Shown piece after piece: positions 1-64,000 of a stretch of 64,000 bases of DNA. Source of the stretch: Amylostereum areolatum. Its lineage: Eukaryota; Basidiomycota; Agaricomycetes; Russulales; Stereaceae. A program made the position numbers and the translations under genes. Below the pieces are notes generated by a model, which did not search any database, was not told where the DNA came from, and saw only the letters and a program-made list of their open reading frames with translations. Location: the NCBI GenBank assembly GCA_012932865.1, contig SAXG01000023.1, positions 667,814-731,813 on the forward strand, read 5' to 3'. How positions within the stretch are numbered: the first letter of the stretch is position 1; each line of letters opens with the position of its first letter.

Positions 1-406
1 TTTTGGGGGAAGAACAAGTTTCGGCCTGGTCCTTTCCGCCTTGGACGTGCGGTGCGCTCCTTTCGTCTCCTCGCTCTCCCTTTCAGTACTAACTTCGCGG
101 TCGTAGGGGTTTCCGATCGCGGTGTTCGCCGTCACGTTCATGTCCTTCATCCTGGTCGTGTTTTTCTTCCCCGCGACGCCCGCGCCGACGGCGGCTACGA
201 TGAACTACACCGTTGTTGTCCTGGGCGGCACTATTCTGCTTTCGCTCGCGTATTTCTACTTCCCGAAGTATGGCGGCGTATACTGGTTTGCAGGGCCCCT
301 GCCAACGGTTGGAGAGAAGGGGGGGGGGGGATCCGATGGAGATGCTAGTCGAGTTAGCATGGAAAAAGACGATCACAGGCGAGGATTTGAAGAGTACTTA
401 GCCTAG
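1..406 (+). CDS. Amino-acid/polyamine permease, C-terminal part (5' end outside window)
   Basis: This is the 3' end of a plasma-membrane amino-acid transporter of the APC superfamily (GABA/choline permease type). Exons are 1-51 and 107-406, separated by a 55-nt GT-AG intron (52-106); the junction is phase 0. The first exon encodes the conserved segment RPGPFRLGRA, which sits before the last two transmembrane helices in this family. The second exon gives two hydrophobic helices (around AVTFMSFILVVFFFP and YTVVVLGGTILLSLAYF) followed by the typical FAGPLPTV stretch and a charged cytoplasmic tail ending at a stop codon. The substrate cannot be told from the tail alone. Nothing looks broken; the gene is simply cut by the window edge. 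Confidence 0.85.
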
Positions 407-1164
407 TCTTCCTTCGATGGTCTGTAGGATACCTGTCCTGTCCCCCGCGATGTGCTGATGCGTTTCATACCTAATAGCGGAGCAACGCATTTAGATGATC
501 AGAATCCAATTCGAAGTGACTACATACTGTGTGTATAGTTGTAGGTAAGTTACGCTACGGTGGTGCAATGATTGGCCCGGGACATGGCAAACTCCGGCGA
601 ATGATGGAGTGTGCATGCAACTGTGCCCACGCGCCACGACGATGGCGAGGCGCCGCATTGAAATAACAGGTATGGACATTTCTTTCTTGTTCATCTACGC
701 AACTTTCCACCCGCTAATCACGCTAAACGCCAACCCCATTAGACTCGCCGCTGGCCCTGATGAACGCCAGTTCGCCATTTGCATCACGCGTTGCGACTCT
801 TCTTATTGACAAGACATCATATACCATCTACCTGCTCGAAGGTGTCGTTACCCTAGTATTCATCGTCATCATTCCCATCGCAAGCTCACGTAGTGGTAAA
901 TAGGAGGCTGTGTCATGTTTGAAACCTTGAGAAGCAATATTCGGCTCGTCCGCCGTCCGTTTGCACCGGCCTGCTCCTCCGCCCTCGACGGGTTCCCAGT
1001 CCCGAAACAGTTATGCGAAATCTCGCCGAAGTTTCCTAGGAGTATCTCTACCCATATCCTTCTCGGGGAATCACCCACGGAGCGTCCCTCCAGGCTGCCG
1101 CCGAGGGGTATATCTCGAGGCGCGAAGGGAACCCCCAACGTTTGATCTCCCATTCCCATCTTTC
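407..1164. other. Intergenic region, no gene seen
   Basis: This stretch separates the permease stop from the CLN3-like start. It holds only short overlapping open frames on both strands with no recognisable protein. The frame of the downstream gene is open back to 961, so a longer N-terminus cannot be excluded, but the ATG at 1165 is the first one before the conserved part. Confidence 0.5.
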
Positions 1165-2659
1165 ATGGCGGACACCCCTTCTCTCGCAGAGACACTGGCA
1201 ATCTCTTCCGGAAAATCCTCCAAGGATGATATCTCATCAGCCGTCGAGCCTGTCTTGCTGTCTACACCACCCCGAGTCATTGTCGTACAAGACCTGCCGA
1301 AGCTCGCCTGGACAGCGTGGTTCCAGAGAGACATGATGGCTTTTTTCCTCTTCGGTGTAGTGGTCCGTGCTCCCTTTCGGTTTCTTTTTCACGTCGTTGC
1401 TCATACATTGGCTGTAGGTGCCCTTGCCGACCATAGTCGCCACCTCCGCGGCCAGGATCATGCTGGTCGGCATCACAGGCGTATCCGGGGTTTCGTATGC
1501 AATCCCAGCCGCACTCGCGTCGTTCGTCACTCCGATGTTCGTCCACCATGTGCCTTATCCTATGCGCGTCGGCTTCAACACCGCCTTTTCCGTCTTGAGC
1601 CTGCTCGTATGCACCTTTGGTGGTTCGGTGGCCGGCCCTATTATCGGGACGATGCTCACGGGTGCGGTGTATGGGTTTGGGAGCAACCTGTATCTCGCCA
1701 CGGCCGCGTTCTACGACCAACGGACAGTCATCGCGTTCAGCATCGGTACCAGTTACGTCCCCCGTCTCTGTCTCGCGTATATTGTCCAGCTAACTCACTG
1801 CCAGATTTATCATGTTTGCTTGGCCCGGCGCTGTACATTCCGCTGATGAAGGGCCTCGACGACGACTGGAAAACCACACTCCGTATCCTGGCTGCAGTCC
1901 CAGCTATCCAGCCCATCGTTTGGTGGGTCCTTTTACCGGCAATCGGACGAGCGGACGCAGAGCGGACGCGCAAGGCGGCCAACGCGCTCGAGCGTACGGC
2001 GTCGGACCTGGAGAAGAGAGTGGATGAGGCGCGGACGGGGTTTGGGCCTGGCAGGACGCGTTTGGGCGTCTTCTTCCGCGTCATCTTCCCGCGCTACGTC
2101 CTCCCACTCATGCTCTGCACATGTGGCGCGTTCTTCACGCTCGAGGGGCTCGTTCCGGCGTTCGACACCCTGCGCGTCTTCAAGCTCTCCCCGACCGGAG
2201 ATTTATTCTACGAGCTCAACGGTACGCGTGCCACCCGCCTGCCTGTGTCCCGTGCGTGGCACGATCGCTCATACGTTCGTCTCTGCAGTCCTCCTGTACG
2301 GCTCGGCCTCGTTTCTGTTCGCGCTGATCGCGATCAAGCGTGCGCTGCCGCAGATCTGGCTGTGGGCCGCGCTGGAATGGACCATCGCCGTGCTGGGCAT
2401 CGTGCAGCTGTTCGCGCCCTTCCTGAAGTACTTCCCCGTGTGGCTTTGTTTCATATGGGCCGTGGGCGGCATCGTGGGCGGGTCGACGACGAACACGAAC
2501 TACAAAGTCGCGGACGACTTCCGCCGGAGCCAGGACAGCGAGGACGTGCGCGCGTTCGCGATGAGCTGCGCCGGGTTCGGCAATTTCGCGGGGGACGCGG
2601 TCGGGGGAGCGTTCGCGGTTCTGGTGCAGAACTTGGCGGACAAGCGGCACCGTGGATAG
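1165..2659 (+). CDS. CLN3: CLN3/battenin-family lysosomal (vacuolar) membrane protein
   Basis: Predicted multi-pass membrane protein of the CLN3 (Batten disease protein; yeast Btn1/Yhc3) family, which acts in vacuole/lysosome pH and amino-acid homeostasis. Exons are 1165-1356, 1418-1751, 1805-2221 and 2289-2659; all phases close to give 437 aa, the normal family length. Family landmarks in order are FFLFG in the first helix, the segment FVHHVPYPMRVGF, YGFGSNLYL, the AFSIGTN turn that spans the second intron, and a C-terminal GGSTTNTNYKVADDF..REFAM-like stretch (here RAFAMSCAGFGNFAG). About ten hydrophobic segments are visible. The intron at 1752-1804 is placed so that the SIGT(N/G) motif is intact. 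The N-terminal 50 residues are hydrophilic and poorly conserved. The gene looks intact; the assignment is by motif pattern rather than overall identity. Confidence 0.87.
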
Positions 2660-3304
2660 GTCAACCAACAAGTAAAACGGCAGTCTGATGCGGGCCAAGG
2701 CCGACGAGAAGGAATCGATAATAAATTACATGTAACAAAAAGTACGTATCCTGGCCGTGGGAATAATCCACCCTTGTTACCGATGGGATGGCGGAAAACA
2801 CCATCGACTCAACCATTGAAGTCAAAGCTAAGTACTTACTACTTACCTTCCTGTTTTTCGGAGGTCCACTGGCGCCCGCTTGAAACATATATAAGATGTC
2901 TTTCAGGGGCGCATACCCACCAGAATGTTCCATATCCCCCTTTGGTCACGTCCTACAATCGGCGGTCGACGTTGTGCTGGCACCCACGGCCGCAGTCTCT
3001 CAGGCTCTCCTCCCCGTGAATCCTTGGCGTCTCTTTCCTTTATATCCACAGGGAAGATCAAGGGCAGACTCTTTCTCGCCGCTTCTTTAGGCACTGGCAC
3101 GGACCGGGCTGGCAGTGGGTAAATAGCCTGCTGTGTCTGTACGCAGACTCACGCGTCCCTCCTCGTCGGGGGATAAGTACCATGAGGGATAGGTACCATG
3201 CACACATGAGCACACGTGTGTAGACTTGCAGACAAATATCAACCGTATTCTATATATACATATACAATACATCCGTATAATTTAAACAAAGCCAACACCA
3301 ATCC
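2660..3304. other. Convergent intergenic region, no gene seen
   Basis: This lies between the 3' ends of the CLN3-like gene (+) and the transcription factor gene (-). It should contain both terminators; I see no coding signal or repeat in it. Confidence 0.5.
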
Positions 3305-6300
3305 TCAAAACCCCAACTGCTGCACGAAATCCTGCCACGACGCATCCAGAACGAACGGCAGCCCCAACTCGACCATCCCAAACGGATCATGCACGTCTTC
3401 CCCCGGCGCCAACCCACCCACCAACGGCTCCGCGCCTCCGAACCCAGACTGACCCTGCGCCGCCCACGGCGAATACCCGACCTCGTACACCGACACGCCC
3501 CCCGTTCCGAGCGGGAGGGCCGCGGGCGCCCCTACCGCCCCTCCCCCCGGATACGCTTCGAAATCAGCGAAATGGAGGGGCGGGGCGGGCGGGACGACGT
3601 TGGCGTAGTCGTTGAGTAGATTGTCGACGGACATGGGCGTGCGGGTGCGCCGCACGGGCGGGCCGGGGGAGGGGGATGAAGATGCGGAGAGGGAGGCGAC
3701 GGGCGTGGAGGTGGACGTTGAGGTGAACGTGGACGAGCCCGCGGTAATGGTGTGCGTCGCGCCGCAGAGGCGGTCGAGCTCTTCGGCTGTGAGCGGTGGC
3801 CCGCCGCTTTGCACTTCCCGGCGCGCCATCACCTCTCGCGCTTGTCGCTGCAACCCGCGAATCGCGTCCTTGAGTGGGACGAGGTCGGTTTCTACGTTGC
3901 GGAGGGATGAAGTGAGAGGAGTCACGTACGACGTTCTCAGTGGCGGACGTGTTTTCGTCGTTCACGCCGTGCTCTACCACCGCGAGCGCCTTCTCGAGCA
4001 CCTCCATCGATGCCGGCGCTAGATTTGAGCTCGCCGCCGTACACACGAGCAAGCACATCACGATCTGTCCCGCCCATATCAGCAATTTGCGCCACGCCAA
4101 CCTCATACGCACGAAGCACTCACCGCGGCAGACAGTACCTTGGATGTTGCGAGGTTCGACGTACGGAACATCTCCGGCGCCCGCGCCATGGCGAGGCGCG
4201 ACGCCTCGACGATGCGGTACGCCGCGCGGAACAGCGCCATCACCGACGCGCCGAACTTGTGCTTGACGGGATCCAACGGGCGTTCTCTGAGCGCCTGCGC
4301 AAAGTACGCGCGATGAATGTTGAGCAGCGCTACCCAGACCCGAACCGAGTCAAAGTCGAACCGAGTCAGTTCTGATCTCCGTTTCCAGTCGGAGAATAGG
4401 GATACCGCAGGAGTGCAGGGAAGGGTGGCGCGTGGCACGGTGGAGAGAAGGGAAGTGAAGGAGACTCACCCCACTCCTTCTGCGAGAGCACCAACCAGCG
4501 CTTGAGTACAAGATACGTCCCGGGCTGCTCTGGCACCCCGCTCTCCGCACGCAGATACTCCGGTACGGCGAACTCGCGCAACTTTTGGTCGAGCTCGAGG
4601 ATCGTGCTGTACCGCGGCGGCTTGGCTGCGAACGCGGTGGAGAGAACGTGATGAAGCAGCTGGGAGAACAGGTTGCTCCACCGGGCGACTACGTAACGTG
4701 GATCGGATGACGATAAGATTCAATGTAAGTAAGTAAATCGGATCCGATGGAGAGGGAAAGAAGACGCACAGCCCATGCTTTGCGCCCCGTTGGGCTCGAT
4801 GAAGATCTCCGTGTCAGGCGGAAGATCACAATCGACGAAGTTGAGATTGGTGCTGGGCGGTCGACCAAAAGTAAAGCTCTGCAGGCGATGCCCTTAGCCA
4901 CCCAGCATGTGGGGAAGTGTACACCGGACGAGAAACACAGACTCACCGTCCACGTATCGACGGCAAACAGATGCCAGAAGACGCGTGAGCGATACCCACT
5001 TTCATTCTCGCCGAGTCTGAACCTCGACGCGTTCACATCTACACCGCGCAAAAATCCGAACCCAAAGCCCGCGCACATCGTCAACGACCGCGCTATCCTC
5101 GAGTGGAGACCCAGGAAGACGAAAGCGACGTACGGAGTCCGATCTGCATCATCAGTGCATCAGAGCTACGAGCGCCGCGGTTAAAATATCATAGACACAA
5201 GTCCCAAAACGCACGCTATGACCCATCTGCACGGCGAGTCCGAGGTACATCCACGCTCTCGAGCAGCCCGTCGGCACCAAGCTCACGTCGCGCATCTGCA
5301 GAAACTGCGCCATGTAACACTGGTGATGGTCGTCGGCGTGGTCAGCATTCGCCACTTGACTTTAACGCGAGGAAGGGATCCGGGGGGAAAGATCGCCGGA
5401 ATACGCACCATGACTTGCACGGACATCACCGTCGTCGTCACGGTCGGCGAATCGAACGTGAGTGCGACGCGCGCGAGCACGAAGAATTCGTACGCCTCGA
5501 CGTCGTCCTTGGATGCTGGGACGAGCAGCTTCGTGATGGCGATCGTAATGAAAAGCAGCGCGAGGGCGTGCGAGGGCGGTGGAGCGCGTTCGTACGTTCT
5601 GCACACCCGTCAGCGACCACACAAAAACAGCCAAAAAAAGGTAGACAGACGCACTTTGAATGGTACACCGCCCCGACAACGTCCCGGAGCAGCTGCTCGC
5701 GGCTCATCGACGACGGTCTACACACATCGTGCATCAGCGCCCACTCCTCAGACTGATCGGTAACAAGCGAGCCGTGCACGCACATGTACGTCGCGTGCTC
5801 GAGGAAGAGCTCGCAGAGGCGCTGGGCCTCGTCCAACGGGGGCAGGTGGCAGAGGACGAGGTCGCGGACCTCGGGCGCGATCTGGTCGGTCGTCGCCTCG
5901 GGGAAGGGTACAGCGAGGATGCGCTCGTCGAGGCGAGTGCAGTCCCAGAAGCCGGGTTTGCTGTTTTCGAGCGTGGCCTGAGGGAGGTGGTCAGGACCGG
6001 TGCTGAGCGGACTGAATGCTGTGGACTTTGCCTGTAAGAGATACTGGAGATGTTCGAGGTCGGTAAATTGAGTGAATACTATGGCTTAGAGGGGATATAC
6101 TGACCTCGCCGCGGGCGGTGGAGCCATAGAAACGCGCCTCTCCTTGCGAGCCTATGCTCAAAGTCCCTGCACGATATCAGGTCAGGGAACCCTCCGAGAG
6201 ATAAACAAGAATTGGGACAATGAAAATGCGAGGATCGCATGGCAAAATCGCACCCGGTGCTTGCGGTTTAGCGTCACGCCACTGGCCCGGGGTCAGAGTC

Positions 6301-7052
6301 CTCCCTGCTCGGATTCGCGCGCACATTGTTGGGGGGTATATAGCGGACTCCGGAGTTGTGAATTCCCCGGACAACTTACCGAATGCGTCGATGAATTCAT
6401 CGTTGGGCGCGGAGGGCGTTGTGCTGGTGGAGAATGCGACGGCGGGGGGTTCCGGGACTGGAGGAGAATTGGAGGGATCGGTGCCGTCGCGGAGGAGGGG
6501 GTGGCTGTCTTCAGAGACGGTGGCTTGAAGGGAGCCCAGGCCGTGTTCGAGTTCGCGTATGCGACGGGTCATGCGGTCGATGCGTGCATGGAGTTCTGTG
6601 GTGTTGGCGAGGACATATCTGCAGGGCGGGTTGAGCGGTGGGTGGCATAGGTCGAAAGAAACACACTTGTTATTCATACGGCCAGTCGCCAGCGAGCCTG
6701 TTTAAGTGTAAATCCTAAGCTGGCACTGCACGGACAAATGACGCACCGTTTGGACAGATCTCTGCGCATCCCCGCTTGGTACATGTCTCGCACGGAACCT
6801 TGCAGCATCTCGTCCATCCAAATCATTATAGATGAAGGAGAGGAGAACGGCGCACCTTGCGGTCGCATCGAAGCTTGAGCCTGAGCGATGCGTGGTGAGT
6901 ACTGAGTGAGCGCGCGCGGGGATTCTTGAGAGATGCGGGGACGCTGACCTGCGACACTCCGCACAGGATACGGGAACACGGCCGGGCCGACGACGCTGCT
7001 TCTGGGGCTCGTCTGCCTTTTCTTTTCCTTTGGATGAGGATGAGGGATTCAT
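3305..7052 (-). CDS. Zn2Cys6 (GAL4-type) fungal transcription factor with Fungal_trans domain, 16 exons
   Basis: Nuclear regulator with an N-terminal Zn2Cys6 DNA-binding cluster and a central fungal-specific transcription factor domain. Exons (high to low): 7052-6949, 6880-6856, 6798-6747, 6697-6667, 6618-6380, 6166-6105, 6043-5655, 5598-5409, 5319-5215, 5143-5134, 5038-4947, 4878-4770, 4688-4470, 4329-4124, 4064-3930, 3868-3305. The model closes at 843 aa. The cluster CAECRRLKLRCDRK + VPCETCTKRGCAEIC is split over three exons (C-x2-C-x6-C-x5-C-x2-C-x8-C). It is followed by a short coiled coil (ELHARIDRMTRRIRELE), then family landmarks FYGSTARGEYLL, AWMYLGLAVQMGHSIGLH, RVFWHLFAVDTW and FTFGRPPSTNLNF. 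The C-terminal 190 residues are Ser/Pro-rich and probably form the activation region. The junction between the last two exons is the least certain (alternative acceptors at 3868 and 3891). The target pathway is unknown. Confidence 0.9.
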
Positions 7053-7905
7053 TGTCGTTCATGGGTGATGGGTACCGTCGAACTCGCGTTTCTGTAACCC
7101 ATCTTCCCCGGCGGTCATCTCTCCGGATGCTGCTCATCAATTGAGCGTCCGTCTGGGGTTAGGGTTTCAGCGTCTTGCCTCCTCCCTCCATCCTCCTCGC
7201 ATTTTATTTTTTGATCGACCTCCATGAACATGGTTTCCCCGTCACTGTCTCTAGACGCCAGGAAAACATACATAATCCGTGTCCGAATCGGCTCGGCGTA
7301 CAGGCCTCTCCAACCCCGGTGGCACCAGCACTCAAGCGCCACGACAGCCCGGCATCCAACTTGCCTTTTCTCCACGGCTCACCCAAGACTTGGTCTGTGA
7401 TCGGGGCATCCGACATCGAAGCACCAACTTGCGCCTTTCATTCCAGCCCATCGACAGATTGGACTACCTCGCGTGGCGGCGGCTGATATCGCCCAACGTC
7501 ACGAGGCGCTTCCTTCTCGTTGTCTTTGGTAGCCCTCGGGATGGCTTTCCGCGCTTCTCTACCCACGGCTAGCTCGACCTACCTAGCCGACCTGTGCGGA
7601 GGGAGTCCTATCTTTCAGAAGTACTTGGGCGTGGCTGGTGTCTGTGCTGGATGCTGTGAGTCAGTGCTGGAAAGTGCCGGGAGAAGGGGGTGACAACTGG
7701 GAACTGATGCATGCTGGACGCTGATTACAGCAGGCGTAACCGATCTTCGGATTCCTCCACACATTGGCCTTCCATTCATCCCGGCATACTCTGTCAAATA
7801 TCTTCTCCGCTATATATAAGTCATGACCCCCCGCCTCCTTTCCGATCTATTACCCCGCCAAGCTCCCCCACCCTTCTCCTCTCCCTCACGCTCGCTCCCG
7901 CCGCC
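7053..7905. promoter_or_regulatory. Divergent promoter region with TATA box for the DUF2235 gene
   Basis: This 853-bp region lies between the divergent transcription factor (-) and the first DUF2235 gene (+). A clear TATA-like motif, TATATATAAG, sits at 7811-7820, 86 bp before the ATG at 7906, followed by a C/T-rich stretch typical of basidiomycete transcription start regions. No coding sequence is supported here. Confidence 0.5.
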
Positions 7906-10033
7906 ATGGCCGACGCCCAGAAATCCCGCAGCGACATCGTCCAACCTACCGCTACCCGTACCAGGCAGAAACCAACGCCCCTCGTTCACACCCCCTCTAG
8001 GCACTCCAGCGAACCCATGAAGTCTCCCGCATACTCCTCGCCCGGAGGCATCTCTCCAACTACCTCGGAAGACTCTCAACAAGACGATCCCACCGTCATT
8101 CCACGCTCCCATGACTATCGCACGCTTGTCTTGTGTTTCGACGGCACCGGCGACTCCTTCGATGCCGATGTACGTGCCATCAGTGGCTCGTCAACTGTCG
8201 ATCACTCTTTGATCTAACCCTCCTTCAGAACTCAAACATCGTCCATTTCTTCTCAATGCTGAAGAAGGATGATCCAAGCCAGCAAATGGTCTACTATCAG
8301 GTTGGCCAATCAATCACCGGATTCCGTTTTCCCACCCTTACATTCTTGCCATCAGGCCGGTATTGGCACGTACACTATCCCGCAGATCGCCACCCCTCTC
8401 ATGGCCAAGATATCAAAGGCAATTGACATGGCCGTCGCTAACAATCTAAACGCGCACGTCATGGGTCAGTTTACTTAGCAAATGCCTGCGTTCGATTAAC
8501 TGACGTCCACCTAGGTGGATACGAATTTCTGATGCAAAACTGTGAGTATATGCGCGCCTCCCATTTCCCATTCAACTGATTGTCGTGTAGACCAAGCTGG
8601 TGACAAGATCTGCATTTTTGGCTTCTCTCGAGGCGCATATACGGCTCGTGCGCTGGCAGGCATGGTTCACAAGGTCTGTTTATTTTCTTCTTTGTACGTG
8701 GCCTCTATCTTACATTGGAGCATTTTCTAAGGTCGGACTGTTGCCCACATGCAACCACCAACAAGTTCCATTTGCGTACAAGATGTTTACCCGCGAAGAT
8801 GAGGTGGGCTGGAAGCAGAGTCGCGCTTTCAAGAAAGCCTTTTCCGTTAACGTGGAGATCGAGTTTATGGGCGTTTGGTAGGTTACACGGTCTTCTTATT
8901 ATACAACATGGCGCATATACTCACCTGTCGAAACAGGGATACCGTTGCCTCTGTCGGCATCTTTCCCCGACGTCTTCCCTTTACAACTTCCAATAGCTCA
9001 GTTCGCTTCTTCCGCCATGCGATCTCACTCGATGAGCACCGGGCCAAGTTCCAGTCAAATCACTGGCATCGCTCTCCACCCGATGCTCACTCTCTTGGCG
9101 TCGCCGGAGGTGAAATGCCACGCTCCAATCAACAGGGCGGTGCGCCAAAAACCGACCCCCACCATTACCATCACCATCCAGGCCGTCACGGTCGTATGCC
9201 AAAGACTCATTCCAGCCGGCACTTCGAACGGCAATTTGACGACGGGGACTGGGAAACTGACGTCCTGGAGGTTTATTTCGCCGGATGCCATTGTGGTAAG
9301 CTGTTCTCGCCTTTTAACATCGCCTATACTGATGGATATACCTGTAGACGTTGGTGGGGGCTCTGTGAGCAACGAAACCCGTCATAGCCTCGCCCGTATC
9401 CCCCTGCGCTGGATGATTCGTCAATGTTTCCTTGCGGGAACTGGCATTCAATTCCACCGCAGCTGTTTCGTCAAGGTCGGGATTCACCCCGACCACCTCT
9501 ATCCGTTCGTCAGGCCACGCCAGCCTGCACTCTACGCTTCCCCAAGCACCGTTGACCGCGTCGTCAAGCAATCCAAGCATGAGTCGGAGCCTTCGAACGA
9601 AACGCTCAAAGATGAGCTCGAGGAGGATCGGGCATTGACCCCGATAGTGATGGAGATGACAGAGGAGGAGGAGGACCTGAGGGACGCGTTGAGCCCGATC
9701 TACGACCAGCTCGAATTGTCGAAGGGATGGTGGTCCTTGGAGGTTATCCCGTTGAAGCATCGCGTCCAGAAAGATAGCCTCAAGTGGAAGAAGCAGTACA
9801 GGTGTGTTCGTCCTTGTGTTCCGCTTTTATGGCGCGGTGACTGACGCGATGTATCTGCATTTGTTCGTAGGATCAACCTTGGGAAGCCTCGTAAGATCCC
9901 GAGGAACAAGCACGGCGAGGATGTGATTCGAGTGCATCGGTCCGTGCGGATACGCATGGAAGCGGAGGGACTCGAGGGCGGGAAGTACGTTCCCAAGTCG
10001 AAGTTCCCGATCGAGCCGACGTGGGTGGATTGA
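7906..10033 (+). CDS. DUF2235 alpha/beta hydrolase, copy A of a tandem pair
   Basis: Predicted serine hydrolase of the DUF2235 family, related in fold to bacterial Tle1-type phospholipases; the fungal substrate is unknown. Exons: 7906-8169, 8229-8300, 8356-8464, 8515-8541, 8591-8673, 8732-8877, 8937-9295, 9348-9801, 9871-10033, giving 558 aa. Visible motifs are CFDGTGDSF near residue 78, the nucleophile elbow GFSRGAYTAR with Ser170, GVWDTVASVG, and GCHCDVGGGS. An 88-residue disordered N-terminus precedes the domain, and a His-rich loop (HHYHHH) lies before the last motif. There is no signal peptide, so it is probably cytosolic. The neighbour starting at 11043 is a clear paralogue. An extra intron at 8542-8590 splits the Asn-Tyr step before the catalytic strand and is absent from the paralogue. 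Confidence 0.95.
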
Positions 10034-11042
10034 ACTTCGTGCGTTGGGATGCGTGAGCACTTCCGTTCTCCATTCGCACTTGGTTCGTGCTCGTTCGACC
10101 AGTCGACCTTCTTGGCACCCTCTACTTTATGCGTCATTCCTATAGTCTAAGTACGTATATTTCCATACGCTGTACGCGCGTTCCTTTCCTGTGTAGGATT
10201 AGTTGGCTGTGTACATCTTGGTTCCACACTGTAAGTACAATGTCATGTCCAAGTTTTACTCCATCGCGTGATAACTCACGTGCTACCTAAACATCGGTTC
10301 GTCCTCCGACGCGTCTGTTCCTCCTCCCACGACTACAAAATTCCCACATCCCACTACCAGCACCGGCGTGTCATTCAGTGTCAACCCATGGCTCCGCAAG
10401 TCTTGGAATGGATACGACTTGGAGTCGCCACAGCCTGCTGACCACAATTGGCCCCGACTCATCTCCAAGACTCCCATCCTGGCCAGTCATTTCCGTTTCA
10501 TTTGCGCCGTCGACTTCTTTTCGCCGTGCATGACCTCGTCTTCTCGTAGACCCAGGCTGCGCCGCATCCATGTATGTACTCATGCACTGCACTTTTCATA
10601 CAAAAGTTGCACACGTTGCCTTCGGCGTTCTGCTTGCATGGCGCGTGTTTGATGGTTTGGTAAAGCCCGCGTAGGTTGGCAGCCTCTCGACGTTCTTGTC
10701 GACAGCAGACTTGATCTAAGCCCCGTGGCCGCCGCTATCTATTGCGTAAGTAAGTATCATGCACTGACATGGACATGCCTGCCAGTGGCTCGAATGGAAG
10801 ATTGTTCTATGCTGCCATGCAGGCCCTATCTATCCCCCGGCGGTTCTCAACATAGCCTCCTCCCAGCCTGAAGTTATTCTCATCCATTCGGCTTCTGCCT
10901 CGTTCCCGATACCGAGGTGCACCGGACGTCGTCCTTATAAAAGGCCCGGGTGCAGCGCTTGAATCGCCACTTCGACATCTTCCTCAAGAACCCCCGCATT
11001 CTCCTACTTACCCCGGATTTCGCACGGAATCTTCAGACCGGC
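10034..11042. promoter_or_regulatory. Intergenic region with TATA box of DUF2235 copy B
   Basis: About 1 kb between the tandem paralogues. A TATA motif (TATAAAA at 10936-10942) lies 107 bp before the ATG at 11043. I see no coding sequence and no clear remnant of a third copy. Confidence 0.5.
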
Positions 11043-13032
11043 ATGGCTAGCGACGGAAACGGAAGCCCTTCGACTCTCACGAACGGGTCCGTGTTCGCCC
11101 AGGTCAGCGAGCAGACTGTACCCCCGGACCATGCCTATCGGACGCTTGTGCTATGCTTCGACGGCACGGGGGATTCGTTCGATGCCGATGTACGTGCCAT
11201 GTCTACTTCCTATATGCTACTGCCACGGACGTCGCTGACGGAGCGCGGTGCGACGCAGAACTCGAACATCGTGCAGTTGTTCTCCATGCTAAAGAAGGAT
11301 GACCGGAGCAAGCAGATGGTGTATTACCAGGTACTGTGTACCGGTCCTCCCGCTCCTCTCCCTTTTCGTTCACTAACGCGCCGCGAATGATTACTGAAAG
11401 GCGGGCATCGGGACGTACACGATTCCGGAAATCGCGACGCCCCTCATGGCGAAAGTGTCCAAGGCGATCGACATGGCCGTCGCGAAGGATCTCGACGCGC
11501 ACGTTATGGGTTGGTCTACCGTTCTTTCTTTCTTATACAACATAGTATCTCAACAAAGGACCCGTAGGTGGATACGAGTTCTTGATGCAAAACTACCAGG
11601 CCAACGATAGGATCTGCATATTCGGATTCTCAAGGGGCGCATACACCGCCCGTGCGCTTGCAGGGATGATTCACAAGGTTCGCACCTCCCCAGGTAATGC
11701 ATGGTATGTGGTCGGCGGCTGATAATGTAGTGGCATTCAGGTCGGCCTGCTTCCAACGTGCAACCATCAACAAGTGCCGTTCGCATACAAGATGTTTACG
11801 CGGGACGACCCCGTGGGGTGGAAGCAGAGCAACGCGTTCAAGAAGGCCTTTTCCATAAACGTGGAGGTGTACTTCATCGGCGTCTGGTGCGCATCTTATT
11901 TCTCCCCTTGGACACCTTGACCTTTTTTTGACCTTCGGCTTCGGCGATTTGCTCTGGTAGGGACACCGTCGCTTCTGTCGGCCTCATCGCCCACCGCCTG
12001 CCCTTCACCGCGTCGAACAAGGCCGTGCGCTTCTTCCGACACGCCATCTCGCTCGACGAGCACCGCGCGAAGTTCATGTCGAACCACTGGCAGCCGTCAT
12101 CTCAGGAGGATCATAATCTGGGCGTAAGTGACGACGCCATGCCGCGGTCGAACAGGCTAGAGGGGCCCCCGCGTGTGCACCCGGAGCACGCGTTCCATTA
12201 TCATGAGAGCGGTGCGCATGGGAAGGGCAAGTTGAAGGAGGCAGAGCGAATGTATGACTCGCTGGAGGCCGACGCGACGGAGCGGCATAATTGGGAAACG
12301 GACGTGCTAGAGGTATATTTTTCAGGGTGCCATTGCGGTATGTCCGTTTCAGTCTCCGATCTACCTGGTACGGCTGGTTGCTGATGGTCGAATGCCGCAC
12401 AGACGTGGGGGGTGGATCGGTGCCCAACGGCACGCGCCACAGCCTCGCGCGCATCCCCCTCCGTTGGATGATCCGCCAGTGTTTCCTCGCGGGTACGGGC
12501 ATCCTGTTCCACCGCGACGCGTTCGCCGAGATCGGGCTCGACCATTCGCGTCTTTGTCCCGTGGTCGCGCCCCGCCCGGTGGCGGAGGACGGGCAGTCAA
12601 TGCACGGCAGGAAGCCTACGGAGGGGACGCTGGTGGATGCAGATGCAGAGGATGCTCCTGGGAAGTTGTCCGAGGAGGAGGAGGACCTGCGCGACGCCCT
12701 GAGCCCGATATACGACGAGCTTCAGATATCGAAGGGATGGTGGATCCTCGAAGTCCTCCCGCTCCGACACAAGGTACATCATGCAGTGGAACGCAAGTTT
12801 ACCATGGAATGGATGTGCGCGCTTCCCTCCTCCTTCGCATACGTCGAACTATGCTGAACACTTGCTTCTCAGAATGAATCTGGGGCGGGCGAGGGACATT
12901 CCGCGTCATATGCCGCTTCACGTGCACCGGTCGGTGAAGACGAGGATGGAGGCGGCCGAGGATTTGGAGGGCAAGAGCTTGAGGTACACCCCGAGGTCGA
13001 CGTTCTCCGCTGACCCTATCTGGGTGGACTAA
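11043..13032 (+). CDS. DUF2235 alpha/beta hydrolase, copy B of a tandem pair
   Basis: Paralogue of the gene at 7906 with the same predicted serine hydrolase fold. Exons: 11043-11189, 11259-11330, 11401-11509, 11568-11677, 11741-11886, 11961-12337, 12403-12814, 12873-13032, giving 510 aa with all phases closed. The CFDGTGDSF, GFSRGAYTAR (Ser131), GVWDTVASVG and GCHCDVGGGS motifs are all kept. Five internal exons have exactly the same length as in copy A, so the pair arose by tandem duplication of an intron-containing gene. It differs in a shorter N-terminus (49 instead of 88 residues before the first intron), six more residues in the variable loop, and fusion of the two exons that are separate in copy A. 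The last intron (12815-12872) was placed by matching the C-terminal NLG.ARD segment with copy A. The frame is open upstream of the ATG but no earlier ATG is conserved. Confidence 0.94.
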
Positions 13033-13846
13033 ACCTCCGCCACGGAGGGCCCAGTGATGGTTGCCTGTTCTAAAGGGGCTGTTCGTGAACGATGGACTGG
13101 TATATCAGCGCTGATTCCAAGATATGTTCGTCATGCATGTGCCGATGGTAGCCCGATGGTAGGACATTCAGAGATGGTCAAGCGTTTTTATGCCAACGGG
13201 CTCTTGATCTGGTTCCCCATGGTAGGGTTCTTGCTTACTTACTGGATGTTTCTCGTTGGAACCCGACATATTGTGCGCAGTCGACGTTCTGGTCTTCTGG
13301 TGGAACGCGGTCATGTGAGATGCGCGACCTGCGGCCGAACGCAACGGAGCCTATCGGAAATCCCGGCAAATGAACGTCAATGTGTTGCGGAATCTATGCG
13401 TCAACGTACCAACCAAACATGTCATCAGACGTTCCGCCGGCGCCGACTTGGTTTTTTTCTGCCGCCGCTCCACAACGTTCGTACTTTGTTCGTACTCTCT
13501 ACTTCCGGTCAATGCTGGCGCCTCTAGGACATGTGGATCTCATGGAACCTCCCTAGGCTCGTTTCGTTCTCGACGTCGACTTTGATCTGTGGGGGTCGTG
13601 GACTCTCGTGGACTCGTGCGCTGCTTTTTCTTGGCAACAACCGTCGCTTGAAACTGGCTCGGGAGGCCAGGGGCAACGCCTACCTCTCAAATTCCTTGGC
13701 ACACCTCGAGTCGCATTGTTTTAGCGGGGTATAAAGACCTCTGGCGCTGCGCAGTCCTCAGATATCCCTCCATCCTCCTCTCTTTTGCCCTGGTGGCCGT
13801 CTGTCTGTCGTTTCGTCTGTCTTGTACGTCCCGGGGATTCTTCCAA
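13033..13846. promoter_or_regulatory. Promoter region of the fungalysin gene
   Basis: A TATA motif (TATAAAG, 13730-13736) lies 111 bp before the fungalysin ATG at 13847 and is followed by a C/T-rich tract. The rest of this 0.8-kb stretch shows no supported gene. Confidence 0.5.
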
Positions 13847-16444
13847 ATGGCCAACTTTTCGCTCCTTTTCTCCTCCGTCCTTCTGGCTGTGTTTGCATCG
13901 TCGGCCTTGGCTGCGCCGTGGCCCGCATCGAGCAAGCACGGGACGCATAGCGTCCGTCACGTCGGCCGGGATTTGGCCGTTCGGCTCGAGTCTTACCACC
14001 CGCCGTCATCGTTCGAGGTATGCCATCTTCCTACGCGATATTTTCGATCTTAACCGCGATGTTGGCGAAATAGACGTTTGGTGCACGAGGGCTCGACCAC
14101 CCCCACGCGAAACGGGAAGGATTTGATCTCAAGACGGCGGCGATGTCGTACATCCAGAACAAGCTTGCCCTCGACAACGATACCCTTCATTGGCATTCTG
14201 GATACGCTGGTCCTGTGTCGCAGCACGCTTTCCTCAAGCAGCAGAGCAACGGCATTCCTTTTGCGAACGCAGTGGCCAACGTCGCGTTCAATCAGGATGG
14301 GAAGGTCTCTGCGTTTAGTTCGTCTTTCGTACAGCCTTGTAAGTTCCAGGTCTCCACAAATCGGTTGATCCTTTCGCTGATTTTTGGGCCAGCCTCTATT
14401 GCTCCCTCAACGCCTTCTGTAACCCTTGATGACGCCGCCACTACTGCTGAACAACTCTTGGATGCAACTCGCACGAACCACACGTCGACATTGGAATACC
14501 TTGTTCTGGACGACGATACCGCCGTTCTGACTCACGTCATGCAGGTGAGGAACGAGGAGACCGGGGCGTGGATGGAGGCCTTCGTCGATGCACACAACAA
14601 TCAAGTCGTTTCCGTCACTGACTTCATCGCCCATGCCACGGTATGCCTATCCCCGCATGCCCTCCGTCAAGTCGCTCATATGATATGATTTTCTCCGTTG
14701 CAGTTCCGTGTTGTGCCTGCCACAAGTCAAGACCCTGACGCCGGATTCCAAACTGTGGTCAATCCTGAGATCGCGGCAGCTTCTCCTGATGGCTGGAATA
14801 CTCTCGCCGGCGCCGATACAGGAACTACTTCGTATGTTTCCATTCAGATCTTCATATCCCCATCGTCTGACTTCACGACACAATCGAAAGGGGAAACAAT
14901 GTCATCACGTTCAAGACCAACCAGCGTACCGGCGTTGCCAAGCAGACCGCCGCTGGCCAGTTCGTCTTCAACGCCGACGATACGCTCTCCCCGACCTTGG
15001 CCGAAAACCTGAACGCTGCCCTTACCAACGCATTCTTCATCGTCAACACCGTCCATGATACCGCTTACTTGTACGGCTTCACCGAGGCCGCGTTCAACTT
15101 CCAGAACGATAACCTCGGCAACGGTGGCAAGGCGAACGACCGTGTCCTCGTCAGTGTGCAGGACAAGTCGGGTACCGACAACGCCGACTTCGCTACGCCC
15201 CCTGAGTACGCGCTCCTTCCCGTTTGTCGTCGTAGCATGCTGATGAGGCCGCGCTTCAAGTGGTCAGAACGGCGAGATGCGCATGTTCCTGTGGGACCTT
15301 ACCAACGTACGCCTCTTTGTGCTCCAGTTGACCTGCCAATCAGTAACGTCTGCTTGCAGCCCGGACGCGATGGTGCCCTTGAGAACGACGTTGTCGCCCA
15401 CGAGATGACGCACGGTATCACGAACCGCATGACAGGCGGTGGCACCGGTCGCTGCCTCCAGACTACCGAAGCTGGTGGAATGGGCGAGGGTTGGTCCGAC
15501 GCTTTCGCTGAGTACGTTTCTTTTTTGTACGCTCATTCTGTGAATTAAACGGCTGGATGACAATAGGTGGATGGAACAGACCGCCGCGATCTCTGACTTC
15601 GCCGTGGGCGGGTACGTTTCTGGCCAGGCCAACGGTCTCCGGGCGTTCCCATACTCGACGTCTGCGTGAGTACCTGCATACTCTCCTAGGGACGAGGTCT
15701 CATAAATTCGTACAGGAAGGTCAACCCTTTGACGTATTCGAGCATCGGCGACTTGAGTGAAGTTCATTGTATGTCGCAAGGCTCGCTCGTATGCTTCTGT
15801 ACATATGCTGACCAAAAGGTTTTCTGCAGCTATCGGCGAGTCCTGGGCGAACATGCTCCACAATGTCCTTGCGACCCTGGTGGATGCGCACGGCTTCGCT
15901 ACTGATGCACTGACAAACCCTGAGTAAGATGTTCAGCCAGTTTGCTCGGGCCCTTTCTAACTTTGTTGCCCTCGTCTACAGCAGCACCTCCGGCAACGTT
16001 GTCTTCATGCACCTCTTCATTGATGCGTTGGCCATCCAACCTTGCAACCCGATCTGTATGTCTTACCTTACCACTGATTGAACCTCATCTCTGACTCGAT
16101 ATCCAGTCCCCACCGCTCGTGACGCCATCATCCAGGCCGACGCCAACCGCTTCAATGGCGCGAATGAGTGCTTGCTCTGGACTGCATTCGCGAGCCGCGG
16201 CCTTGGTCTTAACGCTGCCGACCATGTGGATGATTTCACCGTCCCCGCGAACTGCCAGAATGGCACCACGACAACGACGGGTACCACGGCAGGCACTGGC
16301 TCTACGTCGACCAAGGGGTCTACCACGACCTCTGCGGGCACCACGACGGCTTCGAAGGCTGCCAAGGGATCCGGGAGGAACAAGAACAAGTCGGCTGGCT
16401 TGTCCATCCTGGACATCTTTGGTGGGAACGCGAGGACTCAGTGA
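13847..16444 (+). CDS. Fungalysin, secreted M36 zinc metallopeptidase
   Basis: Secreted extracellular protease precursor. Exons: 13847-14017, 14074-14338, 14393-14640, 14704-14831, 14891-15205, 15261-15306, 15360-15511, 15567-15665, 15716-15768, 15830-15923, 15982-16055, 16107-16444; all twelve close to 660 aa. A signal peptide (hydrophobic core [17 protein letters not shown], cleavage near residue 22) is followed by a FTP-type propeptide of about 240 residues and the M36 catalytic domain. The zinc-binding motif HEMTH is at residues 405-409 and the third ligand Glu434 lies in [11 protein letters not shown]. The C-terminus has a Thr/Ser/Gly-rich extension of about 50 residues after the conserved ANCQNG, longer than in typical fungalysins and likely O-glycosylated, ending in a basic patch. 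It probably serves nutrition or host-tissue degradation. Confidence 0.96.
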
Positions 16445-16752
16445 AGGGTTGATCGGTGACTTGACGGGGCTACCTCGTATTGATAGATAGTTGGTTATGG
16501 GCTTACAGTCGTTTGGGAATGCGTTGTACTGACATTCGTTTGGTTTTTTTGCTGTTTTTTCTGGGAACCGTGGCTTGACCTCGCTGTGACGGGGCTTTCG
16601 CGGGATGCTTGTAATAACAGATCGTTCGCAGACCGAAATTGGATGAAATGAAAGACGGTTTGAACAACAATTGATTCTAAGTGGTACATTCCTGTTCCGG
16701 AGGGAGGGGCAATACAGATGAAGTACAGGTTAGGCGCACAGACGATCGATTC
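16445..16752. other. Convergent 3' region
   Basis: About 300 bp between the fungalysin stop and the stop of the ankyrin gene on the other strand. It presumably holds both terminators; nothing else is visible. Confidence 0.4.
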
Positions 16753-17591
16753 TCACTCGTCGTCAGATCCTGAACCTGAGCCCGAGCCTGGTTCGCCGTC
16801 ATCATCTACATCGGTGGGTGAGGAGGTATGCTAACGAATGAAGATGCAAGCGCGCGCACCACTTGCGATATCATCTTTCGATATGCTGGCTTGGGTCTGC
16901 ACCTTGCGGAACAACGCCCGTGTCTCCAAGTCCTCTTTTGGAATGTAATCTAGCGCCAAATCACCGTCCTTGTCTTTGATGCTACGGTAGGGCCGAGTTA
17001 GAACGCACGGGTCTGGGAGAAGTGGGGTGCACACGTACGTCGTATCCGCCCCGGCGTCCAGCAGACTCTCGACGATGTATTTGCGCATCTCCTGATCCTC
17101 GATCTTGGCGGCTAGGTGGAGGGGTGTAGATTTGTCGAGACGGTTGATCGGGTCGACGTCGCAGTTTTCATGCGATAGGATATATTCCAGAACATCCGTG
17201 GACCCTAGTTGCGCCCTGTACCCCATAACGATTCAGAGTCGGATTGTGGAACGCCGCACAGATAGAGAGCGCACTCACGCCCAGTGGAGAGCTTCTCGCG
17301 ATCATCGTCAACACCGCCATGCCATACCAGACCAGCGGGCGCACCTGTGTTACCGAGACTGAGATCTAGTTGGTGACATTGCCAAGGGTAGATGGCGTAT
17401 AGAGAAGGACGTACCCGTCCTGGAAGTTGATGTCTAAGGTAGGGTCCTCAATGACTTCCAGGATGAGATCTTCGTTATCCTGGCGAGCAGCAGCAATAAG
17501 ACGTTCATCTGCATTGATATTAGAGTGACGGCATGCAACGAGAGGCTGATCACTGACTTGCGCTTGCGCCCGCTTCAGGTTCGGACGACAT
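16753..17591 (-). CDS. Small ankyrin-repeat protein with two consecutive microexons
   Basis: Soluble protein with two to three ankyrin repeats, probably a protein-binding scaffold. Exons (high to low): 17591-17558, 17508-17415, 17358-17345, 17291-17279, 17215-17039, 16981-16860, 16805-16753; the phases close to 168 aa. The consensus GNTALHWAAQLG is assembled from a 14-nt and a 13-nt exon followed by the main exon, which encodes a second repeat, STPLHLAAK..., and LLDAGADTTIKDKDGD. The C-terminus is an acidic tail with a (GS)n run ending SDDE. Small proteins of this design occur across fungi (yeast YCR051W is a comparable case, from memory), but no molecular function is implied. The last intron (16806-16859) could also use a donor three bases away without changing the tail. 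Confidence 0.88.
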
Positions 17592-17787
17592 GGTGACTGA
17601 AAGTATCAAGCAAAGAGGAGAGGAAGGAAGTGTATTAGGGTGGTCGCGGAGCAACGAGATCGCGGTTGTCTGGTTCAAGTTCAATGCGCAGATGTTGGCT
17701 TCTCTAACCGTGGGAGTTCTCTCGACCAACTTGCCACCCCTTCATTTCTGCATTGAACCTAACCACGTCGTTCAATTTACGACTGCG

Positions 17788-19300
17788 ATGGACTTTTATC
17801 AGCAGTACGTCCTGAATTTCTGTACACAGCGCTAGCCGTCCACACTGACTCGAAGATACGCGCAGGATACGTCGGAGCTCATCGCAGAAACCATCGTTTC
17901 GGTCATCAGTCGTTCATACATCCAAGAGCCCAACGGTGCTTCGCGTCTCGTAGCTATCAAGGCTGGTTCAACAAAGCGGAAGTTCGTCAAAGAGCCTCAC
18001 GATATATCGAAGGAGCTACGACTGCTCTTATCACTATCACATCCAGCTGTCAGTTCACCTCTCTCGTTCATGGCGCGTTTGACTGACCACTGGACAGATT
18101 ATCCAAGTCATCGGCCATGATTTCGACCAGCGCACCTCCATCTTGAGGTTCTGGATGCCTTACCTTCCACATACACTTGCAACACTCCTCGCATCTCCTC
18201 TTTTCTCCCCGCGACCCCACGAAGGTTTCCCCGCATCCGCACGAGAAGCTGCTGCAACCTCCTTCCTCCCCATCGCCAAAGCGATCATGTACCAAATTGC
18301 GTCTGGAGTCACGTATATCCATCATACCTCACGGCGCATTGCCCACCGCGATATCAAGCCCAGTAATATCCTGCTCGACCTCGATTGCACCGTCAAACTC
18401 ATAGATTTTGGTGTCTCGTATCGAGATGACGAGCCCGAGGCGGACAAGGGCGGGGATGTATGGCCTGAGAACAACGGGAAGATGTACTTCGAGGTGGGCA
18501 GTGGGTTCGTCGCCCTTCTATTACGTTGAACATGTTCTGACCTCGTTTGCAGTCCGTACCGTGCTCCCGAGCTTCTCTTTGGTCCAAGGTCTTACGATGC
18601 CATCGCATCAGACCTCTGGAGCATGGGCACGACGTTCGCCGAGTTCTTCACAACACTACACCACCGATGCCTCGGTGACAGCGACTACGGCGATGACGAG
18701 GAGGAGGACGATCCTACGCAAGCCTACGCGTTCGACCAGCCTGGTTCAGAATGGTCGCAGTTGGAGTGGGAGCGCTATCCGCTTTTTGACTCATCAAGAG
18801 GGGACATCGGTCTCGCGTGGAGTATCTTCAAAACGCGCGGCTCTCCAACGACGGAAATCTGGCCTGTGGGTGGTGCTCCTATCTTGGCTACCTCGTACCC
18901 GCTCACAATCTATTCCCAGACATTCACAGACCTTCCTGATGCGACCAAGGTTAACTTCGTTCAAGCGCCTGTCTCCCACTTTTCAACGCGGCTCCCAAAT
19001 CTTCCAAATAAGGATCGAGAGTCCCCGGACGCACCTCCATCTCATATGCCGCCTTCCCACCCGCGCCCATCAGCACTGGACCTCATCCATCGTCTATTGG
19101 TCTACTCTCCACCTTCAAGGCTGCCGGCGGCGGCTGTCTTGGACCATCCGTGGCTTTCCAACATTCTGCTTCCTCCACGGCTGGCCACGAAGGCGAAGGT
19201 GCCAACTGAGCATAATGGCAAAAAGCTCGCAGACCTCCTACGCGCATTTCTTGGAGCCGCTTCCAAAGACGAACGAAGCAGAGGCGGGAGTGCTGGATAA
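17788..19300 (+). CDS. CDK-like (CMGC) Ser/Thr protein kinase, possibly Cak1/Csk1 type
   Basis: Protein kinase of 436 aa. Exons: 17788-17804 (17 nt), 17856-18048, 18098-18504, 18553-18865, 18920-19300. The catalytic lysine is in LVAIKAG, the catalytic loop reads HRDIKPSN (Asp155), the metal-binding loop is DFG at 173-175, and the activation segment ends [16 protein letters not shown] followed by DLWSMG, which is CMGC-like. A canonical glycine-rich loop is not visible in the N-terminal strand region, as in monomeric CDK-activating kinases; that, and the insertion with acidic residues ([10 protein letters not shown]) after the F helix, suggests a Cak1/Csk1-type enzyme, but this is inference. 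The intron at 18866-18919 is 54 nt and has no in-frame stop, so its retention would only add 18 residues. The very short first exon is supported by phase and by the absence of another in-frame ATG. Confidence 0.88.
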
Positions 19301-19654
19301 CTTGCTGATCATGTACAGTTACATGAGAACTGAAAGCAATACACATCCTGACATATACCTCGGGGTCCCACGTTGTGTTGTTTTACAGGTACACACCAAA
19401 TTGCCTCATTTGGTACCGTTGCGTTCTTGGAGCGATTTCATCCAGATAATGTCGGCAATCCCGGGCACCACACAAACTCAACATGTTACATCGGATAACT
19501 GCGAACAGTCCCAAGCCCTGGGGGGTCGCGTGATAAGCCAGGGCTTACAGACGAGAAGTGTTCATTCTTTCTGATACGCACAGGGGCATTCGGATACCAT
19601 TTTCCCGGACGCCTGTGGCGTACAACTTCTCCAACCTCCTTCACTTCCCCCGTC
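19301..19654. other. Intergenic region, no gene seen
   Basis: Short spacer between the kinase stop and the hydrolase start, on the same strand. No repeat or coding signal is visible. Confidence 0.4.
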
Positions 19655-21026
19655 ATGTCTGTCTCCACTGAAATCTTACATCCCTTGGTCGCGTCCTCCG
19701 TAACTCGCGAGTATCGCTTGAAGCATCCTCTCAAGTACATTGCCACGAAATTCTCCCAGAAGACTCCCTCTTCACGCGCACAGAAGGCAACACCGATTTG
19801 TGTCCTCATCGCGACGGGCATTGGTTGCAGTAAGGACCCATTATCCTTCGCGATACATCTGCTCACATCCGGTCAGCTTCGCACCTATGGATTCCAGTCA
19901 TCAAGCACCTTTATAGCATGCATGGACAGCAAGATAGCCTCATCCATATCCTTAGCATTTGGGTCGTCGACCGACCTAACCACGGAGACGCCGCCGTCTT
20001 CAATCTGCAGATACTTGATGAACATTACCGTGATTTTTGTGAGTCGCCGTGCGACCTGCGTTGCTTTCCCTGACTAAGTTTGTCCTGCATAGTTCCATCC
20101 GTTGAATACGGCGCCGCTATCTTCGACTTCGTCAACTCCGGTTTACTGTCTGCTGAAGAGAAAGGCGCCCTGGTAGCTCTCGGCCATTCTGGAGGTGGCG
20201 CTGGGATGTGCGTATCTCGCTTAAATTCCTACTTCCTTTTCTGACCCGACGTCGCCGTGGATCTTCGTTACAGAATCGACTCGATCCCCCTGAACACCGA
20301 CGGCCCCTACAAGCTCATCATCATGATGGAGCCCGTGTACATAGAAGAAGATCCCGAGACAATCGCCGTATTCGATCGGTTCAGCAGTTTCGTTGCGGCG
20401 GCGAACGCAAAAGAGGCTACATCCTGGCCGTCCATTAAGCTCGCGATGGAGTCCACCCGGAAACGTATGCCTTGGCGGGCATTCGACGCCGAGAACCTGC
20501 GCATCCTCGCTGTGCGTAACCTTTTCTCGTTCTAGACCGGCATGCTCAATCCCAATCCATTCCAGGAAACGTTATTTCGTCCTCTCGCGGATGGTGGCGT
20601 CGCGGCGAAGACACCATCGAGACAGCGTACGGTCTCTCTCTTGGACATATGGAGCGCGTACGTGGGTACGAGGCGCGTCATAGACATGCTTCCTAATGTC
20701 CCCTTCCATGCGATCGTGGGCTCGGTCTATGACTTGTGGTATGCTTTTCCTCAGTTGAAAATACCGAGTGACTGCTTACGCGTCAACCGCTGCAGGCCAG
20801 AGCACATGAACAACGCAATCACTACCAAGACAGAAGAAATGCAAAAAATGGGCCTAGGCGTCACGACGGTGCGTGGCGCTGGTCACTACGTACGTCGAGC
20901 CTTTTCCTTCTCGCTATATTTAAGTGTCGATAATTTGGTCCACAGCTTCCGCATGAGAAGCCTGAAGCGTCCGCGATTGCGATATTTGGTGCATTATCGA
21001 GGATTTCACTTAGGGCAAAGCTGTGA
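19655..21026 (+). CDS. Alpha/beta hydrolase-fold protein
   Basis: Predicted serine hydrolase of 338 aa. Exons: 19655-19829, 19898-20038, 20093-20207, 20274-20511, 20566-20738, 20796-20889, 20946-21026; all phases close. The oxyanion/strand region reads VVDRPNHGDAAVFN, the nucleophile elbow is ALGHSGGGAG with Ser138, and the catalytic histidine is in RGAGHYLPHEKPE, which is cut by the last intron. This arrangement is common in basidiomycete proteins often labelled toxin-biosynthesis-like hydrolases by annotation transfer; the substrate is unknown and that label should not be trusted. There is no signal peptide. Intron 20512-20565 was chosen over a 24-nt alternative because it gives the conserved ILAETLFRPLADGG join and a normal intron length. 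Confidence 0.87.
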
Positions 21027-21764
21027 CTGCTGTATGAAAGCTTCCTTATAAGCGCACAAAACTTAGCTTTGCCTCTATCATGGTACTGCTAGAGGCACAA
21101 CGATGAGCTTCAATACGAAAATCGACCATGGAACCCTTCTACATCCTTACCTTTCTCTTGTTCTACACCTCGATGTTACGCTCAAGCCTCACAGGAAATT
21201 TCTCAGATGCTCTCGGTTGTGCCGTACTGAAAGCCCGCGGCGAGGCTGTGTATTAGTTTGGGAATTCATGAGGGCCACAAGCAGAAGAGCGACATTGTCT
21301 TGTCCAATCTCGTCGGGTCATAAAGAGTTCCTATGGAGTACTGAGTTGGCGTAGTATAGGCTTCCTGCTCTTATTACTTAGTCAGTTGGTGCATGATACT
21401 TTGGCTCAGTGTGTAACTGTAAGGGGAGATTCTCCTACTTCCAAGTCCAACTACGTACGTCCACGACATACAACTCAGGTGAGAAGGCACTGAGTCCCTG
21501 GACGAGTCAACATGTACAAGTTCCCTCGCTCAGAAGCTAAGTTACTAAACTTTTTAGATCCTCTTTCTTTCGACGGTGGTACATAGTCTTATTCTCGGTT
21601 GATCCGTCACAACTCACTATGTAGGCGCTGAGGCGCTGAGGCAGGATCCAACTTGACAGTGGCACGGTGCACAGAGTCACAGACACCAGGCTGTGATCCC
21701 AGGAGAGTATGCTCCCAAGTCTTGTGTCTTTTGTCCCTCCCTCCCATCCTCTTACCAGTCCACA
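21027..21764. other. Intergenic region, no gene seen
   Basis: About 740 bp of lower-GC sequence with only short open frames. Nothing recognisable on either strand. Confidence 0.4.
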
Positions 21765-22648
21765 ATGTCGAAGACCATGTCTCGCCTTCGCCTTCACTCA
21801 TCCCGCTCTCTCAAAGAATCGAACAAGGCTGGGCGACTCAGACACCTCATATTCCCCTCAGACGGGGCCAGGGCTACTGCTCGTCTCACTTCAGATACCC
21901 TTCTGTGCGGCCTCGAGGCACTGAAAGAGTCGAGCGACGCGTTCCCACCTCTGAAGAGCGCCGTATGCGGGATCATGTTTATCGTGAATCATGCGAAAGT
22001 TCGTATTTCTGTGAAGGAGTCTTAGATCCCATGTGCTGATTTGGGTACTTTCTTGTTGCAGAAATCGAAAGCCAACAAAGCTGCAGTCGAGGGAATATAC
22101 CGGCGCATCGACGAGATCCAAGACAGTCTGGTGCGCGCCGTTCCAGATGTCGGGGATTTGTCGCCCGCGCAGCAGAGGGCGATAGAGGCGTTCGACGGGT
22201 GTGTACCATCTTCTTCGAAAGCATCGCCCGGGGTCCAACCAACCACGGCTTTCCTTTCAGCGCTGTCCAGCTCGTATGCAAGGAGATGGAATCGATGTTC
22301 AAGCAAGGACGTCTGTCGCGCTTCGTTCGCGCTGGGAAACACAACGACAAGCTGGGAGAGTTTGCACGCCGCCTCGGCGACGCCGATGCCACCTTCACTG
22401 TACGTTGCGATTGATTCCACCCTGTTTATGCATCGCTTTTGACATACTGAATTCCTGGTGCTTCAGAGAACGCTGCTCCAGAGCATCGACGTGAAGGCAA
22501 ACCACGTCGAGGTCAAAGTGGCGCGCATCGAGGACCGAGTGGAGCAAGGTCTCCACCGCCTCCAAGCACTGCATGCGGTGAGTGACATGCTCTATTTTCT
22601 CATAGGCTGTTCTAAGGCAATGATATGCGATGGCTGCAGGGAACTAAA
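21765..22648 (+). CDS. MLKL-like / NLR N-terminal helical-bundle domain protein
   Basis: All-helical protein of about 209 aa resembling the MLKL-like four-helix N-terminal domain found at the front of many basidiomycete NACHT/NLR-type proteins. Exons: 21765-21998, 22062-22198, 22261-22399, 22467-22577, 22640-22648. Diagnostic stretches are LLCGLEALKESSDAFPPLKSAV, RRIDEIQDSLVRAVPD, SRFVRAGKHNDKLGEFARRL and ADATFT|RTLLQSI. In the family these would be followed by a nucleotide-binding domain, but none follows here: the frame stops at 22648. A different frame stays open for 54 codons downstream (22641-22803), so the 3' end may be frameshifted or differently spliced. The protein may be a stand-alone effector domain or a truncated NLR. 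Two decayed relatives lie at about 28.3 and 32.3 kb. Confidence 0.58.
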
Positions 22649-22803
22649 TACAGCTTATGGATCAGCGGACTTCACAGCCCGGCCGTATTGCTTCTGTTTT
22701 TAGTCGACGAGGGGAAGCATACGAAGGCCATCTCCCTTGTGCTTATAACGCCGAGTTTCTTCGCAGCCCTTCTCAAAGCTGCATACTTCGCCTCTGTCGA
22801 GTA

Positions 22804-23513
22804 GTGTGCAACTGTCCACAATACGACTATGGCTACACAATGGCCAGTTAATGCTGAGCGAGGGGATGCGAAACGCCCTGGCTAGTAAGTAGTAAGTGAT
22901 ATATACTCTCTGAACTTCGCTCTTCAACGGTGCCGGTAGATCTTTAGTCTCCTAAAGCAGACGTCGACGGAGTCAACCCTCGTACCTCACGTATTGCATT
23001 CGTTCGTACTAAAAGTGTCATCCGAGCGTCGAATCCTATCCGCAGACTTCTGACTCCTGCATGCAAACACACCATCGCATTGCATTACACCTCACCATCC
23101 ATCCTCCCTCAACACTGAAAAGGATAAAAGATCAACGTAAATCGAATAAAAGTCCATATATGCCACAAAAAATAGTTCTCAGTAGCAGTCCATCATCGCA
23201 CGCCAACTACCGCGCGGCGCGAAAAAGATAGGATCATAATCGGTGGGGGAGGGTGGATGGGAGCTTCGGAGTGATGGAGGAGGAAAGGGGAAGAAAGACA
23301 CCCATAAAAACGACGCACAGATGAGGGGGGGAGAAGGGCAAAGGAAAGAACGTGCGAGTAAGTACTAAAAAAGCGACCGTATGCTATTGCTAATTGCTAT
23401 CGTCCCAGGAGATACACAGAGACCATTGCCATCGTCATTGTCGGCGTCGACCCTTAAAAATCAACACCTCGAGTCCGTGAGTCCGTCCCCGTCCGTCCGT
23501 GGATAGGCCGCGT
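22804..23513. other. Intergenic region containing one copy of a 39-bp dispersed repeat
   Basis: No gene is supported here. The repeat at 22946-22984 recurs at 61149-61187 and is listed separately. The rest is the 3' flank of the chitin deacetylase on the minus strand. Confidence 0.4.
22946..22984 (+). repeat. 39-bp dispersed repeat, copy 1
   Basis: This 39-bp sequence, beginning AGTCTCCTAAAGCAGACGTC, matches 61149-61187 in 38 of 39 positions in the same orientation, 38 kb away. Both copies lie in intergenic DNA. It is probably a fragment of a mobile element, but its full extent is unknown. Confidence 0.7.
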
Positions 23514-26012
23514 TCATGCGAGCACGTGGAAGAACCCGAACGCGACGCCCACGAGGCCGACCGCGGCGCTCCAGAACACGCCCACAGGCAGGTTGCTCAG
23601 CGCGCCGTCGCCGTTGAACGGCTGGAAGGATGCCGCCGAGGACGTCGATGCGGCGGCCTCACCGCCAGTGCCACCGCCCGTCAGGTTGGCGCCATTAGGC
23701 TATATAGCATCGTCGATAAATCAGCGTCGCGCGCGATGGGGAGGAGGTGAAAAAGGGGAACGTACGCCGACGGGTCGGGAGTCGTCCGTGAACGAGCACG
23801 AGTCGTCAGTGCACAGGCACTTCCCGCCGATCGGGTCCCAGAAGGGCGTGGAGCAGTTGGCGGGGACTGGGGAGAAGAGGGAATGAGGATGTGGTTGAGA
23901 CGAAGAGGACATGCGGTGCGGACTTACGGCGGACACGGGGTTGCGCTCCGGGAGCGGGGGATTGTTCAGGGTTTGGGTTGTCGACGGTGGGCAGGCTCAC
24001 GGGACAGCCGTACTGAAAAGGACCGGAAAGAGGGTTAGGATGGACTAGCACAGGTAGGTCGAGTAGGTGAGAGAGCACATACACATGTGTCGAAAGGCGA
24101 GTCGGAGAAGGCGCAGTGCTGGGCGAGACCGGCCTCGTTCGCGGGCATGCCGTTGCAGATCTTGTCCGAGACCTGGGGCGTGGAGCACTTGAGCGCGTTG
24201 GACGAGTCGAGCTGCGAGACGGGCTTGGGGTCCATAACCCAATCGAGGAGCTGGCCAGTGGACACAATCCAGACTAAACGACACGGGCGCATCAGAAAAA
24301 GCACCTCGTGCGCACGATTGAAAGATCGACCATACCATTGGGTTGCTGCTGTGCCCAGTCGAGGAACGCGTTGATCATGTTGATGGTGCTGTTGGTGACG
24401 GTAGAACCAGGGACACTCCTCTGAAGGCGAACGTTAGGATACAAATAGAGCGCCACAAAGCGAGAGGGCTCGTACCGAGACGTGGATAGGGTGGGTGTAG
24501 AGACCGATGGGTTGCCTGTTGCCGTTGTAGTGAGCCGTGAAGGTGTTCTTCATGTACTCGAGGGTCGCGGAGTCATTGACGGTGGTCTGGCCGTTAGCAT
24601 TGTCCAACCAAGGGTCCATAAGATGGGGTCCGTTGACGCCGCCGTTGTCGAAGAAAGCGTACATGGGTACCTCCCAGAAACCGGGAAGTTTCGGCTCGCC
24701 CTTGCACGCGTTCGGGATATCGAGACAGTTGTTCGCGAGACCGTTGTCGAGCGTGTAGGGCCAGAAAGCATCGGTGTTCGGGTCCGTGACCGGGACGGCG
24801 GCGGTAAGAGACGAGTCGTAGGTGAATTTGGCGGCGGCGAGATGCTTGAAGTTGTCGACGGAGATGTTGAGGAAAGGCGCACGGAAACCGCGGATTTCGG
24901 TGAAGGGGATGCCGGCGAGCGCGTTCAGCGCAATCAAGTTTCCGTCAATTTCGTTGTCAGGAGGAGAGCCGACATGGGTCATACTGGATGAGAGAAATCG
25001 TTAGGAGGAGATGAAGGAACCGGGTATGAATGAAAACGTATATGAAGTGGTCATATACGCAAGGCCTCAATGAGCGTAGTCGCTCGGATGCATGCAGGAA
25101 GGCATGGACCGGTATGAGCAGACAGTACACGCCGCATACATGCACCACCGTGCAGGCGAACAAGGATGGAAAGACTCACGTATGGTCGGCGATCTCGTTT
25201 CCGGCGACATACCAGTCCGTGACGAGGGTGTAGTTGGTGTAATTAAGTGATGTGTAGTAAGTCATTTTGACGGGGCATCCGTTGGGGTTTTTGCGTTGAG
25301 CGAGGAACTGGTTGACGGCATCGAGGGTATAGGTTTGGACGGCATCGTCGGCGGTGAAGACGACGAATTGGGGAACGTCGGACTGGGGGTAACAAAATCA
25401 GACATCAGCACAAGCGTTGAAGGGAAGGATCAGATGGGGTGGAGTTCCGTCCATGCGTGGCCCGTGACTGGGCTGGGTGACGGGTGGACATTGACTCAGC
25501 ACCGACCGCAGGGGCAAAGGCGGCGCTTTGTCTCCAATCGATCTGACGTCTTTGCAGACGGGCGAGAGGGGGACTGCACGGTGTGGCGCCCGAGCGAAGT
25601 GCAGGTTCAAGACGCCCGACGGGCGTCACCTCCACCACCAGTTCCGACGCTTCGCAAGGCCACGCGAACGAGATCAAAACGCTCCCGCACATCGCGCACC
25701 ACGCCGTTACGGCGGGAATGCATACGTCGCCCCCGCCGTTGCTCTCTCTGCCACCCTATCGCCGACAAAAACCTTTGTGCGGTCGCGAGAGCGCGGTACC
25801 AGTCCGATTGTCGAAGAAAGAGCACTTACACCGTTGAGGCCACCTGGAGGACTGGTGGTAGCGCAGTTGCATGAAGGAAGCTTGCATTTGGATGCGTCGC
25901 AGGAGTAGCCGGCGGCGGCTGTACTGCTGGTGGGGCCGTCGATTGTGCCTTCGTCCTGGGCGAGGACGAGCGCGGGGACAAGGGCTGCTGCGAGAACAGC
26001 GAGCTTTAACAT
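23514..26012 (-). CDS. Chitin deacetylase-like (CE4 polysaccharide deacetylase), probable GPI anchor
   Basis: Secreted, cell-wall-associated polysaccharide deacetylase of 513 aa. Exons (high to low): 26012-25830, 25382-25180, 24983-24476, 24420-24336, 24273-24083, 24012-23928, 23866-23766, 23699-23514. A signal peptide (MLKLAVLAAALVPALVLAQ) is followed by a short Cys-containing segment and the deacetylase domain. The first catalytic motif reads FTADDAVQ (Asp-Asp as in the TFDD motif), the second is HTMTHVGSPPDNEI, with the two His of the H-x3-H metal site, and RGFRAPFL matches motif 3. The C-terminus has several Cys pairs, then an Ala/Ser/Gly-rich linker and a hydrophobic end (VGVFWSAAVGLVGVAFGFFHVLA) typical of a GPI-anchor signal. 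The likely role is conversion of chitin to chitosan in the wall. The first intron (25383-25829) is long for this locus at 447 nt. Confidence 0.92.
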
Positions 26013-27595
26013 GGCTCCTGAGGGAAGGGGGGGAAAGCGAGGGCGGGAGAGAGGAAGGGGGGAGAAAGAGAGCGTTGTAGCTGAGAGGAAGAGAGGAGGA
26101 AGGAAAGTGAGGCCAAGGCAGGAGGAAAAGTGGAGACGCTGGGTGGTCAACAAACGACAACCGGCCTCCCCCGGCCGTCCTGTAGCATGTGCTCCCCCTG
26201 ACCTCCTCCTTGCCTTCCACCACCATCTCCCTTGCCTCACCATCCTTCACATCTCGCGGCCTTTCCGAGCCCGCCCACAGGCTGCGTCTAGATTACCGCG
26301 ATTTGTCCTGTGTCATCGTGCAGCCATTCAAATCGCCACCAAGTGATCCACGCGGCGATCCAGACCGAAAGGGAATGTTCGAGAGACGCCACGACGATAT
26401 CGAGCTCAAGGTCATCCGGACTCCAGAGCCGCAGAGCAACATCATAGCAGAAACGCGGCCGACATCGTGGTGAGAAGAAAGAGATCCGTATTTTGGGACG
26501 CTGGCTGCGGCTGTCCAACGTACTTACTCCGTCGGACAGGCTTTTGCCGTGCTCATTGCCTCTTTCTTCTCCGTTTGATCCGTTTTTACATGATGAACGG
26601 CACCGGAGAGTAATAAGAAGCCAGGAAAGCCAACGAGCTCGACGGATCGTCGTCATACTCGACGCTCTGGGGCATTGTGCTCCCATGCCTGTCGAGCTTC
26701 CGCGGACTGTCACCGACCAAGTTTCCCACGCTCATCCATGAAAACTGCGCGGCGAGCCGCCCACGCTTTTTCCTCTCAACGCACCTCAAGTCAAATTACA
26801 GACCGTCCTCACCTCTTCCACGAGTGGTCTGTGCCAATGCAGGGCGGAAAGCGACCGGATGTCTTAGTGCTCGGCGCATTGTTATGGTGCGCCACGCTCG
26901 CTTCGAGCGTCGTCTGGGAGGGGGCAGGGCCGGAAGTTCGTACAGTACACACCGCTACGTCGTCGTTTTCGTCTGTTTGAGCTGGTAGTTGATGCAATCG
27001 CCATATTATTCTCATTCCATTCTGTGTATGAACAAGCTCGCTGCAGAACCGAAAGGCGTCGATTGAGACCAGCACGGAAGAACATGCGCTGCTGGTGGGT
27101 TGACCGGAGACTTGCCGTGTCGATTCTTTCATAACCTCTGCAATCTCAATCTCCTTCTCCTCTATAACTCAAGCACTCATGCAAGCTTCAAGCTCCAAGA
27201 TGGTCTCGATGGTGGCGATAACTTCTCCTACACATACGCAAATTTCAACCAAAATCTGCCCCACCACCCCTAGTTGTCCTTCCATCAAGATCACTTCCTT
27301 CTCCTTCCTGTACAAGCCCACCACTTTCCATCCACGTCCATGCGTCCATGTGCATTTATGTTGCCGAAGGTGCTCCGAGCGAAGACCTAAAACATTCTCT
27401 CTGTACTCCCCGCTCCTCCCGCTGACACCTCTTGCGTCGCTCGTGACGTCACCTCACCCCGATCCCCCAGACTCGAAGAGCACATATAAACCTCCCTCAT
27501 TTTTGGGTACCCCTCTTCATTCGCCGACACTCGCCCGACAACCACGTCCACGTCCAACACCCAACCACGTCTACCACAAGACCTAACAACCAGTC
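26013..27595. promoter_or_regulatory. Divergent intergenic region; TATA box of the small protein gene
   Basis: About 1.6 kb between divergent genes. A TATA motif (TATAAA, 27485-27490) lies 106 bp before the ATG at 27596. Several short open frames exist on the minus strand around 26.3-27.1 kb, but none gives a recognisable or well-spliced protein. Confidence 0.45.
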
Positions 27596-28061
27596 ATGTC
27601 CGGATCCATGATGTCCAAAGTCGGCAACCCTCAGGTCTACAACGACGGCGACCAAAGGTACGCAGCCTTATAGCCCTCATGTCAACTAGCTTTCATCGTC
27701 TGACAAGGTCGACACTTTCCCCTTTCCAGGCCCAGCCACGCCGACGTCGACGCCGCGCGCCAACAACCCGCCTACGAAGCCGGCCAGCGCCATTCCCACC
27801 AGGACACCGACGCGAAGTACGCCTCCTCCCTCTTTCTTCCCTCCCCCGACCGCCTCCTGATAACAACACAGAGATGAACGCACCATCGCCAACCGCCTCG
27901 CCGCCGCGGAGAAGAAAGATCACGAGCCAGAACCTTCCAACACCGTCACCGACCCGCTCGCGCCCGCACGGTCGCACGGGAACGAGCCCTCGCGTGGGGC
28001 GAAGATCGATGCGGAGATACAGCGCGAGGAGGAGGAGCTGTTGGGCAAGAAGAACGCGTAG
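27596..28061 (+). CDS. Small conserved hydrophilic basidiomycete protein
   Basis: Soluble, strongly charged protein of 112 aa of unknown function. Exons: 27596-27657, 27730-27816, 27872-28061, all phases closed. It contains no cysteine or hydrophobic segment. The C-terminal core ARSHGNEPSRGAKIDAE followed by an EEEELLGKK stretch resembles a small protein seen widely in basidiomycetes, as far as I can recall; it looks intrinsically disordered. The TATA box, short 5' leader and clean introns argue for a real, probably well expressed gene. Confidence 0.78.
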
Positions 28062-28332
28062 GCTGTGTGCGTTTGGTCCGCATAGATATGTGGTTGGAAG
28101 TATTGCGTCGGTTTGTACGATACTGTTTTCTGTGTGGCTGGCTATAGATGGACATGAAGCATCGCTCGTTCTTCGGTTTTGAAGTCGCCGTTCGACCTGC
28201 GGGCGGGCTTTGCAGCTGAGCTTTCGAACGTGTATGTCTATTCGCCCGGCGCCTCACTCGGATTTCCATTGCTGACGCCCTGCTGCACAGGTGCTTGTAT
28301 TCCTGTCATCTGATTCCCTTCATCTGTAGAGA

Positions 28333-28570
28333 TAGCATAGCGGAGACTCCGTTGGCCATCTGACCGACGCCGACGCTACGTCCACGGTATGCTCAAGGTA
28401 GCAGAACCTACCCTTGACACTCAATCCTCATATTTTCAGCGCACGCTACTTCAGAGTATCGAGTCGAAAAGCTTCATCGCGGTCGAAGCGGAGAACCGAA
28501 TGGACCAGGCCCGAACTCGAATAAAGGCCATCATGGCGACGCCTACTCTGGTGGGCGATGTTGAATAAAC
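28333..28570 (+). pseudogene. Decayed fragment of an MLKL-like helical-domain gene
   Basis: The sequence around 28441 translates to RTLLQSIESKSFIAVEAENR, matching the fourth exon of the gene at 21765 (RTLLQSIDVKANHVEVKVAR). It is preceded by an intron-like stretch with a donor after a recognisable ADATST remnant and an acceptor at 28440. The earlier exons are missing, and the frame ends at a stop near 28567. This is a relic, not a gene. Confidence 0.6.
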
Positions 28571-28975
28571 ACTGCTGCCGAGTGCATAACAACCATATAC
28601 GCACTCCAGGGACGCGTCGTGTATCGCTTTTGAAAAAGACTGCAGTTGTATAACTGCAACAGGTGAGAATCCCTCGCATCGATTTCGATTTATTTCGATT
28701 CATTTCGATCCTTCTCCATCCGCGTACATTCACAACCACTCTACACTCTATCTCCCGGTCATAGCGACACAAGCACGCCATCTCTGACTATTTCTTTCCA
28801 TGTGTCTCCGCGGATTCTATTTAATCAGACCGAGTGGTTTGGGGGTGTCGTCGATAAGCGAAGGGGACTTTGGAGAAATCCTCCTCTCTCTCTCTCTCTC
28901 TCCGTTTCGTCACCACTCTTCCCTTTGTCTCCTATCCTCCTCGTCGCTCCATCTTTCCCGGAAACCCGACCCCAA

Positions 28976-29752
28976 ATGCCCAACTGCAATTGTCCCAAAT
29001 GCGAAGGCGGCAAAAACGTCTCGCAAAGTACATACGCCCGCCACGCGCCCAACCGCATTTCGGAGGAGTTCCGCGAGTTCTTGAGACGCGCTGGGAATGA
29101 GAAGCGACGACGTCTTGAGCCGGTTGGAGAGGAAGATAACAGGGGGAGGAAGAGAAGGAGGGTTCCAAGGGAGGAAGATACAGCGGCGGGATCCTCGGTA
29201 AGTTTCTGCCAAGTACTGCCTTTGCATCTGCGCTATACATATCCTAAATGCCACGGTTTATCCCAGTCTGGAAAGGTCGAATGCGTTCTTGCTGCCGCTC
29301 CAAATCCTGCTTTGAATGAACGCGACGGGCCACGCATCAATGACCCGAATAACCCAGACACCCATGCCGATGGCCCCACCTCTCTGGATCCTTCGACGCA
29401 GAGACTAACAGCGGACGATGCGCCTTCGCTACTTGAAGACACCTCCCTCCCCGCCCCACGTCAGTCCACCCTAGACAAAGACGCGCTCGCACTTGTTGCT
29501 CGCGAAAACCCTAGGCATCCTCCGAGCGAACTCCCCGATCTTAGCGACCCCGACGTCCTCCTCTCTCTGAGGGTGTACACGACCTTACTAGAAAACTCCG
29601 CGGAGAACAGATACACGCGCGTCCGAGCAGGAATCCTGCGTCGCTACCCAGATTCCGAAATGCTCTCTCACGAACAGGTCAAGGAGCGGGTTGCGGAGCT
29701 TGGCGGGGTGTCGTCGAGGACGCTGAAACACATCGTCGAGGCAATCAGATGA
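28976..29752 (+). CDS. Transposon-associated zinc-knuckle-like protein
   Basis: Predicted protein of 235 aa from exons 28976-29197 and 29267-29752. The N-terminus has a compact Cys pattern, MPNCNCPKCEGGKNVSQST, followed by a His (YARH), like the zinc-knuckle starts of proteins that accompany basidiomycete DNA transposons of the Plavaka/KDZ kind. The C-terminal part (DPDVLLSLRVYTTL.., RYTRVRAGILRRYP, LSHEQVKERVAELGGV) fits the conserved block of the same accessory proteins as I remember them. A basic patch (RGRKRRRVPR) could be a nuclear signal. The 69-nt intron is a multiple of three with no stop, so an unspliced form is also readable. No transposase follows, so it is probably an orphan. A small MITE lies 70 bp downstream. 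Confidence 0.5.
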   Translation: MPNCNCPKCEGGKNVSQSTYARHAPNRISEEFREFLRRAGNEKRRRLEPVGEEDNRGRKRRRVPREEDTAAGSSVSFCQVLPLHLRYTYPKCHGLSQSGKVECVLAAAPNPALNERDGPRINDPNNPDTHADGPTSLDPSTQRLTADDAPSLLEDTSLPAPRQSTLDKDALALVARENPRHPPSELPDLSDPDVLLSLRVYTTLLENSAENRYTRVRAGILRRYPDSEMLSHEQVKERVAELGGVSSRTLKHIVEAIR

Positions 29753-29823
29753 TGTGGCGACTGGTGAGGATGAGATACACGATGTTCATCATGATGGCGA
29801 ACATCGTGTACGACGTTAGGACT

Positions 29824-29940
29824 TAGTCTCGTAACCAGCCTGCCTACTAAAAACATGAAAGTAAACAATCTGCCGTAGGCAGTCTGGAGAGCAGATTGTT
29901 TACTTTCTTGTTTTTTAGTAGGCAGACGGTTACCGGTCTA
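29824..29940. mobile_element. 117-bp MITE-like foldback element with 50-bp inverted repeats
   Basis: The first 50 bp (beginning TAGTCTCGTAACC) and the reverse complement of the last 50 bp (beginning TAGACCGGTAACC) match at roughly 45 positions, leaving only a 17-bp loop. The element is flanked by the 9-bp direct repeat GTTAGGACT at 29815-29823 and 29941-29949, a target-site duplication. Long terminal inverted repeats with a 9-bp duplication suggest a Mutator-like origin; 8-bp duplications would point to hAT. Confidence 0.85.
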
Positions 29941-30271
29941 GTTAGGACTCCCGGTAGAGGTTTTGGACGCATGTACCTGGAAGTACACATGCCAATATTC
30001 CTTTGCGCTCGATAACGCCCATCCCCTTCAGACCTTTCCTCATGACAGCACCCACGAATGAGAGAAATTATAACTACTATTTGCCAGTCGAATATTGCAA
30101 GGTGTATGGACGTGTCGGAACGTGCCGCGGCGCAACGCGCCCACATCATCCCAACTCGCCTGTCTGACACCACGGCCTGTCTCTCACCCCTCTCTCACCC
30201 TCTCTCACCCCTCCACCTATCACTTATTCTTTGCCTCGCTATCACTTACTCTCGGCCTCACATCAGCCTCA

Positions 30272-31523
30272 ATGACCTCACATCTCCCAAACGAGCTCCT
30301 CGTTCAGATCATAAAAGATGCGTCGTCCCAAGCTGACCTCCTCCGTTTGCGCTCGACCGACAGAAAGTTCCGGGATCTGGCGTCACCACACGCGTTTCGC
30401 GTTCTGCACGTCGGGTACACGCCCAAGAGTGCGAAAGGGCTGGAGAGTCTGCTCGACAGTCAGGCGGTCGCGGAATATGTCGAGGTGATATCGTTCGAGG
30501 ACACGGATGAGGACATGACAAAGTTCGTGCACGGTGAATACACTTATTCTGCACATCCCTGGTGCCCTCGGTTGACGGGAAGGTGCAGAGCCCAATAGCG
30601 ACGACGAGGCCATGTTCTCTGCGTACGCCAACGCGCTCTCTGCGCTCCATCGCCTTCCGAACCTCAAGTCGCTTTCCTTCGCGTTCTTCGCGACAGATCC
30701 CGAGGATGAGTGGGAAACGGGCCCCGGGCCAGCCTACTTGCAGTTCCAGCGGACAGTCTTCCAAGCGCTCTCACGTAGCCCTCAACCCCACCCATCTCTC
30801 AAGTCCTTCAAGGTCGAGGGCATACTTCCGTACATCCACGCAGCCTTCACCGATCCTGCTTTTGCTACTTTCATCGGGTCGCTACACCATCTTCGGTGGT
30901 CCGTGCTCGAGGATGGCAACGAAGGAAGCTATTTCCACCGCCCGTTCCAGGATGATTGGGCGACCATCTCTACGCGCGTTCTGCGGCCCGCCGTCTCACT
31001 GCGCTCGCTCTCGCTCACAGCGGGCGACATCACGGGCGGAATGCCATACATCAACCTCCACTCCGTTCACTGTCCGCACCTCGAGTCTCTCTCCTTGACG
31101 AACGTGCAATTCGCCGCCGACACGGAAGCATTCATCGTGCAGCACAAGGGTACGCTCACCGAGCTCGAGCTCGACCGGTGCGCGATCGATTACGGTTACG
31201 CGCGGATGAGGGGGATTCCTGGTAGGTCCTGGGCAGACGTCTGGGACAGGTTTTCGAGGGAACTTGGGAAGCTCAGGGAGCTCAAAGTTCGGTTTGAGGA
31301 GGACGATTTCGATGATTCGGACAGGGAGGACCCGCAAATACGGTACATCATGTTCAATGATATTGGGCAGGGGTACGCTCCGCTGGACTGTACCTTGGAT
31401 GGCGACGACCGTGATATAATCAGTGATAGGCCGGCTTTGAAGGCCTTGGAGGACCTGGTTCGAGCGAGGGCTGAGGGCAAGGCGGGGGACGATCATGGCG
31501 TAGGAAAACTTGGAGACAAGTGA
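30272..31523 (+). CDS. F-box protein with degenerate leucine-rich region
   Basis: Predicted SCF ubiquitin-ligase substrate receptor of 398 aa. Exons: 30272-30533 and 30589-31523 (intron 55 nt). The N-terminus MTSHLPNELLVQIIKDASSQ...LLRLRSTDRKFRDLASP is a clear F-box. The rest has irregular leucine-rich segments (LRSLSLTAGDI, LESLSLTNVQF, LTELELDRCAI) as in the many basidiomycete F-box proteins. The C-terminus is acidic. The substrate is unknown. Confidence in the start is good because the F-box begins immediately after it. Confidence 0.88.
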
Positions 31524-31603
31524 TTGTGAGGTCTTGATACTTTTACTCGGCATTGTACTTACGGGCCTCACCATTTCGCAGTACATGTTTGATACTTTGA
31601 TCT

Positions 31604-31960
31604 CTACTCGTAAGCGATTTGCGCCCCGAACGCTGAAGCGCCGAACCAATGCACACTATCACTCCATCTGAGCGTTGCGTCTGCGCTGGGGATGAGGTTG
31701 AAGAACGTCGCGAGCTGAATGTCATCGGAATTGGGGCGCAACCCTCCAACGGCCCATTGACTTTTGTCTTCTGTCTGGCTACGAGAAACTAATGATAGCA
31801 GCAGACTCGAATGAGAGAAGCCAACAATATCGCAAGGTGAACGATATCGGAATGTGCGTCGGCCGACAATCTTCCACTGCAAGCTCAAGGCCTCAGGTTT
31901 CAACGTCTTTGTGATCTCCCCGTGTTCTATATGTTCGGAATTATCCTCAGGCTGCAACAC
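31604..31960 (-). CDS. Hypothetical protein fragment (low confidence)
   Basis: A 118-codon open frame on the minus strand with Trp/Phe-rich composition and segments WKIVGRRTFRYRSP, LLLSLVSRS and WFGASAFGAQIAYE. It looks more like real protein than the surrounding shadow frames but has no clear start context or partner exons, and I cannot name its family. It could be the 3' exon of a gene or a relic; it lies next to other decayed sequences. Confidence 0.3.
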   Translation of the reverse strand: MLQPEDNSEHIEHGEITKTLKPEALSLQWKIVGRRTFRYRSPCDIVGFSHSSLLLSLVSRSQTEDKSQWAVGGLRPNSDDIQLATFFNLIPSADATLRWSDSVHWFGASAFGAQIAYE

Positions 31961-32219
31961 CCTGACTCTCCTGGGATGTCTACCGCTTTTCTGTGAAGAG
32001 AATCCAGAATTCTACGCCAATGCTGTGCCAGCGAGCTTCTGACGCCCTCAAGTGTAGGACACTGCCAACGATTCTACCATGGCTAGGACTGTGGTATGCG
32101 GAATAGCCTCCCTTCCGCTCTGCCCCTCTGCTCTTGGATGGGTTTCGCCCTCTCACCTCTTCCACCTAGTCCAAGCACCCGACCCATCGACAATGCTTTC
32201 TCGCCGTCGCCTCCAGCTG

Positions 32220-32545
32220 AACATCCGCAAACCCTCGAACATGATCGACTTCCTGAAGTCGCTTTGTCCGTTCGCGCAAGCACAGCGACAAGCTGGGAGA
32301 ATTCGTGCACCGCTTGGGCGAGGCCGATGCTGCTTTCACGGCAAGTCGAACGCCTTCAGGACTGCTCTGTGGCTAATGCTGACCTTTCAACTTTTCCAGT
32401 GTACGTTGCTCCAGGGCATCGAGTTGAATACAAGCATCATCGCGGTCACAGTGACGAACATCGAGGATCGAATGGACCAGGATCTCTACAAGACAGAAGG
32501 CTTGATTGCAGTGCAGACGGTAAGTGATAAGTTTGAATCGCTGTT
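32220..32545 (+). pseudogene. Second decayed fragment of an MLKL-like helical-domain gene
   Basis: In scattered frames this region encodes KHSDKLGEFVHRLGEADAAFT followed, after an intron-like break, by CTLLQGIELNTSIIAVTVTN and IEDRMDQDLYKTEG. These match consecutive exons 3 and 4 of the gene at 21765. The upstream part is out of frame and the junction donor is GC instead of GT, so it is a relic. Confidence 0.6.
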
Positions 32546-32719
32546 GACTAAAGTATGTATCAATGAAGTAAATCTCTTCCCCAGGAACGAATTGCGCATC
32601 GCCTTTTTTTTTTGACCGCAACAAAGACCCTCTGAAACGCCCGCCAGAGGCTAGATCCACCCTGGGCGGTCGGACCCGGGCAAACCAGAGGTCTGAAATG
32701 GTCGTCTGGCCCCGGGTTT

Positions 32720-32772
32720 ACGAACACTGGTACCACGGGCGCATACTATGCGCCCGTGGTACCAGTGTTCGT
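32720..32772. repeat. Perfect 26-bp inverted repeat with a 1-nt spacer
   Basis: Positions 32720-32745 and 32747-32772 are exact reverse complements, separated by a single C. The left arm starts ACGAACACTGGTACCACGGG. No similarity extends beyond the arms. Such a perfect hairpin is unusual in unselected DNA. Confidence 0.9.
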
Positions 32773-33124
32773 GTTGCCACATCCACTCGCATTTTACCCT
32801 TAAAAATACCCCCCAAGGGAAGGTAGTATGATATAATGGTACTGTGCAAGTATCAGAGGATAGGATGCGCTGGTGCTTGCACGCTTTCTCTTGAAAGACC
32901 CAGATGAAGCCAAATCACGGGATTTCACTCATGTTTCTCACTTTGCGCTCCATCCGCTCCCAGCATCGGCACAAAAAAATCGGATCATGAAGAAGATCAT
33001 TTTATATGATTTATGAAGAAGAAACGAGGAGGAACGGTGAGGAACTTGTAGAGCCATTCTCAAAAAACGAACACTGGTCGCGTGATTAGTAGTAATACCC
33101 AGTCCCCGCCTCGCTCACTTCGCC
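32773..33124. other. Intergenic region, no gene seen
   Basis: AT-richer spacer before the broken gluconokinase gene. I see no coding or repeat feature. Confidence 0.4.
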
Positions 33125-33851
33125 ATGTCTGAGCTTGGCAATCCGCCCGCCGTCCAAGTCCCTGCGCCCGATCACCTACACCCAGATTCCTCACGACCAA
33201 GCACCCTGCCGTACGACCCCCGCTCACCCGAACCCAGCCCGATCGTCGTCATGGTCAGCTTCCCACCGCCTACCTCCCACCATCCTTAGCCAACTCTTCG
33301 CTCTGCGCCCCGCGAAGCGTCTCTGGCTGCGGCAAGTCCACGCTCGGGAAATCGCTCGCCACGGCGCTCGCGTACCCCTTCCTCGACGCAGACGACCTCC
33401 ACCGTTCCTCGAACGTCGCGAAGATGAGCCGCGGGGAACCACTCACGGACGTCGATCGCGCGTCGTGGCTCGTCATCGTGCGCGATGCCGCCTCCCCTTA
33501 TGAGTCCAAGCGCACCCTCCACCTCGACCGCAGGAGCCCTCGCAGCGTGCTCAGCGCTCAAATTTCAAAGCTCAAACGCGCGCACCGCGACGTCCTCCGC
33601 GACAGCCCTCTGCGCACGTAACTTCGTGCACCCGCACGGATCGCGAGAACTCCTGCTGGAGCGCATGATGGCGAGCGGACCAATTCATGAAGACGGGATG
33701 CTGGAGTCGCAAGTTTGAGGCGTTGGAGGATCCGGTGGGGGGAGGAGGTCGGAGTGGTGCGGATGCCGGTGGAACGTTGGGGATGGAAGCGCAGGTGAAG
33801 TGTGCGGTGGAGGGGTTGGGTGCGGTGCCCGTTGGGGACGTGGGCAACTAG
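33125..33851 (+). pseudogene. Gluconokinase-like gene with several frameshifts
   Basis: The pieces spell a gluconate kinase (phosphorylates gluconate to 6-phosphogluconate): P-loop VSGCGKST, LDADDLHRSSNVAKMSRGEPLTD (in the family FLDGDDLHP..N..KM..G.PL.D), SALK, AHRDVLRD, FVHPHGSRELLLERMMA and FEALEDP. They lie in different frames. The P-loop exon does not join in phase to the upstream ATG exon; a 14-bp near-duplication (GCTCAAATTTCAAA followed by GCTCAAA near 33558) breaks the frame after SALK; the frame shifts again near 33622 and twice between 33680 and 33715. No intron placement I tried repairs this. Either it is a recent pseudogene or this stretch is badly sequenced. Confidence 0.8.
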
Positions 33852-34470
33852 GTTCGTATAGGTGGATACATTAGAGCGACAGAGCTCTCAAGATCTCGAT
33901 GTGTGGTGAGTATGAGAGAGGGTAAAGACCGGCGGTCAGTAAAGCGGTAGGATTCCGCCGGTCGAGATTGACAAAGCGAGCTTCGTCCATGGGACGGGTA
34001 ACCACGCGCTGGCTTCCGACAAACGCATTTATCAAGGTTCACCGTCACCGGTCACCGCCAATGGGAAATAGGAAGTCCTGGTGCATCGCCGTATATGTCG
34101 TGACTCGTGGGCGCAAGGAACCAAGCGCAAGAGGAGAAAGCGGAAGCGTACGGCACTCACGCGGTTAGGCGTCGGAACAAGCTCGCGTTTCGGGATGCTT
34201 TGTTCAAAACCTCCCTCAAAGACTCGCAAGGCCACCGCGCACATCCCCCTGGCTGGTTGCTGTAAGTATATAAACCATCGGAACCCGTCAAGAGGACGCG
34301 AAGAAAGAGCCGGGCGCGATCACGTGCAGAGTGCGATCACATGATCTATTGATGAAACGCTCGGCCGCGACGCGTTTCGTTGACTGCTTCGCGCCGGAAT
34401 TACATAAAAGGCACCCGCGTCTTTTCGCCTTCGCCTCCTCTTCCCTCCTTTCCTCTTCACGCACCCCACC
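33852..34470. other. Promoter region of the homeodomain gene
   Basis: Contains TATA-like motifs (TATATAAA near 34267 and ACATAAAAGG near 34402) upstream of the ATG at 34471 and a C/T-rich leader. No gene is supported. Confidence 0.4.
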
Positions 34471-36065
34471 ATGCCCCCCGACCGCGTCCCCCTCGCTCTC
34501 ACCCGCGCCCCCTCCGTCGCCAGCGCCGTCTCGTCCGACGCCGACGACGCCGGAAAACGCAGCCGCAAGCGGTTCGCCAACTCCCAGGTCGTCATCCTCG
34601 AGCAGCTCTACCACATCTCGTCCCACCCCACACGCGAAGAACGCGAGCTCGTCGCACGCGACCTCAACACGTACGTCCCCTCTTCCCCCCGCTCTACATC
34701 CGCTTCCATTTTTTCCGTCCCCCCCTCTTTCTCCTCCCGCCTGTACCCCTCCCATCACGGCAGCGACCGCTGACTGGCCCTCCTCCCCCCTCCAGCGAAT
34801 CCAAATCCGTAAACATCTGGTTCCAAAACCGCCGCCAAACCGAACGTCGCGCCCTCCGCTCCGCCGCCTCCAAATCCGCGTCCAAGTCCAAATCCCCCCC
34901 CGCCGCCCCGCCCCCTTCCTCCCCCTTCTCCCCCACCAGCAGCGCCGCCTCCGCCTCCGCCTCCGCCGCTGCTTCCACCTCCACCTCCGGCCGCAAACGC
35001 GGGCGCGGGCGCGGACGCTCGCTCGCGGCGGGCTTCTCGTCGCCCTTCGGCGCGGGCAGCACCGCGTTCTCCGAGGCCCTGTCCCTCGCGCGCTCGCACT
35101 CCTCCCCGCTGCCCTACGCGTCGCCGCACAGCCGCGGGTACCCGTACGCGCGCACGCCCTCCGCCGAGTCCCTCGCCGACGCCGGCGCGCCGACGCTCGA
35201 CGCGCTCGCGGCGCGCACGGAGCTGCGCACGCGCACGCCGCGCCGGAGCAGGACGCGGGTGCCGTACCGCGCGGGGAGGCCCGAGGCGGACGAGGACGAG
35301 GAGGACGAGGGGGAGGGCGGGCTGTGGGACAACATGCCGTCGTCGCCGCTCGCGCCCGAGAGCCCCGAGTGCGGGAGGCCGTGGGGGCGGGAGAAGGGCA
35401 TGGTGGAGTACGGGCGGCGGGGGACGTTGGAGTGGGCGTGCGCGCGCGAGCGGGTGAAGCGGGCGCAGAGCGAGGAGACGGACGCGGACGCGGCTGGGGG
35501 TGCGGGTGCGGGTGCGGATGGGCTTGGGCTTGGGCTTGGGCTTGGGGGCGAGAAGATGGATGTGGATATGGGCGAGGAGGAGGGGGCGGGAGAGGACGCG
35601 AAGACGGCGCAGGCGACGACGGCCCGTGACGAGGACGAGGACGAGGACGAGCCGTTACCGGGCACGGCCAAGCGCGCGCGCACGACGCGCGCTCGCACGC
35701 GGTTGGAATCCGCCAAAAAGCAACAGAAGCAGCAGGCGACGCGGACGGCACCCTCGACCGCGACCACGGCCACGACGGCGAAAGCGGAAGCGAAGGCGAC
35801 GGGAAAGGCCCAGCGAACGACGACCCGCGCGCAGACCCAGCCGCGCGCGCCGGTGCCCGTCGTCGCGGCGGGCGAAGACACGGAGGAGGACGACGCGCAC
35901 GAGGCGATCACGCCCCTGGGCAGCCTCTCCGACGCGCTCTGGGGCGCCCCCGCGCCGTCCGCGCCCAAACGCCCCCGACGCGCGCCCGTCGCGGACGAGG
36001 ATCGGGACGAGGAGCTGATGTCGGCCGCGCTCGTGCTGTGCGGGCTCGCGGGGCGGCTGGCGTAG
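34471..36065 (+). CDS. Homeodomain transcription factor
   Basis: Nuclear DNA-binding protein of 489 aa from exons 34471-34670 and 34796-36065. The homeodomain spans about residues 29-88, starting KRSRKRFANSQVVILEQLYH and ending in the recognition helix VNIWFQNRRQTERR; the intron falls between helices 2 and 3. The remainder is low-complexity: Ser/Ala/Pro-rich, a basic RKRGRGRGR patch that may be a nuclear signal, and acidic DEDEEDE runs. The canonical WFQNRR helix makes this different from highly divergent mating-type HD1 proteins; a developmental regulator is likely but not shown. The long second exon is very GC-rich, yet the frame is open throughout. Confidence 0.9.
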
Positions 36066-36460
36066 GCCCTACGGAGTCGACGGGTGCCGGCTGGGATGGG
36101 ACCGGGCTGCGTACTGATTCAGAGTGACCGGCTTAGTGCGTGGACGACGTTTCGCTCGACGATCTGACCGGAATTTGCGATGATTTTCTTTCTTTCTTTC
36201 TTCTCCTTACATCTACGACTGGGATATAGTGTACGTAGCTCGCCTTGCAATGCGATGGTCGTGCGCAGTGCTACGTATGCGCTGAGCCCCCATGGGTGGA
36301 TAGGCTGGCGTCGAGGATCATAGAGCGTCGGTCTGCTCAACGCAATCACGGCAGGTTGTCGCGAATCCCTATATTATGAAACCTTCTCCGAAAACAATGA
36401 CAACAAACACGGCAGAGCCCCCCCCGCCCCCCTCGCTCGACGTTGCACAAGTTCGCCAGC
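36066..36460. other. Convergent intergenic region
   Basis: Between the homeodomain stop (+) and methyltransferase stop (-). Only terminators are expected here. Confidence 0.4.
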
Positions 36461-37988
36461 CTACCCCCGCGCAGGAGCCCCCGCCCACCTGATCTTGTAC
36501 AGCCTATACCCGCCCTCATCCGCCCGCCCACGCCCCGCCCTCCTCCCGATCTCCTCCATCCCCTCCACCACCAACACCCCCACCGCCCTCTCCCTCTCCC
36601 CCGCCCCCTCCCCCTCCCCCGCCCTCGGAAACACCTCCCCAATCCCCTCCACGAGCCCCGCATGCCGCCCCATCCCCCGCACCGCCACGATCATCCAGAA
36701 CACGCCCCGCGGGGCCAGCAGCCCCGCCACGCACGCGCGGATCTGCGCCGCGTGCGCGGGGTCGTACACCACGTCCGCCGCGAGCACGACGTCGAACGCC
36801 CTCCGCGCCGGCGGAAGATCGGCATCCGCGGGACGCGCCCAGTCCAGCGCGCGCACGGCCACGGCCGCGCGCACGCCGTTCGCGGCGACGTTGCGCGCGA
36901 GGTTGGCCAGGACGGCCGGGTGGAAGTCGGTCGCGACGACGATCGCGTCCCCCGGCGCGCTCGGAGACGCCGAGGAGGACGAGGAGGAGGAGGAGGAGGA
37001 GAAGGGGGAAGGGGAGGAGAAAGAGGGGGAGGAGAAAGAGGGGGAGGAAGAGGAGGAGGGGGAGGAAGAGGGGGGGAGAGAGGAGGAGGAGGAAGAGGGG
37101 GGGAGAGAGGAGGTGGTGGTGGTGGAGGAGGAGGAGGAGAAGGGGGAGGGGGAGGAGAAGGGGGAGGGGGAGGGGGAGGAGGAGGAGGAGGACGACAGCA
37201 GCACCTTGGCCGCCGCGATGCTGAGCAAGCCCGTGCCCGCGCCGAGCTCGAGCACGCGCGCGCCGCGCACGAGCCCGAACGCGCCCGGGTCCGCGCACAG
37301 GCGCTCGGCGAGCACGATGGAGCTCGCCCAGCTCTGGAGGCCGACGGCGGTGTGGTCCGCGCCCGAGAGCGGCGCGTCGTTGAGCGCGATGTCGACGGTG
37401 CCGGTGCCGGTGCTGGTGCTGGTGCTGGTGCTGGTGTTGGTGCTGGTGTTGGTGTCGGTGCTGGTGGTGCTGGTGGGGAAAGAAGGGGAGGGAAAGGCGA
37501 AGGTGCGCGTGAGGGCCTGTTCGGGCTCGGTGCCGCCGGAGAAGGCGGCGAGGAGCGCAGCGGCGGCGTCGATGGCTTTGGCGCGGGCGGGGGAGGGGGA
37601 GAGGGAGAGGAAGACGTCGGCGCGGGCGGCGAGGCCCGTGAGCCATCTTATGGCGAAGCCGCGCTCGAAGGGGTCGGCGCGGAGGAGCTCGAGCGCTTCG
37701 TCCTCGTCGTCTTCATCGTCGTCTTCATCTTCGACTTCGTCCTCGTCCTCGTCGTAGGCCTCGTGCTCCTCGGCAGAGGCGTATCCGGAATCGGGGACGG
37801 AGGCGTCGTGGATGGTGTGGCGGGGGGCGTTTGGCGGGGCTGGGCGCGGGGAGGGGCGGCGCGGGGAAGTAGAGCGCGCGGAGGTTGGCGAGCGCGGCTG
37901 TGATGGTGGCGGGGGGGTGGGAGGCGAGCCGGGCGAGCGGGGGGAGGCTTGAGGTCGGCGCTGTCGGTCGGCCGGAAGTCTGGGCCAT
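36461..37988 (-). CDS. SAM-dependent methyltransferase (Methyltransf_16 type) with Ser-rich insertion; one frame slip
   Basis: Seven-beta-strand methyltransferase of the group that includes yeast EFM/NNT1 lysine and nicotinamide methyltransferases. From the ATG at 37988 the sequence reads SLPPLARLASHPPATITAAL...NLRALYF, then jumps one frame within a C-rich run (about 37846-37866) to reach HDASVPDSGYASAEE and continues without break to 36461. Landmarks are GLQSWASSIVLAERL, motif I VLELGAGTGLLSIAAA, VVATDFHP and VVLAADVVYDPAH. Directly after motif I there is an in-frame Ser/Pro-rich insertion of roughly 80-90 residues, encoded by a GGA/GAG-rich tract (36976-37196 on the plus strand). A second low-complexity Thr/Ser run precedes the core. 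The frame slip may be a homopolymer sequencing error. The substrate is unknown. Confidence 0.82.
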
Positions 37989-38440
37989 GGCGTATTCGAG
38001 GACGTTAAACGTTGTATGCTCTATGGTTCTATGGCGTGGACAGGAAAGACGTGTACGTGGATCTATGCTCTATGCCGAGGTCTGCGAGAACGCCGTCGAT
38101 GACTCGGTTGTCGTGTACTGAGGCGGGGGTATCTTCTAGGATCTAAGCTTGCGGCCAGAAGAGAAAGGGGAGAAGAGGCGAAGGAGACGTGGGGCTATCG
38201 GGCGAGGACAGGCATCTCGACGAGAGGGGGTGGGGGATGTTGGAAGGGAGAGAAAAAAAAACGGAGAGCAGAGGATGAGACAGATCGCGACAGAGGCGGG
38301 GGCGGAGGAGGGAAGCAGCCAATCAGCGAGCGCAACGACCTGGAAAAATAGGCCACGTGCGTCCCGCGTGGCCGTAGCGGCCCGAAACGCCCCGTGTTTC
38401 CCTATCCTGATCTTGATCTTCACCACCACTGCAAGCACCC
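37989..38440. promoter_or_regulatory. Bidirectional promoter region, methyltransferase / GON7
   Basis: A 452-bp spacer between divergent starts. No TATA box is obvious; it should drive both genes. Confidence 0.4.
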
Positions 38441-38770
38441 ATGTCGTCGTCGTCGTCGTCGTCCTCTCTCGCCATCGCCTACGAGATCCACCCACCGCAG
38501 GACACAGCCGCGCCACGCGCGGGCACGGGCCCCTCCGCCACGCACGTCTTCGCGATCGAGCCCGCGTCCGATGCAGAGGCGGGCTACAAGGAGTACTACG
38601 CAGGCCTGCGGCGCGCGATCGCCGAGGCGCGGGAGACGACCGGGGAGGCGCTGACGGCGTGGCGAGACGCGGTGGGGAACCGCGAGCTGAAGAAGGAAGG
38701 CAGGCCGGTGAAGACGGTTGAGGACGAGGACGGCGAAGAGGAAGAGGAAGAGGAAGAGGGCGATGAGTAG
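38441..38770 (+). CDS. GON7: GON7-like subunit of the EKC/KEOPS tRNA-modification complex
   Basis: Intronless 109-aa protein. The region YKEYYAGLRRAIAEARETTG...ALTAWRDAVGNRELKKE followed by an acidic C-terminus matches the small Gon7-type KEOPS subunit of fungi, which supports threonylcarbamoyl-adenosine modification of tRNA. The N-terminus is a Ser run and the last 25 residues are almost all Glu/Asp. The family is short and poorly conserved, so the name rests on the helical core and the overall design. It is divergent from the methyltransferase gene. Confidence 0.65.
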   Translation: MSSSSSSSSLAIAYEIHPPQDTAAPRAGTGPSATHVFAIEPASDAEAGYKEYYAGLRRAIAEARETTGEALTAWRDAVGNRELKKEGRPVKTVEDEDGEEEEEEEEGDE

Positions 38771-41700
38771 AGCGCGGGTGGTTGCGGCAGGATGTAGCGA
38801 GCCGGAGCGGGAAGAGGAGGGGCGGGGGTATGAGTGAGAAGTCCCAGCGTCCTGTGCGATCCCTCGCTCACGAGCTCTTCATCCCATCCACGGCAGCTGG
38901 CAGTCCACGGATCCAACCCCGACCAAAACGGAAAAAGAAGGAAACAGACCGGACCCAGGGTGCCACACGCTCCGATCCAGAAACGGCGCCCGTCTCGCAC
39001 CCCTTGCCCAACTCGGAACGCCACCCAAGATCACGACCCGCTGTGGATCATCGAGGACAGGACGTCCCGCGGCGCCGGTATCGGTAATCGGGTCCTGTGC
39101 GAGAAGAAGAAGAAGAGGACGAGGACGGCGCAAAGGCTGGGTTCAAGTACGGGTATGGTCGCCTGTTCCTGTTTTACCGAATACAGAATACGACCGTCGC
39201 CCACGCGCGCCCGCGCTTCTCTCCCGCTATCACCCTCCCCCTAATAGTATTACTATAATATTAATAGTCCGAGAACGAACACGACCCGGCCACCCCCGAC
39301 GCCGCGTGACCCGCGATCCCACTCACCGTTCTGTCCACGCAGCCGCGCACGCTCCATCCCGCGCGGTCCCGTGCCCCGCTGGCTCCTCGCACCACCACCC
39401 TCAATTCCCAACCGCCCACCTCCCCGCACCCCCCCCCCCAAAAAAATCACGACCCCCATCACCTTTTCCCGAGCACGCCACGCCGCCCATCCCCCGACCC
39501 CCGGTCGGTTCCAGCGCGCTCCGCCCGACGCCACCCAAACGCGATCACGCGGCCTGACAGAAGCGCGCGCGCCGCGGACAGGACAGCAACTTATCTCCTG
39601 TCCCTCTTTCCTCTTTCCCCTCCGGATCTTCTCCCCCTCCTTCCTTTCTGTCCCTCTCGAGTCGCGTGCACCCCCCGCTCGCTATCTCGCACGCACAAGA
39701 CGCCCATTCGCACCCACACGCCAAGCCACGCCTTGGCCCGTCCTCGAACCGGACAAAAGCTTGGCCCACTCACCACGTACTATGGAAGCCCATATACGTC
39801 GGACCGCACGTTGACACCCGCATCCCACATACATAACTCACCGGCAGCACCAGCACCCCGCGGTACCCTCCGATCCAGGGCCACGAAGCCGCGATCGGGG
39901 AGAGGGGTTCGAATGGATCGGGCCCGGGGTGTACAGGACTGAATGGGGGACCAGCAAGAGCCAGCAGGGCGCTGCAGGGGGAGACCCGTCTGAGCGGGTC
40001 AACGCGCGCCTCTCGTGAGCGGACCACCTGTCCAGCTCAGGGATCGCGCGTAGATCGGGTCCTGGGGCGCTGTCCGGCAGATCGGTGGATGGAAATGGGG
40101 AGCGGCGATCACGCAAGGGTGACTTTTAGGGGGGGGGTGGAAGCGAGAGGAAGGAAAGGGAAGGGTCACGGTGCGAGAACGGGCCCGGTCGCTGGCCCCC
40201 CTTCGTCGGACTCGGCGCGCTGGATTCGAACCCAAGCTGCGTTGCGTCCTCCGAAATCGGAAAGCGGGGAAGGGATCTGTCCGGGGGCGCCCCTCGACTC
40301 GGTGCGCGTCGGGAAAAGGCTCGCTGCTGCCAGTGGCCCTTTTCGGAACCTTCACTCAGAGTTCTATACAGTGTACACACTCGAGCCTGCATCGCCCCCC
40401 CCCCCCCCCCCCCCCCCTCTGCGATCGCGCTCCCTCCTTACTTCGCCTTCTTCGAGCGACGGCGTGGGGGGACCTGCCGCTTCGCGTCGGCGAAGAAGGA
40501 CGGGATTTGGACGGAGATAAGCAAACGCGTCTGTGTACTCCACATGCACACCCATGCCACATACCGCTGCAGCACTCCCCAACCATCCACTGTACACTGG
40601 ACGGCCCAGATCCCTCAAGCCCCCGGCCAGAGGCAGCTTCTCCCGCTCCGCGAATCGTGGCGTGAATATTGAATGCCCCACCCTCCCAGCGGGGTGACTC
40701 ACTGGTGCTGCTACCTTCGCATCCCGAGTCGACGCTTCCTCGTCCCCGCCCCTTCGCCCGGCGCCTCCCTTCGCTCATCCCACGGAATCGGGAGGGAGGT
40801 GGGAGGAGAAGGCCTACATAGGGGCGCGGTGCGTGCGTGCGTCTGTCGCTGTCTGTCTGTTCCCCTTGCCATTACATAATTGTTGTACAAGTGCTCGAAG
40901 CTCGACGCGCGTGACTCGGACGAAATCCGGGGACATCCTTAGAGGGGGTCGACCGTGACGCGTGACGTTGCGCTGGGTCCTTCTCGCAGCCGTTGCCTTG
41001 CACCCCTGCACAAACAAACATCTTGCGGTCGCGCCGAGCTCATGCTTAGGCCGAGCTGCGTGGTGCATTGCCCGAAGCCCGAACCCGCGCGTCCGCGCGT
41101 CTGGATCAGACGGCGGGATACTATGGATGTGGATCCCCAGGCTACAGAGGCGCGGGTCCCTCGGGCTCGTCCACGCCGAAACCCCCCCCCCCCCGCTCGC
41201 AAGCTCTTCGCGTTAGAGGCTATTAGCATACGAGTACGAGTATCGTGCGCTTATCGGCGCGCGCTGCGCTCCTGATTCCGTTTGCGATTATTTGCGATTG
41301 CGGTGCTCGTCGTCTCCGTCCGAAGCCCTGCAACACCATCGACATCGTAATAGCATATCGTACGCGTTTCGTCCCCGTTTCCGCCGTTCGATGTCGCCGT
41401 TTCATCCCTGGCAGCAGCAGCAGCAGCGCGCGCATGTGCATACTCAAGTTATTACTAATGCACAATCCGCACCGTGACCGTGATCCGTTCGCCCTCTAGT
41501 CTCTCACCCTGAACCTGACCCTACAGTGTATCACGATGTGTATTATTGTATATCACGACTCAGCGCCTCCGGATCCCAGTGCGCGATTCAGATGCACCGT
41601 CGTCGGATCGGCCGTCTCGTCCCTTACTGTAAGTACTTAAAGTGTTGTGCGCGATGTGCGCGATGTGCGCGCGCGCACTCAGCCGGACAATAGCTCTCTG

Positions 41701-42796
41701 GCTCAGAGTCTGAGACCCTTGACTTGGAGTTGCGCGGGGAGGGAGCCGGAGCCGGAACGGAGTCGGGAGTCGGGAGCACGGTTGTGAATTATGCGCGCCG
41801 ATCGATACCGTAGCGCCGTGCATCCCCCCCCCCTCCCCCAGCTTTCCCTGTTGACCCCCGCCTAAGTACTCCTACCCCCGAGCGCTTGCAGTAACGCTTA
41901 AGCACCGCAAGCCATCGACCCGGCGCGGACCCGGCGCACGTTCACGGTCTCGTTCACGGTCCGGAGATTCAGATTGGCGGAGGGGGGAGGCGCGGCGCGC
42001 GCGGGTGGGCGGGCGGGCTGGTTACGCTCAACGGGGGAAGCTAGAAGATGGGGGTGGGGGGTATACAACAGGCCATTCGGATTCGGGGCAGATATTCGGT
42101 GTGGTATCAACTACATAGTGGTCCGGGCTGTTGGTGGGTGGGTGGGTCGTGGTGGTGGTGCGATGCAGGGGGTGATGGGGTAAACTAAAACTACAAGATG
42201 GGGGGCTGGAAGCCTAGGAATTGCTTGGAGAAGAGGGGGATAAGTGATTGGGGGAGAGGGTGGGGGTCCGTGTCTCCGTGAGGGAGAGGAGAGCGAGCGA
42301 GCGAGCGAGTCAGTGAGGGGGTAGGCAGGGACGGGAGGACCGTCGGATTCGGAGGTATTAAGGAAACAGAAAAACGGAGAGGAGAGAGGAGCGAGAGGAT
42401 CGATGGTGGTACAACAGTCGGTTAGAGAACAACAGGTCAGGGGAATGCGCGGGCAGGGGGGGGAGAGAGGAGACGGGTAAGTACAGGACATATCGGAGAA
42501 CGGGAGGCGCGGTCAGCGCGCGCGAGCGCGATTGTGGGGAGGGATGGGGGGGAGAAGGGGCGGATCGGTGATCCAAGGGAAAGATCGTGCGTCCAGGACG
42601 CGGAGCGTGCGCGTGCAAACGGGGCAAGGGGGGGGGGGGATGCGATGGGGACACGATGTGCATCACGCAAAGGCGCCATCACCAGGGATCGTTCGTTCGT
42701 GCGTTCGCCCTCCCGGCCGGGTGCGACCGCGTCGACCCTGCAACGCGGGCGCGCCTCCCGTCCCGAGGGGGCGTGCGCGATCCGAGCACTTGAGCC
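38771..42796. other. 4-kb gene-poor GC-rich region with homopolymer tracts
   Basis: I find no supportable gene on either strand. Open frames are long only because of GC content and have low-complexity Arg/Pro/Gly composition. There is a run of 23 C at 40395-40417, a second C run near 41187, and polypurine stretches around 42190-42560. The region may hold an unusually long promoter for the gene at 42797-43555 or a non-coding RNA, but nothing in the sequence proves it. Confidence 0.5.
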
Positions 42797-43555
42797 TCAG
42801 AACCCGCCCAGACAGCCGTCGAGCTCGGGCGCGGCGAACTCGCTCCTGCGCAGGGCGGGCGCGTGGACGCGGTGCGGCCGCCGCCGGCCGGCCGCGCTCG
42901 GGCTGCGTTTGCGGCCGCGCTCGAGGTGGGCGTGGGCGTGGTCGGCGGGGTCGGGCGCGTGCGGGAGGAAGCGGGCGCGGTGGGGGGGCGGGGCGGGCGG
43001 GGAGAGGGGCTCCGGGGGGGTGAGGATCGCGTCGGATTCGTCGGACTCGGAGGAGGAGATGTCGGGGACGAGGGCGGGGACGGGGATGGGGACGGGAGGG
43101 GTGGGGGTGGGGGTGGGGAAGGAGGAAGGGCTGGTGGGTTCGCGTTGGCAGGCTTCGTAGGCGCGGGGGTGGAAGTAGCTGCCTTTGATGGACGCGGGGG
43201 ATGGGGAGGAGGAGGAGGAGGGGGGAGGACCGGGGGTGAGTCTGCGTCTGCGGGGCCGATCGGGGCTGGGGGTGTATGTGCGGTCGTTGCGATCGGGGAG
43301 GGCGCAGAGGTTGGGGGCGACGGTGATGGGGGCGCGGTCGTAGGTGTGGCGGTCGTGGGTGAGGTGGGTGGAGGTGAGGTTGGGGGTGGGCGGGAAGTGG
43401 ACGTGGGTGGCGGGGACGGGGTAGGCGGCGAAGGGGAAGGGGAAGGGGTCGGAGGGGAGCGGGAGGTCGTGGTCGTGGTCGTGGTCGTGGCGGAGGCAGG
43501 GGCGGAGGGAGTGGAGGGAGTAGTGCAGGTGCGGGGGTGGATGGGGGGGAGACAT
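42797..43555 (-). CDS. Conserved Pro/Ser-rich protein of unknown function
   Basis: Intronless frame of 252 aa from the ATG at 43555. It is not just a GC shadow: it contains specific blocks such as THLTHDRHTYDRAPITVAPN, CALPDRNDRTYTPSP, KGSYFHPRAYEAC and VPDISSSESDESDAILTPP that fit a conserved agaricomycete family with these blocks in the same order, as I recall. A His/Asp repeat (DHDHDHD) follows the N-terminus, and a basic region (RGRKRSPS) near the end may be a nuclear signal. Function unknown. The transposon described below begins about 350 bp upstream of its start. Confidence 0.68.
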   Translation of the reverse strand: MSPPHPPPHLHYSLHSLRPCLRHDHDHDHDLPLPSDPFPFPFAAYPVPATHVHFPPTPNLTSTHLTHDRHTYDRAPITVAPNLCALPDRNDRTYTPSPDRPRRRRLTPGPPPSSSSSPSPASIKGSYFHPRAYEACQREPTSPSSFPTPTPTPPVPIPVPALVPDISSSESDESDAILTPPEPLSPPAPPPHRARFLPHAPDPADHAHAHLERGRKRSPSAAGRRRPHRVHAPALRRSEFAAPELDGCLGGF

Positions 43556-43904
43556 TTCTGCGGACGGGTATGAGCGGGGACGAGGGTATTGCTGCTGCTG
43601 CGCTTGTCGTGCGTCGTCGTCGTCGTCGAGGAGGCGGAGGCGGCGGAGGAGTTGAGGGAGAAAAGAGAGAAAGAGAAGGAGGGAGGAAGGAACCGGATGC
43701 TTTTTATTTCGGCGAGCAAGCACAACGCAACGCAGCGCAACCCATCCAGGGCTCGCGACCTATTCCTCCAGGCACCGCTCCGCTCCGGCTTCCCCTTCCG
43801 CCCGCCGTCTCCTCGGTCTCCCACCCTCCCCGCCATCCCACCGGGTCGAGCAGTGGGATCACGCGCACGGCGTACGAGCGTATCCCCAGTCGGTGGTTAG
43901 GCTA
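43556..43904. other. Upstream region of the Pro/Ser-rich gene
   Basis: Short spacer up to the left inverted repeat of the transposon. It includes the direct repeat AGTCGGTGGT at 43888-43897 that recurs at 50252-50261. Confidence 0.4.
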
Positions 43905-43953
43905 CACCAAAATCAAGGGCTCTCACGGGACGAGAAAATAGCCTTTTTAGGAC
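43905..43953 (+). repeat. Left terminal inverted repeat (49 bp)
   Basis: Begins CACCAAAATCAAGGGCTCTC and ends GCCTTTTTAGGAC. The reverse complement of 50150-50198 matches it in 46 of 49 positions, with mismatches at the 9th, 21st and 30th bases. Similarity stops sharply on the inner side. Confidence 0.92.
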
Positions 43954-44106
43954 AGGGGGCGGTGTCATAGGAAAGAGCGTAATTCTCCACATGTTGTCAT
44001 TCTCCTACCGTAATAGATAGAACACGTGCATTATTGGGTCCAAGATCTGTTCAAAAAATTATCTTATCTACCAACAAGTCTTCTCCTCCTCGTAACATCT
44101 CTCATA

Positions 44107-46476
44107 ATGGCCGACTGTCCATCCTTCAGAACTCCAACAGGCCATGAATACATTAAGGATAAACTAAAACAAGTCATACCACAATGGCCTAATGGCCCGC
44201 ACGACTGGCAGGTTGAGGCAACCGCCAATATCCTGTGCAAGATAGATCAACTCATTATTGCAGGGTGCGGCGAGGGGAAGACGGCAGCCATGTACCTCCA
44301 TGTTCTCCTTCACCGTACCCTAAGCGAGAATCCAAGTCTTCCTCGCTTCGGACTGGTTCTCAAAGAGCGGCCTGTGGTCCTGGATGTGACACCCCTGACT
44401 GATCTCGCACAGAGCCAGGTATGAATCCATGTTCTGTAAACGAGGCAGTCAGGATAACGGCAAAGTAGGTGGCTGAAATGAATGCAATGGGTGTACCTGC
44501 AATATCCCTCGATAAGAAGACTGTTGAACGCGCAAGGTCGGAGGAAAACCGAAATGTCTACCGAGAAATCGAACGCGGTGAATGGAGAGTTGTCATTGTA
44601 TCACCTGAAAGGCTGAAGTCTCCCGAGCTTGGCCGCATACTCCGGAACGATGCCTTCGTCGACACCTTATCATTGTTGTCTCTAGACGAAGCCCATGTCG
44701 CCTGCCCGTGGAGCAAAGACTTTCGAGTCGAGTACGATATTGGAAGCCTTTGTCTTGTGCTTCGCGGACGGGTCCCAATCCTCCTGATGACAGCAACCTT
44801 GACCAAGGAAGGACAAGCCACACTCCTGCGCCTCACAGGACTTCGCGAAAAGGCATTCATCACCATTCGACGCCCTATTGAACGACCTAATATGCGATTA
44901 GTATTTTGTACCCTCCACCACGGCATTGGTCCCAAGGTGAAGAATTTCCCGGACATTGCATGGGCAGCTAGGGGGGCAAAGAAGGTGGTTATCTTTGTCG
45001 GAACGCACAAACTCGCAATACAAGTGGCCTCCTACCTGTGGCGCCTCCGTCCACCGGGCGAGGCTCAGCGGCGACGCAACATCCGCATCTATACAGGTGT
45101 AACCGAGGAGGGGAAGACTGCGTCAACAATCATGGAAGATTTTGTCAATGATCCCGAGACTTTCGTTGTTGTCGCCACAATCAAATTTGGGATGGGGGTG
45201 GACTCACTTCGAAATATAGCCATCGCGGTGAACTTCGGAATTCCAAGGACACCGGAGACACTTCTTCAGCAGCTTTGCCGCGCGGGTCGCGATCCAAACA
45301 TGCTCGCTGCAGGGATCACATATGTTCAGGCATCGTATGTCTCAGCTGTAGAAGACGCACCAGAGCAGGACCATCTATCCGAGGGGGACGAGTCAGACGA
45401 CGGGGAGCGCAGAACGAACGCCACCTCGGGTGGAAGCAGAAGAGAAATGGCGGCATCAAATCATCCGAAAGATTCGGATTCAGCGATGGCGAATAGAGGG
45501 ATTCGACGTCTTGTCCGCGCACACGCTCGCCGTGAATGTTTGGTGGTCGAGATCAACCGCCTGTTTGCGGGACCTTCTCCTCCTTCCCACGCACTGGCTT
45601 CTTGCCTCGAGGCTAAGCGCGCACTACCGTGCTCAAGCTGCATCCACCATCTTCCACCGACTTCTCGCCCCCCTCTTCTCATGACCGCTCCCCTTCCTGG
45701 CCATACTCCACGCCCGCAACTCGCAAACGTTCCGATGGACGATGACGGCATGGAGGCCTTCGACGACGACGACGCGCCGGACCTCATCACAAAACATCCC
45801 AAACTTACCCAAGAATTCGCCCTCGAAGCCGGCGAGGAACTCGACGAGTTCTGCCAAATGCGGTGGTCACTGAAGCAGTCGAGTGACGCGGCTGTTCGTC
45901 CTTGGAGGTCGTATCTCGGTGCACCGTTGCGCACGGCGCTCCTCAAGGACTTCCACAGGGTGCGCGATCGGGAGGAGCTGGCCCGTGTTTTGATCGACTG
46001 GAGGTACCTTGACGAGGATGGGAGTGCACTCTGCAATCTCGCTCGTCAATTGAACCAGGAGTTCGACGAACGACGAGAGCAAATGCTAGAGGAACGAGCG
46101 CGAAAGGCGGCGGCGACGCGTGCGGCCAAGAAACAGGGTACGTTCATCCATCGGTTTCCGCTTTCTTGACCCTGATGCCGTTAAAAAGCGACACGGGATA
46201 TACGATCCACTGAATCGGCAGAACGAGCAGGGCTTCAACCCAGGCTTCAAGCGGCGGACAACCGCCTCCCCGCGCCCAGGTACGTGGTGTACTTTTCGGT
46301 GCCACAACACATATATCGACTGACGGGCTGTCCCCAGAACGCCCACACACCCCTGTCACATCTTTTCGGCGGACGAAAACTCGCCTACAACGCATCACCA
46401 GGAGTCTCCTTGTCGGTGGGTACGCGCACGTAGCGGGAGTGTCATGGATTCACCCTCCAAGCGACGTAGGACATGA
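44107..46476 (+). CDS. RecQ-like superfamily-2 DNA helicase (transposon-borne)
   Basis: ATP-dependent 3'-5' helicase-like protein of 736 aa. Exons: 44107-44418, 44469-46137, 46189-46279, 46338-46476 (the third exon could start at 46222 in the same frame). Motifs in order: DWQVEA with the Q at 35, Walker A GCGEGKTA (53-60), DEAH at 177-180, TAT at 212-214, VVVATIKFGMGVD, and motif VI QLCRAGRD at 371-378. A Cys-containing segment (CLEAKRALPCSSC) follows the helicase core, where RecQ proteins carry a zinc-binding subdomain. The C-terminus ends SPSKRRRT, a nuclear-localisation-like motif just before the stop, which supports the splicing. No HRDC domain is visible. The start was chosen at the first ATG before conserved sequence. 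Confidence 0.92.
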
Positions 46477-46506
46477 GGTATGTATCATACCTCGTGGTAT
46501 TTTTGA

Positions 46507-49500
46507 TTATGCTAACAAAACACCGTTCTCGAAGGTAATGGGTGGCTCTAAATACATAGTAGCATCCTCATACCCCTCTGGCATCAAAGCCTCCTCCGAC
46601 ATATCTGCCCAGTCCTCCCACCCTTGTGCGATGTACTCCTGTAGTTTACCTTCATCCAGTAGTTTGTAACCCTCGTTGTAATCGTCGCGCGCTTGAAACC
46701 CAAGGTCGCGACCGCTCCGTTTGATGTGTAGATCATTTCGCGAACATATTTGGATCCCGACGGCCAGCTCGTTGTTCGTGTGGGGCTCGCTGTGTCGCTT
46801 CCGCCGCTCTTCCAACCGCACATTGCGTTCGATGGCTCGCACAAGACGAAGGAGATGGTGGACATGCATGGACAGGGTTTCACGGTACCATTTATCGTCA
46901 AACTCTTTTCCTTTGTGCTGAGCGAGCTCTTCTAGCCAGTGATTAAAATGCTCTTGCATGAGATCCAGTTCATGGAAGTGGCCCGGCTTTCCTTCAAGAT
47001 TGACGAGCATGTTGGCGAACAGCCCCGTTCTGGTGGCCGTCGGATACTCGATCTCCAAGTTGCAGAACTGTTCAATGAGGTAGCGAGTGTAGTGCGAGTT
47101 CCCGGCCCCTGCGAACGTGAAGATCCACACCTGTAACATCCGAACGGTAAGAAAATCGTCCCATTAACGTGGCATCAACAAGACACTTACCTTCAAGATC
47201 TCCCAGACTCGGCCGCTATCCCCAATGCTCACTGAACGGACCAATTCCAAGTAGTGGATCCCATCACGCATCAGCATACAGCTGTTGGCGAGTGCACGAT
47301 CCCCTTTGAACACCTTCGCGCGACGTGTCGGTAGTGCCGACTTCTTTTTCTTTTTCTTTCCCTTCTGCCTGGTAGACAATGATGATTCGGGGAAGAGGGA
47401 ATCGTTCGAAGGTGGTACATCCCAGTCAGGACCGCGGGGGGCATCTGTGATAGAGGTGATACCTTCGGTCGGTGGCTGTAAAGCGCGGAGGTACGCGCCC
47501 TCGCTGGAGTATCGTTGGGTCAGAAGTTGTGCGTCCGACAGGAGGGCCACGAGAGATGGTAGGCGATCGGCATCTTTCAATGCTTCAAAATGTTCAACGA
47601 GATCCTTGCCCGTCCCGCGCAAGCCTAGGAATACTCTGGACGAGGTTACGTCGCTTAGTAAGTACACCTTCATCGACGTAAAAACTGAAGTTGACACGTA
47701 CACCCAACAGTCCAACATGTGAGCCTCAACTACGATCTTCAACGTACGGGTATGCGTATAGAAATCGACCTTGTGGAAGTCTGATGGTGTCGGGCTGTTG
47801 ATTGCCGTCGCAATGTACCCAAGCGTCGATGGGTCCTTCCGTGCGTGTTCGCCACCCCAATATGTTCGGAAAATCCGACTGAGGCCTGTCCATTTCGTAT
47901 GCCAGATCTCCAGGACGGGCCTGACAAAACGAAGAGAATCGAAGGACCCGAGAGCTTCACCGCTCAACACCCTCTTCACCTGCATGATCCCCTCGAACGA
48001 CTTTCCGTCCCCGGATATGAACTGGAGGCGGCTGCCGATGGTCTCCCCATTTAGACCCAGATGACCAAGGAAGTCCAGTATAGCTTGCTTCATGCCACGC
48101 GTCGAAACCTCCTGGGCTGCATTCGTGCCGAGAGTATGAACCTCCGTTTTCCGGTGAGGGTTGATTTGGTGTTTCTTCGTGTTCTCTCGGAACTGACGGT
48201 CAACCTCAGCACGATAGATCGAGAGCGCAGGGACGTATTGCACCAAGACTTCGACCCAATGGTACCTATGCACGGTCTCGATGTGTGCAGAGTCGATGAG
48301 GTCCAGAATTCCCTCCGTGGTCAAGTCGTTCCTCTTCCCGGCCTCAAGATTGTCCAGGATGGGCTGTAGCTCGAACGCACCCGGGGGACAGTCCTCCATC
48401 ACGACAGCAGTGGCACCCGTTCCGGTGGCCATCTTGTTCTGGGTATTTAGGCGCACGTCGCGGCGCCGAAGGTATGCTTGAATGTTATCGAGTACGATCC
48501 ATACAGGTTTCGCTGCGGGCCCAGTGCACAACGTCTGTAAGAACTTCCGCTTCTGTTCCGCCATCACATTCAGTGCATTGATCACCGACGAATAGGATAT
48601 GGTTTGTCCAAGACGGCTCCCGACGCGAAACATTGCCTGGTGGGCTTTGGAGGCAAAAAGTGACAGACCACGACACAGCTGAAACAGGTTCGTCCAGGAG
48701 TTTCTACTGAACGTAATCTCGCTCATGATACTTGTGCAGACCTAGGTCATGTCAGCGGAAGTTTTAGACACCAGCACAATATGCAACGACGAACAATATC
48801 TTTGGGACGATACAGCGCACCGCCGTCGCTGTCATCTCCATCAGAGTGCATGTCGTCATTGTCGCTGTCAGTGTCCGAGTTTGTCCCGGAGCCGCCTGTT
48901 CCCCGTTCCAAGGCTTGACGTCGACGGCGGCGTTGAATCAGTGCCGAAATCAGACACCAGGTCACAGGTGCGCGCAACCGATACACACCAGACAGGTCAC
49001 GGAAAGAAAACTGATCGATGATAGACCACGATACCAGTGGATCCTTGATGGTGTGGGTGCGACGTCGTGTTCCTGTGGCTCCTTCAGGTGCGTCTGCTCT
49101 CGCTCCATGTTCATCTGTTTGTATTCCAACACCATCTGCAGCTTGTCCAGCTCCAGACGCCACCTGAGATGGCATCGATTCTTTCTGCATCGAGGCGCGG
49201 ACGCGCAAGCCGGCCTCCTTCGACACACACAGGTCCTCATTTTCTTCTTCCATTTTCCGCAGGACTTGACCGAATGCCCATGTAGACAATGCAGGTGCTC
49301 CGTAACACAAGCGTGCAGAAAGGTCATCTGGACACATGAAGTACATGTCCCGTTCTGGATCGCCGGGTGGAGGTCGACTGTATGGATGCGTGTAGATCTT
49401 CTCGACGATGTCCACAACATCACCCCCGCGAAGGAATCGTCGCACGAACTGGGCCTGCGAAGAACTTCCTTGCGGCAAGTCGTGACGAAAGAGGTGTCCG

Positions 49501-49849
49501 AGGAACGTGCCCAAAGACCAGCCGGTTTTTTTGAGAGCGCCGAGAACTGTGGCCATCTTCTCTTCGTCCTTTTCTGCTTGAGGTCGGTCGTCTCGTTTCC
49601 GTTTCTTTGCCGTGTTGCTAACACTCTATAAGGGTGATTTAGGTGTTTGCAAAAACCTAATCCGCGACGGTAGCTTACCTGGGAGGCTGGAGACGGTGCA
49701 TACTGCCGGAAGGAAAAATCCATCGCTCTCTGCGGTGTCATGGTCGGAGCTGCTGTCTGTGAGAGTCCCGCCTCGTTCGAATCCGTTGCTGGATGCTCCG
49801 TGCCGCCATGTTGTCCTTCTGCCTCTCGGAGACCCTTCAAAAAGATCAT
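46507..49849 (-). CDS. DUF6589 protein, candidate transposase
   Basis: Protein of 1036 aa. Exons (high to low): 49849-49679, 49625-48795, 48741-47702, 47635-47191, 47130-46507, all in phase. DUF6589 hallmarks include WIVLDNIQAYLRRRD (Asp near residue 419), FISGDGKSFEGIMQVKR (Asp near 579), PVLEIWHTKWTGLSRIF, a MLDCW motif before the third intron, and a C-terminal block FTFAGAGNSHYTRYL..., MQEHFNHWLEEL and IKRSGRDLGFQA. A basic KKRKRDDRP stretch in the second exon could direct it to the nucleus. The two conserved aspartates and a later glutamate would suit an RNase-H-like DDE nuclease, but this is my inference; the family has no function that I know of. A longer frame from 49982 exists in another phase and may hold an additional first exon. 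Confidence 0.88.
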
Positions 49850-50149
49850 CCAATATGTCAGTTTGCGATTGAATGATAGCCATCATTGCGGCTTCGAGCC
49901 ACATTACCTCTCTTCCTTCTTCGTCATTTTGTGCACTTGAACCAAAGAACATTGAAGCTTCACCCCATATTCCGGAAAACATGAGGACAACGTATCGTAG
50001 ATTCGTGTGGCTTGGTTTGGGCGACGCGCAAGCCAGCGAGCACTAGTGAGCACTCCGTCGAAAAGGATGACAGAATTACAATTACACTATCTCGTACATG
50101 ACTATGACACATCTAGTACGAAAGCCCCTCGAAAGCCCCTTCGCGCGCC

Positions 50150-50198
50150 GTCCTAAAAAGGCTATTTTGTCGTCCCGCGAGAGCCCTTGCTTTTGGTG
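50150..50198 (-). repeat. Right terminal inverted repeat (49 bp)
   Basis: Begins GTCCTAAAAAGGCTATTTTG and ends CTTTTGGTG; the reverse complement of the left repeat at 43905-43953 with three mismatches. Confidence 0.92.
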
Positions 50199-51298
50199 CA
50201 GACCTTATACTCAGAACGACTGTCTTCTGAGTTAGGTCAGCCACGGAGACTAGTCGGTGGTCCAGCTTACGGCGTGCGTTTTGTTGGCGTTGCCGTTATC
50301 GCACCCCCCTCCCACCGCCAGTTCCATCTCTCTTCGCGTTCGCGTGCACAACGGGGCGCCCGGCGTGCATGCTACTGTATCGCCAACGCATCCATGCCAG
50401 CACCGTCCTGCGGGTGCATCACCACACGCGCAGATTAGATTTCGTGGAGACACCGGGGGGTACCGGTTCTCACCCCACCGTCGGGCCCCGTCCCCATCCC
50501 CATCCCCATCCACGTCGGACACCGCACCCGCGAGTGAGAGTCGCACCAGAAGGGAAGGAAGAAAAAAAAAAACCCTCCATCCCTGCAGGCAGCAGGACAA
50601 ACCCACAACTTGTATTAGTTACTGTAAGTTACCGGTCTCCAGCTCCTTCCTTTCCGAGCCGACCCCCACCATCGATACCGGCGTCGTGCCCGACAATGAA
50701 ACCTTCCCTCCCTCCCCCCCTCGTCGGCTCTCCGCCCATTGGCGCGATAATCGACCGGGGGGCGGTCATGCGACATTGCGATCCGTCCTTAGTCTCGCCG
50801 GGACGTCCGTTCTAACAGCATAATCACCCACGGGCCACAGTACACTTCTCGCACGCACGCACGCACGCACGCGCGCACCACCGGGCGGAACCCCCTTACG
50901 CGATTAGGGGTGGTGGGGGGGGGCGATTATCAGACTGGAAACGGCGGTAGAGCTGGGCCCCGGGATGTTGGAATGTGAACAGGCCAGAGTCGAACGCGGC
51001 ATGCATGGCCCATCAGAGATGCCTTCCTCCGCACGAGATCGAGAAGTGAATGTGGGCGTGGACGTGGATGTGGATGGGTGCATGTGGCGAAGACAGAGCG
51101 GCCGCGGGATGTACGTACCATAACGAGAGGACGGGAACGAGGACGAGGACTGGACCGTTGCGTTGTGGCGTGAGGCTATACTGTACATGGCATGGAATAG
51201 AAAGAACTGGGCATGGCAAGTGCGAAAAAAATTCAGAAAGCGTGACGCCGAACCGACACATAGCGAAAATCCCTCAACGATCTCCACCGCGCACGCGC
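50199..51298. other. Intergenic region beyond the transposon
   Basis: Holds the second copy of AGTCGGTGGT (50252-50261) and the 3' flank of the DUF726 gene. Open frames here look like GC shadows. A short ACGC repeat occurs near 50856. Confidence 0.4.
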
Positions 51299-54200
51299 TC
51301 AACTGTCCCACGGATTCGCGAGATAGCTCGGCGGCGTCTTCCGCGCCGACGTCCCCCACCCCTCCGCGCCCCCGCCCGCGGTCTGAATCCCGCCCGCCGC
51401 GTCCCCAAACGACAACGTCGGCCCCCGCCCAAACCCAAACCCATACACGTCCTTCTCCGGCGGCTCCGGCGCCCACCCCCCCGCAAACCTCGCCCCGCTC
51501 TCCCCCTCCCCCTCCCGCTCCCGCTCCCTTATCGCGCCCGATCCAAACCCAGCCCCGAACCCGTCCGCGAACCGTGACGTCACCGCGCCCTCCCTCTCCC
51601 GTTCCTCCTCTGACTCCCCCCTCCCCGCACCGAGGGACAAAGTCCGGGAGAACGTCGTCGCCAGGTCCCGCCCGTGGTCGCTCCTCCCCAGGGCCCCAAA
51701 CCCGCCCGTCGGCGTCCGCGATCCCCCCATCCCCATCCCCATCCCTCTCCCCCACCCTCCCTCCTCCTCCTCCTCCTCCTCCGCATCCTCCCGATCCAAC
51801 GGCGGCGGAGCCGAGTGCGGTCGCACCCCCGACGACGACGACGCGTACGGCTCCCTCAAGCTCGACGCCGCCGCGGTATCGATCGCCGGCGGGATCGGCG
51901 ACTTGGGCGGCGGCACGGGCGACACTGCGGACGGCTCCGCGCCGCCGATGACCGCCTTCATCGCCGCGAGGTCGAAGCCCGCCTTGGCGGGGAGCGCGCC
52001 CCCCACGTCGTCCTCGCCGTCCCCGCCCGCGCCTTCTCCCGCTGCCGGCGCGTGATCTGGGTCCGCAGCACCCACCGGGGACGCGACCTCCCGCGGCGGC
52101 AGCTCGTCCTCGTCCGCGCCCGCGCCCGCGGGGGGGACTTGGCCGATCGACGCCGCGCGTCTGTACGTGTCCGCCGTCGGGGGGCGGGACACGTATCCCT
52201 GCGACCGTGCGTGCCCCGGCTTGCCCGCGGACCCGGAGGACTTGCTCCGCGAGAACCACCCGCGCTTCTTCGGGAACTCCTCCCCCTCCGGCACGACGAT
52301 CCTGTCTTCGTCGAAGTCGGGCACCTGGCGCAAAGAAGGAGCGGCGGGGTTTGGTTTCAGTGGTCGGTCGAAAGTTTGCCCAGGCAAGGAAAGAGAGAGA
52401 GGGAGAGAGGGAGAGAGCGAACGCGTACCTCCGGCTCGTCGAAGTAATCCGCCGACACGGGGAACCCGAGCTGGTCGAGGATGAGCGGCATGAACGTTCG
52501 ATAGCTCATGTGCCCCGAGATCTTGTCCGTCACGTCCACGTTCTCCAGCCCGGGCACGTTCTCCACCGGCCGCAGCCCCGCCACCGTCTGCAGCCCCCCG
52601 CTCGTCGCGCGGAACAGGTAGTTGAGCACCCAGTCGTTGCGCGCGTAGCAGTTCACGAACCGGCCCGAGACCGCGGCCCGCGCCTGGAACCACGTCCGCT
52701 GCGAGGCCGTCAGCGTCGCCCCCGAGCAGGAACACGTCCTGCACGATCCCGAACGCGCGCTGGCGCGCGAGCTCGAGCAGCGCGTAGAAGATCACGCGCG
52801 CGCCGAGCGAGAACCCGATGAGCGTGATCGGGCGCACGCCGAGGTGGCGCTGGATGAGCACGTCCGCGAGCACGCTCCCGGCCGCTTTCGCCCTGTCGAG
52901 CGCGTTCGACCAGGGGTTGTCGATGAGGTATCCGAGTTTGGTCAAGACTGCCGTGAAAAGGGGGAGACAGAGAAAAAAGGATGGCTCAGATTAGGGGCGT
53001 CGGCGGGAAGGGGGGAGAGAGCGGTTCGACGTACTGATCGGCCATTGGAGGGCACTCATGAGCGCGGTCATCACCGTCGCTTGCAGCACCGTCGTCCCGA
53101 TCTGCGAGAGCACCTCCGAGGTCAGGATGCTCAACGCGCTGCCCGTCTCCCGGATCATCTCAGGCTCCCACAGCACGCTGAACACGTCCCCGATGATGGG
53201 GTCCAGCACGCTGAACGGCAAGCGCGGGTCGTCGAGCTCGCCGGTCATGAACCTGGTTTTCCGCAGCGCACGCATTCGTCAGCTCCGACGGCCTCGCAAG
53301 ACGCGCGAACGGAGGGACGCACCCGGGGACGGTGAGGATGCAGTTGACCCGCTTGTTGTTGTGGAGCGGGAGCACGTCGAACGTGCGCACGCTCTGCGTC
53401 CTTCGCGCCATGCCCTTCGCGGCGATCCCAGAGCCCGTGAGGACGCCCCCCGTCGTGATCACCGCCGCTCCAGCCGTTCCTCCCAGGAAGCCCGCGGTCC
53501 CAGAGATCCCGACCGTCGTCAGCGCCGCTCCCAACCCCGCACCGATCACGGGCGCGAGCAGGCCAGCGGACAAGCCGATGACGAGTCCACCCCCTGCGAC
53601 CCCCATGGCGTGAGCCGTATGCAGATAGCTTGGGGAGAAGGAGGCGTACCCAGCGTTGCGAGCCCCATCATCACGTACCGTCGCTTCCGAGAGGACTTTT
53701 GGCGGTCGGCCACGATCTCGCGCTGTTCGAGGCTTTCGACACCCTCTTGGATCTCCAGCGCCTCCGTCACCCGCTGCTCGAACTTGACCACGTCCAGCCA
53801 GCCCAAGCCGAGGTGCAGCGCGACTTGCTCCAGGAGCACGCGCGAGCGCGCGTCGTAGACGCTGTCCGCGATGAGGATGAGGAAGAGATCGCAGAGGACG
53901 GTCCATCGGATGTCCAGCGTCACGTTCTCGTCCGCGGAGGACAGCGTGGTGGATACGCCGGGCATCTGCGACGCCGTGGTATCCTCGAGAACCCGGGCGG
54001 TCGTCTGGAAGGTCTTGTTGAGTCCGGCGGAGGGGGGCGGGGTGAAGGGATGGTGGGATTGAGTGGGCGTGGTGGGGTCGACCAAGGTGATCTCGGAGAT
54101 ATCGTCGGACTGGGCCGCGGACAGATCCTGGCGGGCGCGCTCCTCCTCGTCCTCGTGCCGTTTCTCCTCCTGCCGACGGGCCTCCTCGGGATCGTACTCG

Positions 54201-54922
54201 GGATTGGCGACGGTGTGCGTGGTCATCAGCGACGGGACGAGGTCTTCGGGGATGACGCCGTGCATGCCGAGGTTCTCGATCATCTTCTGTTCTGGCGTAC
54301 TCGTTTAGCACCATCAACATGAGTAGGGGGGAGTGTGCAGACGATGGAGGGCCTCACCTGGGGTCGCGAGCTCCATGTGGTAGTACAGTCGACCGAGGAT
54401 CTTGAGCGACCACAGCTCGAGGTTCTGGATCGCGGGCTTGAGCTCCTTGTGGTTGATCTTCCTGAGGGCGTCGGCCATGGATTTGGTCGTGAGCGCGCAG
54501 AGGCCGACGTACGCGATGCGCTGGGCCTCGGTGAGCATGTTCTTCGTCTGCTGCATCTGGCTGAGCGGCGTCATCGCCTGGTCCTCGTCGAACAGGTAGC
54601 GCGTGCGCAGGTGCACCTCGTCCGCTTCCTCCTCCTCCTTCATCCGCAGACGCGTGTACTCGCTCTCGTTCTGGTCCGCCTTCTCGCGCCATTCGTTGCC
54701 CTCGTAGTCCACGTCGAGCAGCGCGCCCGTGGCGTTCCCCGCCCCGCCGCGCCCGTCTTTCTTCACCTGCGGCTGGTAGTGGTACTTCTTCTGGTCCTCC
54801 TCGTCCAGGCCGTTCGCGAATTCGTCCGTCGCGCGCACGACGGGCATGTCCTCCCAGCCGTCGTCGTCGTCCATGTCGAGGAAACCGTCGTCCTTTTCTT
54901 TGGGGCCAAAGGCGGACGACAT
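51299..54922 (-). CDS. DUF726 membrane-associated lipase-like protein (Mil1/TMCO4 family); one frame slip
   Basis: Large protein of about 1079 aa. Exons (high to low): 54922-54358, 54291-53650, 53593-53323, 53252-53035, 52947-52429, 52324-51299. The N-terminal half is acidic and helical. Two Gly/Ala-rich hydrophobic segments (GGLVIGLSAGLLAPVIGAGLG and the following GTAGFLGGTAG region) match the membrane part of DUF726 proteins. The alpha/beta-hydrolase core follows, with ITLIGFSLGARVIFYALLEL carrying the GFSLG nucleophile elbow. In exon 5 a run of five G on the coding strand (52718-52722) must be read as four to continue from VFLLGA into TLTASQRTWFQARAAVSGRF; with that correction all phases close. 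This may be a sequencing error. The last 340 residues are low-complexity and end NPWDS. Yeast Mil1 is a medium-chain/TAG lipase-like relative. Confidence 0.88.
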
Positions 54923-55272
54923 CGGGATGTGGGATCGGGATGGAGGGTGTTGTCGGTGGGGGGGCGCGAGCAAAGTCGAGGGCTATGGGGTAAGGGTAGA
55001 GGGTATCGTCGTGGTGGTCCGAAGTCGAGCCCACAGCCGCCGCACGCGAGCGTCATATCGGCTCGGCAACCGACGATTACATCTTGATCTTCCCACGGTT
55101 ACAACGCTTCTTCCACTTTGTAGCTCATCACCTTCAATACTTATACGAAGGCGGCGTGGAGAGAGATCGACAGGCTACGGCAATGGATTTGCTATGTTAC
55201 AAGTGGATGATAGTCGATACACATGCACGACCTCGGCGCTTCATGAGGAGGTCGAAAAGGAGGGGAAGCGCG
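54923..55272. promoter_or_regulatory. Spacer between SRP14 stop and DUF726 start
   Basis: 350 bp between two minus-strand genes; must contain the SRP14 terminator and the DUF726 promoter. Confidence 0.4.
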
Positions 55273-55929
55273 CTATGAAGCCCTCGCCTTGGCTTTCGCG
55301 TCCTCTTTCTCCTGCACCCGTTTCCGCACCTCCTCCCGCTTCGCCGCGGCCTTGGCCTTTCGCTGGCGTTTCTTCCGTCCGTTCCCGCGCTTGGGGCCCT
55401 CGACGACGACGGCCTCCGCGAGACGGCGCTTGCGCGCTGCAGCCTGCTCCGCGCGCAGCTTCTCCCGCTTCTTGTCGCGCTTGCGCAGGGTGCCCATGGA
55501 GCCTTTGAGGAGGGTGCCGTAGGCGTGGAGGAACTTGTCGAGGCTGCTCGACATGACCTGTGGACATGGCCGGGATGAAGGCGTGGATGAATGAAAAGGG
55601 GGGGGACCGACGCACCCGCGTGGATACTTTTATCTCCTTCCCGTTCGTGACGCGCACCAGGCAGGGGTACTCTTTCGAGTTGTCGGCAGATCCCATGGTC
55701 ACGTCCTCCCCATCGTGAACGACTGAAAGATCCGCTTCAGAGTCGACCGCGGCAGAGGGACGGGGGAAGAGACGCACGTCGTTTATGGGTGAGCCATATC
55801 GATCCGTGCTCCTTGGACGATTCAAACAGCTCAGACAACTGTTTCAGGAACTGTTCGAGCAGCGCGATGAGAAACGTGCAAGAGAGCAGAGAGGCGATCA
55901 CGCACGGTGTCGTTGTCGACGAGCTGCAT
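55273..55929 (-). CDS. SRP14: Signal recognition particle 14-kDa subunit
   Basis: SRP Alu-domain protein of 162 aa that binds SRP RNA and delays elongation during ER targeting. Exons (high to low): 55929-55906, 55850-55778, 55722-55616, 55557-55273. The protein begins MQLVDNDT|FLKQLSELFESSKEHGSIWL and continues THKRLVHDGEDVTMG, PCLVRVTNGKEIKVSTRV and LDKFLHAYGTLLKGSMGTLRKRDKKREK, all standard for fungal SRP14. The C-terminus is a Lys/Arg/Ala-rich extension of about 60 residues. It is transcribed divergently from the siroheme gene, with 196 bp between the start codons. Confidence 0.95.
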
Positions 55930-56125
55930 GAAGACTTGGAAGAAGCGAGCCGCACGCGCACGACCTTCGGGGTCGCGCCCGGACGTGGCTGACGTAAGCG
56001 AACCCGAAAAAACGCAAAGGTCGCGTCTCTCCAACGCCATTTTCCGCAAAACTTTGCGCGGTCATGGCGGCTTCCCACCGTTCTCCCTCCGTCCGCCTTC
56101 GCACCTCCTTTCACTTCCGTCCACC
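55930..56125. promoter_or_regulatory. Short bidirectional promoter, SRP14 / siroheme synthase
   Basis: A 196-bp interval separates the divergent ATGs. It is C/T-rich towards the siroheme gene and has no TATA box. Confidence 0.5.
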
Positions 56126-58060
56126 ATGACCTTCCCAGCGCCGACAGGAGGCGCCTCTCTCATCCTTGCCTTTCGGGCGCAACAGCCCGTTCTCGTGGTC
56201 GGCGCAAACCAGCTGGCCGCGTCTCGCGTGTTCTCCGCGCTCGAAGCAGACTACCCCGTCGTGGTTCTCGCACGAGGCGGCCTGCAATCCGCATGTCAGG
56301 AGATCGTGTGGAGGGCGGAACAGGGCCAGATCACCTTCGTCGATTTGGACGCACAGCACCCCCCATCTCCGACCAACGCCCCTCCCACACCCTCCACGAG
56401 CGCCGCGTCCGATCGCGACCTCGAGGCCTTCGCCGCCTATCTACAGTCCATCGACGGAGCGAGCCTCGTGTGTGTCACAGACACCGTCCTGGGCGACCAG
56501 ACCGCCGCCCGCCGCCCCCGCGCGTCCGCAACGCAGCTCTGGCAACTATGCCGCGCGCGCAACCTCCCCGTCAACGTGACGGACATGCCCGACCTTTGCG
56601 ACTTCACCTTCGCGTCCACGCACCGCTTCGTCGATCCCCACACGGAGCAGAAGAGCCCCCTGCAGGTGGCGGTGGTCACCAACGGCCAGGGGTGCCGCCT
56701 GTCCAGCCGCGTCCGGAGGGAGATTGTAGCCAAACTGCCTCGCGACGTGGGCGCGGCCGTCAGCAGGGTGGGCACGCTGCGACGCCTGGCCAAGGAATCG
56801 AGCGTGGATGTTGCGGCGGAAGAGAGTTGGATCGACGAAGACAACGCGCCGACCCCCAACCGACCCGTGCCCCAGCGTAGCGCGACCGAAACCGCCTTCG
56901 AGAGCGTGAGGCGGCGCATGAAGTGGGTCGCGCAGGTCAGCGAGTACTGGCCGTACTCCCGCCTCGCCGCCATGGCTCAGGAAGACATGGACCAAGTCCT
57001 CAGCGGCGACGGCCTCGGTCTCACACTCGACGCCTCTGCCCCCCAGCGCCCACAAAACCCCGACGATCACCCCGGCGATAGTGAAATTAACTCCCTCCAT
57101 GCGCTGTCCCTCCTGCCTGCCCCCACCCCACCCCACGGACGCATCTATCTCCTCGGTTCAGGGCCCGGGCACCCCGGGCTGTTGACAATGGCCACCCACA
57201 CCGTCCTTACGAAGCGCGCGGATCTCGTGCTGTCCGACAAGCTCGTCCCGGAGGCCGTGTTGGCGCTGATACCCCCAGGCGTCGAAGTGCGCATCGCACG
57301 CAAGTTCCCCGGCAATGCCGACGGCGCCCAGCAAGAGATGATGGAAGCCGCCGTGGACGCGGCCAAGCGCGGTCTAACCGTCGTCCGCGTACGTCCTCCC
57401 ACTCCTCTCCCGCCCATTGATTAAAGTCTAACCTATCCTCAGCTCAAGCAAGGCGATCCGACCGTCTACGGCCGCGCGGGCGAGGAAGTGCTCTACTTCC
57501 GCCAGCACGGGTTCGAGGCGATCCTCATCCCGGGCGTGAGCTCCGCGCTGGCCGGGCCCGTCTTCGCGGGCATCCCCGTCACGCAGCGGGGTGCGGCCGA
57601 GTCGTTCGTCGTGTGCACGGGCGTGGGGAGGCAGGGCAAGGAGGTCACACTGCCGGGGTACGACCGTCCGCGGACGCTCGTCGTCCTCATGGGCGTCGCG
57701 CGGCTGGCGCAGGTGCTCGAGACGCTGATGGGGCAGACCCCGCGCCGGGACGGGTCCGCCTACCCCGCGCACACGCCCATCGCGATCATCGAACGCGCGT
57801 CGATGCCCGACCAGCGCGTGATCGTGTCCACGCTGGCGCATGTGGCGACCGCGTTGGCGAGCAGTGGGGAGCAGAGGCCGCCGGGCATGATCGTCGTGGG
57901 GTGGGCGGTGCTGTCCTTGTGGGGAAGCGGGGATGTGGGGGTTCTGGAGCCGGGCGCGGAGGGGCAGGATCTGGCGAGGGTGGAGAGGTGGCTTGGCGGT
58001 GAACATTGGCGGGTCGTGGAGGGCGTGGACCCTGGGTGGGATGCGCTGTCCGTGCTGTAG
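56126..58060 (+). CDS. MET1: Siroheme synthase-type uroporphyrinogen-III C-methyltransferase
   Basis: Enzyme of siroheme synthesis, needed for sulfite and nitrite reductase. Two exons, 56126-57388 and 57443-58060, give 626 aa. The N-terminal third is an NAD-binding precorrin-2 dehydrogenase-like domain (PVLVVGANQLAASRVFSALE, VAVVTNGQGCRLSSRVRREI). The C-terminal part is the SAM-binding methyltransferase domain: IYLLGSGPGHPGLLTMAT, LVLSDKLVPEAVLALIP, RLKQGDPTVYGRAGEE, IPGVSSALAGPVFAGIPVTQRG and LVVLMGVARL. The intron falls just before the LKQGDP motif. The fused architecture is like fungal Met1. The long poorly conserved linker (about residues 230-330) may be disordered. No frameshift. Confidence 0.94.
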
Positions 58061-58741
58061 AGCGGGTGCAGCTGCCTTCGCGCTTCTTTCTTTTATGGTA
58101 ATTTGGCAGTTTGGTTTGGTTCGGTAACGTTGGCTTATGTTTTCCGCTATTAAGGGACAGGACAGAGTGGGCTTGTTCTATCGCTTTGATAATACATCAA
58201 GAGGAGTCCTCACTATTGCCACATACATGTGTTTCGCGCGCGACGACCCCTTCCATAATGTTTCCTCATCTCATGGGTGTGTTCGAGCTTCGCAGGGCTG
58301 CTTCTCGCCCCAAGGAACAACGCGAGTTTTCGTGTGAGGATGGTTCCAGCATGTGCGCTCAGCGGTCCCGGGAAGTGGTTAGGGACGGTTAGCCAGCCAG
58401 CCGGTTTGGAAGGTACTTCCCGCCTTGCCTTGAACCGACAGCATGTTTGACCGAGGGACGTTCTGTGATTTACAGGATGCAATTGTAGTCGCGACCATAG
58501 CATCTACGGCTCATACTAGGCGGAAAGAAATTTGTTTTGCTTCGTCCAGGTTTGGTCGACGGGGAAAGTGGGGTCACGTGGTGTCTGAGTTCGGACGCTG
58601 CACGACGTTTGCACATGCAGCTCCTGTCGGCTGGGTGAGACTGGAACGGCGTCCACCCTCATAGACGTCCGACGCAGCGACTCTGACCATAGAGCCTCCT
58701 GCTTCTCTCCCCCATCCCCCACTCTATCTTCCTTCCTCGCC
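58061..58741. other. Intergenic region, no gene seen
   Basis: About 680 bp between two plus-strand genes. No coding signal is recognised; a C/T-rich stretch just before 58742 is a likely leader. Confidence 0.4.
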
Positions 58742-60809
58742 ATGCCCGTCTGCATCCCTGTCCCTTCGTACAAGCGACCGCGGCGGTCCCTCACCCGCTT
58801 CTACGGCAAGACGCAGCACGCCGTCAAGTTGATCGTCCTTCCCCGCCCGGTACGCTGCCCGCCGCCCCTCTCCTCGTGCGGTCGTCGTGTACTGATGCTT
58901 CGACGGGCTGTAGGCGTTCACGATTCCTCGTTCTCGCACGGACAAGCCGAAGCGGTTCAACGGGAGGCGTTCTCGTGCGTCGCCGCCCCTCTGAGGCTCT
59001 GTGATATGTGCCCGCTCACACATGTGTCTGTACAGTTGGAGGCAACGGCCTGTCCAGGTCTTCGTCTCGGCAATCTGGCGTCAGTCGCGGTCGCTCCTCG
59101 GTCTCGCCCCCTGGGACAACCCGCTCGCGGGCGTTTCTCTCGGCCGAGGTGAGGATGTATGCGCTCTGCACACGCATATACTCACACGAACTCATCTAGG
59201 ACGCTAAGGATTGCCGACGTTATTGGTCTAGAGAAGGATCACGAAGCCCCTCCCCCGCCTATGATGGTTCTCAGGATAGCCTACGCACGCGTTTTCATGG
59301 ATCCGACGCAGAGTCCTCGGTACGTCGTTTTGGCTTCGTATATGCGCGGGTCTTGACCGTGGATTAGCGCGATGGAACGGTACAAAGCGGCGGTAACAGG
59401 AGGCTACGGGCCCAGCGTAGCAGTGGCCTGTATGGCGACAGCGTGCGCACGAGAGTGAGTCAGGGCTGGTTTCTCTTCCGTCCTTCCATGAATGTTGACT
59501 TTGTGGACAGACTATCTCAGAACCAACCAAGGGAACGCCCGCCGCTGTCCAGCCTAAACCCGGCCGCGCCGTCTCGCAACCCGTACCCGCCTCGTCGAGC
59601 CGCCACCTCACAGCCCACGATAATATATCCTACCAGTCGGTTAGTCGCCCCGTCGGGTCGAAACTTGCCGTTCCTTTCCTGACATGTATGTATGCGCATC
59701 TAGGGGGTCAGCGGGGCGATGACGGCCAAGCTGCTTACACCCATAATTGAAGACGCGGATCACTTCGGAGAACTCGTGTATTCCTCTTTCGGCTCCAGCT
59801 CGGGCGTGAAAGCGTCGATCCCGCCGCCTGAGAGATGCGATTCTCTCATAGACGAAGTCCAGTTCGTTCCCAGAGAACCCAAGGTTGAATTCCCGCGCAA
59901 GGTAAGCTTCCCCGTGTAGCCCTCTCTCTCTCCTCGGACCATCGCTGACATCGTTCGCGTACCCAGGTTTCGAATAATTATTCTCCTCCTAATGAAGTAG
60001 GCCAAAGCCTCAAGTCCTCAGCCTCAGCCTCTGCCTCGATCTCCGTCCACATCGGCAACCACTCGGCGACCCTCGGCGACATCGAATCCCTCCCTTCCTT
60101 CGTCCTCACGATCCCCACCCCAGTCCTCGACCGCTCTCCCTTCTTCCCCGAATCCTTCTCCATGCAGAGCTTCGTCGCGCCAGCGGAACCCGGCCTTTCC
60201 TCCTCCCCCACCACCACTTCCTCCCGACGCCTGTCCTCCACCCCGCCTCTTCCCCGGTTCCACGCCCCTTCCCCCGCCGGCGAGCTGTGCACGTGCGAGG
60301 AATGCGAGATGCAGATGTTTCCGCGAGGGACGTGGTCCCAAGACCCCGACGGTGGCCAGCCCGAGCGCGAAGCCCAACACGAGCCGCAGCCGGACAACAG
60401 CACGGTCATCGCGGCCGCGGTCATGGACATGCTAGGGCTGCCCGCGCCCTCTCGGCCCAGCACGCCCCTCACCCTCTCTCGAGCTCAAGCACAAGGCCTC
60501 GGACTGGCACTCGGCGACGGACGCGCGAGCGCTCGCTCACGCAAGACCCAACCCAAGTGGACTCCGCCCGGCACCGACGGTTGCACTGGCGACCCCGACG
60601 CGTACGCAGACGAGCGCGACGCCTTCCTTCCGCGGACCAACCTCGGTGCCCTTCCCGGGTCTCCCAACGGCAAGATCTGGAACAGGCTCGCGGGGCTCGT
60701 TCGGAGGCGGCGCGGGAGGTCGGACCAGGCCGACGCGCGGCGGGCGCGCAACTCTGGGGTGACTCGGTCTTCGTTCTTGGATCTGGACAGTCGTCGGAAC
60801 AGGCGGTAG
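58742..60809 (+). CDS. Ser-rich protein of unknown function, 8 exons
   Basis: Predicted hydrophilic protein of 552 aa. Exons: 58742-58849, 58914-58974, 59036-59148, 59200-59319, 59368-59454, 59511-59639, 59704-59901, 59967-60809, all phases closed, which is strong support for a single gene although no domain is recognised. The N-terminus (YKRPRRSLTRFYGKTQHAVK) is basic. The middle exons are Ser/Arg-rich (SRSSSRQSGVSRGRSSVSPP, SREGSRSPSPAYDG), then comes an acidic segment. The last exon has a compact CTCEECEMQMFPRGTWSQ block and ends basic (LVRRRRGRSDQADARRARN). The Cys-x-Cys-x2-Cys could bind metal. Several Ser-Pro sites suggest a phosphorylated regulator. I do not recognise the family. Confidence 0.72.
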
Positions 60810-61205
60810 GCTGCCGTTCGCAAGGGCCTGTGCGCTTGGTTGTCTTGTGATCTTTGCGGCGGACTGGGTGGGCTTCTGTGTGTCTTTGTCTGGGTTCGAG
60901 TCTATGGAGAGGCAATGGAGATCTTGGGCGCGATCGAGTGTGGTACTTGTGTTTGGTCTGTGTATTGTACGGAAGGTGTGAGACGTGGGTGACGGTTGTC
61001 ATCGTAATACAATGGGCGCGATTTATAGTTACATCGACAGTGACGAAGTGTTAGGTGAAGACATGAAGGAAGGTGAAAATGAAGGAATGGAACCATCACT
61101 GGTGTCGATAGGAGTAGATGGGTATAAACCCAGTGAAGGGTGCTAGGTAGTCTCCTAAAGCAGACGTCGATGGAGTCAACCCTCGTAACTTACAGTCGTT
61201 TGCGA
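60810..61205. other. Intergenic region with second copy of the 39-bp repeat
   Basis: 3' flank of the Ser-rich gene; holds the repeat at 61149-61187 right before the inverted-repeat element. Confidence 0.4.
61149..61187 (+). repeat. 39-bp dispersed repeat, copy 2
   Basis: Matches 22946-22984 in 38 of 39 bases (T instead of C at the 24th base). It lies 18 bp before the inverted-repeat element at 61206, so it may belong to a larger mobile element of which this is an edge. Confidence 0.7.
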
Positions 61206-61738
61206 AAGTCTTGAGAATCAGAATTCTTTTTTTTCCCTGCGCCGTCAGCTTCTCTTTCCTAATCCGGCCTCGGCGCGTCAATGCGGCTCGTAAGTGTACG
61301 CCCGTCGTCGTTGCCGCTGTCGTCTGTTCCCTTCCCTCTACATCTCTTGTACTACCCCGATGCCATCTGGATACCGTGTATCTATCCATCTATCTAGGCA
61401 TCTCGCAGGCAAGTATCTACCGCTGGCAAGGCATCTTTGTTGAGCTCGGTACCGTAAAGTTTAAACCGACCCCGTCTCCCTTCCTTGGACGTCCTCGCCT
61501 TCTCACACGGCAAAGCATCAACATCATGGTTGGAATCTATCACGGCAGCTCATCCTGGTTGACCATGTCCTCAAACGAGCGATCCGGGATGTCGACGGAA
61601 AAGGAGGAGAGAGACATTGAGCATCAAGGCAGGAGGTCGAAGGGGAGGGCGACAACGACGCGTTGACGCGTCGAGGGCCGGATTAGGAAAGAGAAGCTGA
61701 CGGCGCAGGGAAAAAAAGAATTCTGATTCTCAAGACTT
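61206..61738 (+). mobile_element. 533-bp element with 76-bp inverted repeats and transposase HTH remnant
   Basis: The arms 61206-61281 and 61663-61738 are near-perfect reverse complements (beginning AAGTCTTGAGAATCAGAATTC on the left, ignoring small differences in a T run and near the inner end). Between them an open frame contains LGISQASIYRWQ and GRPRLLTRQSINIM, which look like the helix-turn-helix start of a Tc1/mariner-type transposase. The catalytic domain is missing, so this is a non-autonomous deletion derivative. I could not define a target-site duplication. Confidence 0.75.
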
Positions 61739-62330
61739 CTGTACCTTGAAAGGCACCCTCCACAGCAAACAACGGCGAGTTGGTCCCTTCGGGAATAGCC
61801 GGGGAATAGTGCCCCGGGAATACAAATTTTTTTTAGGGTCTATTCCCACCAGGAATAGGTAAATCGATCCCAGACTATGCCGAGACTGGACCGGATGGGT
61901 CACTGTATCCGACTCCGACCGGGGTAGAGGTCAAAGAGCCCTTACAAAGGCCTGGCGGGAAAAGTATATGTATTCCCAAGGGTAGTAAAAAAAACTATTT
62001 CTTTTATTTTCCCATCCAAAAGCGGCATCCTTTTACCATGACGATCGCCCATACCGGTACTGATCCGACCAAAAAAAACTTTTCCCATCTGCCCAATCAG
62101 ACTCCTGAGAGATCCTATCACCATCCAATCAGCTCACTCTCCCTGTTTAGCTAATAAGTAGATGTGTTGCAATTTACTATTAGCTAACTCAAAGCTAACT
62201 GCTCACCACCGCATTTTGTATATTTCTTACCAATCAACCCACTAGCTCTGATTTAGCTGCCTAAGAATATGCTAGCTAATCACGGAAAGTCTGTAGATAT
62301 GTGGATAGCTAGTATTTAGCTAAGGGTTGA
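61739..62330. other. AT-rich repeat-like spacer
   Basis: No gene. Repeated GGAATA-type motifs and A runs near 61790-62080 look like remnants of another element, but I could not define its ends. Confidence 0.35.
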
Positions 62331-62780
62331 TGTCAGCAACGACTAGTGCGACAGCACCAAGTTACGCAAAGCTGACAGAGGAAGAGGACGACAGAGGGGA
62401 GCCGATCAGACACGGTGGACAGACAAGGGAAAGCAAGCAAAGTCGGTAGAATTGACTAGCTCGAGATAAGGAATAGTACACGCGAGAGCGAGCCTTATAT
62501 ACACAAGAGGAGAGAGACTTAGGTAGGAACCAATACACGGCGATCAGTAAGCAGACCAGTATAGTAAGCAGTCGTATGTAAAAGAGCACAGCATGAGTCA
62601 GTACGTACAGATGAGTCAAGAGAAAGGAGTCAGACCGGACCGAGATGAGTCACGTGGGTCCGGGCGGGGGGATATAGATGAGCCGGGTCGGGCCAAGGTG
62701 GAGCCGGACCGGTGATAAGTTATAAGTCCTAAAGCGTGTAACCGATGTAAAGTAAAAAGAAAATTATAGACGTTCAGACA
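62331..62780 (-). repeat. Long terminal repeat (3' LTR) of a Ty3/Gypsy retrotransposon
   Basis: On the minus strand this 450-bp segment begins TGTCTGAACG and ends GTTGCTGACA, with the TG..CA ends of LTRs. It directly follows a purine-rich tract, as expected of a 3' LTR. A TATA motif (TATATAAGG on the minus strand, 62493-62501) lies inside and would be the retrotransposon promoter. The partner LTR is outside the window, so the boundaries rest on these signals only. Confidence 0.65.
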
Positions 62781-62795
62781 TCACCCCTTCCTTAG
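62781..62795 (-). other. Polypurine tract of the retrotransposon
   Basis: On the minus strand the sequence CTAAGGAAGGGGTGA immediately precedes the LTR start; it fits the primer site for plus-strand DNA synthesis. Confidence 0.65.
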
Positions 62796-64000
62796 ATTCG
62801 ACGTCTCGTCGTAATCAGATCCAGTTTCTTCCTCCGACAGGGTTTCAACGATTAAGGCGTGCAGGTTTCCGGGGCACCGGATGGTCACGGGTGGAAGTCG
62901 TCAATGCGTTTCTTGGCATTCTGGAGATTGGTGAGAGGCTCCCAAGTATTGTCATTGTCTGGGTAGCTTTCCATTTGACGAGGTACTTGAAGGCCGCAGA
63001 CCAACCTTCTTGGAGTAAAATCTTTTCGACCTCATGACTTCCTCTCCTTGGACTAACTCTGGGCGGTGGAGGGGTAGGTGCTTCTGATTGTCAAAGGCGG
63101 GACGTTGTGTGGAGATAGAGGAGGACGTTGAAGACCGGATGTTTTCGTGACCCGGATGTAGGGAGGCGAAGTTTGTAAGCCGATGCTCCGACTTTTTCCA
63201 GGATTCAGAAAGGACCAAAGCGCTTGGCATCTAGCTTTTGCATAGGAGTGCCGTTTTGATTACGGTTTGGCCATCTCTGGTCTTGGCTTCCAGCCAGCGA
63301 AGTCGCCAATTTTGTAATCATTGGTTCGTCCTTCTTGCCGATCGTAAAGCGCTTTGATCGTCCTGTGCTGCCTTTGCGCAGAGCGGGCTTCCTCATAGAT
63401 GTCTCGCATGCGTTGTGCAAACTCGTTCGCCAGGTGGGTGTCGTGTCTCACGTCGAGGGTTTGTCCCCAGGTAGAGTTCCCGACCATAGTTGGCAAAGTG
63501 GGAGACATCCCAATCGAAACTATGGACCATGTTGTTGAGTGCAGTCATGGGCAATGAAGTGGGAGGTAACGTGTCAATTGTCTGTCGTGAGTTGACGAAG
63601 ATGCGAAGGTAGTTTCTTCATGGTCATGTTGGAGCGTTCGGTCTGTCGTCGTGAGGGTGATACGCTGTGGACGGGTTCCTCTTCAATGCCTAACAGTTGG
63701 AACAATGCCGTGGTGATTGATATTGGAGACAAACACGCTTCCACGGTCGCGACGATCTTTTAGGAATTCATGATGGGGGACCACACTCGGTAGGTAAATC
63801 GAGGCGAGTTCGGTCCCCATTAGTGGAATGCACACCAGCAAGCACTCGGTCATGATATCACCCCAACGGAGATTGTTGGTCCCATAGATTTTATTAAAGA
63901 TGCGTGTCTGTGGTTTATGGGACATGGCGAGGCTTTGCGGGGGGACAAGAGGAGCGAAGGGAGGGAGGGGACTACGGGCGTTCACGAAGGACAGGCTGAG
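62796..64000 (-). mobile_element. Degenerate Ty3/Gypsy pol: integrase and chromodomain remains
   Basis: Reading from the window edge downwards on the minus strand, fragments of integrase core (IYGTNNLRWGDIMTE, LKDRRDRGSVFVSN) are followed by the post-integrase region (ANEFAQRMRDIYEEARSA, LYDRQ) and then, in shifted frames, AYKLRLP, HPVFNVLL and a chromodomain (EVEKILLQEGW, KYLVKW, TWEPLTNLQNAKKRIDDF). This order identifies a chromovirus-type Ty3/Gypsy element ending at the LTR. Several frameshifts show that it is dead. The 5' part lies beyond the window. Confidence 0.85.

What the first reader, a model, noticed from the sequence alone, without database searches (positions are those of the whole stretch)
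43905..50198. Two-gene element: RecQ-like helicase plus DUF6589 protein between 49-bp inverted repeats
The inverted repeats (46/49 identical) enclose nothing but two intact, tail-to-tail genes. All helicase motifs are present and both genes splice in phase over 2.2 and 3.1 kb of coding sequence. RecQ-like helicases paired with an uncharacterised large protein inside terminal inverted repeats do not match the standard DNA transposon superfamilies I know (Tc1/mariner, hAT, Mutator, CACTA, KDZ, Helitron). It may be a distinct transposon type in which a helicase assists excision or replication-coupled movement.
Basis: partly seen in the sequence, partly recalled or inferred. Interest (0 to 1): 0.88.

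Follow-up and report, generated by a model that had tools for sequence, protein, structure and literature searches.

The report
Helicase-carrying AcademH transposon with hairpin end
This is a recently inserted jumping gene of a known but little-studied type (AcademH) that carries its own DNA-unwinding enzyme, and the scars that its relatives seem to leave behind suggest why it needs one.

Summary
In detail: two intact convergent genes, a RecQ-like helicase and a DUF6589 protein, lie between inverted repeats. The true element is 43898-50252, flanked by a perfect 9-bp duplication; contig C40, taken as the second haplotype, has the empty site with one copy. In this genome 36 of 58 DUF6589 loci (window included) have a related helicase within 6 kb, all 36 on the opposite strand; 16 of 18 elements with these ends have perfect 9-10 bp duplications. 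It is a transposon, but not a new type: helicase, repeats and 9-10 bp duplications fit AcademH (Kojima 2020, known to me only through citing papers). DUF6589 is the presumed transposase; kinship to Academ transposases could not be tested. Further finding: the right end holds a 44-nt hairpin that the left end lacks. At 23 of 29 other sites this hairpin stands alone between 8-11 bp duplications (4 of the 23 with one mismatch), with 40-49 nt left. I read these as excision footprints of a staggered cut about 49 nt wide (P element: 17), which would explain the helicase. Footprint is likely; the stagger is inferred.

The parts
43889..43897 (.). left copy of the 9-bp target site duplication GTCGGTGGT
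   Evidence: single copy in the empty site on contig C40
43898..50252 (.). complete transposon, 6355 bp, tips TAGGCTACACC ... CCACGGAGACTA
44107..46476 (+). RecQ-like SF2 helicase gene; exons 44107-44418, 44469-46137, 46189-46279, 46338-46476; 736 aa, motifs AGCGEGKT, DEAH, MTATL, GMGVD, QLCRAGRD
   Evidence: last two exons are conceptual and least certain
46507..49849 (-). DUF6589 gene, presumed transposase; exons 49849-49679, 49625-48795, 48741-47191, 47130-46507; 1058 aa
   Evidence: conserved acidic residues; start codon uncertain
50198..50241 (.). right-end hairpin, inner stem ACTCAGAA/TTCTGAGT with loop CGACTGTC, outer stem GCaGACCT/AGGTCaGC; no counterpart at the left end
50204..50252 (.). 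49-nt right tip; the longest piece that remains at solo-hairpin sites with a duplication, so the inferred second-strand cut is at 50203/50204
50253..50261 (.). right copy of the 9-bp target site duplication GTCGGTGGT

Best explanation
A young, apparently intact two-gene cut-and-paste DNA transposon of the AcademH kind. Shown: a 9-bp target duplication around it and an empty site on a second contig; many related two-gene units in this genome; a hairpin in its right end; related right hairpins standing alone between target duplications. Inferred: DUF6589 is the transposase. It nicks the transferred strand exactly at the CTA tip, and the other strand about 49 nt inside the element, just behind the hairpin at the right end, while the left end is cut at or near its tip. 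About 49 bp between two staggered nicks will not fall apart by itself, so the RecQ-like helicase (RecQ helicases run 3' to 5', recalled) unwinds it, and the hairpins that form on the separated strands hinder re-annealing. The excised copy keeps its full right strand and inserts elsewhere with a 9-10 bp stagger; the donor site is closed by end joining and keeps 40-49 nt of the right tip between the two duplications. My probabilities: AcademH-type element 0.9; solo hairpins are excision footprints 0.75; one long staggered cut as their cause 0.5.
For: Insertion: empty site on C40 with one duplication copy. Family: 16 of 18 elements with these ends (window included) have perfect duplications, 12 of 9 bp and 4 of 10 bp (one of the 10s, L029, lies in a G run and its length is ambiguous); the other two are an inverted neighbour pair on C56 whose duplications are swapped. 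In the control, 304 of 306 cross-pairs match over at most 4 bp, and the two at 10 bp are that swapped pair. A 19th element on C56, split by a nested 4021-bp TA-flanked transposon, also has a 9-bp duplication. Joined flanks of 16 complete elements: 8 have an uninterrupted match on another contig, 84-97% identical, judged from match coordinates only. Two-gene unit: 36 of 58 DUF6589 loci have a related helicase within 6 kb, 36 of 36 on opposite strands (29 convergent, 7 divergent); 0.65 pairs expected by chance. Second element with both ends and both genes on C34, 6284 bp, 9-bp duplication ACCTTTACC. Solo hairpins: 29 distinct sites; 19 with exact duplications of at least 8 bp and 4 more with at least 9 bp and one mismatch; swapped-flank control reaches 8 bp in 5 of 1474. 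Remnants at these 23 are 40-49 nt (lengths of 36-74 were allowed), 49 at six of the 19 exact sites. One solo site (C2, L048) has a counterpart (C27, L007) where the left end of an element starts at the same target sequence, flanks 93-94% identical over 1.49 kb. A related family with hairpins at both ends (C23, L059; 10-bp duplication) has a site on C105 where 45 nt of the left tip and 38 nt of the right tip (8 nt missing) lie between two copies of GATTCCGTT. The loop GACAGTCG is the same in the window's right tip and in that family's left tip although the stems differ. Precedent: P element, 17-nt stagger (PMC7776569 passages).
Against: DUF6589 was not shown to be an RNase H-fold transposase: no PDB profile hit better than E 0.036, and the one-sequence fold failed (pLDDT 36.8). 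For 13 solo sites no second haplotype was found (one partial hit for L043), so the C2/C27 pair stands alone, and the right end of the C27 copy was not found in the 10 kb read. Six of 29 solo sites do not reach the duplication threshold (L049, L050 minus, L085, L088, L095, L099; L049 and L099 have 7 bp). The three tandem remnants at C23 (L049) are not explained by one excision. Covariation of the stem is modest with five sequences (2 pairs changed on both sides; 12 of 500 shuffles reach the covariation score, 160 of 500 the pair count). A distant family (C141) has 8-bp duplications, and its right end does not fold better than shuffled DNA. 22 of 58 DUF6589 loci lack a helicase match within 6 kb and 10 of 46 helicase loci are alone. 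An empty allele does not by itself separate insertion from precise excision.
Confidence: 0.72

Rival explanations
1. AcademH-type transposon as above, but the solo hairpins come from abortive gap repair: both ends are cut flush, the donor break is copied from the sister from the right side, the nascent strand folds up once it has copied both arms of the hairpin, falls off and is joined to the left flank.
For: Explains remnants that end in or just behind the hairpin and the precise right edge; needs no unusual cleavage.
Against: Should leave left-end remnants as often as right-end ones; none longer than two or three bases (a possible TA in L083, L086, L087) was seen in the sites read. Does not explain why an element-encoded helicase is kept.
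Confidence: 0.25
2. Solo hairpins are one-ended insertions: the transposase joins the right end to a target and only 40-49 nt are copied or transferred, i.e. they are tiny mobile elements and not scars.
For: They have duplications like full insertions; the tandem array at C23 (L049) looks like repeated insertion; the L042 site lies in a repeat whose other copies are uninterrupted there.
Against: Left edges vary from 40 to 49 nt and the remnants belong to more than one family (variant stem in L105), so they are not one mobile unit; the C2/C27 counterparts share the target site with a larger element; the C105 site keeps both tips of a family with two hairpins.
Confidence: 0.15
3. KolobokH: the fungal Kolobok lineage with a RecQ helicase.
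For: RecQ-type helicase and inverted repeats.
Against: Helicase is a separate gene on the opposite strand, not downstream in the transposase protein; duplications are 9-10 bp, not TTAA (recalled for Kolobok).
Confidence: 0.03
4. Two ordinary host genes that happen to lie between repeats.
For: Both reading frames are intact after splicing.
Against: Empty site, dispersed two-gene units, second element with its own duplication.
Confidence: 0.01

Closest known systems
AcademH (Academ superfamily DNA transposons with helicase; Kojima 2020, Mob DNA 11:15, not held here, known from citing papers)
   Same: Helicase beside a transposase-size gene, inverted repeats, 9-10 bp target duplications, occurrence in fungi including Basidiomycota (passages in PMC10045372 and PMC10799480).
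   Different: Nothing found that differs for certain. Whether the published families have a right-end hairpin, asymmetric tips or hairpin footprints could not be checked.
KolobokH
   Same: RecQ helicase in a fungal DNA transposon (PMC9587614 passage).
   Different: There the helicase lies downstream of the transposase domain; here it is a separate convergent gene; duplication length differs (TTAA recalled).
P element
   Same: Works like it, if the footprint reading is right: transferred strand cut at the tip, other strand cut well inside, long 3' single strands (17 nt in P, PMC7776569 passages).
   Different: Inferred stagger about 49 nt at one end, hairpin in the staggered part, own helicase; kinship by sequence was not tested.
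Helitron
   Same: Hairpin near one end and an element-encoded helicase (features of Helitrons recalled).
   Different: Has target duplications and inverted repeats; Pfam found no Rep/HUH or Pif1 domain in either protein.

Membership tests
AcademH | encodes a helicase besides the transposase | tested here: met
   DEAD and Helicase_C domains over cut-off; RecQ, WRN, RecQ5, BLM and RecQ1 chains, best E 1.2e-19
AcademH | 9 or 10 bp target site duplications | tested here: met
   9 bp in the window; 16 of 18 elements 9-10 bp; definition from a passage of PMC10045372
AcademH | terminal inverted repeats (recalled) | tested here: met
   60 nt, 88%; the outermost tips share only TAGkCT because the right end holds an extra hairpin
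AcademH | Academ-type DDD/E transposase | not testable with these tools
AcademX | nuclease (XPG, recalled) instead of helicase, and 3-4 bp duplications | tested here: not met
   no such domain by Pfam; 9-bp duplication; definition from PMC10045372
[quoted passage not shown]
   two genes on opposite strands
KolobokH | TTAA target duplication (recalled) | tested here: not met
Helitron | HUH Rep domain with Pif1 helicase and no target duplication (recalled) | tested here: not met

The most novel reading that the evidence does not exclude
AcademH elements excise by a staggered cut far longer than the 17 nt of the P element (about 49 nt at a hairpin-bearing end, with a GACAGTCG loop shared by two families), need their own RecQ-like helicase to melt the stagger, and leave a folded 40-49 nt tip at the donor site as a footprint.
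Probability: 0.4. Interest if true: 0.82.

Novelty: new member of a known kind. Interest (0 to 1): 0.6.

Why it matters
I found no tested answer in the held library (listings) to the question why some eukaryotic DNA transposons carry helicases. The hairpin end and the hairpin footprints give a concrete, measurable prediction: nick positions on the two strands and dependence on the helicase. The work also ties DUF6589, of unknown function in Pfam and present at 58 loci of this genome, to mobile elements with defined ends and duplications, so that such gene models can be relabelled as likely transposon genes.

Tried and rejected
Kojima 2020 by DOI and PMC id: not held. Relatives in viral contigs: 36 pattern matches, none confirmed; in prokaryote genome contigs: the alignment gave no usable pattern, so no scan was made. 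Profile against PDB: five hits, best E 0.036, none a nuclease. Fold of DUF6589 from the window alone: unusable, so no fold search was made. Papers naming DUF6589: 0 in the held library.

Rows dropped before counts: of the 39 right-end places, four are complete right ends (L081, L098, L104, L108), two are extra members of the L049 tandem, four are the same site on a second contig (L080, L093, L094, L107); 29 sites remain. L046 is a complete right end with a one-base deletion; it and four similar places (C66:823682, C34:555097, C26:9989, C3:25737), of which I read only L046, were not in the pattern set. One search scored 40 of 109 candidates, 102 of 130, 61 of 75, 40 of 43: counts are lower bounds, and some loci on different contigs may be the two haplotypes of one site. 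In one search some helicase matches are short (55 to 150 aa) and weak. In one search, 36 of 76 candidates were not scored, so I repeated the search with 13 of the 18 sites.

Papers: passages only of PMC10045372, PMC10799480, PMC12730594, PMC8290104, PMC9587614, PMC12210899 and PMC7776569; abstract and outline of PMC1978519 (not used); nothing of Kojima 2020.
Full report
What is there. One search confirms the inverted repeats (60 nt, 88%). Conceptual splicing gives a 736-aa helicase on the + strand and a 1058-aa protein on the - strand, convergent, with nothing else between the repeats. Pfam names DEAD, Helicase_C and DUF6589; by sequence the helicase is closest to RecQ, WRN, RecQ5 and BLM in the PDB, best E 1.2e-19, over residues 90-390. 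Its motifs are AGCGEGKT, DEAH, MTATL and, for motif VI, QLCRAGRD; three of five relatives read in the same genome have QYFGRAGRD or QYDGRAGRD there, in two the pattern found nothing. No RNA evidence exists here.

True ends. The left repeat and the whole element were searched in the own assembly G000, 57 Mb. Comparing flanks fixes the left tip at TAGG and the right tip at GACTA. In the window this is 43898-50252, with GTCGGTGGT on both sides. Contig C40, 98% identical in the flanks and so taken as a second haplotype, has them joined with one GTCGGTGGT. An insertion present in one haplotype is the simple reading; a precise excision would look the same.

The family. One search examined 18 elements with both ends: the window element, one of 789 bp and 16 of 1074-1084 bp. 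Duplications are 9 bp in 12 and 10 bp in 4 (one of these, L029, in a G run); the remaining two are an inverted pair on C56 with exchanged duplications. A 19th on C56 is interrupted by another transposon and has the 9-bp duplication ATCCGCTCG. Joined flanks of 16 complete elements (L003, 14 of the 1.08-kb elements, and the C34 element) were searched together: eight match without interruption on another contig, 84-97% identical; I judged this from coordinates and did not read the eight sites. It suggests that these insertions are young. The approximately 1.08-kb copies share only end sequences with the window element; which autonomous element moves them is not known.

Two genes travel together. 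PF20231 has 112 matches in G000 and the helicase 52, both lower bounds. Merged, these are 58 and 46 loci. 36 of 58 DUF6589 loci, the window's included, have a helicase locus within 6 kb, and all 36 pairs are on opposite strands, 29 convergent and 7 divergent; 22 have none; 10 helicase loci are alone; 0.65 pairs are expected by chance. The element on C34 (L053, minus strand, 6284 bp) has both ends, both genes and a 9-bp duplication, ACCTTTACC; its transposase pieces are 34-46% and its helicase pieces 37-58% identical to the window's. Whether its genes are intact was not checked. The C23 family (L059), seven places with the same left tip, has inverted repeats and a 10-bp duplication at the copy read. 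The C141 family has 8-bp duplications at the four copies where both ends were read (CCGGCGAG, GGGAAATG, CTCACAAC, GATGAGGT); a fifth copy did not give its right end.

DUF6589. In an alignment of 7 domains (six relatives with hand-trimmed intron residues, and the window) the invariant columns are E111, L128, D145, H180, G195, L411, N413, G416, D425, Q428 and E429 of the first row. In the wider set E545, D579, D815, D842, Y865, N895, D907 and E911 of the window protein are constant in the 15 or 16 sequences that cover them. This is compatible with a DDE nuclease but no proof. A fold from the single window sequence failed.

The right-end hairpin. The right tip is the left tip with about 47 nt put in. 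The insert folds: outer stem GCnGACCT/AGGTCnGC, inner stem ACTCAGAA/TTCTGAGT, loop CGACTGTC (GACAGTCG on the other strand). Folded as DNA the right end is better than shuffles at z -2.2 (window) and -3.1 (C34); the left end is not (z -0.2). Among five right ends the inner stem changes on both sides at two pairs; the counts are small and the shuffle test is mixed. L104 has ATACAGAA/TTCTGTAT; L046 has AACCAGAA/TTCTGGTT if its gap is placed by eye, which is my reading and not the aligner's. The C23 family has hairpins at both tips (z -6.6 left, -2.8 right), and its left tip has the same loop GACAGTCG on a different stem; three related tips (C76, C160, C139) have other loops. The C141 right end does not fold better than shuffles (z -0.4).

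Solo hairpins. A pattern search with up to 3 mismatches gives 56 places and none for the reversed pattern. 18 belong to complete elements already counted. I read the other 38, plus one found locally: 39 places. After removing complete right ends and repeats of one site, 29 sites remain. 19 have exact repeats of 8 to 11 bp directly around the remnant, 4 more have at least 9 bp with one mismatch, 6 do not; with right flanks swapped, 5 of 1474 reach 8 bp. Where a duplication was found, the right edge is the exact tip. Remnant lengths among the 19: 49 six times, 48 twice, 47 twice, 46 once, 45 twice, 43 once, 42 twice, 41 twice, 40 once (values can be off by one or two where the repeat runs on by chance); the four others have 49, 49, 45 and 40. 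None of the 23 is longer than 49, although up to 74 was allowed.

What the solo hairpins are. C2 (L048) has a solo hairpin between TGCAAACGT repeats. C27 (L007) has the same left flank, 93-94% over 1.49 kb, and at the same base the left end of an element; an LTR-like repeat follows and the right end was not reached. Insertion of an element followed by its loss from one haplotype is the simplest account, but this is one case; for 13 further solo sites no second haplotype was found. In the family with two hairpins, the C105 site keeps 45 nt of the left tip joined to 38 nt of the right tip (8 nt missing near the end) between GATTCCGTT repeats. The one-hairpin kind thus keeps one tip, and the single two-hairpin case both. 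This is what a cut behind each hairpin on the non-transferred strand would leave.

Mechanism. P elements cut the second strand 17 nt inside and leave long 3' ends (PMC7776569, passages). Here the limit of 49 nt suggests a cut 49 nt inside the right end. Such a stretch stays paired unless unwound, which gives the element's own helicase a job; the hairpin would keep the freed strands apart. PMC10045372 suggests that the difference in duplication length between AcademH and AcademX is related to the helicase and nuclease they encode (passage). The stagger and the helicase's role are inference. Abortive gap repair and one-ended insertion remain as rivals.

Known or new. AcademH is a described lineage, found as low-copy families in Basidiomycota, Ascomycota and Mucoromycota (PMC10799480, passages). 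The original paper is not held, so I cannot say whether hairpin ends are described there. In the held library the listed rows of searches (15 of 73, 7 of 7, 20 of 3,035, 18 of 18, 6 of 6, 10 of 55, 1 of 1) showed no paper on excision of Academ elements or on hairpin footprints of this kind; DUF6589 is named in none. I therefore file the element as a new member of AcademH and give the footprint mechanism as the open, more novel reading.

Noticed in passing
C56:64937-68957 (between L081 and L006): A 4021-bp transposon with at least 40-bp perfect inverted repeats (CAGCCGTTTGCATAACC...) sits at a TA in the right hairpin of a 789-bp element, with TA on both sides.
   Followed up: partly
C56, about 247,720-250,160 (L035, L040): Two 1084-bp elements in inverted orientation whose 10-bp duplications are exchanged between them, as expected from inversion of the short stretch between them.
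   Followed up: partly
C23:899504-899639 (L049): Three right-tip remnants in tandem between CCCTATCCC repeats; not explained by one excision.
   Followed up: no
C141:133801-140124 (L058) and copies on C34, C111, C1: A distant DUF6589 plus helicase family with 8-bp instead of 9-10 bp duplications.
   Followed up: partly
C170, C128, C66:427034, C70, C145, C94, C111:357360: Seven DUF6589/helicase pairs are divergent instead of convergent, so gene order was rearranged within the group.
   Followed up: no
window right tip 50198-50241 and L059 left tip: Identical 8-nt hairpin loop GACAGTCG on different stems in two families.
   Followed up: partly
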